Below are positions 1 through 64,000 of a stretch of DNA of 64,000 bases, piece after piece. Position numbers and translations under genes: made by a program. How positions within the stretch are numbered: position 1 is the first letter of the stretch; each line of letters starts with the position of its first letter. Below the pieces are notes generated by a model. The model was given only the letters and a program-made list of their open reading frames with translations. It did no database searches and was not told the origin of the DNA. Source of the DNA: Fimbriimonadaceae bacterium (GTDB lineage: Bacteria > Armatimonadota > Fimbriimonadia > Fimbriimonadales > Fimbriimonadaceae); the NCBI GenBank assembly GCA_019638675.1, contig JAHBTE010000001.1, forward strand, positions 714,605-778,604, in the 5' to 3' direction.

Positions 1-1691
1 GTAACGTCCGTATTAAGCGCGGCGCAACAATCGGCCCGGGAACCGTGATCGGGGACAGTTGCTTGATTGAAGAGGGCGCAAACGTTGAACGAAGCGTGAT
101 CTGGGATCGGTGTTACGTGGGTAACGACGTTCATATTCACGGGGCGATTGTTGGTTCCCGCGTAACCCTCAAACGGGATAGCCGATTGCAGGATGGCTCG
201 GTTGTGGGGGATCGTTGTTTGGTTGATGTCGGTAGCACCATTCGCCCCCGAGTAAAAATCTGGCCGGAAAAATCTATTGACCGAGGTTCTACTGTAACCA
301 TGTCTCTGGTTACTGGCAACCGGTGGCGAGGTGCCCTCTTCCGTGAGCTAGGAGTTGCAGGCCTCAGCAACATCGAAATCACTCCCGAATTCGCGACTCG
401 GCTCGGGCTGGCGTTTGGTTCTATGTTGCCGGAAAACAGTTTGGTTCTCGCCTGCCGCGATAGCTCTCGGAGCAGCCGTATGATTAAGCGCAGTTTGATG
501 GCGGCTCTGCTCAGCGCCGGATGCCAAGTTGTTGATATGCACGGGCAAGCGGTTCCGGTTCTGAGGCACGCACTCAAAAATAGCGAAGCAGTGTCGGCGA
601 TAAACGTTCGTAAATTCCCCGGAAACAACCGATTAAGCTTGATCGAGTTTTATGATGAGAATGGAGGTTACCTGCCGCGCAACACAGAGCGCAAAGTCGA
701 AGCGGCATTTTTCCGTGAAGACTTTCATCGTGCTGACCCAGAAAGCCTTGGCATTATCGAGGAAGCCAACCAAGTGGTTGAGGCATACACCCGCGACTTC
801 ATGGCGAACTTGCCTCAGTTCAACATGGAGCGTAGACCGAGGATAGTTGTTGACTACGGATACAGTTCAGTAAGCGGCATCCTTCCCGCGATTCTAGGCC
901 GAGTTGGAATTGACGCGATCAGCATCAACAGCTTCAACGACGCCCGGTCTGCGCCAAGAAGACCAAGTGAAATTCAAGATCACACAACCAACCTTCAGCA
1001 AATCGTTGCCAGCGTGGGTTGCGATCTTGGAGTTTTGATTCTCAACGAAGGCGAAAACATCGCGATTGTTGATGATCAGGGTATTGCCCTTTCCGGCAAT
1101 ACGCTTTTCGCCGCGATGTGTCAACTGGTTGCTCAAACCCAGCCCTCTGGAAGCATCGTCATGGGAATTACCGCCCCAACCAGATTGGAAGATTTACTTA
1201 AAAAGCAGGGAATTTCCGTAGAGCGCTGCCGATCCGGAGTTCGAGAACTCATCCAAGGAGCCCAGAACGCAGATGTTGCATTTGCCGGAAACGAGAATGG
1301 AGGGTTTATCTTCCCTCGGCTTCACTCGGGGTTCGATGGTTTATTTAGCATTACCATGCTCGTCAAACTCCTCCAAATGGAAGGGCTGAAGATGAGCGAA
1401 CTCGTCGCCCAACTGCCGGAGTTCCATCTTGCTTCTGACACAATTCCATGTCCCTGGGAGTCGAAAGGGGCTGCGATGCGCAAGCTAGCGGAAGATAAAA
1501 CTATTAACCGAAAGGTTGAGTATTTAGATGGTCTGCGATTTTATGACGACGATTCATGGGTGCTCGTATTGCCGGATTCGTTCGAACCGATCTTCCATGT
1601 CGTCGCCGAAAGCCCGTCTCTGGTAGACAGTCAAGCGTTAGTTCGTGAATACTCAGAGAAAATAACTCAACTCCAGGCCGAATCATCGTGA
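1..1691 (+). CDS. Nucleotidyltransferase / phosphohexomutase-like fusion, 5' truncated
   Basis: The reading frame is open to the left edge (first whole codon at position 3), so the N-terminus lies outside the window. The first ~65 visible residues are hexapeptide repeats of the left-handed beta-helix type (for example GDSCLIEEGANVERSVI). From about visible residue 90 onward the protein resembles the phosphomannomutase/phosphoglucomutase fold. This order matches fused sugar-1-phosphate nucleotidyltransferase/phosphohexomutase proteins, whose nucleotidyltransferase domain would be upstream. The mutase part looks degenerate: the TASHNP phosphoserine loop is replaced by INVRKFPGNN (near 603-632), and the metal loop DGDxDR by NEGENIAIVDD (near 1045-1077). 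It may therefore be a sensor or structural domain, not an active mutase. The stop overlaps the next start (GTGA). Family assignment is fairly sure; activity is not. Confidence 0.8.
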   Translation, partial: NVRIKRGATIGPGTVIGDSCLIEEGANVERSVIWDRCYVGNDVHIHGAIVGSRVTLKRDSRLQDGSVVGDRCLVDVGSTIRPRVKIWPEKSIDRGSTVTMSLVTGNRWRGALFRELGVAGLSNIEITPEFATRLGLAFGSMLPENSLVLACRDSSRSSRMIKRSLMAALLSAGCQVVDMHGQAVPVLRHALKNSEAVSAINVRKFPGNNRLSLIEFYDENGGYLPRNTERKVEAAFFREDFHRADPESLGIIEEANQVVEAYTRDFMANLPQFNMERRPRIVVDYGYSSVSGILPAILGRVGIDAISINSFNDARSAPRRPSEIQDHTTNLQQIVASVGCDLGVLILNEGENIAIVDDQGIALSGNTLFAAMCQLVAQTQPSGSIVMGITAPTRLEDLLKKQGISVERCRSGVRELIQGAQNADVAFAGNENGGFIFPRLHSGFDGLFSITMLVKLLQMEGLKMSELVAQLPEFHLASDTIPCPWESKGAAMRKLAEDKTINRKVEYLDGLRFYDDDSWVLVLPDSFEPIFHVVAESPSLVDSQALVREYSEKITQLQAESS

Positions 1692-2599
1692 AATTTCTCT
1701 CCTTATTTGTTTTAGTTCTGATGGGGAGTTTAATTCTCGGTCAAAATTCCAAATTACCCGTCACGGATCAGTCACATCCTACGGTCGTCCAACCGAAGCA
1801 AGCGACCACCCCGCGAGTCACTAATCGGCCAGGGAATCGGCTAGGAACAGTACTCGTTCTGATGTACCACCGCACTGGGCCAGACGAAAAGTTCATGGTG
1901 CGCTCTCACAAGCGATTCCGGGAAGATTTAGAGCGCCTCTACCGGCTTGGTTATCGCCCGGTAACCCTTGCCGAATATTCGCTCAATAAAATGCCGTTGC
2001 CTCGAGGGGCCTCACCGGTCGTGATGACATTTGACGACTCGCATCCTTCGCAGTTTGCCCTTTTGCCCGATGGCACAATTGATCCCAACTGCATGATCGG
2101 CATCTGGCAAGAATTCGCGAAAAAGCATCCCGACTTTCCGATTCGTGGAACTTTCTTCGTGCTCCCCAACGGACCATTTGGTCAGAAAAAGTTATCCGGA
2201 ACCAAACTTGGAATGCTCAAGAAATGGGGCTGTGAAATCGGTTCCCACACAATGACTCATCGGTTACTAGGAAAACTCACCGATCAGGAAGTCAAAAAGG
2301 AACTGGGAGATAGCTACCTGTACGTTCAAAAGCTCGGATTCGAACCAACCTCACTCGCCTTGCCCTACGGCGGATTGCCAACTAACCGAGAATTAACCGT
2401 AGAATTTGAATATGAACACAGCGAATACAGCTACATCAATGTATGCTTGGCTGGATCTGAGCCAGCCCCATCCCCGCTAGCAAAGAATTTTAACCGAACC
2501 CGGATTCCACGCGTCCAAGCTTATGACGGTACTTACGGAATCAAATTTTGGCTCGACGAAAATAAGAAACATCCGAGCAAACCTTACGTGCAACCATGA
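1688..2599 (+). CDS. Secreted polysaccharide deacetylase (NodB / CE4 fold)
   Basis: 303 aa. A hydrophobic N-terminal segment (MKFLSLFVLVLMGSLILGQ) looks like a signal peptide, so the enzyme probably acts in the envelope. CE4 motifs are present in order: MTFDDSH (first Asp motif, residues ~113-119), GTFFVLP, a GSHTMTH metal-binding motif with both histidines (~197-203), and LALPYGG near the C-terminus. The family removes acetyl groups from N-acetylated glycans such as peptidoglycan or exopolysaccharide. The GTG start overlaps the stop of the upstream sugar-nucleotide gene, and the end overlaps the next ATG (ATGA), so the three genes are probably co-transcribed. The substrate is not readable from the sequence. 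Confidence 0.88.
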   Translation: MKFLSLFVLVLMGSLILGQNSKLPVTDQSHPTVVQPKQATTPRVTNRPGNRLGTVLVLMYHRTGPDEKFMVRSHKRFREDLERLYRLGYRPVTLAEYSLNKMPLPRGASPVVMTFDDSHPSQFALLPDGTIDPNCMIGIWQEFAKKHPDFPIRGTFFVLPNGPFGQKKLSGTKLGMLKKWGCEIGSHTMTHRLLGKLTDQEVKKELGDSYLYVQKLGFEPTSLALPYGGLPTNRELTVEFEYEHSEYSYINVCLAGSEPAPSPLAKNFNRTRIPRVQAYDGTYGIKFWLDENKKHPSKPYVQP

Positions 2600-3285
2600 T
2601 TGAACCAACCACCCCCACCAACAAACCAATCACACTCAAAGATGTAAAAGCAAACCCCAAGGTTATGACCCTGATTGATGGAGCTAACGAGCTCCTCAAC
2701 AGCATGGGCTACACCGAACATGGACACCGCCACGTTGGAATCGTTAGCGGAATCACAAAGCACATCATGGAGCACCTGGGAATGCCAGAGCGAGAAATCG
2801 AACTCGGGCAAATTGCCGGTTACCTCCACGATATTGGCAACGTAATTAATCGCAACGACCACCCGCTCACCGGGGCGAATATGGCGTTTGTTTTGCTCAA
2901 CGAAATGGGAATGCCTCCCGCCGAGATCGCGCCGATTCTAGGCGCTATCGGCAATCACGAAGAACTGGCCGGCACTCCGGTCAGCGTCATGTCGGCCGCT
3001 CTCATCGTTGCGGATAAAAGCGATGTCCACCGTTCACGCGTCCAGAATCCTCTGATGGAAACTTTTGATATCCACGACCGGGTGAACTATGCGGTCGAAA
3101 AATCCAGAGTCGTTATGGACAAAGAAACGAAGACGATCAAACTGATTCTAGAGATTGATACAAGCTTTGCTACTGTAATGGAATACTTCGAAATATTCCT
3201 CAGCCGTATGGTGATGTGCCGCAAAGCCTCTGCCTTGTTCGGTTACCGCTTCAGCCTGGAAGCAAACGGCACGAGCCTAGAATAA
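2596..3285 (+). CDS. HD-domain phosphohydrolase
   Basis: 229 aa, cytoplasmic. The HD-superfamily metal motif appears as GYLHDIGNVINR with a preceding conserved His (GHRHVGIVSG), a downstream NHEE and a late Asp (VADKSD). Such proteins are metal-dependent phosphohydrolases, often acting on nucleotides. The start codon overlaps the stop of the deacetylase gene by ATGA, and a strong hairpin follows the stop, so this is the last gene of the run. Nothing here identifies the substrate. Confidence 0.85.
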   Translation: MIEPTTPTNKPITLKDVKANPKVMTLIDGANELLNSMGYTEHGHRHVGIVSGITKHIMEHLGMPEREIELGQIAGYLHDIGNVINRNDHPLTGANMAFVLLNEMGMPPAEIAPILGAIGNHEELAGTPVSVMSAALIVADKSDVHRSRVQNPLMETFDIHDRVNYAVEKSRVVMDKETKTIKLILEIDTSFATVMEYFEIFLSRMVMCRKASALFGYRFSLEANGTSLE

Positions 3286-3323
3286 AAAAATCGGGGCACT
3301 TGATAACAAGAACCCCGATTTTG
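3286..3323. terminator. Bidirectional intrinsic terminator
   Basis: An A-rich run, then a stem ATCGGGG (from ~3290) pairing with CCCCGAT (from 3313), a 16-nt loop, and a TTTT run. The stem with A tract on one side and T tract on the other can end both the + strand HD gene (stop 3285) and the - strand gene ending at 3337. Confidence 0.85.
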
Positions 3324-3336
3324 TGTTGCCAGCGGC

Positions 3337-4311
3337 CTAATTGCCTTGGATTTTTAGCGTTTTGCCTTTGCTGGTGATCGTGATGTTGAGATCAGTGTGA
3401 TCGCCTTTCAGGCCGCCCAGCATTTCCTTTTGAGCAGGAGTTAGATCGCTGATTTTCAAATGACCGCGCTCTTCCATCAACTTCCACTGTGCATCGGTAA
3501 TAGAATCAAGCAGCTTTTCGGTATCCATGATCCGAACGCGAAGACCTTCTGAATTCTTCTTCATGCGTTCTTCCATTTCCTTCATTCGCTCTTCCATTTT
3601 CTTGGAATCGAATTTGAAAGCTTTTGCGTGCTCTTCCATTTCCCGAAGATGGTTTTCGTCGAATTTGAATTCAAAATCCTTACCGAGCTTTTCCATTTTT
3701 TCGGTAAACGCTTTCATCTTGCCTTCGTCGAATTCAAATTTGAAGTTTTTGCCGAATGACTCCATTCGCTTTTCAAACTCCTTCATCTTTGCTTCAAACT
3801 TAGCTTTTTGCTCAGGAGTCCAGTCTTTTTCGTCTTTGCCTTTCAATTCCTTCCAGAACTCAGGATCGTCGAAAAGCTTGCCCATTGATTCGCCAAAACC
3901 TTCAAATCCCTCACCCTTGAACATAAACATTGGATGGTCATGACCTGGGTGCATGAACTCAAAATCGAAATCCATATCACGCTTCGGATCTTCCATTACA
4001 AACGTGTTGCCTTTCTTTTTCACATTGAGGTTGAGTGCCTCAGCAACCGCTTTAATAGAATCCTCTGGAGAGGAACCTTTCAGGTGAACTTCAAATTTGC
4101 GATCTTTAGGCAAATCAGTGGTCTCAATAATAAACGGCGCCCCTTGCTCCTTGAGATAGTTGATCATTTCCCCGGCGGTCATTTCTTGAGCAACGAGCTC
4201 ATTTTCAGGTGCGTTTGCATCTGCGACCGATTTCACTTGTGCGACGGCAAGGCCAATCGCAGAACCAATTACGATGGTTCCGGCAATGGTTGATACGAGT
4301 CTTCGGTTCAT
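3337..4311 (-). CDS. Secreted Lys/Glu/Met/Phe-rich protein with STN-like N-terminal domain
   Basis: 324 aa from the ATG at 4311, chosen because GAGGG lies 8 nt upstream; a start 10 codons earlier has no such site. Residues ~1-25 (MNRRLVSTIAGTIVIGSAIG) form a signal peptide or anchor. Residues ~35-110 (EMTAGEMINYLKEQGAPFI ... DSIKAVAEALNLNVKKKG) resemble an STN (secretin/TonB short N-terminal) domain. Residues ~120-270 are a highly charged, Met/Phe-rich region with imperfect repeats of the pattern FGKNFKFEFDEGKMKAF / LGKDFEFKFDENHLREM, probably long amphipathic helices. The last ~60 residues look folded again. No function is assignable. It stands alone between a terminator and the divergent rpsF. 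Confidence 0.75.
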   Translation of the reverse strand: MNRRLVSTIAGTIVIGSAIGLAVAQVKSVADANAPENELVAQEMTAGEMINYLKEQGAPFIIETTDLPKDRKFEVHLKGSSPEDSIKAVAEALNLNVKKKGNTFVMEDPKRDMDFDFEFMHPGHDHPMFMFKGEGFEGFGESMGKLFDDPEFWKELKGKDEKDWTPEQKAKFEAKMKEFEKRMESFGKNFKFEFDEGKMKAFTEKMEKLGKDFEFKFDENHLREMEEHAKAFKFDSKKMEERMKEMEERMKKNSEGLRVRIMDTEKLLDSITDAQWKLMEERGHLKISDLTPAQKEMLGGLKGDHTDLNITITSKGKTLKIQGN

Positions 4312-4512
4312 TTCTTTTTCCCTCTTAAATCCCTGGGTCAAACTGCATTACAAGGGCACGAAGGTTCTTGGTTCCAATTTTTGGAATTTTTTTCGAAAAT
4401 CTGTCCCTTAGGGCCAAAAAAGCCCAGAGGTATCATCCCACTCTGCTTTGACTCTCTGCGCAATTAACCGCGCCCAAAGCTTACAAAGACCACAGGGAGC
4501 CTAATTCAAATC

Positions 4513-4806
4513 ATGGACAATCGAAAGTACGAGGCATTTTATATCGTGCCGCCAAGCCTGAACGATGAAGAAGTTCAAGGCGTTGCTAATCACTTCAAAG
4601 AAGTAGTTGAAAAGAACGGTGGAACCGTTGAATCCGCAGAAAAGTGGGAAAAGCGTAAGCTCGCCTACGAAATCAAGGGTCACCGAGAAGGCAACTACGT
4701 GTTGATGAAGTTTGAAGGGCCAGCACCACTGCCAAACGAACTCAACCGTCTCATGCGGATTAACGATTCAATTGTTCGACACCGCATCGATAAAATCGGA
4801 AAGTAA
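4513..4806 (+). CDS. rpsF: 30S ribosomal protein S6
   Basis: 97 aa, the usual S6 length. The N-terminus MDNRKYEAFYIVPPSLNDEE and the internal WEKRKLAYEIKGHREGNYV are typical of S6, which binds 16S rRNA with S18 in the small-subunit platform. A GGGAG element lies ~13 nt before the ATG, a long spacing. The single-stranded DNA-binding protein gene follows after 14 nt, as in the common rpsF-ssb-rpsR cluster, but no rpsR follows here. Confidence 0.96.
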   Translation: MDNRKYEAFYIVPPSLNDEEVQGVANHFKEVVEKNGGTVESAEKWEKRKLAYEIKGHREGNYVLMKFEGPAPLPNELNRLMRINDSIVRHRIDKIGK

Positions 4807-4820
4807 AGTAATCTAGCACC

Positions 4821-5231
4821 ATGAGCGTCAATAGCGTCGTACTCATTGGTCGGCTTACCCGTGATCCGGAAGTCCGCACTACTCAAACTGGCAAGCAGGT
4901 TGCTAATTTCTCGCTCGCCGTTTCGCGTCGTTTCAAAGGCCAAGATGGTCAGGATGCGGACTTTTTTAACATTTCTGCCTGGGGCAACACAGCGGACTTC
5001 GTAGCCAACTACCTTGGAAAAGGTCGGTTAGTCGCGGTCGAAGGACGCCTGCAATCCCGCAAGTACACCACGCAAGATGGAGCCGCTCGAGAAGTGGTTG
5101 AAGTCGTCGCGGAAAACGTCCAAGGTCTGGATCGTCCTCGCGACGAGCAAGGCCAAGGCGGCGGAGGCGGTTCACGCCCCGAACAATCGCCAGTGGATGC
5201 GGAAGAAGAATACGATCCATTTGCTGACTAA
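4821..5231 (+). CDS. ssb: Single-stranded DNA-binding protein
   Basis: 136 aa. An OB-fold occupies residues 1-~105 (MSVNSVVLIGRLTRDPEVR, then FFNISAWGNTADFVANYLGKG), followed by a short Gly/Gln-rich linker and an acidic tail ending EEEYDPFAD. The bacterial tip that recruits repair and replication proteins usually ends DDIPF; here Pro-Phe is followed by Ala-Asp, so the C-terminal Phe is not terminal. It coats ssDNA during replication and repair and forms an operon with rpsF. Confidence 0.95.
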   Translation: MSVNSVVLIGRLTRDPEVRTTQTGKQVANFSLAVSRRFKGQDGQDADFFNISAWGNTADFVANYLGKGRLVAVEGRLQSRKYTTQDGAAREVVEVVAENVQGLDRPRDEQGQGGGGGSRPEQSPVDAEEEYDPFAD

Positions 5232-5234
5232 TTC

Positions 5235-5257
5235 GAGGTTAGGAAATTTCTAACCTC
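5235..5257 (+). promoter_or_regulatory. Perfect 8-bp hairpin over the ribosome-binding site of the PGI/PMI gene
   Basis: GAGGTTAG (5235-5242) pairs perfectly with CTAACCTC (5250-5257) around a 7-nt loop. There is no T tract, so it is not a standard terminator. The left arm contains GAGG, the only Shine-Dalgarno-like sequence placed correctly (7 nt) for an ATT start at 5246, which itself lies in the loop. The hairpin could mask initiation of the downstream isomerase. Confidence 0.5.
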
Positions 5258-6307
5258 GATCAGCTCGAATTTCTCACTCGCAATGATCCCTCAGGGATGC
5301 ATTCATTGACCGCCGGATTTACGGCTCAATGCAAACAAGCAGTGGAAATTGCGCGGGCCGCACCTCTCCCCAAAACCCCGGCTACGCCTAACCATGTTAT
5401 CATCACCGGGCTAGGTGGTTCGGCGGCTGGAGGAGACCTGCTCAGCGCCTTATACGCCGATCAGGGGCGGGTTCCGTGCCTCGTCAATCGGGATTACACA
5501 ATGCCGAGCTTTGTCGGCCCAGAATCACTGGTATTTGCGACGAGCTATAGCGGTAACACGGAGGAGACTCTATCAGCCTACGCAGACGCCAAAAAGCGCG
5601 GGGCGAGCATCATCGTTGTCAGCAGTGGCGGGGAAATCACGGCCCGGGCAAAAGCTGATGGTTTCCCCGTCGTCACAGTTCCTGGTGGACAGCCACCACG
5701 GACAGCGATGGGTTATATGTTTATGCCTCTCGTAGTAGCGAGCGAACAACTGGGCTTGATTCCAAAACAAGATTACGGTGACGCGTTTAGCGCATTAGAG
5801 TCAATTGCCCAGGAATGCGGTTTCGATTCACCTGAAGAATCTAACCCAGCTAAGCAACTCGCCCAGATGATGACCGGGAAATTCGCAACACTGTACGGCG
5901 AAGGATCTTGGCAGTTTGCTATCGCACAGCGATGGCGCGGACAGATAAACGAAAACGCGAAGGAGATGGTTCTCACACACGTATTTCCTGAACTCTGCCA
6001 CAACGAAATTCTGGGGTGGGAAGGTTCTGATAAACAAGGCGTTGATCAATGGGTTTCCGTTCTGTTAGCCGGAGGAAATGAGCCTGAGCGGATCAAAACT
6101 CGGATTGAAATTACTTGCCAGCTAATCGGCAATGCGACCGAGTTCCATACGGTCACAGGTCACGGAAAGGGCACGCTTGCAAAAATGCTAAGCCTCGCTC
6201 ACTTCGGCGACTGGCTCTCTCTTTATCTTGCGGCTCTCGCCGGACGCGATCCTGGCCAAATGATCGCCATTGATCGCCTGAAAGAAGAACTCAGCCGAAT
6301 CAACTAA
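5246..6307 (+). CDS. Bifunctional phosphoglucose/phosphomannose isomerase
   Basis: 353 aa from a proposed ATT start at 5246, or 336 aa from the first ATG at 5297. Two SIS domains are visible: N-terminal IITGLGGSAAGGDLL and FATSYSGNTEETLSAY (sugar-phosphate binding), and a C-terminal half with LCHNEILGWEG. This is the SIS-type family that interconverts F6P with G6P and M6P. The codons before 5297 read NLDQLEFLTRNDPSGM, which resembles the conserved N-terminus of this family (LDD...DxSGM), and an in-frame TAG at 5240 leaves only ATT as a start. The ATG-only model would remove this segment. It may feed the sugar-nucleotide genes at the left end. Confidence 0.85.
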   Translation: MSNLDQLEFLTRNDPSGMHSLTAGFTAQCKQAVEIARAAPLPKTPATPNHVIITGLGGSAAGGDLLSALYADQGRVPCLVNRDYTMPSFVGPESLVFATSYSGNTEETLSAYADAKKRGASIIVVSSGGEITARAKADGFPVVTVPGGQPPRTAMGYMFMPLVVASEQLGLIPKQDYGDAFSALESIAQECGFDSPEESNPAKQLAQMMTGKFATLYGEGSWQFAIAQRWRGQINENAKEMVLTHVFPELCHNEILGWEGSDKQGVDQWVSVLLAGGNEPERIKTRIEITCQLIGNATEFHTVTGHGKGTLAKMLSLAHFGDWLSLYLAALAGRDPGQMIAIDRLKEELSRIN

Positions 6308-6435
6308 CGCTCGTTGAGCCGTCGTTCGATTTCAGCTTGTTGCGCATTAATCTTTTTCAGATACAGCCACAGGCCGAACCACACCATCAAGGGCGGAACC
6401 GCGGCTACCAGTTTCATCATGTCCATAGTTGTCAT
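6304..6435 (-). CDS. CcmD-like small membrane protein
   Basis: 43 aa (MTTMDMMKLVAAVPPLMVW...LNER); starts at 6426 or 6420 are also possible. One transmembrane helix (about residues 9-26) is followed by a charged helix rich in Gln, Glu and Arg (INAQQAEIERR), the architecture of CcmD, which helps release holo-CcmE from CcmC in cytochrome c maturation. Its 5' part overlaps the 3' end of ccmC by about 90 nt in another frame, and its end overlaps the convergent isomerase gene by 4 nt. The position right after ccmC supports the assignment. Confidence 0.7.
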   Translation of the reverse strand: MTTMDMMKLVAAVPPLMVWFGLWLYLKKINAQQAEIERRLNER

Positions 6436-7084
6436 CCAAGGCCCGTTCGGCCAGTTCAACCCGCTTCCGCAGGCTAAAAATCACGAGGGCTAACCAGCCC
6501 AATACTATAAGCGTTCCCCATAAGCCAAAACTGTACGCAAAGTCGAGTTGACCTTCTGGAATAGTGCGTGTTGGGTGGAACGATTTTTGTTCAACAAACT
6601 TAAGCCGGGGAAACACAAACATCAAGAAAATAGCTGGTAGGACAAGCGAAATGGATAGCCATGCGGTGCTCTGATCCATTCGCCCGCGATCGTTATAAGC
6701 TCCTCGCAATGCCATCAAAGCGGCATAGAAAAAGAGAACGATCAAAAACGAGATTTGCCGAGGATCGTTATGCCACCAAGCTCCCCACTGAATCTTGCTG
6801 AATAAGATTCCCGTTGCCATGGTGAGCGCGGCAAAAATTGTTCCTAATTCAATGGAAGCGTGCATTTTCGCGGCGGCAACGTCTGTGCCTTTCCGCACAA
6901 AACTTCCGGCAAAGAATGCCGAACTCACAATGAAAATTGAGGCTAAAAACGCGCAAGGAACATGGGTGAACAGGATACGCGCAAGGCTGGGCTCCATGAA
7001 CAGTTGGGCATCGGGAACAAGAAAAGTAAAAATCAGCATTCCTGCAACTGCTAAGCCCAAAAGCAGGTGAGAAATCTGTTTCAT
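6347..7084 (-). CDS. ccmC: Heme exporter / cytochrome c assembly protein CcmC
   Basis: 245 aa with about six transmembrane helices. The tryptophan-rich heme-handling motif is present as WGAWWHNDPRQ (family: WGTWWxWDxR) around residue 105, with conserved histidines in the flanking loops. CcmC loads heme onto CcmE at the outer face of the inner membrane. It overlaps the 3' end of ccmB by 4 nt. The last ~35 residues are a polar tail that overlaps the ccmD-like frame. Confidence 0.9.
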   Translation of the reverse strand: MKQISHLLLGLAVAGMLIFTFLVPDAQLFMEPSLARILFTHVPCAFLASIFIVSSAFFAGSFVRKGTDVAAAKMHASIELGTIFAALTMATGILFSKIQWGAWWHNDPRQISFLIVLFFYAALMALRGAYNDRGRMDQSTAWLSISLVLPAIFLMFVFPRLKFVEQKSFHPTRTIPEGQLDFAYSFGLWGTLIVLGWLALVIFSLRKRVELAERALDDNYGHDETGSRGSALDGVVRPVAVSEKD

Positions 7085-7806
7085 AACCTGTCCTTATTCT
7101 GGGGCAGGTCTGGATTCTGCCCAGGGTCCCTGCGCTCCGTCCACAAAGATTGCGCGACCATCGGGCCAAGGCCAAGCGGAACCACGGCATATCCAACCAA
7201 TGCGGCTATGGATTGGTATGCGCCTTCCATTCCTCCATCTCCGAACGAAACTTTTAAACCCCCGATTCCGAGAAAAATGAGTGGAAACAGCAAGGGCAAT
7301 CCCACTACTGAAGCTAAAACCCAACGGTTTGAGGCGGTCATCACCATAGTCGAAGTGAGACAGAGGACATTGCTCGACGCAATCCCGAGAAGTGTTGACA
7401 TCACCAAAAATAGAGGCCAGTTCACCACCGGAACTCCAATCATTCCGCTATAAAACAACCCTAGGATGAATCCCGCTCCACCTTGGAAAATGGCTCCAAA
7501 TAACGCTTTGCCCAAAAATACGGGGCCGCTTGCTCCCCATTGGCGGACGAGATCGAAGGTGCCTTGTTCGTCCTCAGCCAGGAATATCCTCGGCACGGCA
7601 ACTGTAGCGACAAAAATCAGAATCACCGCGAGCAACCCGGCGGCAAGCCCCGGTGCAGGGACAGTAATCATCGTGGAAAAATTAACTGCCGCCAAAGCCA
7701 TAAAGCCAAATAACGCAGATACAAATAACCCTTGTCGGGAGCGGGCTTCCACTCGCCATTCTTTGATTAAACACGCTTTGACCTGCGGACTAAAGAACGA
7801 GTTCAT
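7081..7806 (-). CDS. ccmB: Heme exporter membrane subunit CcmB
   Basis: 241 aa from the ATG at 7806 (MNSFFSPQVKACLIKEWRV), chosen because it fits the family start and gives a 17-nt overlap with ccmA; an ATG 18 codons earlier would add an unrelated stretch. Six hydrophobic segments follow, with the early ARSRQGLFVSALFGF and FLAEDEQGTFD typical of CcmB. It forms the ABC complex with CcmA that releases holo-CcmE from CcmC. Confidence 0.88.
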   Translation of the reverse strand: MNSFFSPQVKACLIKEWRVEARSRQGLFVSALFGFMALAAVNFSTMITVPAPGLAAGLLAVILIFVATVAVPRIFLAEDEQGTFDLVRQWGASGPVFLGKALFGAIFQGGAGFILGLFYSGMIGVPVVNWPLFLVMSTLLGIASSNVLCLTSTMVMTASNRWVLASVVGLPLLFPLIFLGIGGLKVSFGDGGMEGAYQSIAALVGYAVVPLGLGPMVAQSLWTERRDPGQNPDLPQNKDRL

Positions 7807-8344
7807 GGGTTGCCCACCTCCGGTCATGCTCGTCGTTGGAAGCGTAAACCACGGCTCCACCGAAATTCGTCATGATTGAGTCGATCAGTTCACGACCTGC
7901 ATCATCCAGCGAAGCAGTTGGCTCATCCAAGATCAGCAGTTCTGGCTTGCATTGCAACGCTAAAGCAATTTTTAACCTCGCTCTCATTCCTGTACTAAAT
8001 GCGTTGCACAGTTTCCCGTTGACATTTTCTAAGCCAACTTGGCTCAACCATTTGGTCGGTTCTGGTTTTACACCTCGGAGCAGTGCTGAGAATTCAAGAT
8101 GCTCGCTCGCCGTGAGGTGCGGGTACACATTGAGGTCAAGCGCACTGTAGCCAACCCTTTCGGGAGCGATGATTTCTCCTTCGCGCGGGATGAGCAGCCC
8201 GGCAATAGACCGCAAAAAGGTTGATTTTCCGCTTCCATTTCGCCCTGAAATCAAAAGCCTCCCACCTGATTCTACTTCGGCACTTACATGGCGAAACAAC
8301 CAACCCTGGTCGAACCGATGCCCTAAGTTTTCTATTTTAAGCAT
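7790..8344 (-). CDS. ccmA: ABC transporter ATPase CcmA
   Basis: 184 aa, a short ABC ATPase. Walker A is GRNGSGKSTFLR (~residues 34-45). The signature motif is present in altered form (FSTGMRARLKIALAL), and Walker B with the catalytic Glu is LLILDEPTASLDD. Followed immediately by ccmB, ccmC and a ccmD-like gene, it is the ATPase of cytochrome c maturation system I. Its start overlaps the stop of the upstream metallophosphatase gene by 8 nt. Confidence 0.92.
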   Translation of the reverse strand: MLKIENLGHRFDQGWLFRHVSAEVESGGRLLISGRNGSGKSTFLRSIAGLLIPREGEIIAPERVGYSALDLNVYPHLTASEHLEFSALLRGVKPEPTKWLSQVGLENVNGKLCNAFSTGMRARLKIALALQCKPELLILDEPTASLDDAGRELIDSIMTNFGGAVVYASNDEHDRRWATHELVL

Positions 8345-9059
8345 CGGAGACCTCCCACGGTTTAAGCCCGCCAGAAAGGATTCCGTTGCTCCATTCGTAA
8401 ACTCCTAAGTACCGCCCATGAGAACCGCCTTGGGCTACCCATGTAGTCCCAACTTTAACCGGATGGTCAAGAACAGTGTGCGAATGTCCCCCGAGTATAA
8501 TGTCGATCTCTGGACAAGATTCCGCTAATTTTTGATCCTGTGAATAGCCAATGTGGGTGAGGGCCATGAGTAAATCCACTTGATCTCGTAGTTCATCAAC
8601 TATTCGGCGAGCAGTAGGAATCGGCTGTTCCCAAATAAACTGACTCGCATGGCGACTCGCCATCCGGTCAGTCACCATCGGAACCATTACGCCAAATGCT
8701 CCTACCTTCAATCCGTTCACTTCAAGTACAAGCGATTCTTGAAACCGCGCGGAGCCATCCTTATTTCTCCAGTTAGCGCAAAGGATCGGATGTTGAACTC
8801 CAGCGATTTTGGTCTGGACAACCCGCTCTAAAACGTGGGATTCTCGGTTACCTGGTACAGAAGCAGTGCAATTAGCTTCAGCGAGTAATCCCCAGACTGG
8901 ATCAGTGGCAATAGGCATCGCTAAATTACCTGCGGCGATGCAGTCGCCCGTATCAAAGTAAATATCAGCTTCCGCACGCTCGGCAAGCAATGCGGGCATC
9001 CGAGCTTTGCTCAGTTTGCCGTGGAGATCGTTTGTGTGGAGAAAGCGGATACTCGCCAT
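8337..9059 (-). CDS. Metallophosphatase of the 5'-nucleotidase type
   Basis: 240 aa from the ATG at 9059; a TTG two codons earlier is the alternative. Calcineurin-like motifs are in order: HTNDLHGKL (residues ~8-16), DTGDCIAAG, GNRESH (in place of GNHEFD), MALTHIGY and LGGHSHT. This matches the N-terminal catalytic half of UshA/CpdB-type nucleotidases, without the C-terminal nucleotide-binding domain. No signal peptide is seen, so it is likely cytoplasmic. It is the first gene of the run into ccmABCD; a role in cytochrome maturation is not implied. Confidence 0.82.
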   Translation of the reverse strand: MASIRFLHTNDLHGKLSKARMPALLAERAEADIYFDTGDCIAAGNLAMPIATDPVWGLLAEANCTASVPGNRESHVLERVVQTKIAGVQHPILCANWRNKDGSARFQESLVLEVNGLKVGAFGVMVPMVTDRMASRHASQFIWEQPIPTARRIVDELRDQVDLLMALTHIGYSQDQKLAESCPEIDIILGGHSHTVLDHPVKVGTTWVAQGGSHGRYLGVYEWSNGILSGGLKPWEVSDA

Positions 9060-9072
9060 CCGCAACTCTCAG

Positions 9073-9318
9073 TTAGTTGGTAAACGCTTGGTTGGCGATC
9101 ACGTCTAGTACAACCATCAATGCCATAAACACGCCAGCAAGGCCAACGGTGAACTTAAACATTTGGTCGTCAAAACTCGCTTTACCCTTAAAAGTCGTCC
9201 GAACAGAACCGCCGCCACCCGACATCGCATCACCCTTACCAGTCAAAAAGACTAGTCCGGTGAAGACGACGGCAACGAATACGGAGATGCCGAGCAGAAC
9301 GTAGTAAAGCGTTTTCAC
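9073..9318 (-). CDS. secG: Preprotein translocase subunit SecG
   Basis: 81 aa with two transmembrane segments (YYVLLGISVFVAVVFTGLVF and FTVGLAGVFMALMVVLDVI) and a Gly/Ser-rich loop between them (GKGDAMSGGGG), the standard SecG pattern. The start is GTG. SecG assists the SecYE channel during export. It lies between the CBS-DUF1385 gene and the metallophosphatase on the same strand. Confidence 0.88.
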   Translation of the reverse strand: MKTLYYVLLGISVFVAVVFTGLVFLTGKGDAMSGGGGSVRTTFKGKASFDDQMFKFTVGLAGVFMALMVVLDVIANQAFTN

Positions 9319-9336
9319 GAGTCCAATAACCTCAAT

Positions 9337-10461
9337 TCAGATTCCAGAGATTACCCGCCAGTAATCAGGAATCGGAAGGACTGCCGTAATTAGGCCGAGT
9401 ATAAAGGCGACCAACATACTTCCCACAATTGCATGCAGAAGGCCGCTCTGCCAAAGCCGCAGGTAAACGGGAGGAGTAATTCTAGATGCGGTTTGGTAGT
9501 TTCTAAGTAAGTCTTTGCCCGCATTAATTCCCGCCAAAAGCTGTTTTTCGGTAGGTGGTCTGGTCGTAAAGTTTTGCTGGACAAATGCGCCGAGCGGCCT
9601 GAAAAGGAACATCGCTGCTAGCAAGCCTATCATCGCCCTTGATTCGGGATCTAAAAACCAGGGGATATAGGAAATCCCAAGGAACAGACCGAGTGCAACC
9701 GCTATGTTGGTGCCACAGCGCGGGTGGACACGTGGCATTCGGGCAACGGTATCTAGTTCCAGCGGTTCTCCTTGTTCAATGGCGTGAACCACCATGTGTT
9801 CAGCCGCGTGGTAACCGGAAAGCGGCATCAATCGCAAGAAAATCAAGAAACAAAACAGGGCGACTCCGCTCATCGCCGTGCTGAACCAAAAGGCGTTTTG
9901 AACCACCGGAGGACTGATAAAAGCGATGATTCTCGCGACGTAATCACCCGCCAAGTAGGTGAGAAACATCGTCGCACCAGTGCCGAGAACCGCTATCGCT
10001 CCCACTCCACCCGTCACTCCACCGCCGAGCAACCGAACCCCCACGGGAGTTGCGAGCCCACCCACGAGCTTTGGTCGTGCATCCCGATCAGTTGTAGCGA
10101 GCAACCGGCTCACCGTAATCACACCCAAAACTGAGCCTCGATCATCAACTACCGCTAGAGTTGAAACTTGGTTGGTTTCTAGTAAACGGAGTGCTTCGCT
10201 TGCCGGTGTACGGTTGCTAAGAGCCGGAATCGTCCGCATGAATTGATCAACGGGCAAGTTTTCATTGTTTGAAGCCGCTCCTAATAAATCCTCTTCAAAA
10301 ACGATGCCGCAGTAAGCGCCATCTTTCACGACTGGAATCCCTGGCACTCCGTAGTCGATGAGCATCGTTGCGGCCGCAGTAAGGCTGTTGCCAGAATCAG
10401 CTGGTTCAACTCCAACGATAAAATGCCCTACGGGGGCAGTCCAGCGATCGTTAAGTGCCAA
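9337..10461 (-). CDS. CBS-pair / DUF1385 (YqhQ-like) fused membrane protein
   Basis: 374 aa, TTG start six nt after the SRPBCC gene stop. Residues ~10-130 form a CBS-domain pair (for example TLAVVDDRGSVLGVITVSRL), which usually senses adenine nucleotides. Residues ~150-374 are a multi-helix membrane part with the DUF1385 signatures GYHAAEHMVVHAIEQG and RVHPRCGTNIAVA, where His and Cys are conserved. YqhQ proteins have no settled function. The N-terminal CBS pair is unusual and suggests nucleotide-gated control. Confidence 0.78.
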   Translation of the reverse strand: MALNDRWTAPVGHFIVGVEPADSGNSLTAAATMLIDYGVPGIPVVKDGAYCGIVFEEDLLGAASNNENLPVDQFMRTIPALSNRTPASEALRLLETNQVSTLAVVDDRGSVLGVITVSRLLATTDRDARPKLVGGLATPVGVRLLGGGVTGGVGAIAVLGTGATMFLTYLAGDYVARIIAFISPPVVQNAFWFSTAMSGVALFCFLIFLRLMPLSGYHAAEHMVVHAIEQGEPLELDTVARMPRVHPRCGTNIAVALGLFLGISYIPWFLDPESRAMIGLLAAMFLFRPLGAFVQQNFTTRPPTEKQLLAGINAGKDLLRNYQTASRITPPVYLRLWQSGLLHAIVGSMLVAFILGLITAVLPIPDYWRVISGI

Positions 10462-10467
10462 AGAAAA

Positions 10468-10914
10468 CTACTCAGCCGCCTCAGCGCGGGATTTGATAGC
10501 ACCAAGAACACCTTCCATGTTCTTGACAACCAGACCGTAAATCACTTTGCCGACCAGCGTCCCAAGGCCAGGCACAACGTATTCATATTCCAAGACCGAG
10601 TCGAATCTGGTTCCGCCGTTTTCTTCTGCGAATTTCCAGGTACCGATCATCTTGTCGTAGTCGCCTTTCACCTGGGTGAACTCACACGTGTGGGCGTCAT
10701 GATCCCAGACATCTTCCTGAGTCCAACGTACTTTCAACCCGAAAGCTGGAACTCGGCCCACCCAGTCTGAAACGACCGTGTTGCCTTCTTCGCTCACGAT
10801 TTCCAGGGACTCAACGTCCTCCATAAATTCGGGAAACGAGCGGTTATCGCGTGCAATCGCGTAGACTCTGTCGAGCGGAGCGTTGATCCAAACGGACGTG
10901 TTAACGGTGGGCAT
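10468..10914 (-). CDS. SRPBCC (polyketide cyclase / START-like) family protein
   Basis: 148 aa. The start MPTVNTSVWINAPLDRVYAI and the pattern of a long beta-sheet plus C-terminal helix (RTDSV-like VLEYEYVVPGLGTLVGKVIYG) match the coenzyme Q-binding/SRPBCC lipid-binding fold. Such proteins bind hydrophobic ligands. It is followed after 6 nt by the CBS-DUF1385 gene. No substrate can be named. Confidence 0.8.
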   Translation of the reverse strand: MPTVNTSVWINAPLDRVYAIARDNRSFPEFMEDVESLEIVSEEGNTVVSDWVGRVPAFGLKVRWTQEDVWDHDAHTCEFTQVKGDYDKMIGTWKFAEENGGTRFDSVLEYEYVVPGLGTLVGKVIYGLVVKNMEGVLGAIKSRAEAAE

Positions 10915-11005
10915 ATCAACTCTGCATCCGCACTAGTCGGAAACGGGGGCAGTTTACCTGCCTCACTCACGAGGCACATTGAGCAGTCGATTCGGTACAA
11001 ACGAG

Positions 11006-11995
11006 ATGATGAAAGCCCTGATCCTGAGGGCACCTGGGAACTTGGATTACACATCGGTTCCTATCCCCACACCTGGGCCGGGCGACGTTCTTATTAGGGT
11101 TGAAGCGGCTCTTACTTGTGGGACAGACCTGAAGGCATTTCTCAGGGGTCATCCTCAAATCCCAATGCCAGGAGTGTTCGGTCACGAATACAGTGGAACG
11201 GTTGTAGCCGTCGGGGCAGGAGCCCCGTTTGCACCGGGCGACGAGATCATGGGCGTTCATTCCGCGCCATGCCAGCAATGCCGCTGGTGCCTGAACGATC
11301 AGGAAAATCTGTGCGACTCGATCATGGCAACAAAAGTTTTGGGCACTTACGCAGAGTATCTGCTGATCCCTGAACGCATCGCCAGAACAAACGTATTCCC
11401 TAAGCCAAACCGACTCAGTTTTGAGCATGCGGCTCTGCTTGAGCCTCTCGCTTGTGTTGCCCAAGGAATCGAACGTGCCGTTCCCAATCCAAACGGAGAT
11501 GTACTCGTCATCGGGCCGGGAGCGATCGGATTGATGTTTGTTGCCGCGCTTAAACATCTGGGAGTGAAGGATGTCACCCTTGCTGGTCGCAATCCGCAAA
11601 GGCTCGCGGTTGGGGAAGCATTGGGTGCCAGACCAACCCATCTCAACGAAGCGACTGGTCAGTACGACATGGTTATCGAGTGCACTGGCAACTTGGAAAT
11701 CTGGGAGCAAAGCATCAACTTCGTGCGCCGAGGTGGAAAGTTGGTTCTGTTCGGCGGATGCAAGGCTGGTTCGCAGGTTCGATTCGATACCCACCGATTA
11801 CATTACGACGATATTTCAATTCTTTCGCCCTTCCACTTTGGAACCAAAGCCGTTCGCACGGCCCGCAACTGGCTCTTGCATCCAGATTTTGATTTGAGTT
11901 CGCTTTTTAGTGGCGACCGTGATCTCGCCGATGGCACGACTGTTTTCCGTGACTTAGAGCAAGGGAAAGGCATCAAATATGTCTTCCATCCCTAA
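11006..11995 (+). CDS. Zinc-dependent medium-chain dehydrogenase
   Basis: 329 aa from ATG 11006; a TTG nine codons earlier is less likely. The sequence has the catalytic-zinc ligands (TCGTDLKAF, GHEYSGTV), the four-Cys structural zinc loop (CQQCRWCLNDQENLC) and a Rossmann nucleotide site (VLVIGPGAIGLMFVAAL). It belongs to the threonine/sorbitol/alcohol dehydrogenase group. The gene overlaps a second dehydrogenase by 17 nt and continues into a cupin and an M48 protease gene, so it heads a four-gene operon. The substrate is unknown, probably a polyol or sugar derivative. Confidence 0.86.
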   Translation: MMKALILRAPGNLDYTSVPIPTPGPGDVLIRVEAALTCGTDLKAFLRGHPQIPMPGVFGHEYSGTVVAVGAGAPFAPGDEIMGVHSAPCQQCRWCLNDQENLCDSIMATKVLGTYAEYLLIPERIARTNVFPKPNRLSFEHAALLEPLACVAQGIERAVPNPNGDVLVIGPGAIGLMFVAALKHLGVKDVTLAGRNPQRLAVGEALGARPTHLNEATGQYDMVIECTGNLEIWEQSINFVRRGGKLVLFGGCKAGSQVRFDTHRLHYDDISILSPFHFGTKAVRTARNWLLHPDFDLSSLFSGDRDLADGTTVFRDLEQGKGIKYVFHP

Positions 11996-12962
11996 AGTGA
12001 TGCTCGCCGCTCGTTATCACTTGGGCGGGGAAATCAAGATTGAAGAGTTGCCGACTCCCAGCTGTCCGCCGGGCGGATTGCTCGTCAAAACTATCGCCAG
12101 CGGATTGTGCAGCGGCGAGCTCATGACTTGGTACATGGATCGCAAAGCTGAAAAAGCTCCGCACGTGTTGGGTCACGAAGTTTGCGGAACCGTGGTGGAG
12201 TCTGAAAACGAGGCATTTTCTGCTGGCTCTTTGGTTGCACCTCACCACCACGCGCCTTGTCTGAATTGTGATTATTGCCGTCGAGGTGCGTATGTTCATT
12301 GCACGCAGTGGAAATCCACTCGGCTTGACCCCGGTGGGATGGCGGAATACTTCGCGGTAGCGGCAGAAAATCTGAACGATTGCCATCTAGTTGATCACTT
12401 ACCGCCGCAAGATGCTGCCTTGATGGAGCCGCTCGCGTGCGTCGCAAAGCAACTTCGCAAAGTCAATTACCAGCCTGGCGAGCCAGCCGCCGTAATCGGC
12501 TTGGGTGTTATGGGATTACTTCATGCTCTGATGATGCCGGGATGTGTGGCTTTTGAGACCAATCCCGCGCGCCGAGAGTGGGCGATTCGACAAGGCGTTG
12601 ATGCGCGTGAGCCGGATTCATCGCAGAAATTCAGTTGCGTCATCCTTTGCCCCGGAACTAAGCCAGCTTTGGACTTCGCGCTTGAAGTTGCAGACCTTGA
12701 GTCTCGCATCGGACTGTTTTCGCCCTTACCGCCAGAACCAGTCTCTTTGAACCTAGAATCGCTCTATATGCGCGATATTTCACTCATCAACAGCTATTCT
12801 TGCGGCCCTAACGACACTCAAATAGCCCTCGATTGGATCAAGGAAGGTCCAATATCCGCGAATCAAGTCGTGAGTCACAAAATCGAACTATCTGAACTGC
12901 CGCAGGCGTATCAAGAGATGAAATCTGGCAGAATCCTCAAGCCGATGGTGATCTTTCCGTGA
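11979..12962 (+). CDS. Zinc-dependent medium-chain dehydrogenase, second copy
   Basis: 327 aa. A paralogue of the preceding gene in the same superfamily: SGLCSGELMTWYM at the catalytic zinc, GHEVCGTVVE, a structural-zinc loop CLNCDYCRRGAYVHC preceded by HHHAP, and AVIGLGVMGLLHAL as nucleotide site. Divergence is high, so it is not a recent duplicate. The GTG start of the next gene overlaps its stop. Two dehydrogenases and a cupin together suggest successive oxidation and reduction of a carbohydrate; this is inference. Confidence 0.84.
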   Translation: MSSIPKVMLAARYHLGGEIKIEELPTPSCPPGGLLVKTIASGLCSGELMTWYMDRKAEKAPHVLGHEVCGTVVESENEAFSAGSLVAPHHHAPCLNCDYCRRGAYVHCTQWKSTRLDPGGMAEYFAVAAENLNDCHLVDHLPPQDAALMEPLACVAKQLRKVNYQPGEPAAVIGLGVMGLLHALMMPGCVAFETNPARREWAIRQGVDAREPDSSQKFSCVILCPGTKPALDFALEVADLESRIGLFSPLPPEPVSLNLESLYMRDISLINSYSCGPNDTQIALDWIKEGPISANQVVSHKIELSELPQAYQEMKSGRILKPMVIFP

Positions 12963-13378
12963 TTCATAAATCAAACAACAAAACGTGGCCAACGGTAGAC
13001 CTCACCACCTACAAAAATGAGCCTGGCACTTGGCAAGATGTGAGCCGCCGCGTTCTGTTTTCTAGCCCGGATAGCCTCTTTGAGACCCGTTATTTTGAAC
13101 TCGCGCCGGAGGGATACTCATCGCACGAACACCACCAGCACGAGCATTGTGTCGTTGTTATGCGAGGTGAGGGGGAAGTGTTGCTGGATAACGATTGGCA
13201 TTCCGTTTCGGAAGGCGACGTTATCCACGTTTCGCCGCATCAACCCCACCAATTTAGGAACCCTTCAGGCGAACCATTCGGTATCTTGTGCATTGTGAAT
13301 CGTGAACGGGACGTTCCCCAACCATTAGGGAACCAGCAAGAATCTGATACGTCAATACCCCGTACTTCCGAGAAATGA
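12959..13378 (+). CDS. Small cupin-domain protein
   Basis: 139 aa, a single conserved beta-barrel. Metal ligands of cupin motif 1 are seen in SSHEHHQHEHCVVVMRGEG and of motif 2 in GDVIHVSPHQPHQFRNPSGE. The start is GTG, overlapping the dehydrogenase stop (GTGA), and the end overlaps the next ATG (ATGA). Such stand-alone cupins act as isomerases, dioxygenases or sugar-binding proteins. Confidence 0.85.
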   Translation: MIHKSNNKTWPTVDLTTYKNEPGTWQDVSRRVLFSSPDSLFETRYFELAPEGYSSHEHHQHEHCVVVMRGEGEVLLDNDWHSVSEGDVIHVSPHQPHQFRNPSGEPFGILCIVNRERDVPQPLGNQQESDTSIPRTSEK

Positions 13379-14583
13379 ATAGCCTGCTCCTTGCCCTGAT
13401 CCTAGGTTCAACTCCCCAACAAACACAGTTGGGCGGAGCAGATCTGTTTGCGATTCAGCAACAAACCCAGCAAGGCCAAGAGCCTCCTCCAGCCAAGCCC
13501 ACTAAACATGATCCAGATGAAGAAAAGCATCAAAAGGATCTTGAAAAGGATCGTCAGCTGGGCAAAGAATATTCAATTGAAGTTGAAAAAGAGCTAAAGC
13601 TCAGCAAAGATGCCGACGCAACCGCACGACTCCAAGCCATTGGAGCAGAAATGGCGGAAATCGCCAATTCGGAAGCAGTAGCGGTTTTATGGGGAGACCG
13701 GCGGCTCAACAAATTTGACTACACTTTTAAGCTCGTTCAGGGTGAGGACGTCAATGCTTTTTCACTGCCTGGCGGCTATATCTATTTCTACGAAGGACTT
13801 CTGAAATTCGCGGAAAGCGATGACGAATTAGCCGCAGTTGTAGCGCACGAAATAGCCCATGCTTCCTTCCGGCATGTCGAAACCCTGCGAAAAGAGCAGT
13901 CTAAGTTCGATATTCTGAGAATTCCGCTCATTATTGCGGCGGCCCTCAGCCGAAGCCCAGAAGCAATGCACTCGGTGATGGCGGTCGACCTTGCAACCCA
14001 GGGGCTGGTCAGTGGGTGGAGCACCCAAGCAGAAACTGCTTCAGATTACGGTGGTCTCCAGTACATGAAAAAGAGCCGCTACAACCCGGTGGGCATGCTT
14101 ACCTTTATGGAGCGACTGGCTTACAAAGAAGTTCTCAGCCCACAACTTGATTGGGGCATCTACCGAACTCACCCGCCCTCATCCGACCGGGCAAAGTTTT
14201 TGATCAAATCGCTCAACGAATCGGGGATTCCGTTGAAGCGAAGCCAAACCACGACTTCGCTCTCGGCAAGATCGCTGTTGAAACCGGATGGATCGTTTGA
14301 TCTTTGGTTCGGCGACACCTTGCTCTATACGTTCAAGGGTGAATCGGCAAAAGCCAGAGCCGCGCAAGCAGTAATCCGAACCAATGCCTTTTTGGATACG
14401 GTTCCGCAAATGTTCCAGTTGACAACCAACGGCAACGAAGTTTTGGGCAATGGTCGGACAATGATTATCGTTGAATCAGGTGATTTGGAAGAAGGCAAAT
14501 CAGTTGCCGATGCGAGAGACAAAGTTGTTGTCGGGCTAAAACGTATTATTGGCGAACTCAGTTTCCGCCTATTCCGCCAGTAA
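13375..14583 (+). CDS. M48-family metalloprotease, secreted or envelope
   Basis: 402 aa. The zinc motif HEIAH with a following HVETLRK is at residues ~158-162 (VVAHEIAHASFRH), and the third ligand is in AETASDYGG, as in BepA/LoiP-type peptidases. A short hydrophobic N-terminus (SLLLALILGSTP) suggests export, followed by a Gln/Lys/Glu-rich linker. BepA-type enzymes maintain outer-membrane proteins. The last 15 nt overlap the convergent ceramidase-like gene. Confidence 0.87.
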   Translation: MNSLLLALILGSTPQQTQLGGADLFAIQQQTQQGQEPPPAKPTKHDPDEEKHQKDLEKDRQLGKEYSIEVEKELKLSKDADATARLQAIGAEMAEIANSEAVAVLWGDRRLNKFDYTFKLVQGEDVNAFSLPGGYIYFYEGLLKFAESDDELAAVVAHEIAHASFRHVETLRKEQSKFDILRIPLIIAAALSRSPEAMHSVMAVDLATQGLVSGWSTQAETASDYGGLQYMKKSRYNPVGMLTFMERLAYKEVLSPQLDWGIYRTHPPSSDRAKFLIKSLNESGIPLKRSQTTTSLSARSLLKPDGSFDLWFGDTLLYTFKGESAKARAAQAVIRTNAFLDTVPQMFQLTTNGNEVLGNGRTMIIVESGDLEEGKSVADARDKVVVGLKRIIGELSFRLFRQ

Positions 14584-15756
14584 CTTTGCGCTAAACCGCT
14601 TGATCACTCGTTCTGCGGCTTGAACAACACGTAATCCTGTTTCCCGCCCGTAAAGCATGAGAGTCGCTTCATATCCACCGCGATCGTAATCGGTTGGGGA
14701 AAGCAAATATCCCATCCATCCGTTGCAGTGGCTGATAACAGCACTCGAAAATCCCTGTTTTTTAGCTGATGCCACGATCATTCGCTCCAGTTCTTCGCTT
14801 GGCTCTCCGGGAACTCCGATAAACAGGCAGTCGCCAACTTGCAGTGCGGAGATATGCGCTTCTTGTGGCGCAAATTTTAGAACGACAATATTCGCCAAAG
14901 TCTCATTAAGTCCATTTGACTTAGCAAATTCTGGGTGAGGGGTTGGTTTGCCTAAATCAATCGGCTCGGTGAGAAATCGCAAGTTGCCTTTGAGCGGTCT
15001 TACCGGAGTTCGTTCACGGTTCAGCCCTATCGCCATCCATTGGCTCCGTTCTTGACCTGTTCCTTCACCCACGTTAGGCGATGCGTTCCCAATCGCCCCC
15101 GGCCAGACTAAACCACTGTCCAGCCTCATCAACGCGCCGAGCCAATCGCCGTTGGTTTCGAGATTATCGGCTTCAAAACAGGTTCCATGAGCACCAAAAA
15201 CCGTCAGAATCGAGTGTCCGTCACCACTCATACGAACCAAGCGATTAGAAACAGTTGTCTCCTTCCTCCGTGAGCGAGCAAAAGTTGAAACTGATTCTTG
15301 CAAAGTGAGGCTCTTGATGTTCTTTGGCACTGATTGCTCAGCGATTGAGATTCCACCGGCGATTCGCAACGCGTACCAGTCGAGCCATCGTTTTTTGTAT
15401 GTGGCTATTCCGGGGATACGGAACGTCATCCGGTCATTCAACATCTGTGTATCTGGGGCCGAATGAGTGTGAGTCGCCACAAGCATGATAGGCAAACCTG
15501 GCAGTCGACGCGAAACCTCTCGGTACAGGCTCTCTGGAACAGTCAGCCCTTCAAAAGCGATCAGAGCAACCTTCGTTTTTCCGTCATTGAGGATCGCGAT
15601 CTGAGCAAATAGGGGGTCGCCGCCCGTGGTAACTTTGTCGCCTCGCTCCGTATATCCTCCCAGCGTGAGTGGTTCATCAGGAATCAAAAACTGGCGATGA
15701 GTCTGCAATTGCAGACCGGACAAAATAACCGAACCTAAAACCGCAGATAGAACCAT
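14569..15756 (-). CDS. Neutral/alkaline ceramidase-like secreted protein
   Basis: 395 aa with an N-terminal hydrophobic segment (MVLSAVLGSVILSGLQL). The motif MLVATHTHSAPD (around residue 92) matches the zinc-binding THTHSGP region of the neutral ceramidase N-terminal family, and FIGVPGEPSEEL and SHCNGWMGYL resemble its later conserved blocks. Real ceramidases are longer (~650 aa) and cleave the amide bond of ceramides; this short form may have another substrate. An apparent -10 hexamer TAAACT (15765-15770 on the - strand) lies 8 nt before the ATG. Confidence 0.65.
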   Translation of the reverse strand: MVLSAVLGSVILSGLQLQTHRQFLIPDEPLTLGGYTERGDKVTTGGDPLFAQIAILNDGKTKVALIAFEGLTVPESLYREVSRRLPGLPIMLVATHTHSAPDTQMLNDRMTFRIPGIATYKKRWLDWYALRIAGGISIAEQSVPKNIKSLTLQESVSTFARSRRKETTVSNRLVRMSGDGHSILTVFGAHGTCFEADNLETNGDWLGALMRLDSGLVWPGAIGNASPNVGEGTGQERSQWMAIGLNRERTPVRPLKGNLRFLTEPIDLGKPTPHPEFAKSNGLNETLANIVVLKFAPQEAHISALQVGDCLFIGVPGEPSEELERMIVASAKKQGFSSAVISHCNGWMGYLLSPTDYDRGGYEATLMLYGRETGLRVVQAAERVIKRFSAKLLAE

Positions 15757-15802
15757 GTCCTATCAGTTTACGATCTTCCTTTAGTAATTAACTGGCCTCT
15801 GC

Positions 15803-15808
15803 TACAAT
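15803..15808 (+). promoter_or_regulatory. Extended -10 element directly before an ATG (probable leaderless start)
   Basis: TGCTACAAT ends at 15808; the hexamer TACAAT is preceded by TG one base upstream (extended -10). The expected transcription start falls at about 15815, which is the ATG of the following gene, and no Shine-Dalgarno site is present. A weak -35 (TTTAGT) lies 17 nt upstream. Confidence 0.5.
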
Positions 15809-15814
15809 TTGCGT

Positions 15815-17455
15815 ATGAGCTTCACGGTTCGATTGGCCAACGAGGATGTTTCTGTTGAGCCAGGATCAAGCGCGCCGATTGCGTTCGAAATAGAAAATAC
15901 TGGCGCGAAAGCCGATGAATTTGAAGTTTCCGTAGAAGGTGTTGACCCCGAATGGGTTGCGATCCCAGTCCCAACACTTTGGGTTGATCCCGGTCAATCG
16001 AACACAGAACGTATTTTTATCAAACCGCCTCGCCAAAGCGAAAGCAATGCCGGGATTTATCCATTTGTTCTTAAAATTCGGTCACTAGAATCAGGCGAAT
16101 CTCGTACGGCGCAATGCTCACTAGCGGTGAATTCGTTTGCCCACCTCAGCGTCGAGGTCAATCCTAAGAAGTCGAGCGTCAACGTTCTCAAGCGGGAAAC
16201 ATCGTTCGAGGTCACAGTAATGAACCTCGGAAATACTGATCAGAACGTTCAGTTTTTTGCAAGCGACGTTGATGATGCTTTTGCTTACGAGTTCTCTGCG
16301 ACTCAAGCATCCCTCGAACCAGGGCAGACGCGGACTCTTGAGCTAACTGCAACCGCATCCAAAGTAAAAGCTTTTGCCAGCACCGTCATTGCACCCGTTT
16401 CGGTCAGTGCTCGGAGCGTTGATAACCTCGCTGTTGCCGCTAATTCTCAACTTCATATCGAAATCCGACCGCTGATTGCCACCGGGCCGCTGATTGCGGT
16501 GATCGCGATTATCGCGCTCACAATTGGCTGGATTCTCTCCATCCCCAAGCCGCCGGTAATTGATGCTTTCACACTCGATTCAAGGACAGTTGAACTTGGA
16601 CAAACCGCAAAAGTCAAATGGCAAACGAGCAACGCATCGTCTGTGACCCTCGTCGTTGGATCGCAAGTGATTTCTAAACTAGCGCCGGACGATGAATTTG
16701 ACATTGCTCCGGACACCGCAGGCGAACTAGAAATTCAAATCTTTGCTCAGGCCGGTCAAGTCAAAAGCAAGGCTGAGACGATAAAGCTAACCGTTACCGA
16801 ACCGCCTGTGGTTCCAGAACCGAAGATCATCAAATTTTCGGCAACGAAAACTGAAGTTCCTCTCGGCTCCTCGGTTTTATTCAATTACGAACTCAGCGAT
16901 AGCGTGACTTACGCGACCCTTGAACCAATCGGGCAAATCGAAGTTAAAGCCCGTTCAATCCAAGTGCCTTCGCCCCCCGATGACCTCCCTGGAAAAGGAG
17001 TGAAAACGGTCACCTACACTCTTCGGGCACGAAACGAAAAGAACGTTGAAGTCCGGGAGCAAATCACGATCAAGTTTATTAAGGAATCCAAGGCGATCAT
17101 TGCCCAATTTTCGGCGGAACCGCTCGAAGTTGACCCGCTATCAGGTCGTGTGACAATTCGATGGCAAGTCACCGGTGCGGCGAAACTTGAACTCAAATAC
17201 TCGAACAGAGTTGATGAATTGACTTCTATGGACGACCGCCGTGATTTCATTCTTACCGATGACACTGAGTTCATTTTGGTTGCCTATGATGTAGCTGGAT
17301 TAGATATTCAAAAGAAGATCAAAGTCACTTTGCGAAAGCCAAACGAAGATCCTCCAACTCAAGATCCGCCAGGAAACACGACGGGAACGACTCAGAATGG
17401 GTCAACCGGTACGACCGGAGGAACCACCCGGCCCGTAACGGGTGGGCAGAGATAG
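15815..17455 (+). CDS. Membrane protein with Ig-like/CARDB-type beta domains on both sides of a helix
   Basis: 546 aa from ATG 15815; a TTG two codons earlier is rejected because the -10-like element sits just upstream. Residues 1-~215 read as two beta-sandwich repeats (VEPGSSAPIAFEIENTGAKA and FEVTVMNLGNTDQNVQF) of the type found in COG1470-like proteins. A transmembrane helix follows at ~230-250 (IAVIAIIALTIGWILSI). Three further beta-domains follow (AKVKWQTSNASSVTLVV; VLFNYELSDS; VTIRWQVTGAAKL), ending in a Thr/Gly-rich tail. There is no signal peptide, so topology is unusual. Function unknown; surface or scaffold role is a guess. Confidence 0.7.
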   Translation: MSFTVRLANEDVSVEPGSSAPIAFEIENTGAKADEFEVSVEGVDPEWVAIPVPTLWVDPGQSNTERIFIKPPRQSESNAGIYPFVLKIRSLESGESRTAQCSLAVNSFAHLSVEVNPKKSSVNVLKRETSFEVTVMNLGNTDQNVQFFASDVDDAFAYEFSATQASLEPGQTRTLELTATASKVKAFASTVIAPVSVSARSVDNLAVAANSQLHIEIRPLIATGPLIAVIAIIALTIGWILSIPKPPVIDAFTLDSRTVELGQTAKVKWQTSNASSVTLVVGSQVISKLAPDDEFDIAPDTAGELEIQIFAQAGQVKSKAETIKLTVTEPPVVPEPKIIKFSATKTEVPLGSSVLFNYELSDSVTYATLEPIGQIEVKARSIQVPSPPDDLPGKGVKTVTYTLRARNEKNVEVREQITIKFIKESKAIIAQFSAEPLEVDPLSGRVTIRWQVTGAAKLELKYSNRVDELTSMDDRRDFILTDDTEFILVAYDVAGLDIQKKIKVTLRKPNEDPPTQDPPGNTTGTTQNGSTGTTGGTTRPVTGGQR

Positions 17456-17462
17456 TAGGATG

Positions 17463-17477
17463 AAGGGCGGAGCCCTT
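17463..17477 (+). promoter_or_regulatory. Short hairpin at the purH ribosome-binding site
   Basis: AAGGGC (17463-17468) pairs with GCCCTT (17472-17477) around a 3-nt loop. The GGAG that could serve as Shine-Dalgarno for the ATG at 17482 lies in the loop and right arm. It may modulate translation, or be a chance stem. Confidence 0.3.
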
Positions 17478-17481
17478 CTTA

Positions 17482-19014
17482 ATGCCACGAGCCTTACTCA
17501 GCGTCACCGATAAAACTGGAATTGTCGAATTTGCGACCCAACTCGTCGCTCTCGGGTACGAATTGCTGAGCACTGGCGGCACAGCGAAAACCCTGCGCGA
17601 TTCAGGGCTCTACGTGACGGATGTTGCGGAAGTCACTGGATTCCCGGAAATGCTCGACGGACGGGTGAAAACCCTACATCCGATGGTTCATGGAGGAATC
17701 CTCGCCGACCTCAGTAAGGAATCCCATGTTTCTCAGCTAGAAGAAGCAGGCATTGAGCCAATTGATCTTGTTTGTGTAAACCTTTACGCTTTCGAAAAAA
17801 CGGTGACAGGTGATCACCAACTTCAAGATGCGGTTGAGTCGATTGATATCGGTGGCCCAACGATGGTTCGAGCTTCCGCGAAAAACTTTAAGCATGTTTC
17901 CATCGTTGTTGATCCAACTGATTACGAAGAGGTTTTGGACGCGATTGAATCTGGAACTGTCGCCGATTTGCGGCTAAAGCTCAGTGCAAAGGCGTTTCGG
18001 CATACAGCGTTTTACGATTCGATGATCGCGCGGTATTTGACTGAAGCGGCGGGTGAAGAAGCGTTCACAGGAACACTCACTTTTGGCTACCGCAAACATT
18101 TGGGAATGCGCTACGGCGAAAACCCCCATCAGAATGCGGCTCTTTATATTGATCCTCTTGCAACACCAGCAATCGCTCAAGCCAAGCAGCTATGGGGCAA
18201 GGAATTAAGTTACAACAACATCCTGGATTCCGACGCGGCATGGGAATTGGTTACCGATTTACCAAAAGGGGCATGCGCGATTATCAAGCACGGAAATCCC
18301 TGCGGGGCTGCAGTTGGAAATTCACTAGGAGACAGTTATTCGATTGCAAAGCAAAGCGACCCGATTTCCGCATTCGGAGGTATTGCTGCATTCAACGGGC
18401 ATATAACTGCAGAAGCAGCCGAAGCAATGACTGCGCCGAATAACTTTCTTGAAGTTGTGATCGGCACAGGTTTCGATAGCGATGCGATTGAGATTTTTAA
18501 AAATAAATCTGGCTGGGGGCAGAATGTGCGGCTACTGGAAGTTCCGATTTCCGATAGTAAGACTACTTTGACCGTTCGTTCGGTTGGCGGCGGAGTGCTG
18601 GTTCAAGATTCCGATCACCACCCAAACACAGAATGGCAAGTCGTGACTGACCTTAAGCCAACTGACGAGCAAATGGCGGCCCTCAAGATGGCTTGGCAAA
18701 TCGTTCCTCATGTGAAAAGCAACGCGATTGTGCTCGCGAACTCAACTCAGCTGAAAGGGGTAGGTGCAGGGCAAATGAACCGAGTTCAATCAGTCCGCCT
18801 TGCTTTGGAGCAAGCTGGCGAAGATGCCTCACTCTGCGCCCTAGCAAGCGATGCGTTTTTCCCGTTTCCCGATAGCATCGAAACCCTTGCAGCAGCGGGT
18901 GTCAAAGCAGTGATCCAACCAGGCGGCAGTAAAAAGGATCCTGACGTTATCCAGCGGGCCAATGAGCTCGGAGTGACAATGATTTTCACTGGAACCCGAC
19001 ATTTTCGCCATTAA
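17482..19014 (+). CDS. purH: Bifunctional AICAR transformylase / IMP cyclohydrolase
   Basis: 510 aa, the usual length. Residues 1-~195 are the MGS-like IMP cyclohydrolase domain (LLSVTDKTGIVEFA, LLSTGGTAKTLRDSG, LDGRVKTLHPMVHGGIL). The rest is AICAR formyltransferase with GMRYGENPHQNAALY, IIKHGNPCGAAVG (catalytic Lys-His) and SDAFFPFPDSIETLAAAG. It performs the last two steps of de novo purine synthesis. No other purine gene is adjacent. Confidence 0.97.
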   Translation: MPRALLSVTDKTGIVEFATQLVALGYELLSTGGTAKTLRDSGLYVTDVAEVTGFPEMLDGRVKTLHPMVHGGILADLSKESHVSQLEEAGIEPIDLVCVNLYAFEKTVTGDHQLQDAVESIDIGGPTMVRASAKNFKHVSIVVDPTDYEEVLDAIESGTVADLRLKLSAKAFRHTAFYDSMIARYLTEAAGEEAFTGTLTFGYRKHLGMRYGENPHQNAALYIDPLATPAIAQAKQLWGKELSYNNILDSDAAWELVTDLPKGACAIIKHGNPCGAAVGNSLGDSYSIAKQSDPISAFGGIAAFNGHITAEAAEAMTAPNNFLEVVIGTGFDSDAIEIFKNKSGWGQNVRLLEVPISDSKTTLTVRSVGGGVLVQDSDHHPNTEWQVVTDLKPTDEQMAALKMAWQIVPHVKSNAIVLANSTQLKGVGAGQMNRVQSVRLALEQAGEDASLCALASDAFFPFPDSIETLAAAGVKAVIQPGGSKKDPDVIQRANELGVTMIFTGTRHFRH

Positions 19015-19101
19015 TTGCGAATTGCGTACCATCGCGACCACCTTTTGCATCTAAGCAGATGACAGGTTCGTGCTAAACTAATTGACTGTCAGGAGCCGGC
19101 T

Positions 19102-19398
19102 TTGAAAGACCAGACGAATTTGATCGTAATCATTGTGGCCATCGTTTTTATGATTGGCTTTGCCCTTGCTTTTGCATTGGGCCAACGAAAACCCGTGGTG
19201 CTCGCACCTCCCGTTACAGTAAATACGGCACCAGTGACGGTTGCAGAGGGTGCTGTAGTAATGGCGAACGGCCTTCCTAATGCTGGTAGTGGTAATACTG
19301 GCGGTGCCGCAGGCGGCGGTGGACTGACCGGACGCGGAGCTGGTGGCGCCAATGGTCGCCGTGGCCCTTCTGCTAGCGAATCAGCTGGCGGCGGCTAG
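19102..19398 (+). CDS. Small single-helix protein with Gly-rich tail
   Basis: 98 aa from a TTG start with CAGGAG 5 nt upstream. One N-terminal transmembrane helix (LIVIIVAIVFMIGFALAFAL), a Val/Pro/Thr-rich middle and a glycine-rich disordered C-terminus (GGAAGGGGLTGRGAGG). TGCTAAACT, an extended -10-like element, lies upstream near 19070. I do not recognise the family. Its position just before mreB may be fortuitous. Confidence 0.55.
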   Translation: MKDQTNLIVIIVAIVFMIGFALAFALGQRKPVVLAPPVTVNTAPVTVAEGAVVMANGLPNAGSGNTGGAAGGGGLTGRGAGGANGRRGPSASESAGGG

Positions 19399-19423
19399 AG
19401 CAATCCTTAACATTTAGCACGAA

Positions 19424-20488
19424 GTGTCCCAATCTCAGCCTCCGCAGTGGCTGAGATCAATGACTGCCCGGTTCCGCAGGGACATTGGCATTGATCTCGG
19501 TACAGCTAATACCCTCGTCCACCTAGCTGGGCGGGGCATTATCATTCGTGAACCTAGTGTAGTCGCTATTAATAAAGATACGCGAGAGGTGCTTGCGGTT
19601 GGTGAAGAGGCTAAGCGAATGCTTGGTCGAACACCAGCGAGTATTGTTGCCACCCGTCCGCTCCGCGATGGCGTCATTGCAGATTACGATCAAACTCTTG
19701 CAATGATCCGCGATTTTGTCAAACGTTCTAAGCGTGGATTTAGCCTTCATACAACCGTCGTTGTCGGTATTCCCAGCGGCGTTACGGAAGTTGAACGAGA
19801 TGCTGTTCTTGATGCGTGTAGAAAATCTGGCGCTCACACCGCTTACGTAATTGAAGAACCAATGGCGGCGGCAATTGGTGCTGGCTTGCCAATTGCCGAG
19901 CCTGTTGGCTCGATGATTGTCGACATCGGAGGAGGAACGACTGAAGTAGCCGTTATTTCTCTCGCTGGAATTGTTCACAGCCGCAGTATCCGTACTGCCG
20001 GAGACGAGATCGACGAGGCGATCTCTGCTTATATCCGGCGAGCATACAATTTGTTCGTTGGTGAGAGAACCGCAGAACAAGTGAAACTTGACATCGGCTC
20101 CGCCTATCCTCTCGAAGAAGAACGGAGCATGATCGTCAAAGGGCGCGACCTGATTAGCGGACTTCCGCGAAGTGCGGAAATTACAAGCGTTGAAATCCGT
20201 GATGCCATTAGTGAGCCAATTTACGAAATTGTTGAAGCAGTCAAGCTCACCTTGGAGGCAACCCCACCGGAACTAGCCGCTGACTGTATGAACCACGGAA
20301 TCGTGATTGCAGGCGGAGGAGCATTGATTCGCGGCCTAGATCAGCTCTTATCACGTGAAACGGGGATGCCTGTCCACATAGCGCCCGATCCGCTGAGTTG
20401 CGTTGCCATTGGTACAGGGCGTATGCTAGATATGCTGAATGAAAATCCTGCCATCCGGCGGATGTTGGAGAACGCATCGAGAGGCTAG
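19424..20488 (+). CDS. mreB: Rod-shape-determining protein MreB
   Basis: 354 aa; GTG start at 19424, with an ATG at 19460 as alternative. Actin-fold motifs are in order: phosphate-1 IGIDLGTANTLVHLAGRGI, VVGIPSGVTEVERDAV, EEPMAAAIGAGLP, phosphate-2 MIVDIGGGTTEVAVISL and adenosine site HGIVIAGGGALIRGLD. MreB filaments position elongasome peptidoglycan synthesis. mreC and mreD follow with overlaps, so the three form one operon. Confidence 0.96.
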   Translation: MSQSQPPQWLRSMTARFRRDIGIDLGTANTLVHLAGRGIIIREPSVVAINKDTREVLAVGEEAKRMLGRTPASIVATRPLRDGVIADYDQTLAMIRDFVKRSKRGFSLHTTVVVGIPSGVTEVERDAVLDACRKSGAHTAYVIEEPMAAAIGAGLPIAEPVGSMIVDIGGGTTEVAVISLAGIVHSRSIRTAGDEIDEAISAYIRRAYNLFVGERTAEQVKLDIGSAYPLEEERSMIVKGRDLISGLPRSAEITSVEIRDAISEPIYEIVEAVKLTLEATPPELAADCMNHGIVIAGGGALIRGLDQLLSRETGMPVHIAPDPLSCVAIGTGRMLDMLNENPAIRRMLENASRG

Positions 20489-21285
20489 ACGAGCGCCCAC
20501 GGCGCGACTGGATATGGCTCATCATCCTGATCGCCCTTAGCATCGGTCTTGGAACCCTGCAAAATCGAGCAAGAAGCCAAGGCTCGCCCGATCCTGTCTC
20601 AAAAGCTGTTCAATCCCTTTTACTCGCACATGTTTCACGAGTGGGATACTTTTCTGAAAATTCCGATCTCTTTTGGCAGGGGGTAAAGGATGCTCGCAAG
20701 CTTCGCGCGGAAAACGAAAGCCTCCGGCAACAACTAAACGCCGTGCAAGCTTATCTGGATACCGCTGAAGTACAGGAACAGCAGATTCAAAAGCTCCGTG
20801 GAATGCTGAATTTAAACACAGTTGGGCGGGCGCGAGTCAATGCCGACATTATCAACTACGTGCCGTACGATAACCGCATCACACTCAACCGAGGGTCTCG
20901 TGATGGAGTCAAGCCCAATTACCCCGTGATCACAGCAGAAGGGTTGCTTGCACTCGTTAGCACAGTTTCAGAAACCACAAGTCAGGCTTCGCTTCTGACC
21001 TCGAGTGGAGTGAGTGTTGGCGGAGTTGCGACTCTCCCTACACCCGTTGCTGGCTTTGTTAAGGGTGAAAAAAGCGACCGGCTGGTCATGGATGTTTTTG
21101 ATAACGTAGATATTCCCGCAGGTACAGAAATCATCACGACTGGATACTCCGAATTTATTCCTCGCGGAATTCGTATCGGCATCGTATCGGAATACTTTAA
21201 TGACCAAGAGTACGGCATTAGGAGAGCATTTATTCTCCCCAGTAGCCGAATTGGAATGTCTAAGGAGGTAGTTATCCTCAAATGA
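20476..21285 (+). CDS. mreC: Rod-shape-determining protein MreC, probable AUC start
   Basis: 269 aa if started at the ATC at 20476. The frame upstream of the first GTG (20641) encodes a basic N-terminus, a transmembrane helix (WIWLIILIALSIGLGTL) and the VSRVGYFSENSDLFW region of every MreC, so translation must start before 20641. No ATG, GTG or TTG exists in this frame between a stop near 20443 and 20641. GGAG at 20467-20470 sits 5 nt before ATC 20476. A coiled coil (RKLRAENESLRQQLNAVQ) and the periplasmic beta-domain follow. The start inside the end of mreB and the ATGA overlap with mreD fit an operon. Confidence 0.85.
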   Translation: MERLDERPRRDWIWLIILIALSIGLGTLQNRARSQGSPDPVSKAVQSLLLAHVSRVGYFSENSDLFWQGVKDARKLRAENESLRQQLNAVQAYLDTAEVQEQQIQKLRGMLNLNTVGRARVNADIINYVPYDNRITLNRGSRDGVKPNYPVITAEGLLALVSTVSETTSQASLLTSSGVSVGGVATLPTPVAGFVKGEKSDRLVMDVFDNVDIPAGTEIITTGYSEFIPRGIRIGIVSEYFNDQEYGIRRAFILPSSRIGMSKEVVILK

Positions 21286-21758
21286 GACAGCCAGTGCCGA
21301 TTCTGACCGCTATTGTCCTGCTTCTCATTGCGACTGTACTCCAGCAAGGATTTCTTGGAAGGTATCTCCTTTTTGGTTCTCAGATGGAGTTGCCTCTGGT
21401 GGTGGTTCTTAGTTTTGCATTGATTTCTCGCCCTGCGTCCGGAGGTGCGCTGGGTTTGCTTTCTGGTGTGCTGACTGGAGGGCTCTCCGGCGTCACTTTG
21501 ACTTATTACGCTTTGAGCCGCGTAGTCGGAGGTTATATCCTCGGTACAAGGGCAGATTCGGAGCCAGATTATCGGGCTGGTGCAGCCTGGGTTGCGGTTG
21601 GAACATTAATTTCTAAGTTAATCATGATTCTGTTGGCCCCACCTCCCGCCGTTATGCCGGCTCTTGGGGCTACAATTCTGTCGGCAGTCTACAACGGGGT
21701 AGTGGCTATACCGGTTTTCGCCCTGATCCAACGATTGTTCCGACCCAAGGTGGTTTGA
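21282..21758 (+). CDS. mreD: Rod-shape-determining protein MreD
   Basis: 158 aa with about five hydrophobic helices (for example IVLLLIATVLQQGFLGRYLL and LGLLSGVLTGGLSGVTLTY), the MreD profile. The ATG overlaps the mreC stop. It belongs to the elongasome with MreB and MreC. The penicillin-binding protein and RodA genes that often follow are absent; glutamate dehydrogenase follows instead. Confidence 0.88.
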   Translation: MRQPVPILTAIVLLLIATVLQQGFLGRYLLFGSQMELPLVVVLSFALISRPASGGALGLLSGVLTGGLSGVTLTYYALSRVVGGYILGTRADSEPDYRAGAAWVAVGTLISKLIMILLAPPPAVMPALGATILSAVYNGVVAIPVFALIQRLFRPKVV

Positions 21759-21763
21759 AAAGA

Positions 21764-23014
21764 ATGAGCGATTACGACGTTCAGTTAATGGCACAAAAGC
21801 AGCTGAGAGAAGCTGCCCAGTATCTCGACCTCGACGAAGGGCTGATTGAAGTCCTCGCCCGACCAAAACGCTCCCTCGTGGTCAATTTCCCTGTTCTTAT
21901 GGACAGCGGTGAAGTTGAGGTCTTTGAAGGTTATCGCGTTCAACACAACCAAAGCCGTGGACCCACAAAGGGCGGTATTCGATTCCACCCAGATGTGGAC
22001 TTAGGCGAAACCACCGCTCTTTCTATGTGGATGACCTGGAAGTGCGCGGTTGTCAACATCCCTTACGGCGGAGCCAAGGGTGGCGTTAAGTGCAACGTCA
22101 AGGAACTCAGCCAACGCGAACTTGAAAAGCTCACCCGACGATTTGCAACTGAAATCGGCATCGTGATAGGCGACCACGCCGATATTCCCGCTCCCGACAT
22201 CGGCACCAACGCCAAAGTCATGGGCTGGATCATGGATACCTACTCCATGCAAGCCGGCTACACCGTTCCGGGTGTTGTCACTGGAAAGCCTATCGAATTA
22301 GGTGGTTCCGAAGGCCGTGTAGAAGCAACGGGTCGTGGCGTCATCGTTTGCGCACAAGAAGCTTGCCACAACGCCAACCTCAACTTTGAAGGTTCTGAAA
22401 TCGTTGTCCAAGGTTTTGGTAACGTGGGTTCAGTTGCCGCTCGCCTCGCTGAACAACAAGGCGCGAAAGTCATTGCGATCAGCGATACAAGCGGAGCGAT
22501 CTACAACAAAAACGGCCTGCCGATTCAAGATCTGTACGACAAATACAGTGGTGTTGAAGGTGGAATCCAAAATTACAAGGATTGCGACAAAATTTCAAAC
22601 GAAGAACTGCTGGCTCTCAAGTGCGATATCTTGATTCCTGCTGCAATTCAGGCTCAAATCACCGATAAAAACGCCGACGCGGTGCAAGCCAAGATCGTTG
22701 TTGAAGGGGCAAACGGACCAACCACTCTTGAAGCGGACAAGATTCTGCACGACAAAGGCATCCTGGTTGTTCCTGACATCCTCGCCAACGCTGGCGGTGT
22801 TGTTTGCTCATACTTCGAGTGGGTGCAAGACCTTCAAAACTTCTTCTGGGAAGAAGACCAGGTCAACGACCGACTCAGCCGCGTCATGAAGAATGCATAC
22901 GGTCCGGTGGCGCACACTATGCGCGAGCACGATACCGATATGCGAACTGCCGCAATGATCATCGGCGTCAAGCGTGTTGCTGAAGCAACTGTTATGCGCG
23001 GTATCTTCCCCTAG
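21764..23014 (+). CDS. gdhA: Glutamate dehydrogenase (NAD(P)-dependent, Glu/Leu/Phe/Val family)
   Basis: 416 aa from ATG 21764, with GGTGG 10 nt upstream; a TTG at 21755 is the alternative. Catalytic Lys lies in PYGGAKGGVKCN, and substrate-binding residues in NQSRGPTKGGIRFHPD. The Rossmann motif is VVQGFGNVGSVAARLAEQQG. Length and domain order fit the ~415-aa hexameric enzymes that interconvert glutamate and 2-oxoglutarate. The 3' end overlaps convergent tmk by 4 nt. Confidence 0.94.
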   Translation: MSDYDVQLMAQKQLREAAQYLDLDEGLIEVLARPKRSLVVNFPVLMDSGEVEVFEGYRVQHNQSRGPTKGGIRFHPDVDLGETTALSMWMTWKCAVVNIPYGGAKGGVKCNVKELSQRELEKLTRRFATEIGIVIGDHADIPAPDIGTNAKVMGWIMDTYSMQAGYTVPGVVTGKPIELGGSEGRVEATGRGVIVCAQEACHNANLNFEGSEIVVQGFGNVGSVAARLAEQQGAKVIAISDTSGAIYNKNGLPIQDLYDKYSGVEGGIQNYKDCDKISNEELLALKCDILIPAAIQAQITDKNADAVQAKIVVEGANGPTTLEADKILHDKGILVVPDILANAGGVVCSYFEWVQDLQNFFWEEDQVNDRLSRVMKNAYGPVAHTMREHDTDMRTAAMIIGVKRVAEATVMRGIFP

Positions 23015-23610
23015 ACAAGAAGCCGCGACTGAACTGCCGCCCAGCAATCTTCGAGCACTTGCTCGGGATTCTGGGCGGCATCTATTTTTGCCCATCGTTT
23101 TAGATCACTTCTCGCTTCCGTTAAAAATCCGGCTCTCACCTTTTGGTGGAAATCCAGCGACTCTAAATCTAGCCTGTCTTTGGCTGTTTGGCGGGAAAGT
23201 CCAACTTCAACATCAAGATCAAGTAGCAAGATTAAATCGGGGCGGAGGCCTCTAGTTGCGGTGAGATTTGCCTTGCGGAGAAAGTCTTTATCTAATCCTC
23301 TCGCGTACCCCTGATAAACCAGTGTCGATTCAGCGTGACGATCACAGATCACAACTTTTCCATCGCTAAGGCTAGGCTGAATGATATTCACAACGTGGTT
23401 TGCGCGATCGGCGAGGAATAAAAATAGCTCCGATTCAGCGGGCATATCCTCGCCTTCTAAAAGGATCGTGCGAATACGCTGACCAAATTCTCCAGCTCCT
23501 GGCTCACGAGTGGTCACGACATCACGGCCAAGCTCAGTAAATCGTTCTGCCAAACCCGCGATTACAGTTGATTTGCCCGCACCATCTGGCCCTTCGAGCG
23601 TGATAAACAC
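23011..23610 (-). CDS. tmk: Thymidylate kinase
   Basis: 199 aa from GTG 23610, giving VFITLEGPDGAGKSTVIAGL, the family N-terminus; the frame runs further upstream but that part overlaps the divergent gene and has no homology. The P-loop GPDGAGKST, DR(H)AEST-type lid region (CDRHAESTLVYQGYARGL) and DLDVEVGLSR are conserved. The enzyme makes dTDP from dTMP. Confidence 0.93.
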   Translation of the reverse strand: MFITLEGPDGAGKSTVIAGLAERFTELGRDVVTTREPGAGEFGQRIRTILLEGEDMPAESELFLFLADRANHVVNIIQPSLSDGKVVICDRHAESTLVYQGYARGLDKDFLRKANLTATRGLRPDLILLLDLDVEVGLSRQTAKDRLDLESLDFHQKVRAGFLTEARSDLKRWAKIDAAQNPEQVLEDCWAAVQSRLLV

Positions 23611-23628
23611 GCTTGCATGATACTCGGA

Positions 23629-23634
23629 TACAAT
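23629..23634 (+). promoter_or_regulatory. -10-like hexamer 6 nt before a GTG start
   Basis: TACAAT is followed by six bases and then GTG at 23641, the same geometry as at 15803. No Shine-Dalgarno sequence is present for the oxidase gene. It suggests a leaderless mRNA. Confidence 0.4.
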
Positions 23635-23640
23635 GAATTT

Positions 23641-25074
23641 GTGAGCCAGACCGCCGAGCAAATCGCCAGTAATTTGGGGCGGATTGTGGGTGAAGAAAAG
23701 GTTCTTCACGGCTCAGCCGTTGAAAGAGTTTATAGTTCAGATGCTTACACAGTGGAGCGATTCCCGCCCACAGTTGTTGCGCTCCCCACCAGCACGGAAG
23801 ACGTAGCGTTGATCGTCCGATTTTGCTTAGAGCAAGATTTACCGTTTACGCCTCGCGGAGCGGGAACCGGCCTGAGCGGGGGTGCGATGCCCGCTTTAGG
23901 CGGAGTTGTTGTTTCGACGAAAAAGCTCACCGCTATTCTTGATTTTTCGGTTGAAGATCAATGGCTACACGCCCACAGTGGGATCGCCAACCTCAAAATA
24001 ACTAAAGCTGTTGAACCATTTGGTTATCATTTTGCACCTGACCCCAGTAGTCAATCAGTCAGCACCCTCGGCGGAAATATCGCAATGAATTCGGGTGGCC
24101 CGCACACTTTGAAGTATGGAGTCACGGCTCAGCACATTCTTGGTCTGCGGTATGTAAACGGTAAGGGGGAGATTATCACTATCGGCGGCCCTGCCGGGCA
24201 AGAACCAGGCTACGACCTCCTGAGCTTGGTGATTGGCAGCGAAGGCACTCTGGGAATCGTCACCGAAGCATGGGTCAGGCTCACAAAGAACCCATCTGCA
24301 ATCTGTACAGCTAGTGCTTACTTTTCTACGATTGAAGATGCCAGCAAGTGCGTTGGCGCAATGGTTCGATCAGGCGTGATGCCTGCCGCGCTAGAGATGA
24401 TGGATCACTTTGTGTTGGCGGCGGTTGCCGCCGCTTACCCGATCCACGTTCCTAATGGAACCGCCGCAATGCTCCTGATCGAAACCGATGGCGAGCCTGA
24501 ATCAGCCAAGTCTGATATCGATGAGCTGATCAGCATTGCTCAGCTACATAACACAATCGAGACAGCACTTGCTCAGAACCAAGAGGAGCGCACATTGCTC
24601 TGGACAGCGCGTAAAAAGGGCGTTGGAGCCCTGGGGAGGCTTGCTCCGACCGTTGTCACCCATGACGGGGTGATTCCGCCCAGCCGCTTGCCAAAGATGC
24701 TTGATGCGGTTTACGCTATTGCTCAGTCGCAAAATATCGGCGTGGCCAATATCTTTCATGCCGGTGACGGCAACCTTCACCCTATTTTTTATTTTGACGA
24801 GAGAGAGCCGGGCGCGATTGACCGAGTCGTTATCGCAGGCGAAATGGTCATTGAAAAGTGCCTGGAACTGGGCGGCTCGGTAACGGGCGAGCACGGAATC
24901 GGAGTTGAGAAGACTGATCTCCTGGCAAAAATGTATTCCGCCAATTCGCTTGCGTTTCAGGCAAGATTAAGGGAAGTTTTCCGAAGCCCGCAAGCGTGCA
25001 ATCCCTGCAAAGTGATTCCGAGCGGAAAGGGATGTCTTGAACACAAAGTTCGGTGGCGAGGGGTCGCCACATGA
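23641..25074 (+). CDS. glcD: FAD-linked oxidase, glycolate oxidase GlcD type
   Basis: 477 aa from GTG 23641; an ATG at 23617 would add eight residues that overlap the tmk promoter. The PCMH FAD-binding domain is seen in FTPRGAGTGLSGGAMPALGG and TLGGNIAMNSGGPHTLKYG. The FAD-oxidase C-terminal domain carries NIFHAGDGNLHPIFYFD and GSVTGEHGIGVEK with metal-binding His. The family oxidises 2-hydroxyacids such as glycolate or lactate. A glcE-like gene follows by an ATGA overlap; no glcF iron-sulfur subunit is present. Confidence 0.9.
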   Translation: MSQTAEQIASNLGRIVGEEKVLHGSAVERVYSSDAYTVERFPPTVVALPTSTEDVALIVRFCLEQDLPFTPRGAGTGLSGGAMPALGGVVVSTKKLTAILDFSVEDQWLHAHSGIANLKITKAVEPFGYHFAPDPSSQSVSTLGGNIAMNSGGPHTLKYGVTAQHILGLRYVNGKGEIITIGGPAGQEPGYDLLSLVIGSEGTLGIVTEAWVRLTKNPSAICTASAYFSTIEDASKCVGAMVRSGVMPAALEMMDHFVLAAVAAAYPIHVPNGTAAMLLIETDGEPESAKSDIDELISIAQLHNTIETALAQNQEERTLLWTARKKGVGALGRLAPTVVTHDGVIPPSRLPKMLDAVYAIAQSQNIGVANIFHAGDGNLHPIFYFDEREPGAIDRVVIAGEMVIEKCLELGGSVTGEHGIGVEKTDLLAKMYSANSLAFQARLREVFRSPQACNPCKVIPSGKGCLEHKVRWRGVAT

Positions 25075-25865
25075 ACATACAAACACCAGAAAAGATTGGT
25101 GACCTTAGGGAAGCTTGCTGTTCGGGCGAACCGTTTCGTGTGATTGGCGCAGGTTCTGCTTTACATTGGTTGCCAGATTGGACAGGGCTGCATATTTCAA
25201 CCAAAAAGTTGAATCAAGTTCTGGAATTCCGGCCCGACGACCTCGTGATCCGTGCCCAAGCTGGGACAACAGTAGAAGAAATCCAATCCGTTGCTAAAAA
25301 AAGTGGATTAACCTTACCAGTCGCCTCTCCGGAGTTCGGCTGGCTAGGTTACGCGGGTACCACCATTGGCGGAATGCTCTCTCTAGGTTTGCCGCACTAC
25401 TGGCAGAAATCCACTGGTTCAATTCGAGATTGGATTATTGCGGCTCAGACAATTTCTTCAAGTGGCGAAGAGCTTGAATTTGGTGCTCAAGTCGTGAAAT
25501 CAGTAGCCGGATTCGATGTTCATCGAGCATTGGTCGGTTCACGGGGAGGGTTGCTTGTTTTAACCGAAGTCACTTTACGTTTGTTTCCGATTAAGCTCCT
25601 GCCTGCAACGCCAGAATGCACAGTACAACAACCTTGCTGGATCAACCATGGTTTGCGCTCACAATTCAATCCTGCAAGATCCCACCTTGCGGTTGATGCG
25701 AGCCAGCAGTTTATTTGGACCGATCAACCGCTCTCAAACTATCATGCAATTGGGCCAGCCGGAGAAAGGTTCCCTCAGCCATCACCACAAGTCAAGGAGA
25801 TTCAGTCCCAACTCAAAAAGCTTTGCGACCCAAATGGAGTACTCATAGAAGGATGGAAGAGTTGA
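25071..25865 (+). CDS. glcE: FAD-binding protein, glycolate oxidase GlcE type
   Basis: 264 aa from ATG 25071, which overlaps the glcD stop. A single PCMH FAD domain: FRVIGAGSALHWLPDWTG, IRAQAGTTVEEIQSVAKKSG, TTIGGMLSLGLPHYW and VKSVAGFDVHRALVGSRGGL. There is no catalytic C-terminal domain, as in GlcE, the smaller subunit of the glycolate oxidase complex. The 3' end overlaps the next start by 13 nt. Confidence 0.85.
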   Translation: MNIQTPEKIGDLREACCSGEPFRVIGAGSALHWLPDWTGLHISTKKLNQVLEFRPDDLVIRAQAGTTVEEIQSVAKKSGLTLPVASPEFGWLGYAGTTIGGMLSLGLPHYWQKSTGSIRDWIIAAQTISSSGEELEFGAQVVKSVAGFDVHRALVGSRGGLLVLTEVTLRLFPIKLLPATPECTVQQPCWINHGLRSQFNPARSHLAVDASQQFIWTDQPLSNYHAIGPAGERFPQPSPQVKEIQSQLKKLCDPNGVLIEGWKS

Positions 25866-26923
25866 AGGAAGATATTCTTGCGATTGCAGATAATTATTTG
25901 ACGGAGCACGTTGCTCCCAATGCGAACGAAATTGATGGCTCAGAAGAAGCCCTGCGAGTTGCCCTTCAGGGCCTTTGCGACCGAAAACTGATGGCGCTCC
26001 GCCGGCCTAGAGAATACGGCGGCCCGGGTTTGGATGAGATTTCTTTCCGAATGTTTCAAGAATCCGTTGCCCGGGCCAGCGGCTCTTTAGCCTTTTTGCA
26101 GACTCAGCACCAAAGCGCAGTCAGCATGATTTCTAAGGGAGAAAATGAATCCCTCAAACAACGATTACTTCCTGATATGGCCGATCGCCGACTGATCGGC
26201 ATCGGCTTCTCTCAGCTGCGGCGACCCGGCCCACCGATGCTGACAGCAACTCCAGTCGGAGACGATTTCGTCCTGAATGGGCAAGTGCCCTGGGTTACCG
26301 GGAATTCCTTTTTTGGAGAATTCCTAATCGGGGCATCTTTGCCGGGCGGAGAAGCAGTATTTGGTATCGTGCCATTTTCTGACCAACAGGTGGATAATTC
26401 GTCCATTTTGTTCAGCAGCCCCATGAGACTTGCCGCTATGGAAAGTCCTCGCACCATGACTGCCGAACTCAATAATTGGCGACTCACAAGTGAAGACACT
26501 GCTTTTATCCGCCCAAAAGATTGGATCACCAATAACGACATGATCAATGTCACGCTCCAAGCATGGTTTGCTCTTGGATGTGCGCGCGCCGGACTTGATA
26601 TTGTCCATGCTTCGTACGAAAAACGAAAAGCGCCGTTCATTTTGGATGCTTGGAGGCAACTAGACGAGGAACTCACCTTATGCCGGACACGAATCCTCGA
26701 GAATCACCCTGAACTCCATCAACGGCTTGCCGCCAGAGCATGGGCAATTGATCTCGCGGTGAGGTGCGCTCATGCGGGAGTAACCTCAAGTTCAGGAGCC
26801 GCGAATTCTATTCACCACAATGCTCAGCGGGTCTATCGGGAAGCGCTCGTATACACTGTCAGCGCTCAAACGTCGGACATCATGGAAGCCACTCTCAAGC
26901 GACTCGTGGCCCGTGGAACATAG
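25853..26923 (+). CDS. Acyl-CoA dehydrogenase-like flavoprotein
   Basis: 356 aa from ATG 25853; the frame is open further upstream but that part duplicates glcE sequence in another frame. The order of blocks fits the acyl-CoA dehydrogenase fold: an N-terminal helical part (EYGGPGLDEISFRMFQES), a beta-domain (FVLNGQVPWVTGNSFFGEFL) and a C-terminal helical part with SSGAANSIHHNAQRVYREAL. The usual catalytic Glu cannot be located with certainty. It sits in the place where glcF would be expected, so it may be a partner of the glcDE-like proteins. Confidence 0.68.
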   Translation: MEELKEDILAIADNYLTEHVAPNANEIDGSEEALRVALQGLCDRKLMALRRPREYGGPGLDEISFRMFQESVARASGSLAFLQTQHQSAVSMISKGENESLKQRLLPDMADRRLIGIGFSQLRRPGPPMLTATPVGDDFVLNGQVPWVTGNSFFGEFLIGASLPGGEAVFGIVPFSDQQVDNSSILFSSPMRLAAMESPRTMTAELNNWRLTSEDTAFIRPKDWITNNDMINVTLQAWFALGCARAGLDIVHASYEKRKAPFILDAWRQLDEELTLCRTRILENHPELHQRLAARAWAIDLAVRCAHAGVTSSSGAANSIHHNAQRVYREALVYTVSAQTSDIMEATLKRLVARGT

Positions 26924-26941
26924 CTGAACTGGTATCTTGCA

Positions 26942-27562
26942 ATGGTGAAAATCTCCCGACTCGCGCTCCCCTTCGCACTCATCTGCGTGCCCATTCTCTC
27001 CCAAGCAGATCGGTTGATTTTTACACCACTCGGTCAGAAAATCCCTCAAAATAAAGCTAAGATCGAATTTCTTTCTATCCCCAGTCGTGATGTGGCATTT
27101 GGATGGATCGGAGTTGGAGTCACTAATCAAATTGAGCTGGAACTTACTGGCGAAAGTTTTGATTCCGACAAAATTGATATGGGGGTCAACCTCTCGTTTA
27201 ACTATATTTCTCCGATCACTGATATTGCCCCGGGCATTAGTTTTGGCTTTCAGGACGTGACGAATAACACCGCCGATGGGCGTTCCGCATATCTAGCTGT
27301 GACCTACCACTTTGGCAACACGGGCGAATTGAATCAAAACGAACCGACTATTTTCACACTCGGACTTTCATCCCGTGATCAAGGATTCTTATTCTTTAAC
27401 TTTGCGCTGCCGCTTAGTGAACAATTCAGGATTATTGGCGAGCACGATTCCTTTAGAATTTCCGCTGGTGTTGAATTTCGGCCGTTCGAAGATGCAAGCC
27501 TGAAATTTCTTTTCCGAGACGGATCACCGATGTTCGGCATGAATCTTAGCCGGAAGTTTTAA
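26942..27562 (+). CDS. Secreted beta-barrel protein, YjbH-like
   Basis: 206 aa with a signal peptide (ISRLALPFALICVPILSQA). Alternating hydrophobic strands, such as AFGWIGVGVTNQIELELTG, FTLGLSSRDQGFLFFNFALP and FRISAGVEFRPF, and the terminal Phe (MNLSRKF) suggest an outer-membrane barrel. Start may be ATG 26942 or GTG 26945; TATCTT lies just before. Function unknown. Confidence 0.62.
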   Translation: MVKISRLALPFALICVPILSQADRLIFTPLGQKIPQNKAKIEFLSIPSRDVAFGWIGVGVTNQIELELTGESFDSDKIDMGVNLSFNYISPITDIAPGISFGFQDVTNNTADGRSAYLAVTYHFGNTGELNQNEPTIFTLGLSSRDQGFLFFNFALPLSEQFRIIGEHDSFRISAGVEFRPFEDASLKFLFRDGSPMFGMNLSRKF

Positions 27563-28193
27563 CTTCTAACCCAGCCTGGCGGCAGGCCTCAACAAGCTGA
27601 TCTTGCAGATGCTTGGTAAACGCTTCGCGCCGCTCTTTTTCACTGTCGCCAAGGGCAACTTCATCATAAGTAAACGGTTTGCCGAAGGCAACAATGATCT
27701 TGGCCCGCTTAGGAAACGAGCTTCCTTTGGGCATCATTCGCTGGGTTCCGTTAATGCCGACGGGCATCACCATGGCCCCGCTCCGTTTTGCTAGAACCGC
27801 TATTCCGGTTTGAATTGAACCGAGTGTCTCGCCATCCCCGCGTGTTCCTTCTGGAAAAACAAGAACTGCATTCCCCGCCTGGAGTTCGCTGATAGTGAGC
27901 CGAATTGCGGCGCTGTCACCTTCGCCACGACTAACGGGGAAAGCACCCAGGCTGGAAATCAGCAACCCAAGTGGAAAGAAGAAAAGCTCCTTTTTCGCCA
28001 TAAACTGAAGTTGGCGGGGAGAAAGCGAACCTACCAATGGTGGATCGATATGGCTCAAGTGAATTGGAGCAACTAATAGTGGCCCGTTGAGCGGCACATT
28101 TTCGACTCCACGGAGTTCGTAGCCTCCGAAGATTCCGAGATAAATTCGGCGAACAAAAAATGCGGCAAATTTGTACCAGCCAGCGCTCTTCAC
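27546..28193 (-). CDS. plsC: 1-acyl-sn-glycerol-3-phosphate acyltransferase family
   Basis: 215 aa, GTG start. The catalytic HX4D motif is HLSHIDPP (~residue 42), motif III is VFPEGTRGDGETLG, and motif IV is in GSGAMVMPVGINGTQRMMP. It makes phosphatidic acid from lyso-PA at the inner membrane. TATACT lies 9 nt before the start. Its 3' end overlaps the convergent beta-barrel gene by 17 nt. Confidence 0.88.
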   Translation of the reverse strand: MKSAGWYKFAAFFVRRIYLGIFGGYELRGVENVPLNGPLLVAPIHLSHIDPPLVGSLSPRQLQFMAKKELFFFPLGLLISSLGAFPVSRGEGDSAAIRLTISELQAGNAVLVFPEGTRGDGETLGSIQTGIAVLAKRSGAMVMPVGINGTQRMMPKGSSFPKRAKIIVAFGKPFTYDEVALGDSEKERREAFTKHLQDQLVEACRQAGLEVKTSG

Positions 28194-28219
28194 GACCCAG
28201 CCAGTATAACCGACCGGGG

Positions 28220-29638
28220 TTACCGTGCTTGCTTATCGAATAAAGCTAAAACTTTTGCCTTCTGCTCAAAATGGTTGACGATCGGATCGGGGTAATCGGC
28301 GGGAGTGAGCAGACTGCGGCTACCGTCTTCTTCAAACGGCCAGTGAATATCTTTATTATCTAATTCGCGCAGTTCCGGCACCCATTTGCGGATAAATTCG
28401 CCTTCAGGATCAAATTTTTTGCTTTGCAAAATGGGGTTGAAGATTCTAAAGTAGGGTTGGGCGTCGGCTCCGGTAGATGCCGACCATTGCCACCCGCCGT
28501 TGTTGCTCGCAAGTTCAAAGTCGAGCAGATTTTCAGCAAAATATTGCTCGCCCCAATGCCAGTCCACCAGCAAATCCTTGGTTAAGAACATAGCAACAAC
28601 CATTCGTAAGCGGTTGTGCATGGTTCCGGTCGCGGCAAAACAACGCATTGCCGCATCCACCAGTGGGTACCCCGTTTTACCGGCTTTCCATTTTTCGAAA
28701 TCTTCTTTGCTTCCGGGCCAGGAGAGGTTATTGAGGTCAGGTTGGAATGATTTACCTTCGCCAATCTCAGGAAAATTAGCAAGCAACATGTGATAGAACT
28801 CACGCCAAATGAGTTCCGATTCCCATTTACGTGCCCCATTTGAATTCAAATTAGCCACAGCGCGAAAGCACTCGCGAACCGATATTGTGCCAAAACGCAG
28901 GTCAACGCTCAACATGCTTGTGCCTTCTAGAGCAGGGAAATCACGAGCTTGACCGTAGTCGTCGATTTTGTTCAAAAACTCTTTGAGCCGCTTTTGCGCC
29001 GCTTTTTGGGCCGGGGCCAAGCACACGTCAACTGGCTCAAATCCAATTTCTGAGAGTGAGTGGTTTCCAATCTTTGCGTTTGAAAGTTTTAGTTTTGGGG
29101 GAGTTTTTAGGGAAGAGTATTGAACCGGATGCTCGCTCAAATCTTTAGGCTCAACCGCGGTTCGCCATGCTTTTGAATAGGGAGTAAAGACTCGGTACGG
29201 GGTTCCATCCGGCTTCATCACATCCCGTCGCTCTTTAATCAGGTGATCCAGAACCGTTTTGAACTCAATCTTTTGCGTTTTCAGGTCTTTTTTAACTTGG
29301 GAATCACGCTTGAGGGCGTACGGATCGTCGTCATGAGCCGCGACAACAATCTCTGCGCCGAATTCTTGAGCGAGGGACGGGATGATTTCAACTGGATTAC
29401 CAAATGCCGTGATCAATCGAGCGTTTTTCTCAACTAGAGCTTCATCCAATTCGGTTAGCGATTCGTGAATAAACACAACTCGGCGATCCTTCTTGGTAGG
29501 AAGCTCATCCAGAATCACCGTATCGTAAACAAAAACAACATACACCTGGTCGCACTCGTGAGTTGCCAGAGAAAGCGCGGCATGATCGTTTAGTCGTAGG
29601 TCGCGGCGAAGCCAAACAAGCCCTGTTTTGAAGCTCAA
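28220..29638 (-). CDS. phrB: Class I deoxyribodipyrimidine photolyase / cryptochrome
   Basis: 472 aa from TTG 29638, which overlaps the NanE-NanK stop (TTGA); homology begins at LVWLRRDLRLNDHAALS. The alpha/beta antenna domain is N-terminal. The FAD domain has RMVVAMFLTKDLLVDWHWGE and NNGGWQWSASTGADAQPYF, strongly matching class I CPD photolyases, including the Trp electron-transfer residues. It repairs UV dimers with blue light. It is in a - strand run with a uracil-DNA glycosylase. Confidence 0.92.
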   Translation of the reverse strand: MSFKTGLVWLRRDLRLNDHAALSLATHECDQVYVVFVYDTVILDELPTKKDRRVVFIHESLTELDEALVEKNARLITAFGNPVEIIPSLAQEFGAEIVVAAHDDDPYALKRDSQVKKDLKTQKIEFKTVLDHLIKERRDVMKPDGTPYRVFTPYSKAWRTAVEPKDLSEHPVQYSSLKTPPKLKLSNAKIGNHSLSEIGFEPVDVCLAPAQKAAQKRLKEFLNKIDDYGQARDFPALEGTSMLSVDLRFGTISVRECFRAVANLNSNGARKWESELIWREFYHMLLANFPEIGEGKSFQPDLNNLSWPGSKEDFEKWKAGKTGYPLVDAAMRCFAATGTMHNRLRMVVAMFLTKDLLVDWHWGEQYFAENLLDFELASNNGGWQWSASTGADAQPYFRIFNPILQSKKFDPEGEFIRKWVPELRELDNKDIHWPFEEDGSRSLLTPADYPDPIVNHFEQKAKVLALFDKQAR

Positions 29639-31074
29639 TCCAACCCTCCTGGTGGATAGATTTGCAGGGCCGCCGCTCCGGTCAGTCCTGCGTGCTCGCC
29701 GTACGGAGACACTTCCAGGGGACAACGGGAGCTTAATTGAGGCAGAGCTGCCTGGAACCAATCGCTCAGCCCAACCCCGCCGCAAATGACGATCACGTCT
29801 GGGAACTGGTTGTTGATTTGGTCAATGGCAACCTGTGCGGCCCGGAGTGCCTCAGATTTTTGATCTGAACTCGGTTCACCATCAAAATTGATGCCTCCCA
29901 GCGTTTCTTCGATAGTTTTGCCATTCGGCAAATAGGCGTCGTTTATACGCGGATAATTCCCGATAGCGTCGGTAATAATTCGTCCGCGATCCACCACACC
30001 GGCGCCAACTCCAGTTCCCAAAGCTAGCGTGGCTACGCGTTTCCCCGCAAATATTGGGTGGCAAGCGTGACCCCAAACTGTGGCGAGACCATCGTTAATA
30101 GCTAAAACACGTTTGCTAGCACTTAGAAACGGCATTCCCAAGTATTCAGGGATAAATCCTTTAGTTTCGATGACTGTGTTCGTATGGTAATCAATCGTCC
30201 CGCCCGCCGAAACACCAATCCGAGTCACGCCATGCCTCTTAGCAAAAGATTCAATGAATGTCAGTCGTTCCTCATGGGTTTTGGGAGCCGCAATCTGATC
30301 AAATTCAAGTAGCTCTAAGCCAGGGGAAAATAATCCCGCCCTCAGCCAGGTGCCCCCAAGATCAATTCCGACTACGTTTTCAGCTACATTCGGAGCAGAA
30401 GAAACAAATCGTCGAGTTTGCTTGATCGGGTCGTTGATCGCGCCGCCAATTACCACCCCATCTGCCCCGATTTGCAACGCCGCTTGAACCTGCCAAGGCT
30501 CTGCGAATCTCCCCTCCGCAAGCAATATCGCTTTTGTAGCCTCACGAGCATTTCTCAGTAAGTTGAAATTAGGTTCGGGGGAACTTGGTTGGGTATCAGG
30601 GGTGTAGCCGTTAAGAGTAGTACTGATAATGTCAAAACCCAGCTCTTCAGCATTCCGAATGCTGGAAAAAGTATCGCAATCCGCCATCGCTAACCGACCG
30701 GCTGACTTGATCAGCTTTAACAAGTCGGCAAGCGTTTCGCCGTTCGGTCGAGCACGTTCAGTCGCATCAATAGCAATTATTTCGCAATTCGTCGAAATAA
30801 GTTCCTTTGCTTCGTTTTCTGTCGGCGTGATATAGATTTCACTTTTCGGGTACTTCTTTTTAATCAAGCCTATTACAGGAATGTTAACTGCCGACCGGAT
30901 CGCATTTATATTTTCGACTCCCTGCAAGCGCAGAACTTTCACCCCTTGCTGAATGCTGGCTTGAGCACAGGCAAGCAAAGTTTGCGGATTATCAAGCGGT
31001 GTCCCAGCATCTGCTTGCACACTGGCGATGACGGGGCATTGCTTGAGAAGAGCACGGAGTTCAGCCTGATCCAT
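29635..31074 (-). CDS. ManNAc-6-phosphate 2-epimerase / ROK-kinase fusion (NanE-NanK)
   Basis: 479 aa from ATG 31074. Residues 1-~225 are a TIM-barrel NanE: PVIASVQADAGTPLDNP, LRLQGVENINAIRSAV, PVIGLIKKKYP, ISTTLNGYTPDT and GADGVVIGGAINDP. Residues ~235-479 are a ROK kinase: VVGIDLGGTWLRAGLF, LAINDGLATVWGHA and LALGTGVGAGVVDRGRI. The zinc-binding CxCGxxGCxE of many ROK proteins is not seen. Together they would phosphorylate ManNAc and epimerise ManNAc-6-P to GlcNAc-6-P. No NanA lyase or sialic acid transporter is nearby. Confidence 0.86.
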   Translation of the reverse strand: MDQAELRALLKQCPVIASVQADAGTPLDNPQTLLACAQASIQQGVKVLRLQGVENINAIRSAVNIPVIGLIKKKYPKSEIYITPTENEAKELISTNCEIIAIDATERARPNGETLADLLKLIKSAGRLAMADCDTFSSIRNAEELGFDIISTTLNGYTPDTQPSSPEPNFNLLRNAREATKAILLAEGRFAEPWQVQAALQIGADGVVIGGAINDPIKQTRRFVSSAPNVAENVVGIDLGGTWLRAGLFSPGLELLEFDQIAAPKTHEERLTFIESFAKRHGVTRIGVSAGGTIDYHTNTVIETKGFIPEYLGMPFLSASKRVLAINDGLATVWGHACHPIFAGKRVATLALGTGVGAGVVDRGRIITDAIGNYPRINDAYLPNGKTIEETLGGINFDGEPSSDQKSEALRAAQVAIDQINNQFPDVIVICGGVGLSDWFQAALPQLSSRCPLEVSPYGEHAGLTGAAALQIYPPGGLD

Positions 31075-31669
31075 ACTTTTCTCGCAACGCCACCGCAGTT
31101 TCCCAAGCCTTTTTGATGTCTGCCACAAGCAAGCCGTACCCACCATCGCCAGAAATGTTTTGCTGGCGCAGGATGTACGAAGGGTGCAACGTCGCCATGG
31201 ATGCGCGGGCATATTCACTTGGGAACAACTTGCCTCTCTCCGCCGTGATCTTAAAGTTCTTTTGAATTAAATTCTTTGCACTTGGAGCACCGATGCATAG
31301 AATGAGCATTGGCTTGATCGTCGCTAACTGAGGCACCAGCCACTGTCGGCAAGTTTCCACTTCAATCGGTGTGGGCGGGCGATTTTGCGGCTTTCCGCTC
31401 GACCAATCCGCCGCTCGGCACTTAACCGTATTGCAGATGTAAACGTTGGTTCGGTCTAGCCCGTTATCAGCCAACGCACGATCAAGCATCTGCCCGCTCC
31501 GCCCAACAAATGGGCGACCGGTCTTATCCTCTTCATCGCCTGGACCTTCGCCGACTAATACAAGCGGACTTTGCGGATTTCCTTCGCCAAAAACCACATT
31601 TCTGCGCCGCTGGCTCAAATCACAAGCGAGGCACCCCAGGCATGATTCGTGCAAACCTTCTAATGACAT
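31061..31669 (-). CDS. Uracil-DNA glycosylase, family 4
   Basis: 202 aa. The N-terminal Fe-S cysteines lie in CLGCLACDLSQRR, with later Cys in CNTVKC and WLVPQ. The active-site GEGPGDEEDKTGRPFVG and the HPSYILRQ motif are of the type 4/5 UDG family, which excises uracil from DNA. ATG 31669 directly follows the HIT gene stop, and its end overlaps the NanE-NanK start by 14 nt. Confidence 0.9.
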   Translation of the reverse strand: MSLEGLHESCLGCLACDLSQRRRNVVFGEGNPQSPLVLVGEGPGDEEDKTGRPFVGRSGQMLDRALADNGLDRTNVYICNTVKCRAADWSSGKPQNRPPTPIEVETCRQWLVPQLATIKPMLILCIGAPSAKNLIQKNFKITAERGKLFPSEYARASMATLHPSYILRQQNISGDGGYGLLVADIKKAWETAVALREKYGSG

Positions 31670-32164
31670 TTATTGGCCATCCACAACATTTCGCAAAAGA
31701 TCGTAACTTGCTTCCAGACTTTGCGGAATCACTCGAACATTGCCCACCGAAGTCACAAAGTTGGTGTCTCCGTTCCAGCGGGGAACGATGTGCCAGTGAA
31801 TATGACTGGGTATCCCCGCTCCGCCCGCCGAACCCAAATTGATACCCACGTTGAAGCCATCCGGCTGAAAAGCTTCTTTAATCCACTTCAGGCAGTCCCG
31901 CACTAGCTGATTGATTTCAAGCAGTTCGGCATCATCCAAATCGCTCATTTCCGCTGTGTGCTTATAGGGGGCCACCATCAAGTGCCCGCTGGTGTATGGG
32001 AACCGGTTGAGAATTACAAAAGCGTGTTCGCCACGGTATAAAATCAAGTTTTCGCGATCGTTGTTCTGCGCGGGAAGATCAACAAAAATGCACCCTTGGG
32101 AGTTAGTTTTGTCTGCGGATTTGATGTAATCAAACCGCCAAGGCGCCCAGAGCTGATCTGCCAT
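31670..32164 (-). CDS. HIT-family hydrolase / Ap4A phosphorylase-like
   Basis: 164 aa from ATG 32164. The histidine triad is HIHWHIVPRW near residue 110, after the conserved MLYRGEHAFVILNRFPYTSGH-like block (FVILNRFPYTSGHLMVAPY). MADQLWAPWRFDYIKSADK at the N-terminus is typical of Ap4A-phosphorylase-like HIT proteins. It probably hydrolyses or transfers nucleotidyl groups. Confidence 0.9.
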   Translation of the reverse strand: MADQLWAPWRFDYIKSADKTNSQGCIFVDLPAQNNDRENLILYRGEHAFVILNRFPYTSGHLMVAPYKHTAEMSDLDDAELLEINQLVRDCLKWIKEAFQPDGFNVGINLGSAGGAGIPSHIHWHIVPRWNGDTNFVTSVGNVRVIPQSLEASYDLLRNVVDGQ

Positions 32165-32205
32165 TTCTTTATTTTGGCTAATCACGGAACCGGTTCGCTG
32201 AACTG

Positions 32206-32772
32206 TTAAACTTCGCTCGCTAAAATAATCGCATCTGCGACTTCTTTCATGGATTTTCGTGCGTTCATGGATTGGGTTTGAATCCGGCGATAAGCCTCGG
32301 TTTCATCCAATTTTTGATCCCGCATCAAAATCCCTTTTGCTTTTTCAATGGAACGGCGAGCCTCTAGCCGTTCCGAGATATCGCTGATCTCTTTAGAAAG
32401 TGCTAAGTTAGATTCAAAACGGCCGCGTGCAACTTCAATTGCTGGGCTCAGATCACTCGGCTTAAATGGCTTGACCAAGTAGCCAAACACACCTGCTTCC
32501 TTTGCCCGTTCGATCAATTCTTGGTCGCTATATGCAGTCAGTAACACGACCGGGGCAAGGCCTTGCTCGGCAATTTGGTTTGCCGCATCAATGCCGTCAA
32601 GAGCTGGCATTTTCACGTCTAGAAGGCAGGCATCAGGCTTTTCACTGATAGTTAAAGCAACTGCTTTCAGACCGTCCTCTGCTTCGGCAATGACCTCGTA
32701 TCCCAAGGTTTCTAACATTTGCCGCAAGTCCAATCGAATAATCGGATCGTCGTCCGCAATTAATACACGCAT
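32206..32772 (-). CDS. ANTAR-domain response regulator
   Basis: 188 aa from ATG 32772 with GGTGAG just upstream; the frame extends to 32979 without homology. The receiver domain is MRVLIADDDPIIRLDLRQML, with phosphoacceptor Asp in ACLLDVKMPALDGIDA, Thr/Ser in VVLLTAYSDQ and Lys in GYLVKPFKPSDL. The C-terminal ~60 residues are an ANTAR RNA-binding helix bundle (KAKGILMRDQKLDETEAYRR). Such proteins bind RNA hairpins and prevent termination. No histidine kinase is adjacent. Confidence 0.92.
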   Translation of the reverse strand: MRVLIADDDPIIRLDLRQMLETLGYEVIAEAEDGLKAVALTISEKPDACLLDVKMPALDGIDAANQIAEQGLAPVVLLTAYSDQELIERAKEAGVFGYLVKPFKPSDLSPAIEVARGRFESNLALSKEISDISERLEARRSIEKAKGILMRDQKLDETEAYRRIQTQSMNARKSMKEVADAIILASEV

Positions 32773-32863
32773 GATTCTCACCAAATGCCCGCTAAGGGTA
32801 CGGCACGGCGGTGTGACGTGTGGAGCAAGCAAAAGAATACCAAAATTTTTGTACTTCTCAGGA

Positions 32864-32869
32864 TAAACT
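32864..32869 (+). promoter_or_regulatory. -10-like hexamer 7 nt before a GTG start
   Basis: TAAACT followed by CCCCAGT and GTG 32877. There is no Shine-Dalgarno site. The geometry repeats that seen at 15803, 23629 and 51696. Confidence 0.35.
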
Positions 32870-32876
32870 CCCCAGT

Positions 32877-33776
32877 GTGAAACAGGCGCTTTCTCAGTTG
32901 CTTGAAGGAATGATCGACTACGCTGGGCTTTTCCCTCCGGCGCAGCATTCATTAGAAGTAGCGGTTGATGAATTCTCATCTATTCCTGAAGACCAGGCGT
33001 GGATGGTTGATCTATTTGTTTGTGCGAGTAATAAGCTCACTGAGCTCGATACTCTTTTACGCAAGGGAAGCAGTAAAGGAACCTTGCCCGGCTCCATCAT
33101 CGGCAACCCACTAGACCAGCCAGATAAAGCGCTTAGTAGCATTGAACGCGATATGCAGCGCATGGAAGCTTGCACCCACGTGGAACCTGTTGCATACGAA
33201 ATCCGCATCGCCATGACGCAACCAGACGCGATTAACCGAGCGGTGCGTTCTATCCAAAAATCTGGGGTCGCTGATCTGGTGGAAGATGTTTACATTGAAT
33301 TCGGCTGGGGCACTCACCTTGATGAATCGCTCCACAACCTAGCAGCAGTGAATCCAGATTTTGGAGCCAAAGCCAGAACGGGCGGCGTAACCGCCGATCT
33401 TTTCCCTTCCATCGAAGAAGTCGCCGAGTTTATTCATACGGTTGTCAGTATCGAAATCCCGTTCAAGTTCACCGCCGGATTGCATGAACCCCTCAGATAC
33501 CACGATAAAGAGCTTGATGTGTGGCGTCACGGATTCCTAAACGTCTGCCTCGCGGGGGCATTTGCGATGGCGGAAGACCTTTCGGTCAGCGAAATCGAAG
33601 AAATTTTAATGATTACCGAAGGATCAGCAATTAAAGTCAGCGATGACAATATTCAAGTCGCGGGGCACACACTTTCACTTGATAACATAGCACTGTATCA
33701 AGATTGGTTCGGTGGATTTGGTAGTTGTAGTGTACAGGAACCAGTGGACGGCCTGAAAAGGCTGGGATACTGGTGA
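32877..33776 (+). CDS. Unknown protein linked to fumarylacetoacetase
   Basis: 299 aa from GTG 32877; TAAACT (32864-32869) lies 7 nt before it, so the start may be leaderless. I do not recognise the family. It is soluble with mixed alpha/beta character, and has no signal peptide. Conspicuous segments are MIDYAGLFPPAQHSLEVAV, DVYIEFGWGTHLDESLHNL, FKFTAGLHEPLRY and FLNVCLAGAFAMAEDL. His, Glu and Asp in those segments could bind metal. Its stop overlaps the next gene start (GTGA), so a role in the same aromatic degradation pathway is inferred. Confidence 0.65.
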   Translation: MKQALSQLLEGMIDYAGLFPPAQHSLEVAVDEFSSIPEDQAWMVDLFVCASNKLTELDTLLRKGSSKGTLPGSIIGNPLDQPDKALSSIERDMQRMEACTHVEPVAYEIRIAMTQPDAINRAVRSIQKSGVADLVEDVYIEFGWGTHLDESLHNLAAVNPDFGAKARTGGVTADLFPSIEEVAEFIHTVVSIEIPFKFTAGLHEPLRYHDKELDVWRHGFLNVCLAGAFAMAEDLSVSEIEEILMITEGSAIKVSDDNIQVAGHTLSLDNIALYQDWFGGFGSCSVQEPVDGLKRLGYW

Positions 33777-35038
33777 GTATGAAACCGTTCATCGTCCCCG
33801 CCTCCGCAAAAAGCTGGATTGAAGTGGATCCCGAATCACACTTTCCAATTCAAAATCTTCCGTTCGGGGTAGCGGTTCATAAGAATCGCGGCGAGGGAAT
33901 GGTGTGCGCCATCGGTGATTACGCACTTGATCTTCCTGTTCTCATGGAAGAGGGCATGATCAGTGAGGACGATTTCCCGTGGCTCGATACTTTTTTGGGA
34001 CTCGACAAAGAAATGCTCACAAATCTGCGGAAACGCATTTACGAGCTTTTGGAAGAGTCACATAGTGAACTCAGAGATAACAAAAAGGTGCGAAAGAAGG
34101 CAATCCTGAATCGGGCGGATTTACAACTTACCGTTCCGATTCCTCCAACCGCATTCATTGATTTTTACAGCGGCATCCAGCACGCCAGCAACGTTGGCAA
34201 AATGTTCCGACCGGATCAACCACCCCTATTGCCCAACTATCGCCATCTGCCAGTCGGCTACAATGGTCGCGCTTCTTCGGTTGTTGCAAGCGGGACAAAG
34301 ATCATCCGACCAAAAGGTCAAACTAAGGGGCCGAATGACGAAATGCCCGTCTATGGTCCAACTAAAGAGATGGATTTTGAACTTGAAATGGGCTTTTATA
34401 TCAGCGAGGGGCAGGATATGGGCAAACGCATCACGTGCAAATCCGCTGAAGATCATATTCTTGGCTTGGTGATCGTGAATGACTGGAGTGCGCGAGACAT
34501 CCAACGGTGGGAGTACCAACCACTTGGTCCATTTTTAAGCAAATCGTTTGCTACTTCAGTCTCTCCTTGGCTCGTTACTCTCGATGCGCTTGAGCCGTTC
34601 CGAATCGAGGGCATGGAGCAAGATCCGGAAGTGCTTCCGCATCTAAGGTCGCAAGGCAAACAGCATTTCGATATTCAACTAGAAGTTCTCCTGCAAACCG
34701 CCAAGATGAAAGCTCCCCAGCAGATTGCAAAGAGCAACACAAAGCACCTTTATTGGTCAATAAGCCAGCAAGTTGCCCACCAAACTTCCAACGGCACACC
34801 TATCGAGTTTGGCGATTTATACGCCAGCGGAACAATCAGCGGCCCTGATGAAGGCACTTACGGCTCGCTACTTGAGATTTCTTGGCGGGGACAACAGCCT
34901 GTAAGCCTCGAAACAGGTGAAACCCGCACGTTCCTGGAAGACGGCGACACCCTCACACTCACCGCATTTGCCCAGGGAAATGGGTTCAAAATTGGCTTCG
35001 GGGAATGTGCCGGCACGATCATGCCCGCACAAGGATAA
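33773..35038 (+). CDS. fahA: Fumarylacetoacetase
   Basis: 421 aa; GTG at 33773, with ATG at 33779 as alternative. An N-terminal domain is followed by the FAH catalytic fold: DFYSGIQHASNVGKMFRP, LEMGFYISEGQDMGKRI (metal-binding Glu), IVNDWSARDIQRWEYQPLG and GDLYASGTISGPDEGTYGS. It cleaves 4-fumarylacetoacetate to fumarate and acetoacetate, the last step of tyrosine breakdown. Upstream steps are not seen in the window. Confidence 0.95.
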   Translation: MSMKPFIVPASAKSWIEVDPESHFPIQNLPFGVAVHKNRGEGMVCAIGDYALDLPVLMEEGMISEDDFPWLDTFLGLDKEMLTNLRKRIYELLEESHSELRDNKKVRKKAILNRADLQLTVPIPPTAFIDFYSGIQHASNVGKMFRPDQPPLLPNYRHLPVGYNGRASSVVASGTKIIRPKGQTKGPNDEMPVYGPTKEMDFELEMGFYISEGQDMGKRITCKSAEDHILGLVIVNDWSARDIQRWEYQPLGPFLSKSFATSVSPWLVTLDALEPFRIEGMEQDPEVLPHLRSQGKQHFDIQLEVLLQTAKMKAPQQIAKSNTKHLYWSISQQVAHQTSNGTPIEFGDLYASGTISGPDEGTYGSLLEISWRGQQPVSLETGETRTFLEDGDTLTLTAFAQGNGFKIGFGECAGTIMPAQG

Positions 35039-35042
35039 CGCC

Positions 35043-35597
35043 ATGCTCCTAAAACCAGAATCTTCGATTGTTGTGGTTGTGGATATGCAGCCGACCTTTC
35101 TCAACGGCTGTGTTGATCACGAAAAAATCCTGAATCGCGCCAAGTTCTTAATGGAATGTGCCGCTAAATTGGAAATTCCAACGGTTGCCACGGTTCAATA
35201 TTCCGATAGGATGGGCGGAACCGAAGAATCACTTCACGAAATGATTCAGGGCGAAACATTCCCCAAAATGGTATTCAGTTGCTGCGGAAGTGAAGGTTTT
35301 CAATCAGTTTTAGAATCAACTCGCAGCCAACAGGTGATCTTAGTTGGAATCGAAACTCATATCTGCATCACCCAAACTGCGCTTGAATTGCTGGAGCAGG
35401 GATACGAAGTGTATTTGGCGATGGATGCGATCAGTTCTCGATCAGCAGAGGCTAACAAAGTCGGCCTGAAACGACTTCGGGATGCAGGGGCTTGGGTTTG
35501 CCACACAGAAAGCGTGGTTTATGAGTGGATGAAGTCTGCAGAATCTCCGGCGTTTAAGGAAGTTCTGCAGATCGTCAAGCGATATCCACTTGCTTAA
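35043..35597 (+). CDS. Isochorismatase-like cysteine hydrolase
   Basis: 184 aa from ATG 35043 with AAGGAT 6 nt upstream; the frame runs back into fahA without homology. Motifs: VVVVDMQPTFLNG (catalytic Asp), and VILVGIETHICITQTALELL, where the usual nucleophile Cys of VCVxxT lies in HICITQT. The family includes nicotinamidases and ureidoacrylate hydrolases. Its position 4 nt after fahA makes a common transcript likely. Its 3' end overlaps glyS by 4 nt. Confidence 0.85.
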   Translation: MLLKPESSIVVVVDMQPTFLNGCVDHEKILNRAKFLMECAAKLEIPTVATVQYSDRMGGTEESLHEMIQGETFPKMVFSCCGSEGFQSVLESTRSQQVILVGIETHICITQTALELLEQGYEVYLAMDAISSRSAEANKVGLKRLRDAGAWVCHTESVVYEWMKSAESPAFKEVLQIVKRYPLA

Positions 35598-37606
35598 CCT
35601 TCAAAAACGAGTTTGGTGAAGTCCCCGACTTCAAGCAGCTTTTCTTCCACCAGAACCAACAATTGCAGGTTCGCATTTCGCACTTTGGGGTCTTCGTCCA
35701 TCACCATCGTAGATTCAAAAAATTCGTGGATGGGCTTTTCTAACTGATTCAAATCTGAAAAACTCTGGACTGCGTTAAGCAACTCTTTCGCTTGAGGCGA
35801 ACCTAGATCGTTGCTCGCCAGAACCCCAGCCGGGTCAAGATGGTTTTTCTGCCGCGCTGAATTCAAAATGTTCAAGGGCCGGGTGAATGTTTGCACTGTC
35901 TCAGGTCGCTTTTTGAACTCAGTGAGTTGCTTGACTCGATCCGAATAGACATTCGGGGAGGAAAGTCGAACCCAATCGCCGTCGCCCACCGCTGCATCGT
36001 GGACGTCATGGTCTACGTTTTCCATCGTTGCTTCGTATCGCCCGATGAACAGGTCAGCCATTGCGTTTGCTGCGGAGCCTGAATCAAGTTCAACGCCTTG
36101 AGCCGCATATTCTGCAAATGCTTCATCCAAAAGCGATGCGAAATCCACGTTTGTATCTGCCAGCCAAGCCGATTGAATCAGCATTGTTGCCGCGCGGCGA
36201 AGGCCAAACGGATCGCTGCTGCCTTTCGGAATCAGCCCCAAACCAAGGAATCCAGCGAGTTTGTCTAGCTGGTCCGCAATCAGAAGCGCTATTCCAAGCC
36301 GGTTTTGCTCGGTTGCCTCTTTCGGCAACTTGTATTGACCAGCAATGGCAGTTGCCACTCGATCCGACATCCCTTCCCGTCGCGCATATTCGCCGCCGAT
36401 CACTCCCTGGAGGCTAGAGAGTTCACTCACAAGTCCGCTGGAAAGATCGGCCTTTGCATAGAGTCCAGCTTTGTGGGCATCTGCATTTTCACTCTCAGGC
36501 GCGCCGAGCGCAGAATTCACTGCCACAGTAAGGTTCGCCAGACGATCTGCACGTTGCCTTACCGTTCCTAGCTTGTCTTGGAACAGCATTTGCTCAGTAG
36601 CGGCAAGGAAATCATCCAGCGACTTTTTCTGGTCCTCAAGGTAGAAAAATCGTGCATCGTTGAAGCGGGCGTTGAGAACCCATTCGTTGCCTTTTCGCAC
36701 CAAATCTTCGTCGCCGTTATTACGGATTGAGATGAATTTGTTGGTGATTGCTCCTTCACGATCACGAACCGGGAAAAAACGTTCATGTTTTGCCATTGCT
36801 GTGACCAGAACTGGTTCGGGCAAACTCATGAATTCAGGGGAGAAGGCACCTTCGTGGGCGATTGGCCATTCCGTGAGGTAGGTGTTTTCATCGACCAGGT
36901 CATCAGTGAGGTCAGGGATTCCCGAGGAGGCAGTTTTTGCTCCAGTAACTATTCGTTCGCGGCGAGCTGCGGAATTAGCTTCAACGAAGTTCTTTTTGAG
37001 TAAGTCAATGTGATCGTCCCAGTTTTTTGGCTCGAACGAGCCTGGCGACATAAACCGATGACCAAAACTTTGCAATCCCGCCGATACGCCGTAAATCTCA
37101 AAAGGAATGACCTGAGAATCGAGTTTTGCAAGAAGCCAGCGGATCGGGCGGACAAATCGGGCTTTTTCCGTTCCCCATCGCATTGTTTTTTCAAACTTGA
37201 GAGCCTTAACTGCTTCGGGAATAATTTCACCCAGCACCTCAATGGCTGAACGACCAGGAATGCTTTTTTTGAACCAAACATAGTCGTCTTTTGTAAAAAC
37301 TTCTGCCGCAGAAATGCCTTGACCGCGACAAAAGCCCTCTAAAGCCTTAGTTGGTTTTCCATTTTCATCAAAAGCCGCTCCTGCTCTTGGCCCCCTTGCT
37401 TCTTCTTCACGATCTTCCTGCCGTTCGGAAATGCCATCAACCCCAATAATCAGTCTTCGAGGGGTCGAAAATGATCGAATTGAACCTAAATTCAATCCCG
37501 ATTCCCGAAGACGGGATTCTATTTCGTCGCGCAAATCTGCTTCCGCTTGGGCCACGGCCGAGGCAGGCATCTCTTCGCAACCGAGCTCAAACAGGAGATT
37601 TGACAT
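35594..37606 (-). CDS. glyS: Glycyl-tRNA synthetase, beta subunit
   Basis: 670 aa, usual length for GlyS. MSNLLFELGCEEMPASAV is the hallmark N-terminus, and KFEKTMRWGTEKARFVRPIRW-type sequence (MRWGTEKARFVRPIRWLLA) and TAMAKHERFFPVRD follow. The end holds a DALR-like anticodon domain (RPLNILNSARQKNHLDPAG). It works with the alpha subunit GlyQ, whose gene is not in the window, so the two genes may be separated. Confidence 0.95.
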   Translation of the reverse strand: MSNLLFELGCEEMPASAVAQAEADLRDEIESRLRESGLNLGSIRSFSTPRRLIIGVDGISERQEDREEEARGPRAGAAFDENGKPTKALEGFCRGQGISAAEVFTKDDYVWFKKSIPGRSAIEVLGEIIPEAVKALKFEKTMRWGTEKARFVRPIRWLLAKLDSQVIPFEIYGVSAGLQSFGHRFMSPGSFEPKNWDDHIDLLKKNFVEANSAARRERIVTGAKTASSGIPDLTDDLVDENTYLTEWPIAHEGAFSPEFMSLPEPVLVTAMAKHERFFPVRDREGAITNKFISIRNNGDEDLVRKGNEWVLNARFNDARFFYLEDQKKSLDDFLAATEQMLFQDKLGTVRQRADRLANLTVAVNSALGAPESENADAHKAGLYAKADLSSGLVSELSSLQGVIGGEYARREGMSDRVATAIAGQYKLPKEATEQNRLGIALLIADQLDKLAGFLGLGLIPKGSSDPFGLRRAATMLIQSAWLADTNVDFASLLDEAFAEYAAQGVELDSGSAANAMADLFIGRYEATMENVDHDVHDAAVGDGDWVRLSSPNVYSDRVKQLTEFKKRPETVQTFTRPLNILNSARQKNHLDPAGVLASNDLGSPQAKELLNAVQSFSDLNQLEKPIHEFFESTMVMDEDPKVRNANLQLLVLVEEKLLEVGDFTKLVFEG

Positions 37607-37645
37607 GAATTTTCAGTTTACCGCCCACAAAATTGCGTCTAGGGT

Positions 37646-37674
37646 TTGACCTGAGCCGTCCAGTTCAGTAGAAT
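37646..37674 (+). promoter_or_regulatory. Sigma-70-type promoter of the beta-barrel gene
   Basis: TTGACC at 37646-37651 and TAGAAT at 37669-37674 with a 17-bp spacer, near-consensus. Expected transcription start is about 37681, leaving a ~40-nt leader with GGAAGAG before the ATG at 37723. It is the clearest standard promoter in the window. Confidence 0.75.
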
Positions 37675-37722
37675 AGGGACGCCCAATCAACTTGGGCTTC
37701 TGCCTTAACGGAAGAGCAAACC

Positions 37723-38229
37723 ATGAAGCAACTGACTCTGCTAGCCGCGATGGGCCTGGCCGCCATCGGCTCCGCCCAAGTGAACTATCTTGAATCGCCC
37801 TCGAACATTGCGTTCCGACTCGGTTACGTTTATCCGATCGATTCTGCAATGCGAGACATCGCACCGAGCTACATCGGTCTGGGCATCGACTTCTTTACCG
37901 ACATCAAACTCCTCGAAGGTGCGGAAACTGCTGTTTCCTTCGACTGGTTTGGAAAGTCTGGTTCTGGCGCAAAAGGGAATGCATTCCCAATCTTGCTAAC
38001 CCAACGCTGGTACACCGCTGACAGCCCGGTCAACCGACAGTACTTCTTTGTCGGTGCTGGTGTTGCTATTGTTGACCTCACTTCAACCAAAACCGTTCTT
38101 GCCGCACGCGCAGGTGTTGGTAAAGAACTGGGTGATGCGTTGTTCGGTGAAATCAGCTTCACCTACACTGATGGTGCTAACGGAGCTCGCGCAACCGCGC
38201 TTGGCTTCTACGTTGGCTACCGATTCTAA
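37723..38229 (+). CDS. Small outer-membrane beta-barrel protein
   Basis: 168 aa. A signal peptide (MKQLTLLAAMGLAAIGSAQ) is followed by alternating strands (IAFRLGYVYPIDS, YFFVGAGVAIVDL, LFGEISFTYTDG) and a C-terminal aromatic-ended strand (ALGFYVGYRF), typical of OmpA/OmpW-like eight-stranded barrels. It has its own strong promoter and terminator, so it is likely abundant. It supports a diderm envelope. Function unknown. Confidence 0.78.
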   Translation: MKQLTLLAAMGLAAIGSAQVNYLESPSNIAFRLGYVYPIDSAMRDIAPSYIGLGIDFFTDIKLLEGAETAVSFDWFGKSGSGAKGNAFPILLTQRWYTADSPVNRQYFFVGAGVAIVDLTSTKTVLAARAGVGKELGDALFGEISFTYTDGANGARATALGFYVGYRF

Positions 38230-38247
38230 TTCGTTAGAACACAATTC

Positions 38248-38281
38248 AAAACCCCTACTGAGACTTCAGTAGGGGTTTCTT
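38248..38281. terminator. Strong bidirectional intrinsic terminator
   Basis: AAACCCCTACTGA pairs perfectly with TCAGTAGGGGTTT around a GACT loop, flanked by A-rich and T-rich ends (TTTCTTTATTT). It separates the + strand barrel gene (stop 38229) from the - strand proteasome operon (prcB stop 38285) and should end both. Confidence 0.92.
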
Positions 38282-38284
38282 TAT

Positions 38285-39022
38285 TTAGACTCTCACAGGA
38301 ATCTGATCAACCACAGCCTTAACTTCATCGGTTGTTAGCCGCCTCACCCCGGTTCTTGTCAAGTCAGCAACTACAGGCGTGTGGCGACGGATTCCACCCG
38401 TTGCAGAATCCATGTCCGATGCGAGTTCAAGAAGCATCAATGCGTCGGTCAGTACATCGTCCTTTGAGCGAGTAGACCAGGCTCCTTTTGTGCGGGCGAT
38501 ATATTCAAACACCCCTCTGATTCTTTCCGACCCTGAACCTGTGGTAGCGAAATCAGCACCCATAAAGCGCGCTCCAGCCGTATCAAAGAAGTAAACGCCA
38601 AAGACGTCCTTTTTCTTGTCATACACAGCGGCAATCGGCAGAAAAACCCCGCCCTGCATCGCCATTTCGAGGTTGCCAGCAAGTGCACGGGAAATCTCCA
38701 TCAACTTACCTTCGGTTGAAATCTCAAACTGATTCAATCGCTCATAGTATTTAAAGGCATGCCGCAGGTATCGGCAAACCTCAAGTGACCGAGCATAAGC
38801 ACCGCTAATTGCAACGACTGTTTCATCGTCCAGCACTTCAATTTTTTCGGCTCCTTCATACATGATGAGGTTGCCCATCGTCGCCCTGCGGTCTCCGATG
38901 ATCAGTACGCCGGAATCGTAGCGCAAAGCCATTACGGTGGTTCCGTGAACAGATTCAGTGGGGACAGCCGCAGGTTGAAATCCGACTAACTCAGCAAAAT
39001 CTTGAATTGGCGATTTCGTCAT
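38285..39022 (-). CDS. prcB: 20S proteasome beta subunit
   Basis: 245 aa. A 27-residue propeptide ends at Gly27, before Thr28 (sequence SVHGTTVMALRYD), the autocatalytic processing site. Taking Thr28 as Thr1, Asp44 (GDRRATMG) and Lys60 (YEGAEKIEV) fall exactly at the catalytic positions Asp17 and Lys33. Later motifs GSGSERIRGVFEYI and DMDSATGG match actinobacterial PrcB. The ATG overlaps the stop of the UBact gene (ATGA) and a terminator follows the stop. It should form the proteolytic rings of a bacterial proteasome. The alpha-subunit gene, normally adjacent, is not present in the window. Confidence 0.96.
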   Translation of the reverse strand: MTKSPIQDFAELVGFQPAAVPTESVHGTTVMALRYDSGVLIIGDRRATMGNLIMYEGAEKIEVLDDETVVAISGAYARSLEVCRYLRHAFKYYERLNQFEISTEGKLMEISRALAGNLEMAMQGGVFLPIAAVYDKKKDVFGVYFFDTAGARFMGADFATTGSGSERIRGVFEYIARTKGAWSTRSKDDVLTDALMLLELASDMDSATGGIRRHTPVVADLTRTGVRRLTTDEVKAVVDQIPVRV

Positions 39023-39201
39023 TGGCCCGACCGTTGCCGATACTTCTTCGCCTGATCAGGGTCTACGTTGCGCATCCGCTTGAGCAATTCGTTTGGTGCG
39101 GCTGGGCGTCCAATATCTGGCTTTGAAGGGCCACTGTCGTCGCCTAACTTACGATCAGGCTCGGCTTGTTTTGGCTTTGTTTGACGGTCGGCGTAAATCA
39201 T
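39019..39201 (-). CDS. Pup/UBact-family ubiquitin-like modifier
   Basis: 60 aa, very hydrophilic and Pro/Lys/Asp-rich, probably disordered. It ends DPDQAKKYRQRSGQ. The C-terminal Gly-Gln matches Pup-type modifiers that must be deamidated to Gly-Glu before ligation to substrate lysines. The core PxxELLKRMRNVDPDQAKKYR resembles UBact proteins of Gram-negative bacteria (Nitrospirae, Armatimonadetes) more than mycobacterial Pup. Start ATG 39201 overlaps the dop stop and its own TGA overlaps the prcB ATG, so all three are translationally coupled. Cognate ligase is not in the window. Confidence 0.94.
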   Translation of the reverse strand: MIYADRQTKPKQAEPDRKLGDDSGPSKPDIGRPAAPNELLKRMRNVDPDQAKKYRQRSGQ

Positions 39202-40661
39202 TGGAGTTCATTCACTCGAGAAATGAGTGCTTCGATAGATTCTACGTCGAAATCACTCTTTTCGTACCAAAGATTTGGCAGCAGGTCAAGGGAAACAGAG
39301 GGTGAATCAAAAGTGATTTTTTCCCAACTCGCGGTTTTTATACTTTTAGAAAACTTCCGGACAGCTACGGAACGGGCAACGGCGCGTGAACCAGTTGGGG
39401 CCTCATTAATGGAGGTAACTGGGATATCTGGTAGGCGTAGATAACCTGAAGATGCTAATCCTGCGTAAAGGCCTTCCTCTGCGTCAAGCAGATGGTAATT
39501 CAGGTCAAGCGACTGCATCGTTGATTCCTCCCACCCTCCTTCTGCTTCCGCAAACTGCTCTAAAAGCCATAACTTTGCTGCCCAATCTACATAAGGCCAG
39601 AATTCATCCCAATTGCCTGCTCTGTTCGCTAATAAGGCCCGGCACTCAAGAATAACTTTAATGATTTCGGGATCGTTGAGTTCAGCGCGGTCGGCGGCAT
39701 CTAAATACGATTCGAGGATATTGCGAGGCGTCGTCCAATTTGCCCCTTCAAGTTCCACCCTTCCTTCACCCGTTACATCCCGGCTGACTAGCTGAAATGA
39801 GCGCACTGGGTCATCTATGCGCCACAGAGGGGCCTTATCTTGTTCAATGAGAGTCACCGCTAGCTTAATGAGGCCGGCTTTGCGACGAGTACATCCTGGA
39901 TGCATATTTGAATCGCCACAGATCACGTGCAAACGGCGCCACTCATCCATAGCCGCATGAGGTTCGTCCCGCGTATTGAAAACCGGACGCCGATAAAGTG
40001 TTTCTACATTCATCGGCTCGACAAAAAAATCTGCTCGCTGGGAAATCTGATAACGAACTGGCCCTTTGCTCTCCGACCCGACCTTGCCAGCACCAACCAG
40101 AACCTGCCGAGCAACAAGCATAGGCATTAGCCCGAGAGCGAGTTCGTTGAATTCTATTGACCGAGGGACAAGGTAGTTTTCGTGTGTGCCGTAACTTGCA
40201 CCGTGGAAATCCGTGTTGTTTTTGTAAACCTTGACTTTGCGACTAATTTGCTTCGATAAAGCTTCGGCCGCATTTGCTACGACTTGCTCACCAAGCTGGT
40301 CATGTGCAACTAGATCATTCAAAGTCCAGCATTCTGGAGTCGCGTATTCTGGATGCCCGTGATCGTTGTAAAAACGCGCACCATTCGGGAGAATGCGGTC
40401 AGACCGTTCCTCTGCCGCAGGCGGGCGAGCACGGCCTTCATCAAATTTGGCATCTTCTGGGTCGAAGGCAAGGCGATCAACTTGAAATCCACGCATATCT
40501 CGTCGAGGAAATTCGGAACGGTAATCCCAGCCTAAAAAACCCTCACCCGGATATGCCCGGACAAGGGCTATGGAGTCATCTGCTTGGTCAGAAACAGTTC
40601 GATCCTCGACGGTAAACCCGAATTCGGTGTCTATCCCGGCGAGGATCGAAGGTTGGTTCAA
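39198..40661 (-). CDS. dop: Pup deamidase/depupylase (Dop) homologue
   Basis: 487 aa; TTG start at 40661 by homology (SILAGIDTEFGFTVED). Glutamine-synthetase-like motifs: GIDTEFG (ATP/Mg site), NGARFYNDHGHPEYATPEC (with the Dop catalytic Asp), KNNTDFHGASYGTHENYL, ISQRADFF and NTRDEPHA...RRLHVICGDSN. Dop rather than PafA is favoured by the extra loop between WDYRSEF and NGARFY (~residues 45-90) and by GASYGTHENY. Its job is to convert the terminal Gln of the adjacent UBact to Glu and to remove the modifier from proteins. No second PafA-like gene is in the window. Confidence 0.93.
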   Translation of the reverse strand: MNQPSILAGIDTEFGFTVEDRTVSDQADDSIALVRAYPGEGFLGWDYRSEFPRRDMRGFQVDRLAFDPEDAKFDEGRARPPAAEERSDRILPNGARFYNDHGHPEYATPECWTLNDLVAHDQLGEQVVANAAEALSKQISRKVKVYKNNTDFHGASYGTHENYLVPRSIEFNELALGLMPMLVARQVLVGAGKVGSESKGPVRYQISQRADFFVEPMNVETLYRRPVFNTRDEPHAAMDEWRRLHVICGDSNMHPGCTRRKAGLIKLAVTLIEQDKAPLWRIDDPVRSFQLVSRDVTGEGRVELEGANWTTPRNILESYLDAADRAELNDPEIIKVILECRALLANRAGNWDEFWPYVDWAAKLWLLEQFAEAEGGWEESTMQSLDLNYHLLDAEEGLYAGLASSGYLRLPDIPVTSINEAPTGSRAVARSVAVRKFSKSIKTASWEKITFDSPSVSLDLLPNLWYEKSDFDVESIEALISRVNELQ

Positions 40662-40667
40662 TTGTGA

Positions 40668-41969
40668 TTACTGAGCGTAGACAACAAATACACCAGTGGA
40701 TGGCAAGTTGCCTGGGCCACCGCTAAGCGTGTAATCGCCATCCTTTGTTACGCCGCCGACCTTAGTTAGGTTAGAGAACGTACCTGAGAAGCCACCAGTT
40801 CGGCTACCCTCAGGGGTTGCTGCTTGATCGACTGGCCACAGATCGACTGTTCCACCATTAGTGGTGATAGTGGCATTTCCAAACCACAGTCCAGTGATGG
40901 TACTTCCACTTCGGGTTACTACAACCGCAGTTTGTGCACCACCAGCTTTCGTGGTTGGGAAGATGATCATGCTTGAAGTACCAAGGTTCGTTACCACGTT
41001 ACTGACATCTCTCCAAGCACCCTGTACGGATGTGATTCGAACCACGGCTGGCGGAATGACTTGTGGGTCTGGCTCAAGAACAGTGTAAGTTCCAGGGGCT
41101 ACGCCATCGGGAAGTTGAACTTGATCGGTAAGAACCCCGGATTCAATGAAGTTAGGGCTGAACAAATCAAATGATCCATCAAAACCAAATCCTTGACCGA
41201 GTCCAAATCCGTCTCCACTAACCATAAATTTGGATGCTGGGCCACCGCCCGCCATATTGGGTCGGCTTCCAACACTGGAGATATCAAAACTGATCATGTC
41301 GCTGAGCGAACCTTCAATTGCAGGGTTCACATCAAGCAAGTTATCAAAGTTGAATTCAAATTCATCAAACACTGGGTTTAAGCCAGCGTTTAGAGAAAGT
41401 GACGCGTTGTTGAGATAAACCGCCAAAGTCGTTTGCCGACCAGGCAAGAGTGGCATGTTTACGGGAATATTGTTGATCGGGAAGAGTCCACTGAACACTT
41501 CGAGAAGAGATCCATTGAGTTGCTCTTCGTACATATTCCAAACGTCAAAGCTCAAACTTGTATAAGTTTTTGACGTTGCTCCAACAGGCAGTGCTTGGGC
41601 AAAGCTGTATTTGTGAACACCATAACCGTCCAAGTGTAGATTCAAACCATCCAACGAACCAGTAAAGTCGGTTGGGATAATATCCACCGGACTGTTACTA
41701 AATCTGACGTTATTGATCTTCGCATAGATCGAACCTGGTACCCGACGGTTTTGACCAGTGAGGAAGACAACACGAACGTCCGCCATCCCACTCGGGAAAT
41801 TAACTGTCGGGACAGAACGTGTCGGGGCTCCCGTGGAGCCTGAACTCCCGGACGAACCTGATCCACCTGTCGTACTTCCTATGTCTCCGGTTCCACCGGC
41901 ACAGCCGACAACAACACTGCCAGCGACTAAAAGGATCCACCACTTTCTCAAGGCAAACTCCTGCATCAT
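40668..41969 (-). CDS. Secreted lipoprotein, function unknown
   Basis: 433 aa from ATG 41969 (41966 possible). A type II signal peptide: positively charged start, hydrophobic stretch (WWILLVAGSVVVGC) and lipobox VVGC, then a Gly/Ser linker (TGGSGSSGSSGSTG). The mature part is beta-rich, with SSMIIFPTTKAGGAQTAVVV and ITGLWFGNATITTNGG. It ends 6 nt before the dop start on the same strand, so it may share a transcript. No family is recognised. Confidence 0.75.
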   Translation of the reverse strand: MMQEFALRKWWILLVAGSVVVGCAGGTGDIGSTTGGSGSSGSSGSTGAPTRSVPTVNFPSGMADVRVVFLTGQNRRVPGSIYAKINNVRFSNSPVDIIPTDFTGSLDGLNLHLDGYGVHKYSFAQALPVGATSKTYTSLSFDVWNMYEEQLNGSLLEVFSGLFPINNIPVNMPLLPGRQTTLAVYLNNASLSLNAGLNPVFDEFEFNFDNLLDVNPAIEGSLSDMISFDISSVGSRPNMAGGGPASKFMVSGDGFGLGQGFGFDGSFDLFSPNFIESGVLTDQVQLPDGVAPGTYTVLEPDPQVIPPAVVRITSVQGAWRDVSNVVTNLGTSSMIIFPTTKAGGAQTAVVVTRSGSTITGLWFGNATITTNGGTVDLWPVDQAATPEGSRTGGFSGTFSNLTKVGGVTKDGDYTLSGGPGNLPSTGVFVVYAQ

Positions 41970-42258
41970 AAATCTCGCAAAACTCATCAAAGGCACCCAC
42001 GCATGGCAATTGGCCAGTCTTGCGACCTTTGCTCGCGACAGAGTACACCAATTGAACCGCAGAATTCCTGCCTTCGCTCATAAATGACTGAATAATTTAT
42101 GTTAATCGTTCAGAAAACGCAAAATTAAGGGAATTTCCTCGCTAAAAAATGTCCTGATCCAAGATTCTATGCATCTGTTAAGGAATATTTGTCGAAAACC
42201 TTGATTAGGGCCTTGCGGTAAGCCAGAACGAGACGACGTAGGTAGAATTCTCGGTCTG
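41970..42258. other. Intergenic region between lipoprotein and yceD genes
   Basis: 289 bp, AT-richer in its middle (42075-42200). It must hold the divergent promoters of the lipoprotein-dop operon (-) and the yceD-plsX-fabH operon (+). TAGAAT at ~42243-42248 is 10 nt before the ATG 42259 and may be a -10 element. I see no conserved RNA or gene. Confidence 0.4.
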
Positions 42259-42783
42259 ATGAAGCACCATGGATTGCTCGATTTGAATGAAGCGATCCAA
42301 AATCCCGGCGTAAAGCTCTCGTTTGAAGTGCAAACAGAATTGCCAGAAGAGGAGGATTTGGATCTCATTGAACCTATTACTGGCTCGATTGAAGCGGTCA
42401 GTACTGGCAACGCTCTTCTCATCAACGCTAAGTTCAAAACAAAATGCGTAGTCGAATGCGCCAGATGCGGAGAACCACTCGAAAAAGAACTGGCCTTTGA
42501 AATGGAAGATGACTTCGCAGTTGAAGGCGTCCCCAGTTGTTATGGCTCCGACGGTTACGCCGAAGTAGTTTGCGATGAACCATATCCTCTCTTTAAAGGG
42601 AATAACCTCAATCCAGATCTGTATAGCCGACAAGGTCTGTTTGTGAGCATGCCCGACCAGCCTCTCTGCCAATTTGGATGGGATGGCCCTTGTCCCAATG
42701 CGGCGATCACAGAGAAATTAAAAGACGGCGGACACCCGGGCATGCAGATTCTGGAGCAGTTTCGTAGCGAGGATAACGCTTGA
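42259..42783 (+). CDS. YceD/DUF177 family protein
   Basis: 174 aa. The conserved block is KCVVECARCGEPLEKELAFE, with the C-x-x-C of the DUF177 family, and an acidic region before it. YceD affects 23S rRNA accumulation in bacteria. It normally precedes rpmF (L32) and plsX; here plsX follows directly by a TTGA overlap, with no rpmF. Confidence 0.84.
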   Translation: MKHHGLLDLNEAIQNPGVKLSFEVQTELPEEEDLDLIEPITGSIEAVSTGNALLINAKFKTKCVVECARCGEPLEKELAFEMEDDFAVEGVPSCYGSDGYAEVVCDEPYPLFKGNNLNPDLYSRQGLFVSMPDQPLCQFGWDGPCPNAAITEKLKDGGHPGMQILEQFRSEDNA

Positions 42784-43778
42784 GAATCGCGGTAGACGCC
42801 ATGGGGGGCGACTATGCCCCCGAACCGATCGTTCATGGCGCCCTAAAGGCGGCAAGCGAAGTCAAAGGTGAAATCCTCCTCGTTGGAATTCCCGACGAGA
42901 TTTATAAAGTCATTCCATCAACAGGGCTTCCCAAAAACGTATCGATTGTTTCCGCAACCCAAGTGATTGGGATGGACGAGACTCCGACCACCGCCTTGCG
43001 ACAGAAAAAAGATTCTTCGCTCAGCATTTGCGCCAAATTGGTGAAAGATGGCGAAGCCGAAGCGATGGTTTCCGCCGGCAATACCGGCGCGGCTACCGCT
43101 TCAGCGCTCCTCAGTTGGCGGCAGATCGCAGGAATTCACCGGCCAGCAATTGCCACCGCGTTCCCTTGCAAACACGGACGATTTCTCCTCCTTGATGCAG
43201 GAGCTTCACCCGACGTTGACCCTATCCACATGGTTGAGTTCGCGATTATGGGGCGAGCTTACGCAGAACTCGTTATGGAACGAACTTCCGCGAACGTTCA
43301 CTTGCTGAACATTGGCGAAGAGCCAGCCAAGGGTAACGCCTTCGCTAAAGAAGCTTACAATTTGCTCACCCAGCACAAGTGGTTTGCTGGAAATATTGAA
43401 GGTAAGGATATTTTCCGAAAACCTGTGGACGTTGTCGTCTGCGATGCCTTTGTTGGCAACATTGTTTTGAAGTCGTGCGAAGGAGTCGCCGAGTTCATCA
43501 TGGATGAAATTCGGTCATCCATTCCCAATGGCATTGGCAAGTATTTGTTTGTCCCAATGAAGAGTGCCCTCAAACCATTACGGAAAAAGATGGACTACGC
43601 CGAATATGGTGGTTCTCCACTACTTGGGTTAAACGGAATCTGTATTATCTGTCACGGGCGCAGTAACGCAAAAGCAATCCATAACGCAGTGCTGAATGCG
43701 GCAAAGTGCGTTGAATCAGATGTGGTAGGGTCAATTCGTACGCGAGTTGCTCAGCAAATCCCGGGAAAATTTAAATGA
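42780..43778 (+). CDS. plsX: Phosphate acyltransferase PlsX
   Basis: 332 aa, TTG start (LRIAVDAMGGDYAPEPIVHGA). Characteristic blocks: MVSAGNTGAATASALL, HGRFLLLDAGASPDVDP, VVCDAFVGNIVLKSCEG and PLLGLNGICIICHGRSN. It makes acyl-phosphate from acyl-ACP for phospholipid synthesis. It overlaps fabH (ATGA), a typical pair. Confidence 0.95.
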   Translation: MRIAVDAMGGDYAPEPIVHGALKAASEVKGEILLVGIPDEIYKVIPSTGLPKNVSIVSATQVIGMDETPTTALRQKKDSSLSICAKLVKDGEAEAMVSAGNTGAATASALLSWRQIAGIHRPAIATAFPCKHGRFLLLDAGASPDVDPIHMVEFAIMGRAYAELVMERTSANVHLLNIGEEPAKGNAFAKEAYNLLTQHKWFAGNIEGKDIFRKPVDVVVCDAFVGNIVLKSCEGVAEFIMDEIRSSIPNGIGKYLFVPMKSALKPLRKKMDYAEYGGSPLLGLNGICIICHGRSNAKAIHNAVLNAAKCVESDVVGSIRTRVAQQIPGKFK

Positions 43779-44758
43779 TTCGTTCAGTCGTTAAAGGCGT
43801 TGGGCACGGTGTTCCGTCCAAAATCATGACTAACTTCGATCTGGAAAAGATCGTAGATACGAACGACGAATGGATCACCCAGCGCACGGGGATTAAAGAA
43901 CGTAGAATCTGCGCCCCGGAAGAAGCGGCAAGCGACCTCAGCATCTGGGCGGCAAAAGAAGCCCTGGCCCAAGCCGGATTAGATCCGCTTGATATTGATC
44001 ACCTTATCGTCGGGACTGTATCGGGCGACTTCTGCTTCCCAAGCACGGCATGCATCGTTCAAGATGCAATCGGTGCAAAAAATGCCGCGGCATATGATCT
44101 TGGGGCGGCCTGCGCTGGATTCATCTACTCTTTAAATATCGCCGACGGGCTGATACGTTCTGGAATGGCGAAGAATATCTTGGTCATTGGCGTTGACACT
44201 CTTTCAAAATTCGTCGACTGGACTGACCGCTCAACTTGTGTTCTCTTCGGCGACGCAGCGGGAGCAATGGTTCTTACCGCAGAAGAAGGCACCGACCACG
44301 GGATCATGGAAAGCGTGTTGATGAGCGACGGAAGCGGCGGCAAACACATCACCCTGGAATTCGGCGGCTCGCGTTATCCTGCATCCGAATATAAGCGCGA
44401 AGATTACAGTGCCCACATTTATATGAACGGAGCCGAAACGTACCGATTTGCTGTTTCTGCCCTCGGCGATGCCTGCTGCAAAGTCATGGAAAAGGCGGGA
44501 ATCACCGCCGATGACATCGCTCTCTTTGTTCCGCACCAAGCTAACGTCCGAATTATTGAAAGTGCTGCGAAGCGAATTGGCCTTCCAGAAGAGAAAATCT
44601 TCCTCAACATCGCCAAGTACGGCAACACCTCCGCTGGTTCAATTCCGCTTGGGCTTTACGAAGCTGACCGCGACGGACTCCTGAAAAAAGGCGATATTGT
44701 GCTGACCGTCGGGTTTGGCGCGGGATTAGTCTGGGGCGCAAACCTCATCCGCTGGTAA
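43775..44758 (+). CDS. fabH: 3-oxoacyl-ACP synthase III
   Basis: 327 aa. Catalytic triad visible: Cys in YDLGAACAGFIYSL, His in VPHQANVRII and Asn in KYGNTSAGSIPLGLYEA. N-terminal WITQRTGIKERRI and the active-site geometry are FabH-type. It starts fatty-acid synthesis by condensing acetyl-CoA with malonyl-ACP. Last gene of the yceD-plsX-fabH operon. Confidence 0.95.
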   Translation: MIRSVVKGVGHGVPSKIMTNFDLEKIVDTNDEWITQRTGIKERRICAPEEAASDLSIWAAKEALAQAGLDPLDIDHLIVGTVSGDFCFPSTACIVQDAIGAKNAAAYDLGAACAGFIYSLNIADGLIRSGMAKNILVIGVDTLSKFVDWTDRSTCVLFGDAAGAMVLTAEEGTDHGIMESVLMSDGSGGKHITLEFGGSRYPASEYKREDYSAHIYMNGAETYRFAVSALGDACCKVMEKAGITADDIALFVPHQANVRIIESAAKRIGLPEEKIFLNIAKYGNTSAGSIPLGLYEADRDGLLKKGDIVLTVGFGAGLVWGANLIRW

Positions 44759-44773
44759 CAAATTCTGGAATCG

Positions 44774-44790
44774 CACTGGTTTCACCAGTG
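44774..44790. terminator. Short hairpin between convergent fabH and rpoN
   Basis: CACTGGT pairs with ACCAGTG around TTC. It lies between the two stops (44758 and 44814). It has no T tract, so it is either a weak terminator or an RNA-stabilising stem. Confidence 0.4.
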
Positions 44791-44813
44791 GCACCCGAAC
44801 CTAAATTGCTAAG

Positions 44814-46199
44814 TTATCCCGTTTTTCGCAATCGACTGCTCAACAATTTCGTTCGATCTCGATACTTGTTCACCGTTCGGCGAGCCACACTGACCCCTTT
44901 ATCCGCCAGCATCTGAGCGATCCGTTCATCGCTGAGCGGACTGTTTGGATTCTCTGATTCCAAAATCTCCTCGATCATCTTTTGAATTCGAAGAGCTGGC
45001 TTGAAGAACGTTTCAAACGAAACGACGTCGCCGTTCACGATCTGGACAAACTTTCCGGCGGTGGCGCGACTGATCGTGCTTTCGTGGACTCCCAACGACT
45101 TCGCGACTTGGCTTCGGGTCAACGGAACTAAGAACCGATACTCACCTGTTCGCACGAATCCGCCTTGTTGTTCGACTAAGTGCTTGCCAATTCGTGCCAG
45201 TTGCTGGCGACGCTGAGTGAGAGCATCTAGAAAACGATTGGCTCGATCGACAAATTCATCTAGGTGGCGTCGTTCAGCCGGATCAGTATCTCGTTTGCCT
45301 GTGATCTCCTTGCGCCGCTTTTCATAAGCCGGATTAACGCGCAAATGAATCGGTGATGGCCCAGGAATCTCTATCAGGTAACCGCTTTCTTCCAGTGAAA
45401 TGATGATATCTGGCTGGGCGGGCAAAGTTTTGTGACGGTTCGCGTGGCCTCCGCTTTGGTGTGAATATGCTTCACCCGGGAACGGATTCAATCCAAGAAT
45501 CACGTCGAACACTTCGTCTGCAATTTCTTCAGTGACTTCGTACACTCGGCAAATGGTTCTTCGGTCGCGGGCGACCAACTCTTCCCAACTACGGCGAAGG
45601 ATAATTCTCGCCAGTCGTTCCGCATCGGTTGTGGCGTTTCTCAGTTGAAGAATCAAGCACTCTCGCAAATCTTCTGCCCCAACTCCCGCTGGTTCGCAAG
45701 ACCTTAGTGCTTCTAATACTTCGTCTGCCTGCTCAAGGCTTGCGCCGCAATCCAGAGCGGCATCTTCAACTGTGCAGGTCAGATACCCCCGTTCGTTGAT
45801 CGAGCCGACAAAATAAGTTGCCAAATCCCACAGTGATTCATCCAGCCGCACTTTGAGCTGGGCAATGAGATGATCCCAAAGCGAATCACTGCTCGCGGTT
45901 AGGTCAAGCCAATCCAGGTCAGGTGTATCGTTAGGGAGGCTCCGCATCGCTTCGCGGTCTGCTCCCGCAGGTTTGAGTTCATCCGGTGCGACAGATTTCA
46001 GGATTTCGTCAATCGTGAGCGGGTCTTCAAAGTCGTCGATGCGCTCCAAAGCGGGATTTTCAAGAAGTTCAGATGAAATCGCCTGCTCTAATTCCATCCC
46101 CGACATTTGCAGGAGTTGGCTACCCAAAACGATTTTGGGGTCAACTCGTTGGGTGGTGTTGAGCCGAGCCTTGGCTGATTGTCGCAATCCTTGTCTCAT
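44814..46199 (-). CDS. rpoN: RNA polymerase sigma-54 factor
   Basis: 461 aa from ATG 46199 (frame extends upstream without homology). Region I: RVDPKIVLGSQLLQMSGMEL with the LxxNPxLE motif in ELLENPALERIDD. The core-binding middle follows. The helix-turn-helix RSQVAKSLGVHESTISRATA and the RpoN box VARRTVNKYRD are close to consensus. It directs activator-dependent transcription from -24/-12 promoters. No bEBP activator is in the window. Confidence 0.96.
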   Translation of the reverse strand: MRQGLRQSAKARLNTTQRVDPKIVLGSQLLQMSGMELEQAISSELLENPALERIDDFEDPLTIDEILKSVAPDELKPAGADREAMRSLPNDTPDLDWLDLTASSDSLWDHLIAQLKVRLDESLWDLATYFVGSINERGYLTCTVEDAALDCGASLEQADEVLEALRSCEPAGVGAEDLRECLILQLRNATTDAERLARIILRRSWEELVARDRRTICRVYEVTEEIADEVFDVILGLNPFPGEAYSHQSGGHANRHKTLPAQPDIIISLEESGYLIEIPGPSPIHLRVNPAYEKRRKEITGKRDTDPAERRHLDEFVDRANRFLDALTQRRQQLARIGKHLVEQQGGFVRTGEYRFLVPLTRSQVAKSLGVHESTISRATAGKFVQIVNGDVVSFETFFKPALRIQKMIEEILESENPNSPLSDERIAQMLADKGVSVARRTVNKYRDRTKLLSSRLRKTG

Positions 46200-46335
46200 A
46201 ACTAGCGTGAACCTCTTGTTCCTTGAGTTGATCTTTGGGTTTTGGAGGCCACACGCTAACCGAACAACTGCTAGGTTTTTCTGAGTAAAACGAATTGGCA
46301 CGGGGCAATTTGAGTATCTGATTCACAATAGAGCC

Positions 46336-46914
46336 GTGTTCACGGGAATTATTCAAGCCAAAGGCACAGTGAAGGAACGGGAGGGAAGCCGCCTCATTAT
46401 TGATTCGCTGGCCTGGGCTGACGATCCGTGGCAAATTGGTGAAAGCATCGCGGTTAACGGCTGTTGCTTGACCCTTGTAGATTTTTCCAAGGGCCTCGCT
46501 TTTGATGTTTCCGAAGAAACGTATTCCCGCACGAGTTTAGGAGCCTTGCAAACTGGTTCTACCGTGAACCTTGAACGAGCGATGCGGCCAATGGATCGTT
46601 TCGGCGGACATATCGTTCAAGGGCACGTTGATGTGGTTGGTCAAGTCGTAGAGATTCAGAAACTGGACGACTCTTGGCGATTTGAATTCCAAGTGGAGTC
46701 AGATTTGGATCGCTATTTGGTTCAAAAAGGCTCTGTAACGATCAATGGAGTTTCTCTGACAGTGATTGATCCGAATGAAGGCAAGTTTTGGGTCGCCGTG
46801 ATCCCGCATTCCTTTGAAGTCACTACTCTCGGACAGTTGAAGGCGGGCGATCCGGTAAATATTGAGTTCGACGTGTTGGCAAAACACGTCGAACGTTTAC
46901 TCAAGCGAGATTGA
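46336..46914 (+). CDS. ribE: Riboflavin synthase, alpha chain
   Basis: 192 aa, GTG start giving VFTGIIQAKGTVKERE. The two tandem lumazine-binding barrels show MFTGIIQ...SIAVNGCCLTLVDF and GHIVQGHVDVVGQVVE...SVTINGVSLTVIDP. It makes riboflavin from two molecules of dimethyl-ribityllumazine. CACAAT lies 6 nt before the GTG. Other rib genes are elsewhere. Confidence 0.95.
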   Translation: MFTGIIQAKGTVKEREGSRLIIDSLAWADDPWQIGESIAVNGCCLTLVDFSKGLAFDVSEETYSRTSLGALQTGSTVNLERAMRPMDRFGGHIVQGHVDVVGQVVEIQKLDDSWRFEFQVESDLDRYLVQKGSVTINGVSLTVIDPNEGKFWVAVIPHSFEVTTLGQLKAGDPVNIEFDVLAKHVERLLKRD

Positions 46915-48636
46915 TTACTTTTTCATCGTATCAATCAAGTCTGCGTACTTTTCTTTCACCACTTTGCGGCGGACTTTCATGCTAGGGGTCAGTTCGCCAT
47001 CATCCACGCTAAACGCCTTGGGAACAAGAACATGCTTGCGAACCCGCTCAAAGTCCGCCATTTTTTTGTTAGCAGCATCAATTTCAGAGCGAATCAGCTG
47101 CTTCACATCATCGCGTAGAACGAGTTTTGATGGGTCGGGCTCCGATTGGCCTTGAGATTTAAGCCAAGTTTCCACCCGCTCGAAATCAGGAATCACTAGG
47201 GCACAACAGTGTTCCATGCCATCCCCGAGTAGAACGACTTCAGCAATATATTCGCTCTCTTTTAAGCGGTTTTCAACTGGCTGAGGAGCAACATTCTTGC
47301 CGTTGCCAAGGACGAGCAAATCCTTTTTGCGATCGGTGATCTTAAGGTGCTTGCCTTCAAATTCTCCGATATCGCCGGTATGAAACCAACCTTCATCGTC
47401 GATAGCTTCTTTAGTAGCCTCGGGCAGATTGTAGTAACCGGACATCACCGAATCACCCCGCTGAAGGATTTCGCCATCGGCAGCGATTTTGATTTCCACC
47501 CCGCCGATCGGCACCCCTACCGTCCAGGGTTTATTTTGATCGGGCGGATTCAATGAGCTTGCGGCGCAAGTTTCTGTAAGTCCATACCCCTGCAAAACGT
47601 TGATATTCAATGCCAAGAAAAACTCGGCGACATGGGGGGCAAGCGCGGCTCCACCGGACGCGATATAACGAAGGCGTCCGCCAGTGCGCTCGCGCACTTT
47701 GCTGGCGACAACTTTATCCAGAATCCCGGCCAGCGGAGCAAATTCACCTCTAAATTTCTTCAAACCTTGGCTTAGCGCCAAATGGAATAACTTCTGCTCA
47801 ATCGGTTTCTTTTTCGCGACCCCATCCAGGATTTTTGATTTCAAACTTTCCAAAAACCGAGGGACGGCCAAGAGGATCGTTGGCTTCACTTTCGCCATAT
47901 CGCTCGCGAGAGTTGTAATAGAAGTAGCGTAAGCGATAGTCGCACCAATGCTGACCGGCAGTGCGTGTCCGGCGTACCGCTCAAAAACGTGGCTGACCGG
48001 GAGCCAACTCAAAAAGACATCGTTTTCATCAACTGGCAGGCTATTTTGAATATTGATATTGAGTGAGAGAAAGTTCTTGTGGCTCAACATGACTCCCTTC
48101 GGATTTCCAGTTGTGCCGCTTGTATAGATCAGGGTAGCTAGGGCATCGGTTTCTACCGAATCGCAAATCTCGGCCCATTGCTCAAAAGTGAGTTCTGAGT
48201 TGGCAGCATGAGATTTATACGTTTCTCCTTCACCTTCTTTCCAAACCAGAACGGGGATTCGCGAAATTTTCTCTGCTTGCTTTGCATCGCTGCAGATGAC
48301 CAGTTTCGCGCCGCAGTCATCAGCAATGTACTGAGCTTGATCGGCGGGGAGTGTGGGATATATCGGAACAGATATGATTCCCAGCGTTTGACAAGCCCAA
48401 TCTACGAGCGCCCAGTCAAAGCTGGTTTCGCCGATTATTGCCAGGCGGTCACCTTTTTGAAGCCCTAAGTGATGCAGAGCCTGTGCACTTTCAAAAACCT
48501 GTTGTTCAAATTCGCTGAATGTGACACTGACGAATTCTTTCCCTTGCGGGATCATGTGGCTGATGCGGTCGGGCCAGCGGGCAGCTGAGCTACGCATTTG
48601 AGCGCCGAGTGATTTCGACGGAGTGACCGTTACCAT
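46915..48636 (-). CDS. Long-chain acyl-CoA synthetase (AMP-forming)
   Basis: 573 aa from ATG 48636. Motif A3 is LIYTSGTTGNPKGVMLSHKN, then LQGYGLTETCAASSLN, GWFHTGDIGEFEGKHLKITDR and a late KDLLVLGNGKNVAPQPVEN. It is close to FadD-type long-chain fatty-acid CoA ligases. It activates fatty acids. TAAACT is 13 nt before the ATG. It stops right against ribE. Confidence 0.9.
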   Translation of the reverse strand: MVTVTPSKSLGAQMRSSAARWPDRISHMIPQGKEFVSVTFSEFEQQVFESAQALHHLGLQKGDRLAIIGETSFDWALVDWACQTLGIISVPIYPTLPADQAQYIADDCGAKLVICSDAKQAEKISRIPVLVWKEGEGETYKSHAANSELTFEQWAEICDSVETDALATLIYTSGTTGNPKGVMLSHKNFLSLNINIQNSLPVDENDVFLSWLPVSHVFERYAGHALPVSIGATIAYATSITTLASDMAKVKPTILLAVPRFLESLKSKILDGVAKKKPIEQKLFHLALSQGLKKFRGEFAPLAGILDKVVASKVRERTGGRLRYIASGGAALAPHVAEFFLALNINVLQGYGLTETCAASSLNPPDQNKPWTVGVPIGGVEIKIAADGEILQRGDSVMSGYYNLPEATKEAIDDEGWFHTGDIGEFEGKHLKITDRKKDLLVLGNGKNVAPQPVENRLKESEYIAEVVLLGDGMEHCCALVIPDFERVETWLKSQGQSEPDPSKLVLRDDVKQLIRSEIDAANKKMADFERVRKHVLVPKAFSVDDGELTPSMKVRRKVVKEKYADLIDTMKK

Positions 48637-48756
48637 ATGTTTCTGGTTCAGTTTACGGAGAATCAGCCTGTTAAGTCGCAGATTCTGCCAATTTCTCAAG
48701 AGATTTTTCAGGATGCCCCATGGCACGGAGGATCAAATAGAACGTCTAACAAATCA

Positions 48757-50022
48757 ATGCTTGCAATTGTTTTTTTGAGTTTGAGACAGGTCGGTGATCA
48801 AAAATTTGATCAGCAGTTTGCTTTGTATCCCAATGTGAATACGTCCCCTGCTGTCACTCAGGCAGAGGCTGATTCGGGAAAAGTCAAAGCATTAGGAAAG
48901 GTTTATCGCGGCCCAAATGAAGGCCAAGTTAGCTTGGACAACGGCGTTGTTCGGTTAGTTTGTGATCTGAGCGGCAAAGTAGTTGAATTTCAAAACAGAA
49001 CTACGAAGGCGAGTTTTGCATCCGGAATTTCATCCCCCATTATCATGCTCAACGAGCAGATTTATGATTTTTCTAAAGCTGACTTGGGATTAAGGCAAAT
49101 CGGTGCGCAAGGAGTTTTGACATCAAAACCGTTTGATTGGCGACCCTTGGAAGGCCAGACCGGAACCTGGCCGCCGCGCGGGATGGGGTTGAAATTCACC
49201 TATGCCCACAATGAAATTCAGGGGCTTTTTATTGAACGTGTTTTTGAGATGTACGACCGTGAACCATCTGTTCGGCAGAAGATCGTTATCCGCAATGGAA
49301 GCACTTTTCCCGTTGCTTTGAACCAAGTTTCTGGTTCAAGTGCCTGGCCCGAACCATGGCTAAGGAATTTGCGAATGAACCTTGTTCTGCGCCCTGGTCG
49401 AGTGCTTGAACTGCCGGACCAGTGGGTGACACTCGGCGGAGCTGGAACAGAAGCAGGAAATGGCTTCCGAGCAAAATCACGATCAATGCTTCAACCCTGG
49501 CGCGGCCTCAAAACGGAAGTCGCTCCGAGTGAAAGCATCACGCTTGACCAAGCAAAAATGTTCAAGAAAGGCGGAACGCAAGTTCTATTGTTACCAACGA
49601 CGGTGATCGTTAACTGGTCGAGCCCGACTCAAGCGGATTACGATCTAGTTGCAAGCTTTATCAAAACGACCAAAGAGGCCAAGCTCATTCCTGGTTGCCT
49701 GATTGATCTTCAATCTATTCCCGCCGAAGAAAAAGATCGCACGGGCGAGAAAAGTAATGCGGTTTGCTGGCTATCTTTCGCGGGAACCCATTGGCGTCAA
49801 AACGTAATGCTCACCTGGAAGCGAATGGGGTTTGAATACGTTCAGCTCAAAGGTGAACTGCCAACTGAATGCACGCGGCCCGGTCACGAACATCAAGGGG
49901 CGGCACAGTCTGAGTTTGAAAACCGCCAAGTCATCAAGCAGTTTGTGGCGAACGGTTTATCGCTTGGCGTTGTAATTGAGCACCCAGAAATCAACGCGTT
50001 CGGGCCAAATAACTGGCTCTAA
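48757..50022 (+). CDS. Uncharacterised secreted protein with a beta-sandwich-like region
   Basis: 421 aa from ATG 48757; the frame runs 40 codons further upstream but without signal or homology. A short hydrophobic N-terminus (MLAIVFLSLRQ) may be an export signal. The middle (LDNGVVRLVCDLSGKVVEFQN, IERVFEMYDREPSVRQKIVI) resembles the supersandwich fold that precedes GH36/GH97-type glycosidase barrels, but no catalytic barrel follows. Its end overlaps the arsR-like gene by 4 nt, convergent. Function unknown. Confidence 0.6.
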   Translation: MLAIVFLSLRQVGDQKFDQQFALYPNVNTSPAVTQAEADSGKVKALGKVYRGPNEGQVSLDNGVVRLVCDLSGKVVEFQNRTTKASFASGISSPIIMLNEQIYDFSKADLGLRQIGAQGVLTSKPFDWRPLEGQTGTWPPRGMGLKFTYAHNEIQGLFIERVFEMYDREPSVRQKIVIRNGSTFPVALNQVSGSSAWPEPWLRNLRMNLVLRPGRVLELPDQWVTLGGAGTEAGNGFRAKSRSMLQPWRGLKTEVAPSESITLDQAKMFKKGGTQVLLLPTTVIVNWSSPTQADYDLVASFIKTTKEAKLIPGCLIDLQSIPAEEKDRTGEKSNAVCWLSFAGTHWRQNVMLTWKRMGFEYVQLKGELPTECTRPGHEHQGAAQSEFENRQVIKQFVANGLSLGVVIEHPEINAFGPNNWL

Positions 50023-50333
50023 AAGTTTTTCTCGCCCAACGCGATATTTCGGCAAGCATTTGACAAATACATAAATGCCTCTGGGCGAAGCGCGCAAATC
50101 ATGTGTTTGCCCTTGCGTTCTATGCTGATCAGACCAGCGTTATCTAACTCATGCAAATGGTGCGAAATCGTCGAGTTGATCTTCTCTGCTCCAGTTAAGT
50201 GACTGCAGATTTCGCTTGCCGTGGGCCCAAATTGCTTCTCACCCGCAGGGTGCTTCAGCAAGAAGCGCACGATGCGCATACGGGTCGGATCAGAAAGCGC
50301 TTTGAACGCTCCAACAATTATTTCGTCTGACAT
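50019..50333 (-). CDS. ArsR-family transcriptional regulator
   Basis: 104 aa winged helix. MSDEIIVGAFKALSDPTRMRIVRFLL and the recognition helix INSTISHHLHELDNAGLISIERKG are typical. The metal-binding CVCD of ArsR/SmtB is absent, so the effector is unknown. A -10-like TATAGT lies 8 nt before the start and a palindrome overlaps the promoter region. Confidence 0.88.
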   Translation of the reverse strand: MSDEIIVGAFKALSDPTRMRIVRFLLKHPAGEKQFGPTASEICSHLTGAEKINSTISHHLHELDNAGLISIERKGKHMICALRPEAFMYLSNACRNIALGEKNF

Positions 50334-50349
50334 CGAAATGAACTATACC

Positions 50350-50361
50350 GCAATTAATTGC
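50350..50361. promoter_or_regulatory. Palindrome GCAATTAATTGC upstream of the ArsR gene
   Basis: A perfect 12-bp palindrome begins 3 bp upstream of a -10-like TATAGT (50342-50347, - strand) of the ArsR gene. Position and symmetry suit an autoregulatory operator for a dimeric winged-helix protein. The start of DUF58-gene transcript end is on the other side. Confidence 0.4.
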
Positions 50362-50370
50362 CTGATTTTT

Positions 50371-51681
50371 CTAAATCAAACTGAGCCGTTTTACGTTCAA
50401 ATAAGCTCCAACCAGCTCCGTCGCCAACCGATCAGGCTCTGCTTCCAAACTATTGATTCCCATATTCTTCAGTGCGATTTCAGCCCTTTTTCGGTCGCCC
50501 AAATACCAGAGAGCGGCGGCTTGATCAAATAAAGCTTGTTCGTCCGGGATTTCTGGGCTTAGGAATTCGCGCAGTTTTGGATCGGATACACGAACGACAT
50601 AAATCAAGTGGCGTCTTCTGATTTGCGAAAGAGCAACTGAAAGTTCATCCGCTTGATCAGCGTTTTCAGCATCAGTAAAGACCACTACCAACGATCGTTT
50701 TTTCCAACGTGAAGCCAAGAATCCAAACGCTCCAACATAATCCGGTTGAACTGGTTCAGCTTGGGCATCATAAATAGCTTCTAGAATTCTCGAAACCTGG
50801 GTAGCTCCGCGCCTTGGTTGAATGTATTTGTGAACAACATCGTTAAACATCAGGAGGCCAACTTGGTCGCCTGCTCGTTCAGCCGCATGCATAAACAACA
50901 AAGCGGCATCTAAACAGTGATCAAGTTTGCGAACTCCATCCACTTCGCCCAGCATGTGCCGACCGATGTCGACGCAGACCATAACTCCCTGATTCGTTTC
51001 TTGCTCAAAATTCTTGACTACTAGCTTGCCCCGGCGAGCCGAAGCTTTCCAGTCGATTTTTCGGTAGTCGTCTTCGTTATATTCGCGGAGGGATTCAAAT
51101 TCGGTTCCGAGCCCTTTCATCCGGGACTGTCGCAGACCGATCAAGCTTAAATGCCCGGTTTGTTTGAGTAATTCAAACTCTTGAACGGCTTTGATGTTCG
51201 GATAAACCCGAACTGGAGTTGGCGGCAGAATCTGCTTTTGAATCACTGCTAATCCAAGCAGAGCAGGGTATCGAATGTAGAGGCCTCTGAATTCCCATAA
51301 GCCGCGGCTCTTAGGGAGCAGCACATACGACTGCGATACTCGTTTTCGGGGATCGAGCTTGATCGAAAACTCGTTGCCCTTCGCTAGGCAGTTTTCTGGT
51401 ACTTCATCTCGCACTTTTATGGAAATCGGATACTGAAGTTCGTTTTCGATCTCCAAAGTTACGGTGTTACGAACCCGAACTGAAAGAACGGGATCGGTGA
51501 CTCGTTTGATGCGGACAACATCCCATTTTTTCGCCATTCTTCCGGTGAGCCACCACAAAATCAGCAGAACAAGGTTGTAAAAAATTACGATGCTCTCAAG
51601 CCCCGGCACAAATGCGCCGGCGATTGCGATAACAATTCCGACGGCAACCAGTGCCCAGAGTCGGGGGGTAGGAAGAATCAT
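50371..51681 (-). CDS. DUF58-family protein
   Basis: 436 aa. Two N-terminal transmembrane helices (LWALVAVGIVIAIAGAFV and ESIVIFYNLVLLILWWLTG), a beta-domain (TVTLEIENELQYPISIKV), then the DUF58 block KIDWKASARRGKLVVKNFEQ and a vWA-like region (CVDIGRHM and SLVVVFTDAENADQADEL). DUF58 proteins pair with MoxR ATPases in metal-ion or complex assembly, but no MoxR is nearby. Divergent from the RDD gene. Confidence 0.85.
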   Translation of the reverse strand: MILPTPRLWALVAVGIVIAIAGAFVPGLESIVIFYNLVLLILWWLTGRMAKKWDVVRIKRVTDPVLSVRVRNTVTLEIENELQYPISIKVRDEVPENCLAKGNEFSIKLDPRKRVSQSYVLLPKSRGLWEFRGLYIRYPALLGLAVIQKQILPPTPVRVYPNIKAVQEFELLKQTGHLSLIGLRQSRMKGLGTEFESLREYNEDDYRKIDWKASARRGKLVVKNFEQETNQGVMVCVDIGRHMLGEVDGVRKLDHCLDAALLFMHAAERAGDQVGLLMFNDVVHKYIQPRRGATQVSRILEAIYDAQAEPVQPDYVGAFGFLASRWKKRSLVVVFTDAENADQADELSVALSQIRRRHLIYVVRVSDPKLREFLSPEIPDEQALFDQAAALWYLGDRKRAEIALKNMGINSLEAEPDRLATELVGAYLNVKRLSLI

Positions 51682-51695
51682 GTTGGTTGTACAGG

Positions 51696-51701
51696 TACGA
51701 T
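51696..51701 (+). promoter_or_regulatory. -10-like hexamer 7 nt before a GTG start
   Basis: TACGAT, then CTTACTC, then GTG 51709. There is no Shine-Dalgarno site. It is in the 27-bp gap to divergent DUF58, leaving very little room for a leader. Confidence 0.4.
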
Positions 51702-51708
51702 CTTACTC

Positions 51709-52455
51709 GTGAATGACCGGTATATGGTTCTGACACCCGAAAAGGTGGTGGTTTGGTACCGGCACGCCGGGCATGCGGCAAGAATCGGTGCCCATCTCAT
51801 TGACCTTCTTATCGTACTACTGGCAAATATTGCGATTGGTTTGATCCTTTCGTTTACCCTGGCAGCTCTCTCACCTGGCTTATATTCATTGGTTTTAGGT
51901 TTGGTAATTGCTTTTGGCATCTTTGCCTATTTCATCATCTGCGAAGGGGCTTTTCAGGGCGTTACGCTTGGCAAGAGAGCGTTTCGACTTCGTGTGATGC
52001 AAGTGGATGGCACTCCGATTAACTGGCGGTCGGCTTTTTTGAGAAACATCTTGCGAGTTGCCGACATGCTCCCTGGTTTTTATGGTGTCGGATTTGTGAC
52101 TATGTTCCTCAATGAGCGATCTCAACGCCTTGGTGATTTGATTTCAGGAACCGTTGTTGTGGTGGACAGTGAACTGCCACAGGGTTTTGCCCCGGCACCT
52201 CACAGAGTGGGAATCCATCCGCTCGAATATTCAGTGGGTGAACTCGGATCAATGACTTTGGCTGAATATCAGGCGATCAAAAAACTATGTGATCGCTTTC
52301 CTTATTTGCCAGTTGACGAACAGCGCAGAAGCTTGGCTCAGATCTGGGAGCCGTTCCGTGAAAAGCAGTCGATTTCTCCCGTTCCCAACGTCCATCCGAT
52401 CTACCAAATGGAAGCGGTTGTAATGAAGTTCGGGCGAATGAAGAAGCTTGTGTAA
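51709..52455 (+). CDS. RDD-family membrane protein
   Basis: 248 aa; start GTG 51709 (VNDRYMVLTPEKVVVW) or ATG 51724. The RDD motifs are ARIGAHLIDLLIVLL and GVTLGKRAFRLRVMQVDGTP with MFLNERSQRLGDLISGTVVVV, in three hydrophobic segments. The C-terminal ~80 residues are soluble. RDD proteins are transport or stress-related; function is not settled. It lies before recF with a 245-bp gap. Confidence 0.86.
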   Translation: MNDRYMVLTPEKVVVWYRHAGHAARIGAHLIDLLIVLLANIAIGLILSFTLAALSPGLYSLVLGLVIAFGIFAYFIICEGAFQGVTLGKRAFRLRVMQVDGTPINWRSAFLRNILRVADMLPGFYGVGFVTMFLNERSQRLGDLISGTVVVVDSELPQGFAPAPHRVGIHPLEYSVGELGSMTLAEYQAIKKLCDRFPYLPVDEQRRSLAQIWEPFREKQSISPVPNVHPIYQMEAVVMKFGRMKKLV

Positions 52456-52700
52456 TGTTGGTGGGAAATGTGGGGAAGATTGGGGGAAGAAATCACCGGT
52501 GAATAAGTCGCAGGATTTCGCTCTGGTTTTCCCCGTAGTTTTCCCGGGATTGCGGATCCCCTTTTTTCTGCATTTTAGATTCAAAAACATTTCAAACGCC
52601 CACCTGCAATCGGAGTTTTACAAGCGTTTCAATAGGCTAATAACAATAAGTCTTTTTAAATATCTAAAAGAATTTTTTAGAGAGAGTAGGGGAAAAGCCA
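52456..52700. other. AT-rich non-coding region before recF
   Basis: 245 bp. The first part has GGGGAAGA twice (near 52470-52486), and TTTTCCC twice on the same strand (52527 and 52542), so stems can form. The part 52590-52690 is AT-rich (TTTTTAAATATCTAAAAGAATTTTTT region). A possible replication or regulatory element; no clear TTATCCACA DnaA box is present. Confidence 0.3.
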
Positions 52701-53780
52701 GTGACGTGGCTTGATCGCCTTGTTTTGCGAGATTATCGAAATATTGAATCGGTGAACGTCACCCTTGACCAACGATTCAATGTTTTCGCTGGATTAAATG
52801 CTCAAGGAAAAACTAGCCTTCTGGAATCCATTTATCTCATTTCAACCAGTCGGGTTCTTCGAGGTTCTCGAGACGTTGAAGCTATACGAGACGGAGCCGA
52901 TGAATCATCGGTCAAAGGGATTCTGGGAGATTCGCTAACCGAGATCGGCGTGAATTTGGGTCGAGGCAAACGAAAGAAGGGGCTAATCAACGGTCTTGGA
53001 TTGCCACGAGCTAGCGATTTGATCGGGCGGTTGCCTTCTGTCTGCTTTTGGTCGGGAGATTTGACCTTGGCCACGGGCGACCCCGCTGGACGCAGAATAA
53101 TGCTGGATACGGAGCTTTCTCAGGTATTTCCGGCTTATCTCAAAGCGTTTTCAATTTATAAGCGAGCACTGGAGCAAAGAAACGCCCTTCTCAAGCAAGC
53201 ACAAGAGCGACACGTCCCGAATGAGGTGTTTGAGGGTTGGGAGGCTTCTATGGCCGTGCAGGGCGGCATTATGAGGCAATTCCGCATAGATTGGGTGGAA
53301 GCTTTGCGTCCTCACGCAAAAGCAACCCATGCTCATATGGGTGAAGGTGAAGAATTCGATTTACAGTACGCCTTGAAGGATGAAGGCGAACTTTCGGAAA
53401 AGTACAGCGAACTTAGATCACAAGAAATTGCCCGAGGATCAACACTTTTTGGCCCACATCGAGATGACTTGGAATTGTTTATTGAAGGTCGCCCGGTGCG
53501 GCAATACGGGAGCCAAGGTCAGCAAAGAACGGCTGTCATCTCACTTAAACTGGCGGTGCTTCATACCGCCCAAGAAACACTTGGATTTCCTCCCGTATTA
53601 CTTTTGGATGACATCTTCAGTGACCTGGATTTGGGCCGACGCGTCCGCTTAGTGGAGGCTGCGATGCAAGCAGGAGGGCAAGTGTTTATTACTTGCACTG
53701 AGGCTGAACAAGCAGGTGAATTACTCCAAAATGCGGCCAAGGTGTTCCGGGTACATTCCGGGCAAGTCAGTAACGCATGA
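52701..53780 (+). CDS. recF: DNA replication and repair protein RecF
   Basis: 359 aa, GTG start with AGGGGA upstream. Walker A is FAGLNAQGKTSLLESIYLI, the signature region GSQGQQRTAVISLKLAVL and Walker B PVLLLDDIFSDLDLGRR. It loads RecA at ssDNA gaps. A DciA-like gene overlaps its end by 4 nt, the usual recF neighbour. dnaA and dnaN, often adjacent, are not here. Confidence 0.94.
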   Translation: MTWLDRLVLRDYRNIESVNVTLDQRFNVFAGLNAQGKTSLLESIYLISTSRVLRGSRDVEAIRDGADESSVKGILGDSLTEIGVNLGRGKRKKGLINGLGLPRASDLIGRLPSVCFWSGDLTLATGDPAGRRIMLDTELSQVFPAYLKAFSIYKRALEQRNALLKQAQERHVPNEVFEGWEASMAVQGGIMRQFRIDWVEALRPHAKATHAHMGEGEEFDLQYALKDEGELSEKYSELRSQEIARGSTLFGPHRDDLELFIEGRPVRQYGSQGQQRTAVISLKLAVLHTAQETLGFPPVLLLDDIFSDLDLGRRVRLVEAAMQAGGQVFITCTEAEQAGELLQNAAKVFRVHSGQVSNA

Positions 53781-54094
53781 AACACCTCAAGCGGTTATCG
53801 GATATTTTGCCGGAAGTGTTTGCCGATGGTGATGTTCCGAAGGCGGCACGCGCTAACATCGTGATGCGCCAATGGGAAGACGCTGTGGGTGAAATTCTGA
53901 GTAAGCATTCCAAGCCAGACCGATATGACCACGGGGTGATTTGGGTTGAAACTACTGGTTCAGCCTGGGCGCAAGAGTTGCGTATGCGGCAAACGGAAAT
54001 ATTGGCAAAACTCAATGAATTAGCGGGCGAACGAGGCTTGTTCCTTGAACTGAAAGTGACCCACCGCGGTAAAAAGCCGGACATGATTCGGTAA
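53777..54094 (+). CDS. DUF721 / DciA-like protein
   Basis: 105 aa. The conserved core is RANIVMRQWEDAVGEILSKHSKP and VIWVETTGSAWAQELRMRQTEILAKL, the DUF721 pattern, short of extra domains. DciA loads the replicative helicase in bacteria lacking DnaC. The ATG overlaps the recF stop (ATGA). Confidence 0.82.
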   Translation: MKHLKRLSDILPEVFADGDVPKAARANIVMRQWEDAVGEILSKHSKPDRYDHGVIWVETTGSAWAQELRMRQTEILAKLNELAGERGLFLELKVTHRGKKPDMIR

Positions 54095-54104
54095 GAGGTT
54101 CGCA

Positions 54105-55448
54105 TTGCGGAATGAGCTTAATCATCGCCCTTTGGTTTGGATCGCGATCGGTTTAGCTTCTGGAGTCAGCACCGCATTTGCCCCTTGGCCTTGGCTAGCC
54201 ATAGTTGGATTAAGCCTACTCTTTAGAAATTTGCGTACGATTGTGCCTTTGGTTCTGGCGTTTGCTGTTGGCTTTTTGATTCGCCCAGCGATTCCAGAGC
54301 TTGTGCGAGAAGCATCCGAATTTGAAGGAAGGGTTTCAGTCGTCTCCATGCCGCAAAGGAGTGCATTTGGGCAGTCCTGTTTGGCCGAGATAGGAAGGGA
54401 AAGGTATCTCCTCTATTTTTCCGCCGAAGAGAACCTAGCGATTGGCGATGAAGCAGTCATCCAAGGTGAAATGCATGCTTTGAGTGAATCCACTGGATTT
54501 TCCAGCGGAGCTAGAGGAACGATCAAGGTCTCATCTCTTCGGCTACTCAGTGAAGGATTTAGCATCTGGCGAATAGGTCAGCAAGTGGCAGATCATTTTC
54601 GCAACACCGTCGAAAATCGCCTCTCTCCAGAATCTGCCGCGCTAGTGCGAGGAGTTTGTTTTAACCAAACGGATGCGATTGAACAGTCAGATTGGGAAGC
54701 TTTCCGCAGGTTTGGGATTGTTCACTTGCTAAGCGCGAGCGGATTTCATGTGTTTGTTGTTGCGGGGCTGCTTTTAGCTATTTTGAACCTAATTCCGATC
54801 CCTAGATGGCTGCAAATTGTCATCGTTTTAGGTGCCCTTGGCTTGTTTGCTATTGCGGCGGGTTTGCGTCCGCCAATCGTTCGATCCGTACTCATGACCG
54901 CGGTTGCATTGCCCGCCTACATGCTGAGGCGTGAGCCAGATGGGCTTTCAGCCGTTGGCTTGGCAAGTGTGGTGAACATCTTGGTCAATCCAGCGGTCAT
55001 CGTAGAATTGGGATTCCAGCTTTCGGTGCTCAGTACCCTTGGGCTTGTGATGTTCCTAGATGAGCGGCTGATCAACGCCTGGCCCAAATGGAAGTTGGTT
55101 TTGGCTCCCACCTTGATCGCGACATTGGCTACCTTGCCGTTAATCGGGTTCGTATTTGGAGAAGTGAGCCTTGTTGGAGTAATCGGCAACCTCCTAATTG
55201 CTCCCGTTGTGGCGGCGATTATTGTTCTCTCGCTGGTCGCTTGGCTAGTTGGAGGCGTGGTCCCACCACTTGGTGATTTAATTTGGCTTTTAGTAGAGCC
55301 ACTTGCCACATTCACACTAAGAGCTACCGAATTAGGCGGAGCTTTACCGGGAAGCCTGGTTCGATTGCCCGGTTTTTCGGTACTCAGCTTGGTGCTGATG
55401 TATTTGCTGTTGCTCACCCTTTGGAGGATCAATTTTGAGAAAAGCTAG
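54105..55448 (+). CDS. ComEC N-terminal competence (membrane channel) domain
   Basis: 447 aa, TTG start. An OB-like DUF4131 region (SVVSMPQRSAFGQS) is followed by the Competence domain with ~8 helices: GIVHLLSASGFHVFVVAGLL, AAGLRPPIVRSVLMTAV and EVSLVGVIGNLLIAPVVA. It should form the inner-membrane DNA channel. The metallo-beta-lactamase part usually fused at its C-terminus is encoded by the next gene, which overlaps by 14 nt. Confidence 0.88.
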   Translation: MRNELNHRPLVWIAIGLASGVSTAFAPWPWLAIVGLSLLFRNLRTIVPLVLAFAVGFLIRPAIPELVREASEFEGRVSVVSMPQRSAFGQSCLAEIGRERYLLYFSAEENLAIGDEAVIQGEMHALSESTGFSSGARGTIKVSSLRLLSEGFSIWRIGQQVADHFRNTVENRLSPESAALVRGVCFNQTDAIEQSDWEAFRRFGIVHLLSASGFHVFVVAGLLLAILNLIPIPRWLQIVIVLGALGLFAIAAGLRPPIVRSVLMTAVALPAYMLRREPDGLSAVGLASVVNILVNPAVIVELGFQLSVLSTLGLVMFLDERLINAWPKWKLVLAPTLIATLATLPLIGFVFGEVSLVGVIGNLLIAPVVAAIIVLSLVAWLVGGVVPPLGDLIWLLVEPLATFTLRATELGGALPGSLVRLPGFSVLSLVLMYLLLLTLWRINFEKS

Positions 55449-56298
55449 CGGCTTCGTAGCACTTACCCTTTGTTTTAGTATTGGATATGATGCTTGGTCC
55501 CACCGAACGGTGGACCAGTTTTCATTCGTGCAAGTAGGACAAGGAGACTGCGCGATTTTCCGAGAGCAAGGCACGGTTGTTATAGTTGATACTGGGCCAA
55601 GGCAAGGATCATTTGATGCCGGACGCCGATTGGTTTGGCCAGCCTTACGAGAACTTGGGATTGATCGAATTGACTGCCTTGTCCTCTCTCACCCAGATAT
55701 GGATCATATCGGAGGGCTTGCTTCAATTGCCCAGCGAGTTCGCATCGACCGTGTCGTAGTCTCGGAAGTTTTTCGCTATCATCCTGTAATTCAGAGTGAG
55801 CTTCGAGCCGCTGGCTTTTTTGGCAACCGAGTTCAATACATAGACGAAAATTCTCGCCTTAGTTTTGGGGGTCTCAAAGTATCCCTTTACCCTGCTCCCC
55901 TGGATTCAAAAAGCGATAACGATAGATCTCTCCTTACCGTAATCGAAACCCACGATAAAGCGATTGCACTCACCGGAGATGCTTCACAAGAAATTGAGCG
56001 TTATTGGATTCAGCAAGGAGTAACTAAGTGCCAAGTCATCAAAGCTGGTCACCACGGAAGCGATCTTTCTCTTAGCTCAGATTGGCTGAACTACCATCAG
56101 CCAGAAACGGTTGTGTTTAGTTGTGGACGCAATAATCCGTTTGGTCATCCTGCCCCCGAGGCAATTGAGAGGGCAGTCGGTTCAAATGTACTCAGAACCG
56201 ACTGGGATGGCACTATCACCTTTTGGTCGACCGGATCAAAGTCTGAGCGATCAACCGCCGAAGAGAGTTCGCCGCTCACGAAGTTTTTCAACCGTTGA
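55435..56298 (+). CDS. ComEC-type metallo-beta-lactamase domain protein
   Basis: 287 aa, TTG start. The zinc motif is SHPDMDHIGGLASI (HxxxDH), then LTGDASQEIER, KAGHHGSDLSL and FSCGRNNPFGHP, as in the C-terminal domain of ComEC. VDQFSFVQVGQGDCAIFREQ is the domain start. Overlap with the preceding gene suggests a split ComEC whose two parts assemble. Its 3' end overlaps valS by 48 nt. Confidence 0.87.
   Translation: MRKASGFVALTLCFSIGYDAWSHRTVDQFSFVQVGQGDCAIFREQGTVVIVDTGPRQGSFDAGRRLVWPALRELGIDRIDCLVLSHPDMDHIGGLASIAQRVRIDRVVVSEVFRYHPVIQSELRAAGFFGNRVQYIDENSRLSFGGLKVSLYPAPLDSKSDNDRSLLTVIETHDKAIALTGDASQEIERYWIQQGVTKCQVIKAGHHGSDLSLSSDWLNYHQPETVVFSCGRNNPFGHPAPEAIERAVGSNVLRTDWDGTITFWSTGSKSERSTAEESSPLTKFFNR
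55497..55517. repeat. Inverted repeat GGTCCCACC-GGTGGACC, copy 1
   Basis: GGTCCCACC GAAC GGTGGACC, a near-perfect stem within the second comEC gene. The same stem with loop AGAC occurs at 58939-58961. Either a short mobile stem-loop or coincidence. Confidence 0.35.
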
Positions 56299-58842
56299 TT
56301 GCAGTTCTGCCGCTGCGGCTTGCTCTCGTTCCACGATTTCAGGCTTCGCTCGCTCAACGAATTGCGGATTCGCAAGACGCATTTCCAACTTCTGGAGTTC
56401 TTCAGCTGTTTTTTCGATCTCTTTAGCTATTCGCTCAAGCTCTTTTTCAGTATCAACTCCCGCGAGTGGAATATGGAAATCCACGCCACAGGAAGTTGTA
56501 GAGACATATTTGCCGGTTGGCTTGCCAGGATGGATTGAATCAAACCAAGCCTGGCTTTGAATCAACTGCTGACCGCCTTCAAGCGCTCCCTCAAAGTAGA
56601 TTTCGGGCTGTGTTTTGAGCGCTTGATAGCCGAGTTCCGCGCGCAGGGCACGGACGGATCGAGTCATTTCAATCCAACTTTCGACATTAGATTCGATTTT
56701 TTGGTCCCACCAACCAGATGGTATTGCTGGCCACGATTCTTGCATCAGAAATTGCTTCTTATTAGCGATCGGCAACAACTCATAAACCTCTTCGGTGATG
56801 TGAGGCATAGCCGGGTGCAACATTTTGAGAAAGTTTTCTAGTGCTGTGAGTAGCACCCACTGTGGAGTGGCTCGGGTTTCAGGGTTTTGGAGCCTTCCTT
56901 TTGAATATTCGATATACCAATCGCAAATTTCAGTCCAGAAAAACCGATAAAGGGCAGAAATCGCCGATTGCATATCGTAGGTTTCGTATGCTGTGCGCAC
57001 AGTTTCTTCACATCTTGCCATCCGCGAGAGGAGCCACTTATCAATATCATCCAATTGGTCAGGCTCACTGCCATCATAACCCTCAAGATTCATCAGAACG
57101 AATTTTGAGGCGTTCCATATTTTGTTGCAGAAGTTCCTTGCGTCATCCGTTTTGCGGTCGCTGTAACGGATATCCTGATTCATCCCGGTTTGAGATAGCA
57201 ATGTGTAGCGCAGGGCGTCAGCCCCCTTGGTCTCGATAATCTCCATCGGGTCAACGCCAGTGCCAAGACTTTTACTCATCCGCTCACCCTTTTCGGTAAG
57301 CACCGTTGCATAGATATATACATCTTTGAACGGAATCTCTTTACAAAAGTGCAGGCTCATCATGATCATGCGCGCAACCCACAGATAGATGATGTCGCGC
57401 GCGGTAACGAGCACGTCGGTTGGAAAATACTTCTTTAAGTCGTCAGTTTCTTCCGGCCAGCCCATGGTGGCAAATGGCCAAAGTCCAGAGCTAAACCAAG
57501 TATCAAGAACATCTTCCTCTTGGCGCACGATTGGCTCACTGCCCGCTTTGGCTTGAGCTTCTTCCCAAGAAAACGCGGCAAAAGGAGTTCCAGATTCCGT
57601 GTAGTAAACCGGGATTCTGTGTCCCCACCAGAGTTGTCGAGAAATGCACCAATCGCGGATATTTCGCATCCAATCAAGATAAACATCGCCAAATCTCGCG
57701 GGATGGAACTTGATTTGACCATCCTCTACCACCTTAATTGCGTCTTCAGCAAGAGCTTTCTGGTTCACAAACCATTGCTCACTAGCGAGCGGTTCGATGA
57801 TTTCGCCGCTTCGCTGACTAATTAAGATGGGAATCGTATGATCTTCAATATTCACCAGCGCGCCAGATTCTTCAAGATCTTCGATAATCCGTTTTCGCGC
57901 GGCAATACGATCCATTCCGGCGTATTTCCCACCTAAACTTGTGACCTTGCCCGCCTCATCCATCATGATGAGAACATCCAAGTTATGCCGCTGACCCACT
58001 TCGAAGTCGTTCGGATCGTGGGCTGGAGTGATCTTTACTGCACCCGTTCCGAATTCTGGATCAGGATATTCATCGGCAATCAGAGGGATTTCGCGACCTA
58101 CAAGCGGTAGAACCAGTGTTTTGCCGACCTTACCATCGTAACGCTTGTCATTTGGGTGAACCGCAACCGCAACGTCAGCTAGCATCGTTTCGGGCCTGGT
58201 TGTAGCGATAACAACCTCGCCCGAGCCATCAGCGAACGGATAGCGAATATGATAAAGCTTGCCGGAAACATCTCTTCGCTCTGTTTCGATGTCACTAACC
58301 GAGGTTTTTAAGGCCGTATCCCAGTTAACAACACGCAGGCCCCGATAAATATAACCTGCCTCGAACCACTCAATAAACACCTTAAGAACGGCATTGACGT
58401 ATTCAGGGTCAAGGGTGAAACGAGTTCGCGACCAATCAAACGCACACCCCAACGATTCAAATTGGTGAAGAATGGTGTCGCCGCTTTGCTCACGCCATTT
58501 CCAAACCTCATCTACAAACGCTTCACGCCCAAGGTCAAAGGAATTAACCCCTTCAGCCTTAAGTTTTTTAACCACTACACTTTGGGCAGCAATGCCAGCA
58601 TGATCTTGCCCAGGAAGAATAAGCACACTCTTGCCCTGCATCCGCTGATACCGGCCAAGCGCATCCTGGATGCTGTAACACAGGGCGTGCCCCATATGAA
58701 GGGAGCCTGTAATATTCGGCGGCGGGATAGTTATCGTGTATTGCTCGGTCCCACCAGACGGTTCAAACAAGCCAGCATTGCGCCAGCGCTCATACCACTT
58801 AGATTCAACTTGCGTTGCGTCGTAACCTTTCTTTTCACTCAT
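56251..58842 (-). CDS. valS: Valyl-tRNA synthetase
   Basis: 863 aa. HIGH-type motif PPPNITGSLHMGHAL (~residues 40-54), the editing domain, the tungsten-type RDWCISRQLWWGHRIPV, and the KMSKS-type GERMSKSLGTGVDP. A C-terminal coiled coil (EEL...LEMRLANPQFVERAKP) is present. The start follows AGGTAGG. Its 3' end overlaps convergent comEC-lactamase by 48 nt. Confidence 0.96.
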   Translation of the reverse strand: MSEKKGYDATQVESKWYERWRNAGLFEPSGGTEQYTITIPPPNITGSLHMGHALCYSIQDALGRYQRMQGKSVLILPGQDHAGIAAQSVVVKKLKAEGVNSFDLGREAFVDEVWKWREQSGDTILHQFESLGCAFDWSRTRFTLDPEYVNAVLKVFIEWFEAGYIYRGLRVVNWDTALKTSVSDIETERRDVSGKLYHIRYPFADGSGEVVIATTRPETMLADVAVAVHPNDKRYDGKVGKTLVLPLVGREIPLIADEYPDPEFGTGAVKITPAHDPNDFEVGQRHNLDVLIMMDEAGKVTSLGGKYAGMDRIAARKRIIEDLEESGALVNIEDHTIPILISQRSGEIIEPLASEQWFVNQKALAEDAIKVVEDGQIKFHPARFGDVYLDWMRNIRDWCISRQLWWGHRIPVYYTESGTPFAAFSWEEAQAKAGSEPIVRQEEDVLDTWFSSGLWPFATMGWPEETDDLKKYFPTDVLVTARDIIYLWVARMIMMSLHFCKEIPFKDVYIYATVLTEKGERMSKSLGTGVDPMEIIETKGADALRYTLLSQTGMNQDIRYSDRKTDDARNFCNKIWNASKFVLMNLEGYDGSEPDQLDDIDKWLLSRMARCEETVRTAYETYDMQSAISALYRFFWTEICDWYIEYSKGRLQNPETRATPQWVLLTALENFLKMLHPAMPHITEEVYELLPIANKKQFLMQESWPAIPSGWWDQKIESNVESWIEMTRSVRALRAELGYQALKTQPEIYFEGALEGGQQLIQSQAWFDSIHPGKPTGKYVSTTSCGVDFHIPLAGVDTEKELERIAKEIEKTAEELQKLEMRLANPQFVERAKPEIVEREQAAAAELQSTVEKLRERRTLFGG

Positions 58843-58882
58843 AATGCCTACCTGTCGTGTAGAAGCCAGAGTTTACCGACGA

Positions 58883-58898
58883 TGTTTCACGTGAAACA
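58883..58898. promoter_or_regulatory. ParB-binding site parS, copy 1
   Basis: TGTTTCACGTGAAACA is an exact match to the widely conserved 16-bp parS palindrome. It lies 40 bp upstream of the valS start in non-coding DNA. Confidence 0.9.
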
Positions 58899-58938
58899 GG
58901 CACCACCGGCAATTCATTCACGGGGCACCAAGAATTCA

Positions 58939-58961
58939 GGGTCCCACCAGACGGTGGACCC
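58939..58961. repeat. Inverted repeat GGGTCCCACC-GGTGGACCC, copy 2
   Basis: GGGTCCCACC AGAC GGTGGACCC, between the two parS sites. No T tract follows. It is a stem like that at 55497-55517. Confidence 0.35.
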
Positions 58962-58992
58962 ATATTTTGAACCTAAAACTGAATCAGAAGCG

Positions 58993-59010
58993 AGGTTTCA
59001 CGTGAAACTC
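58993..59010. promoter_or_regulatory. ParB-binding site parS, copy 2
   Basis: AGGTTTCACGTGAAACTC holds the 14-bp core GTTTCACGTGAAAC; the outer bases differ from the 16-mer. It overlaps the stop codon of cdsA (58998-59000), about 100 bp from copy 1. Confidence 0.85.
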
Positions 59011-59891
59011 GCCCGTGCGAAGAACCAGAGAACGAGTGAGACTGGTACCGCCGCGAAGAGAAAAGAATCGAGCCGGTCGAGGATTCCGCCATGCCCTGGC
59101 AGAATGTCCCCACTATCTTTCACTCCGGCCGCCCGTTTGATCGCGCTTTGTAAAAAGTCACCTACTTGGCCAAGAATCCCTGTAATAACCCCAATACTTA
59201 GTACGACTCCCTGCGGTAATGGGTGAGCCAGGCCCGAGTTGAGAAGGTGGGCAATGAAGAAGGATGCGAGTACGCACATTAGCAAGTTGGCGATAGATCC
59301 CTCCCAAGTCTTTTTTGGAGAAATCTTAGGGGCAACCAAATGTTTTCCGTAGCGCTTACCGACAAAATATGCGGCTGTATCCCCAAGCCAGAGGGGAAGT
59401 GCCACCAAGGCGAGCAAATTAGAGGAAAACATCCGAGTGGGTACGGCAGATTCTTGATGGAGCCAAAGAGCGCAAGCAAATGGTCCAGCAATCCAGCCAA
59501 GGGCCAAGGCATCCAATGGGTGAGGTGTTCCTCGTTTTAGCCTAAGGTAAATGCCAAGCGTTCCGAGAATGACAGCGATCAAAGGTGGGTAAGGAGCTGC
59601 ATCCGGGGCAAGCATCACCCGTGATAAGCCTAATAATGCGGCAACGGCTACGAGCATTGTGAGGATTGAGCTCGCTCGCGAAGACCCGCCAAACAGCTTC
59701 TGCATTTCAATTGCGGCGAACCAACCTGCCGCAGCAATAAGTAAGGTGATTGGAACCTCTGAGGTGGCAAGAATAGCAAGGATAGATATCGCTCCGCCGA
59801 TCAGAGCGACAAGAACGCGTGAACGAAATTTTGGATCCGCGATGCTAAAAAGCCGCGGGGAGGATGAACTCTCTCGCGGCTCTTTAGTCAT
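58998..59891 (-). CDS. cdsA: Phosphatidate cytidylyltransferase
   Basis: 297 aa with about seven membrane helices. The C-terminal signature is KDSGDILPGHGGILDRLDS (consensus KDxxxxxPGHGGxxDRxDS), with GDTAAYFVGKRYGKH and SPKKTWEGS before it. It makes CDP-diacylglycerol from phosphatidic acid. The N-terminal ~20 residues overlap a terminator-like hairpin. Start ATG 59891 is the only ATG available before the first helix. Confidence 0.93.
   Translation of the reverse strand: MTKEPRESSSSPRLFSIADPKFRSRVLVALIGGAISILAILATSEVPITLLIAAAGWFAAIEMQKLFGGSSRASSILTMLVAVAALLGLSRVMLAPDAAPYPPLIAVILGTLGIYLRLKRGTPHPLDALALGWIAGPFACALWLHQESAVPTRMFSSNLLALVALPLWLGDTAAYFVGKRYGKHLVAPKISPKKTWEGSIANLLMCVLASFFIAHLLNSGLAHPLPQGVVLSIGVITGILGQVGDFLQSAIKRAAGVKDSGDILPGHGGILDRLDSFLFAAVPVSLVLWFFARASFT
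59846..59884 (-). terminator. Intrinsic terminator overlapping the 5' end of cdsA
   Basis: On the - strand AGCCGCG (59881-59875) pairs with CGCGGCT (59857-59851), followed by TTTTAG. This is a standard terminator for the PKD gene (stop 59906), but lies within the first codons of cdsA. Confidence 0.55.
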
Positions 59892-59905
59892 TGGTTTCGC
59901 TGAAC

Positions 59906-60871
59906 TTAGGGGTTGACCGTAACGTTAATAGTTGTTTTGTACGGCGTTTTAAGTCCGTAAATATCAACAATGGTCAGTGTGACTGTGAAATTACCTTCAC
60001 GCCGGAATTTGCGAGAAACGACTTGTCCTTCCGCATCAACGGAGATTCCATCTGAGGAATCGAAATCCCAAAGGAACTTAACCGGAGTTGCCCCCGCGTA
60101 GCCGGTTGCGGAGAAGGTCACTTCATCGCCAAAAGCCAGGTTCAGTTCGCGAACGTTTGGTTCACCAAAAACTGGAGTGGTGTCTCGCACAACCTCCATT
60201 TGCCCAAGATACATCGTTGATACAGCATCACCACTGAGCGAGATACTGGTAATGGTCTTATTTGTTTTATCCAACCCGCGTACAGATTGCAGAGGGATGG
60301 CAACAGAGAACCACCCGCGTTCATCTTTGAGAGCGTTTGAAACGTCAAGATATGCTTCGCCATGCATTCCATCCGAGGTAGTAAAGACAACCCGAATCTT
60401 TGTTAGTGCGGTTTCGGCCGCTCCACTCGCTTGTCCGGTTGGAGACCCAACGCCTGAGCTTGCTGCACCAGCTCCCCCACTGTCTCCGCCTCGACCGCCA
60501 GCACCATCGCCGCTACCCAGTTGATTGCCGCCACCTGTTCTGCCGCCAGACGTAGGAGTTGATGACCCGGGAACATTGAAGGTGAACTTGAGCAGGTTGC
60601 CTTTGTCGCTATATTGGCTCGTTAGATTTACGCCTTTTGCAAATTTAATTTTTCCGCCTTGGAAGAAGTTTCGGCTAGAAACTCGAATGGAGTTGGAACC
60701 TTCAAAAGCCATTTCATCAGCTTCAGCAATGGAGCCACTGCCCCAGCCTTGAAGGGAAATGCCTTGAGCACTCACTGATTGAGTTGGCTCGTAAATTGTT
60801 TGTGCGTTCGCAAAGGCACTCATAGCTAAGATGCTGCCCATGCAGATTGCATTGATCACTCGTTTCATCAT
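59906..60871 (-). CDS. Secreted PKD-domain protein
   Basis: 321 aa with a signal peptide (INAICMGSILAMSAFANAQ). Residues ~40-210 look like a carbohydrate-binding or jelly-roll part interrupted by a Gly/Ser-rich insert of ~45 residues (GSGDGAGGRGGDSGGAGA). The C-terminal ~80 residues are a PKD domain (KFLWDFDSSDGISVDAEGQ ... FRREGNFTVTLTIVD). AAGGTAGAG precedes the ATG. No enzyme domain is seen. Confidence 0.75.
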   Translation of the reverse strand: MMKRVINAICMGSILAMSAFANAQTIYEPTQSVSAQGISLQGWGSGSIAEADEMAFEGSNSIRVSSRNFFQGGKIKFAKGVNLTSQYSDKGNLLKFTFNVPGSSTPTSGGRTGGGNQLGSGDGAGGRGGDSGGAGAASSGVGSPTGQASGAAETALTKIRVVFTTSDGMHGEAYLDVSNALKDERGWFSVAIPLQSVRGLDKTNKTITSISLSGDAVSTMYLGQMEVVRDTTPVFGEPNVRELNLAFGDEVTFSATGYAGATPVKFLWDFDSSDGISVDAEGQVVSRKFRREGNFTVTLTIVDIYGLKTPYKTTINVTVNP

Positions 60872-60901
60872 TGTCTCTACCTTGGATTCCTAAATTCGTT
60901 G

Positions 60902-61675
60902 TTATAGCCGGATGCGCTCTATCGCAATTGCACGGCCCGCAGTTAATGAGACGTCTATTGCTACCCCACAGATTACACCAGGTTCGTTCGCAACCTCAAA
61001 CCTTGTTGGCATAGAAGTGCGAAATTTTTGCAAAATGATGTCTTTATCCATGCCGATCACACTCGGATACGGGCCGCACATTCCAACATCAGTGATATAA
61101 GCAGTGCCCCCCGGCAACACTATTTCATCGGCGGTTTGGATGTGGGTGTGGGTGCCAACAACTGCCGTTACTCGGCCATCAACATGGAATCCAAACGCGA
61201 CCTTTTCACTTGTTGCTTCTGCGTGAAAATCAATAAAAATATGGGGAGTTTCAATAGACTTTAATACCAAATCAATGCAAGCAAAAGGGTCATCAAATCC
61301 GTCCATAAACACCCTGCCCCCTATATTGATTAGTGCAAGTGTAACGCCCTTTTTCTGAATATATCGCAACCCTTTTCCTGGTGTGGTGGCTGGGTAATTG
61401 ATCGGGCGAACAATGGGATGTGGCTGATCTAAATAATCGAAAATATCCCGTTTGTTAAATGCGTGATTTCCGAGCGTGATTGCATCTGCGCCGGCTTTGA
61501 AAAGGGATTCGGCAATTTGCGGCGTAATGCCAACTCCGGCTGCGCTGTTCTCGCCATTGATGATGGTAAATAAAGGATGATGCTGGGCAATCAAGCCAGG
61601 CAATTCTTCAATAACTGCATCGCGACCGGGCTTGCCAACAACATCGCCTAAAAAAAGAATTTTGTAGGTGCTCAA
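60902..61675 (-). CDS. YmdB-family metallophosphoesterase
   Basis: 257 aa, TTG start (LSTYKILFLGDVVGKPGRDAV) with TGAGG upstream. Motifs: INGENSAAG, TLGNHAFNKRDI, FIDFHAEATSEK and GTHTHIQTADE, matching the YmdB/TIGR00282 dinuclear metal phosphodiesterases, which hydrolyse 2',3'-cyclic nucleotides. It lies downstream of recA-recX, as often seen. Confidence 0.93.
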   Translation of the reverse strand: MSTYKILFLGDVVGKPGRDAVIEELPGLIAQHHPLFTIINGENSAAGVGITPQIAESLFKAGADAITLGNHAFNKRDIFDYLDQPHPIVRPINYPATTPGKGLRYIQKKGVTLALINIGGRVFMDGFDDPFACIDLVLKSIETPHIFIDFHAEATSEKVAFGFHVDGRVTAVVGTHTHIQTADEIVLPGGTAYITDVGMCGPYPSVIGMDKDIILQKFRTSMPTRFEVANEPGVICGVAIDVSLTAGRAIAIERIRL

Positions 61676-61722
61676 AAGTGTGCCTCAGTTGGCGAAGAAG
61701 ATTTCACTTTCGGCAATGGTAC

Positions 61723-62175
61723 TCAAAATCCTGCCTCAAAGTTATCGAAATGGGATTCCAGGGCTTCGCGAATTTCGTCTTCTCTGAATCCTCGCGAGCC
61801 AAGCAGTCTTGCCGCCTTGCCGATTACTTTCGGGTCATTGGTGTCTTGATCAGCATGAAATCTTAAGGTAAGGAGTCTTTTTGCTCGAGCAACTCCATCT
61901 TCAGACTCAATTTCGGATTCTAAACCTTTTTGCTCCAGTGTCTGCTGGATTGCTAAATCGCCAACCAATTTTTTTTGTTTGAAATCAATAATGCGCTTTG
62001 CAAGCCCTTGATCATCAAGATAACCGTATCGTTTGAGAGCAGAAATCCCTTCATCAGTTTCAGACTGCGAATACTCTTTGTGGGCAAGAAATAAACGAAT
62101 CTCGGCCTCCGACCGCTCACTCCGCTTGAGATATCTCAATGCGGCGTCGAGGGCAGAAGGCCGAGGCTTATTCAC
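61723..62175 (-). CDS. recX: RecX-family regulatory protein
   Basis: 150 aa of helical repeats: ALRYLKRSERSEAEIRLFL, ALKRYGYLDDQGLAKRII and AARLLGSRGFREDEIREAL, the RecX pattern. RecX limits RecA filament growth. It follows recA by 11 nt. Confidence 0.9.
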   Translation of the reverse strand: MNKPRPSALDAALRYLKRSERSEAEIRLFLAHKEYSQSETDEGISALKRYGYLDDQGLAKRIIDFKQKKLVGDLAIQQTLEQKGLESEIESEDGVARAKRLLTLRFHADQDTNDPKVIGKAARLLGSRGFREDEIREALESHFDNFEAGF

Positions 62176-62186
62176 GAGAACTCAGG

Positions 62187-63245
62187 TTATTCTTCAACTG
62201 AGACAAGTGCGCCGTATGATTCGACTGGAACCGTTGAGGTGGGCAAACCGAGTTGTGTACGAATCTTGAAATCAATTTCGTTCATGATCTCAGGATTTTC
62301 CTCAAGGAAAATGCGGACATTATCACGCCCTTGCCCCAAGCGGGTTTCGCCGTAGTTGTAGTACGTGCCAGCACGAGAAACCAGTTCGTGTAGTACCGCG
62401 AGATCAAGAATGTCGCCAGCGGTGCTGATTCCTTTGCCAAAAATCATATCGAATTCAGCTTGTCGGAACGGTGGAGCTACCTTGTTTTTTACAACCTTTA
62501 CCTTGGTGCGGCATCCGTAAGCTTCAGTTCCGCTTTTCAGCATTTCACCTCGGCGAACCTCTAATCGGCAGCTTGCCCAGAACTTGAGTGCGCGGCCACC
62601 GGGAGTTGTTTCCGGGTTGCCAAACATCACACCGATTTTTTCGCGTATTTGGTTGATGAAAATGACTGCGGTTTTGGTTTTGTTAACCGATCCACCCAGT
62701 TTTCGCAAAGCTTGCGACATCATACGGGCTTGAATTCCAACGTGGGCGTCACCCATATCACCTTCAATTTCCGCTTTTGGTACAAGTGCGGCAACCGAGT
62801 CGAGGACGACAATGTCCATCGCTCCTGATTTGATCATGGAATCCATGATTTCAAGTGCTTCCTCACCAGTTGTCGGCTGAGAAACATAAAGGCGATCTAC
62901 GTCTACGCCGAGGGTGCGAGCGTATTCCAAGTCGAGTGCGTGCTCGGCGTCGACAAACAAAGCGATTCCTCCCGCTTTTTGCGCCTCAGCAATTGTTTGT
63001 AGAGCTACGGTTGTTTTTCCACTCGATTCCGCACCGTAAATTTCGGTTATCCGGGATCGGGGCAATCCGCCCACGCCAAGTGCATAGTCAAGAGCAAGTG
63101 ACCCAGTCGAAATAGCGGCAACCTTTGTGGCTTCCTGTCCGCCTAATTTCATGACGGAGCCTTTGCCGAAGGATTTTTCTAATTGCTGAAGAGCTAGCTC
63201 TAAAGCCTTGTCGCGGTCATTTGAGTTCGTTTTTTCTGGGGGCAC
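62187..63245 (-). CDS. recA: Recombinase RecA
   Basis: 352 aa from GTG 63245, with GGAG 7-8 nt upstream (AGGAGAATCATCGTG). Walker A is [12 protein letters not shown]. Core: [71 protein letters not shown]. It drives homologous recombination and the SOS response. No clear LexA box is seen in the upstream region. TATACT at 63274-63279 (- strand) may be the -10. Confidence 0.97.
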
Positions 63246-63457
63246 GATGATTCTCCTTTTTTGAGTAAACACCAGTATACATAAATTGCAACAAAAATGG
63301 TAGACGGTGAAAATTATTAGTATAAATGACAGTTTTGTCCATAAAGTTACGGGATTTTACCGTTTGGCTCGTTAGATGCGTTGATTATCTGTCACAGTAA
63401 GGTTGTTTCCGCAAGGATACAAATTTACTTGCCCTCTTTGGGAGGTTGGATTAAAAA
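63246..63457. other. Divergent recA / PEP-CTERM intergenic region
   Basis: 212 bp, AT-rich. It holds the recA ribosome-binding site and a TATACT -10 on the - strand and GGGAGG (63440-63445) for the + strand gene. I see no further gene. Confidence 0.45.
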
Positions 63458-64000
63458 ATGATCAATCGTGCTCTTATTTCAGCAATGGTTGTTTGTGCGG
63501 CAGTAGCTTCACAAGCTGTGACCATTGCAACCCATGATGATCCGGCATTGAGTGGTGCAACACCTCTCTTCACCACTACCGCATCCAGTGTGACTGGTTC
63601 GTGGACTGGCACCGGACTCACCCTCGACATTCCCCTCACATCCATGTCGTTCAACGACGTGAAGATGGATATGCAATCCGTTACCCGCGCTGGTGGAAGC
63701 ATCGGTGCAGGTGTTGTGAATTTCTACACTTCCGACATCAACAATCCTATTTTCCAGGTGACATTTGATGGCGGTTCTATCTTTGAGCCATTCGGAACAG
63801 GTGCAAGTTTTATTTCCGGAAACAACGTGAACTTTGGTGGAAGCGCAGTCGCTGGCTACACATTCTCCAATGCACAGTTTTCATTCAGCTTTGCAAACCC
63901 ACAAAGTTCGCAAAACGGAAATAGCTACACCGCTTCTTTCACTTCCTCGGCAGATGCAGTGCCTGAACCAGCAACTATGGTTGTTCTCGGTGCAGGTTTA
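63458..64000 (+). CDS. PEP-CTERM anchor protein, 3' truncated
   Basis: 181 codons up to the right edge. Signal peptide MINRALISAMVVCAAVASQA, then a beta-rich, Ser/Thr/Gly-rich body (GSWTGTGLTLDIPL and FGTGASFISGNNVNFGG). The last residues, AVPEPATMVVLGAGL, are the PEP-CTERM sorting signal (VPEP motif plus start of a transmembrane helix). Such proteins are processed by exosortase and displayed or released with exopolysaccharide. ATG 63458 has GGGAGG 12 nt upstream. Confidence 0.88.
   Translation, partial: MINRALISAMVVCAAVASQAVTIATHDDPALSGATPLFTTTASSVTGSWTGTGLTLDIPLTSMSFNDVKMDMQSVTRAGGSIGAGVVNFYTSDINNPIFQVTFDGGSIFEPFGTGASFISGNNVNFGGSAVAGYTFSNAQFSFSFANPQSSQNGNSYTASFTSSADAVPEPATMVVLGAGL

Follow-up and report, generated by a model that had tools for sequence, protein, structure and literature searches.

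The window analysed here, a 64,000-nucleotide stretch of DNA from a Fimbriimonadaceae bacterium, carries three joined genes on its minus strand, with the open reading frames found where the original prediction had put them: dop (39198..40661; 487 aa), which encodes a protein of the Pup-ligase superfamily, depupylase/deamidase-type; a gene for a 60-aa modifier (39019..39201) whose C-terminus is Arg-Gln-Arg-Ser-Gly-Gln; and prcB (38285..39022), which encodes a 20S proteasome beta subunit of 245 aa with a propeptide. Both junctions are 4-base ATGA overlaps, as had been claimed, between the dop stop at 39198 and the modifier start at 39201 and between the modifier stop at 39019 and the prcB start at 39022. 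The start codon of dop is probably the TTG at 40661. Just 3' of prcB lies a hairpin (38248..38279) with a 13-14 bp stem and a T-rich tail on both strands, that is, a strong, bidirectional intrinsic-terminator-like structure that would close the operon. At the other end, a lipoprotein-like gene without Pfam or NCBIfam match (40668..41996, minus strand) lies 6 bp upstream of dop, and a gene of this kind was found immediately 5' of dop in 20/20 own-family loci examined. Because of this recurrent placement on the same strand, the transcription unit may hold four genes, of which the lipoprotein-like gene may come first in Fimbriimonadaceae, maybe co-transcribed with the other three. Searches for sigma-70 promoters in the operon region and for Rfam elements found none.

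The trio (at ~753-755 kb of the 2.83-Mb chromosome contig; the assembly is 98% complete) represents only half of a system. One each of the remaining parts was found on the same chromosome: PafA, a second Pup-ligase-family protein (contig 2041522-2042886, 1.3 Mb from the trio), an ARC/Mpa ATPase (contig 672265-673794), and PrcA, the 20S alpha subunit (contig 1092054-1092515). Hence, the system is complete, with its six parts in four places, and the families, the order of the genes and what else the genome encodes all agree with the earlier assignment of the trio to a Dop/modifier/PrcB unit of a Pup-like system. The diderm host that had been proposed is also borne out, since Omp85 is present, as expected of a diderm.

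Comparison with relatives (Fimbriimonadaceae and other Armatimonadota MAGs) places this arrangement in context. UBact, the family to which the modifier is assigned below, occurs in 77 of the 151 sampled Armatimonadota genomes, all 77 of which also carry Pup-ligase-family (PF03136) enzymes. At least 21 of the 40 UBact regions from other families hold the intact order ARC-Dop-UBact-PrcB-PrcA-PafA within ~9 kb, the remaining regions being mostly cut by contig ends or missing one part nearby; in the family of the window, only Dop-UBact-PrcB are found together (20/20 loci). Dispersal of the genes in the family is not decay, since 30 of its 31 genomes keep ARC and Pup-ligase enzymes and 29 keep PrcA. 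The 1.5-Mb reduced genome of one family member (G170) has lost PafA/Dop, PrcA and ARC together, as would be expected if the system were lost as a single functional unit.

Accordingly, we favor, with a probability of about 0.9, the reading that this Fimbriimonadaceae-type Armatimonadota bacterium encodes a complete UBact conjugation-proteasome system, of which dop, UBact and prcB at this locus are one part; presence, families, motifs, synteny and selection were computed here, and every chemical step is proposed by analogy with the homologous Pup system. Specifically, Dop would deamidate the UBact C-terminus from Gln to Glu, after which PafA would phosphorylate the gamma-carboxylate with ATP and link UBact to lysine residues on its targets. 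The ARC ATPase would recognise the disordered tag, unfold the target and feed it into a 20S core formed by PrcA and PrcB, where Thr1 of PrcB would cut it, and Dop would additionally strip the UBact tag. Against this reading, Dop, PafA, PrcB, PrcA and ARC all score under the NCBIfam equivalog cut-offs, which were set on actinobacterial proteins, and thus their exact activities are transferred; for Dop and PrcB, such scores are expected of homologues far from Actinobacteria. The altered NTRDEPHA block of PafA and the ARC tail without GQYL, both described below, weigh against it as well.

On the proteasome side, PrcB matches PF00227 (76 bits, E 4.5e-21), and its best match of all models is TIGR03690, though under the cut-off (131.7 bits vs. 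191.9, E 3.2e-38); its closest solved relatives are actinobacterial PrcB proteins. The processing site reads HG-TTV and, counting from Thr1, HG-TTVMALRYDSGVLIIGDRRATMGNLIMYEGAEK places Asp at residue 17 and Lys at residue 33, leaving the Thr1/Asp17/Lys33 set intact, as originally proposed. ARC scores 459.5 bits against TIGR03689 (cut-off 504.75, not reached; aligned positions 6-509 of 512) and has the OB/AAA proteasomal ATPase architecture, with OB domains PF16450 and PF17758. The M. tuberculosis ATPase uses a C-terminal GQYL tail to open the 20S core. The Tyr of this tail contacts Arg26 or Glu119 of PrcA, its carboxylate contacts Lys52, and PafE-driven degradation requires both Arg26 and Lys52 of PrcA (PMC9599533, PMC8142254). 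ARC here ends in VRKTIM, the GQYL/HbYX docking motif being absent, and a Tyr in the last four residues is likewise missing from all 54 complete homologues examined. The last two residues are Ile or Val in 25/25 complete tails from other families, and 25/29 tails of the own family end in Ile or Val followed by a hydrophobic residue. Of the 66 PrcA homologues compared, all have Lys52, 65 have Asp144, none has Glu119 and one has Arg26, the alignment near residue 26 being less certain as most homologues have an Arg three columns earlier. In the M. tuberculosis PrcA reference behind this numbering, residues 26, 52, 119, 144 and 146 agree with the published ones. A search for the bacterial proteasome activator Bpa/PafE gave no match in the genome, and likewise none in the control genomes, so that such an activator may still be encoded.

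Alternatively, conjugation might work but be uncoupled from the 20S core, in which case ARC would serve as a separate unfoldase or assist depupylation, with UBact being mainly a regulatory mark. An ARC without a GQYL or HbYX tail would fit such a scenario, given that the ATPases of proteasome-less actinobacteria lack that motif (review PMC3511204), and so would the dispersal of ARC, PrcA and PafA in Fimbriimonadaceae. However, the genes for ARC, UBact and the 20S core are clustered in most other families, prcB remains joined to the UBact operon here, and both the ARC tail itself and Lys52 and Asp144 of PrcA are conserved at the frequencies just given. We therefore consider uncoupling unlikely; the simplest reading of these alignments is that ARC of a proteasome-coupled UBact system carries what would be a changed but real docking tail.

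Sequence features distinguish the two Pup-ligase-family enzymes. The enzyme adjacent to UBact matches PF03136 (414 bits, E 8e-124), scores higher against the Dop model TIGR03688 (333.9 bits, cut-off 492.3) than against the PafA model TIGR03686 (260 bits, also under its cut-off), and is closer to the solved Dop structure 4b0r (8.6e-78) than to PafA 4b0t (2.7e-52). It carries both the Dop-loop (WDYRSEFPRRDMRGF) and NDHGHPEY, the motif with the catalytic Asp, and at positions that separate Dop from PafA (PMC7947786) it reads NDHGHPEYATPE (ATPE) and TASW, with Ser before the late Trp. The distant enzyme is without the Dop-loop and reads VGSHLEYATAE (VGSH, ATAE) and FDW at these positions. Based on the loop and on the Pro/Ser/VGSH/ATAE/DW split, the adjacent enzyme is, with good confidence, a predicted Dop and the distant one a predicted PafA. 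It is conceivable that the labels are swapped, with ligation done by the enzyme beside UBact and depupylation by the distant one, or that one enzyme does both, since both fall under the equivalog cut-offs, the distant enzyme scores almost equally against the two models (PafA 256 bits vs. Dop 248 bits), and the alpha-loops of both are divergent. The restriction of the Dop-loop to the adjacent enzyme and the expected division of the discriminating positions render this possibility very improbable, and we keep the assignment of Dop beside UBact and PafA at a distance. The UBact-type PafAs aligned here have NPKW or NPKR (NPKW in the PafA of this genome) where Dop and actinobacterial PafA have NTRDEPHA; this replacement, seen in the PafAs of L004:1231-2943 and L061-L096, could reflect a change in substrate or nucleotide handling.

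The modifier, confirmed as a 60-aa protein ending in RQRSGQ, exceeds the cut-offs of both curated UBact models, namely Pfam PF20513 (79.4 bits, cut-off 27.8, E 1.7e-22) and NCBIfam NF033388, ubiq_like_UBact (74 bits, cut-off 35, E 8e-21), and by these profile matches it classifies as a member of the UBact family. Comparison with the nearest congener gives 26 synonymous vs. 3 non-synonymous differences over the 60 codons of the frame (dN/dS ~0.02); in pairs further apart, synonymous sites are saturated, with the UBact protein still conserved. The frame is under strong purifying selection, and the codon conservation on which the original prediction had made its case depend is evident in related genomes. 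The idea that the ORF lying between dop and prcB is spurious, as its shortness and its lack of homology to Pup or any solved protein might suggest, can be dismissed in view of the Pfam and NCBIfam matches, the dN/dS value and a YRQRSG block that is invariant in 97/97 distinct loci.

The resemblance to UBact rather than to mycobacterial Pup that had been proposed thus holds. A direct sequence link between UBact and Pup was considered and rejected: searching PF05639 (Pup) with UBact gave no match at E<=10, and hhalign assigned the pair a probability of 0.5%, so that homology is undetectable. UBact presumably acts like Pup, judging from the enzymes that accompany it, and is not a member of the Pup family. 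Our search for a solved structure of UBact, or for homology to any solved protein, found none. AlphaFold models the protein with moderate confidence (mean pLDDT 68, pTM 0.23) and two short C-terminal helices (38-44 and 48-58); at this confidence, the model adds nothing beyond the view of UBact as a likely disordered tag. In two loci of one genus, L074 (G013) and L075 (G079), a second partial match to the UBact tail lies beside the UBact gene and could be a duplicate modifier or a remnant.

The residue that follows the invariant YRQRSG block is Gln in 55 of the 97 loci and Glu in 42, and nothing else. On a tree of Dop and PrcB from these loci, the state changes at least 28 times, compared to 31.6 (SD 2.4) for shuffled labels, and hence Gln or Glu is almost unlinked to relatedness. 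For instance, in two genome pairs (L047/L056 and L074/L075) the UBacts are identical but for the last residue, and the Gln-Glu exchange takes a single C/G base change. The active-site motif and loop of Dop are kept in both the Gln and the Glu group, apart from a few Dop proteins in each group that are divergent or truncated. It had been argued that the Gln end requires a deamidase, which the adjacent Dop provides; this captures half of the role of Dop, but near-identical Glu-ended relatives keep an intact dop, and deamidation alone thus does not explain its retention. Tag removal, we infer, is the better reason for the conservation of Dop. Pup is known to end in GGQ or GGE depending on the species, with dop kept alongside GGE (PMC3511204), so that the variation is known in kind, and what is new in UBact is its rate.

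Combining these observations, we tentatively propose, at somewhat less than even odds, that the system has its own docking chemistry, in which an ARC tail without Tyr, ending in two aliphatic residues, would enter a PrcA pocket that keeps the carboxylate-binding Lys52 and is without the Tyr-binding Arg26/Glu119, and that the terminal Gln/Glu would be selectively near-neutral, with deamidation a dispensable entry step and Dop kept for tag removal. Two predictions follow for the UBact system, Gln/Glu neutrality and a Tyr-less docking tail. More broadly, our sampling separates essential features (the YRQRSG tail, Dop and the 20S core) from those free to vary (the last residue and the gene cluster), and extends a hardly studied bacterial ubiquitin-like system by a lineage whose gene set is complete and whose evolution is well sampled.

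UBact was described in 2017 in Gram-negative bacteria (Lehmann, Udasin, Livneh, Ciechanover, BBRC 483:946, cited in PMC5751360 and PMC12751074), and is a bacterial ubiquitin counterpart, expected to tag proteins for proteasomal destruction. Given this description and the curated family models, the type of system is already known. The locus shares with it the conserved RSG[QE] end, a modifier over both family cut-offs, Dop, PafA, ARC, PrcA and PrcB homologues in the genome, and a Gram-negative host, and differs in that the genes lie in four places, with only dop-UBact-prcB joined by ATGA overlaps. Consequently, the view of an atypical, little-studied version outside Actinobacteria stands in part: the system is hardly studied, but it is no isolated oddity, being present in about half of the sampled Armatimonadota and published since 2017. 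The actinobacterial Pup-proteasome (Pup, Dop, PafA, Mpa, PrcA and PrcB of Mycobacterium) has the same six parts, with homologous enzymes and 20S subunits and a modifier ending in Gly-Gln or Gly-Glu, and in both systems the Q/E end varies by species and dop is kept with E (PMC3511204). In contrast, UBact ends in RSG[QE] and Pup in GG[QE], UBact shows no detectable homology to Pup, and ARC and PafA here are without GQYL and NTRDEPHA, respectively. Outside Actinobacteria, small modifiers also accompany PafA-family enzymes in Plesiocystis and Rhodopirellula, whose membrane-linked Pup ligases (Iyer, Burroughs, Aravind 2008, PMC2588565) have trans-membrane inserts and no proteasome linkage, whereas the operon in the window includes a proteasome subunit.

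Finally, relatives that have Pup-ligase-family genes but no UBact pointed us to a separate cassette with the order JAB protease, ARC-like AAA ATPase, Dop-like enzyme, 60 to 70-aa modifier and PafA-like enzyme. It is present in genomes of three Armatimonadota families (L284:5377-12792 in G005, L285:3301-9601 in G053 and L298:1369-7440 in G007), and G007 has both the cassette and UBact, the other two genomes being without UBact. The modifiers end in RQQGGE, RQDGGQ and KQRGGQ and match one another with E-values of 6e-5 and 3e-4; that of G005, the only one scanned, gave no Pfam or NCBIfam family match, and no 20S proteasome subunit genes were seen beside the three cassettes. No published description was found in the non-subscription papers searched, and the cassette is possibly a third Pup-like conjugation system, apparently undescribed. 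Further divergent Pup-ligase-family genes outside the UBact locus, beside which no modifier with the same ending was found, occur at L299:6605-11511 (G082), L286 (G006) and L287 (G132); some of these genes have ATPase neighbours, and G082 carries three tandem copies.
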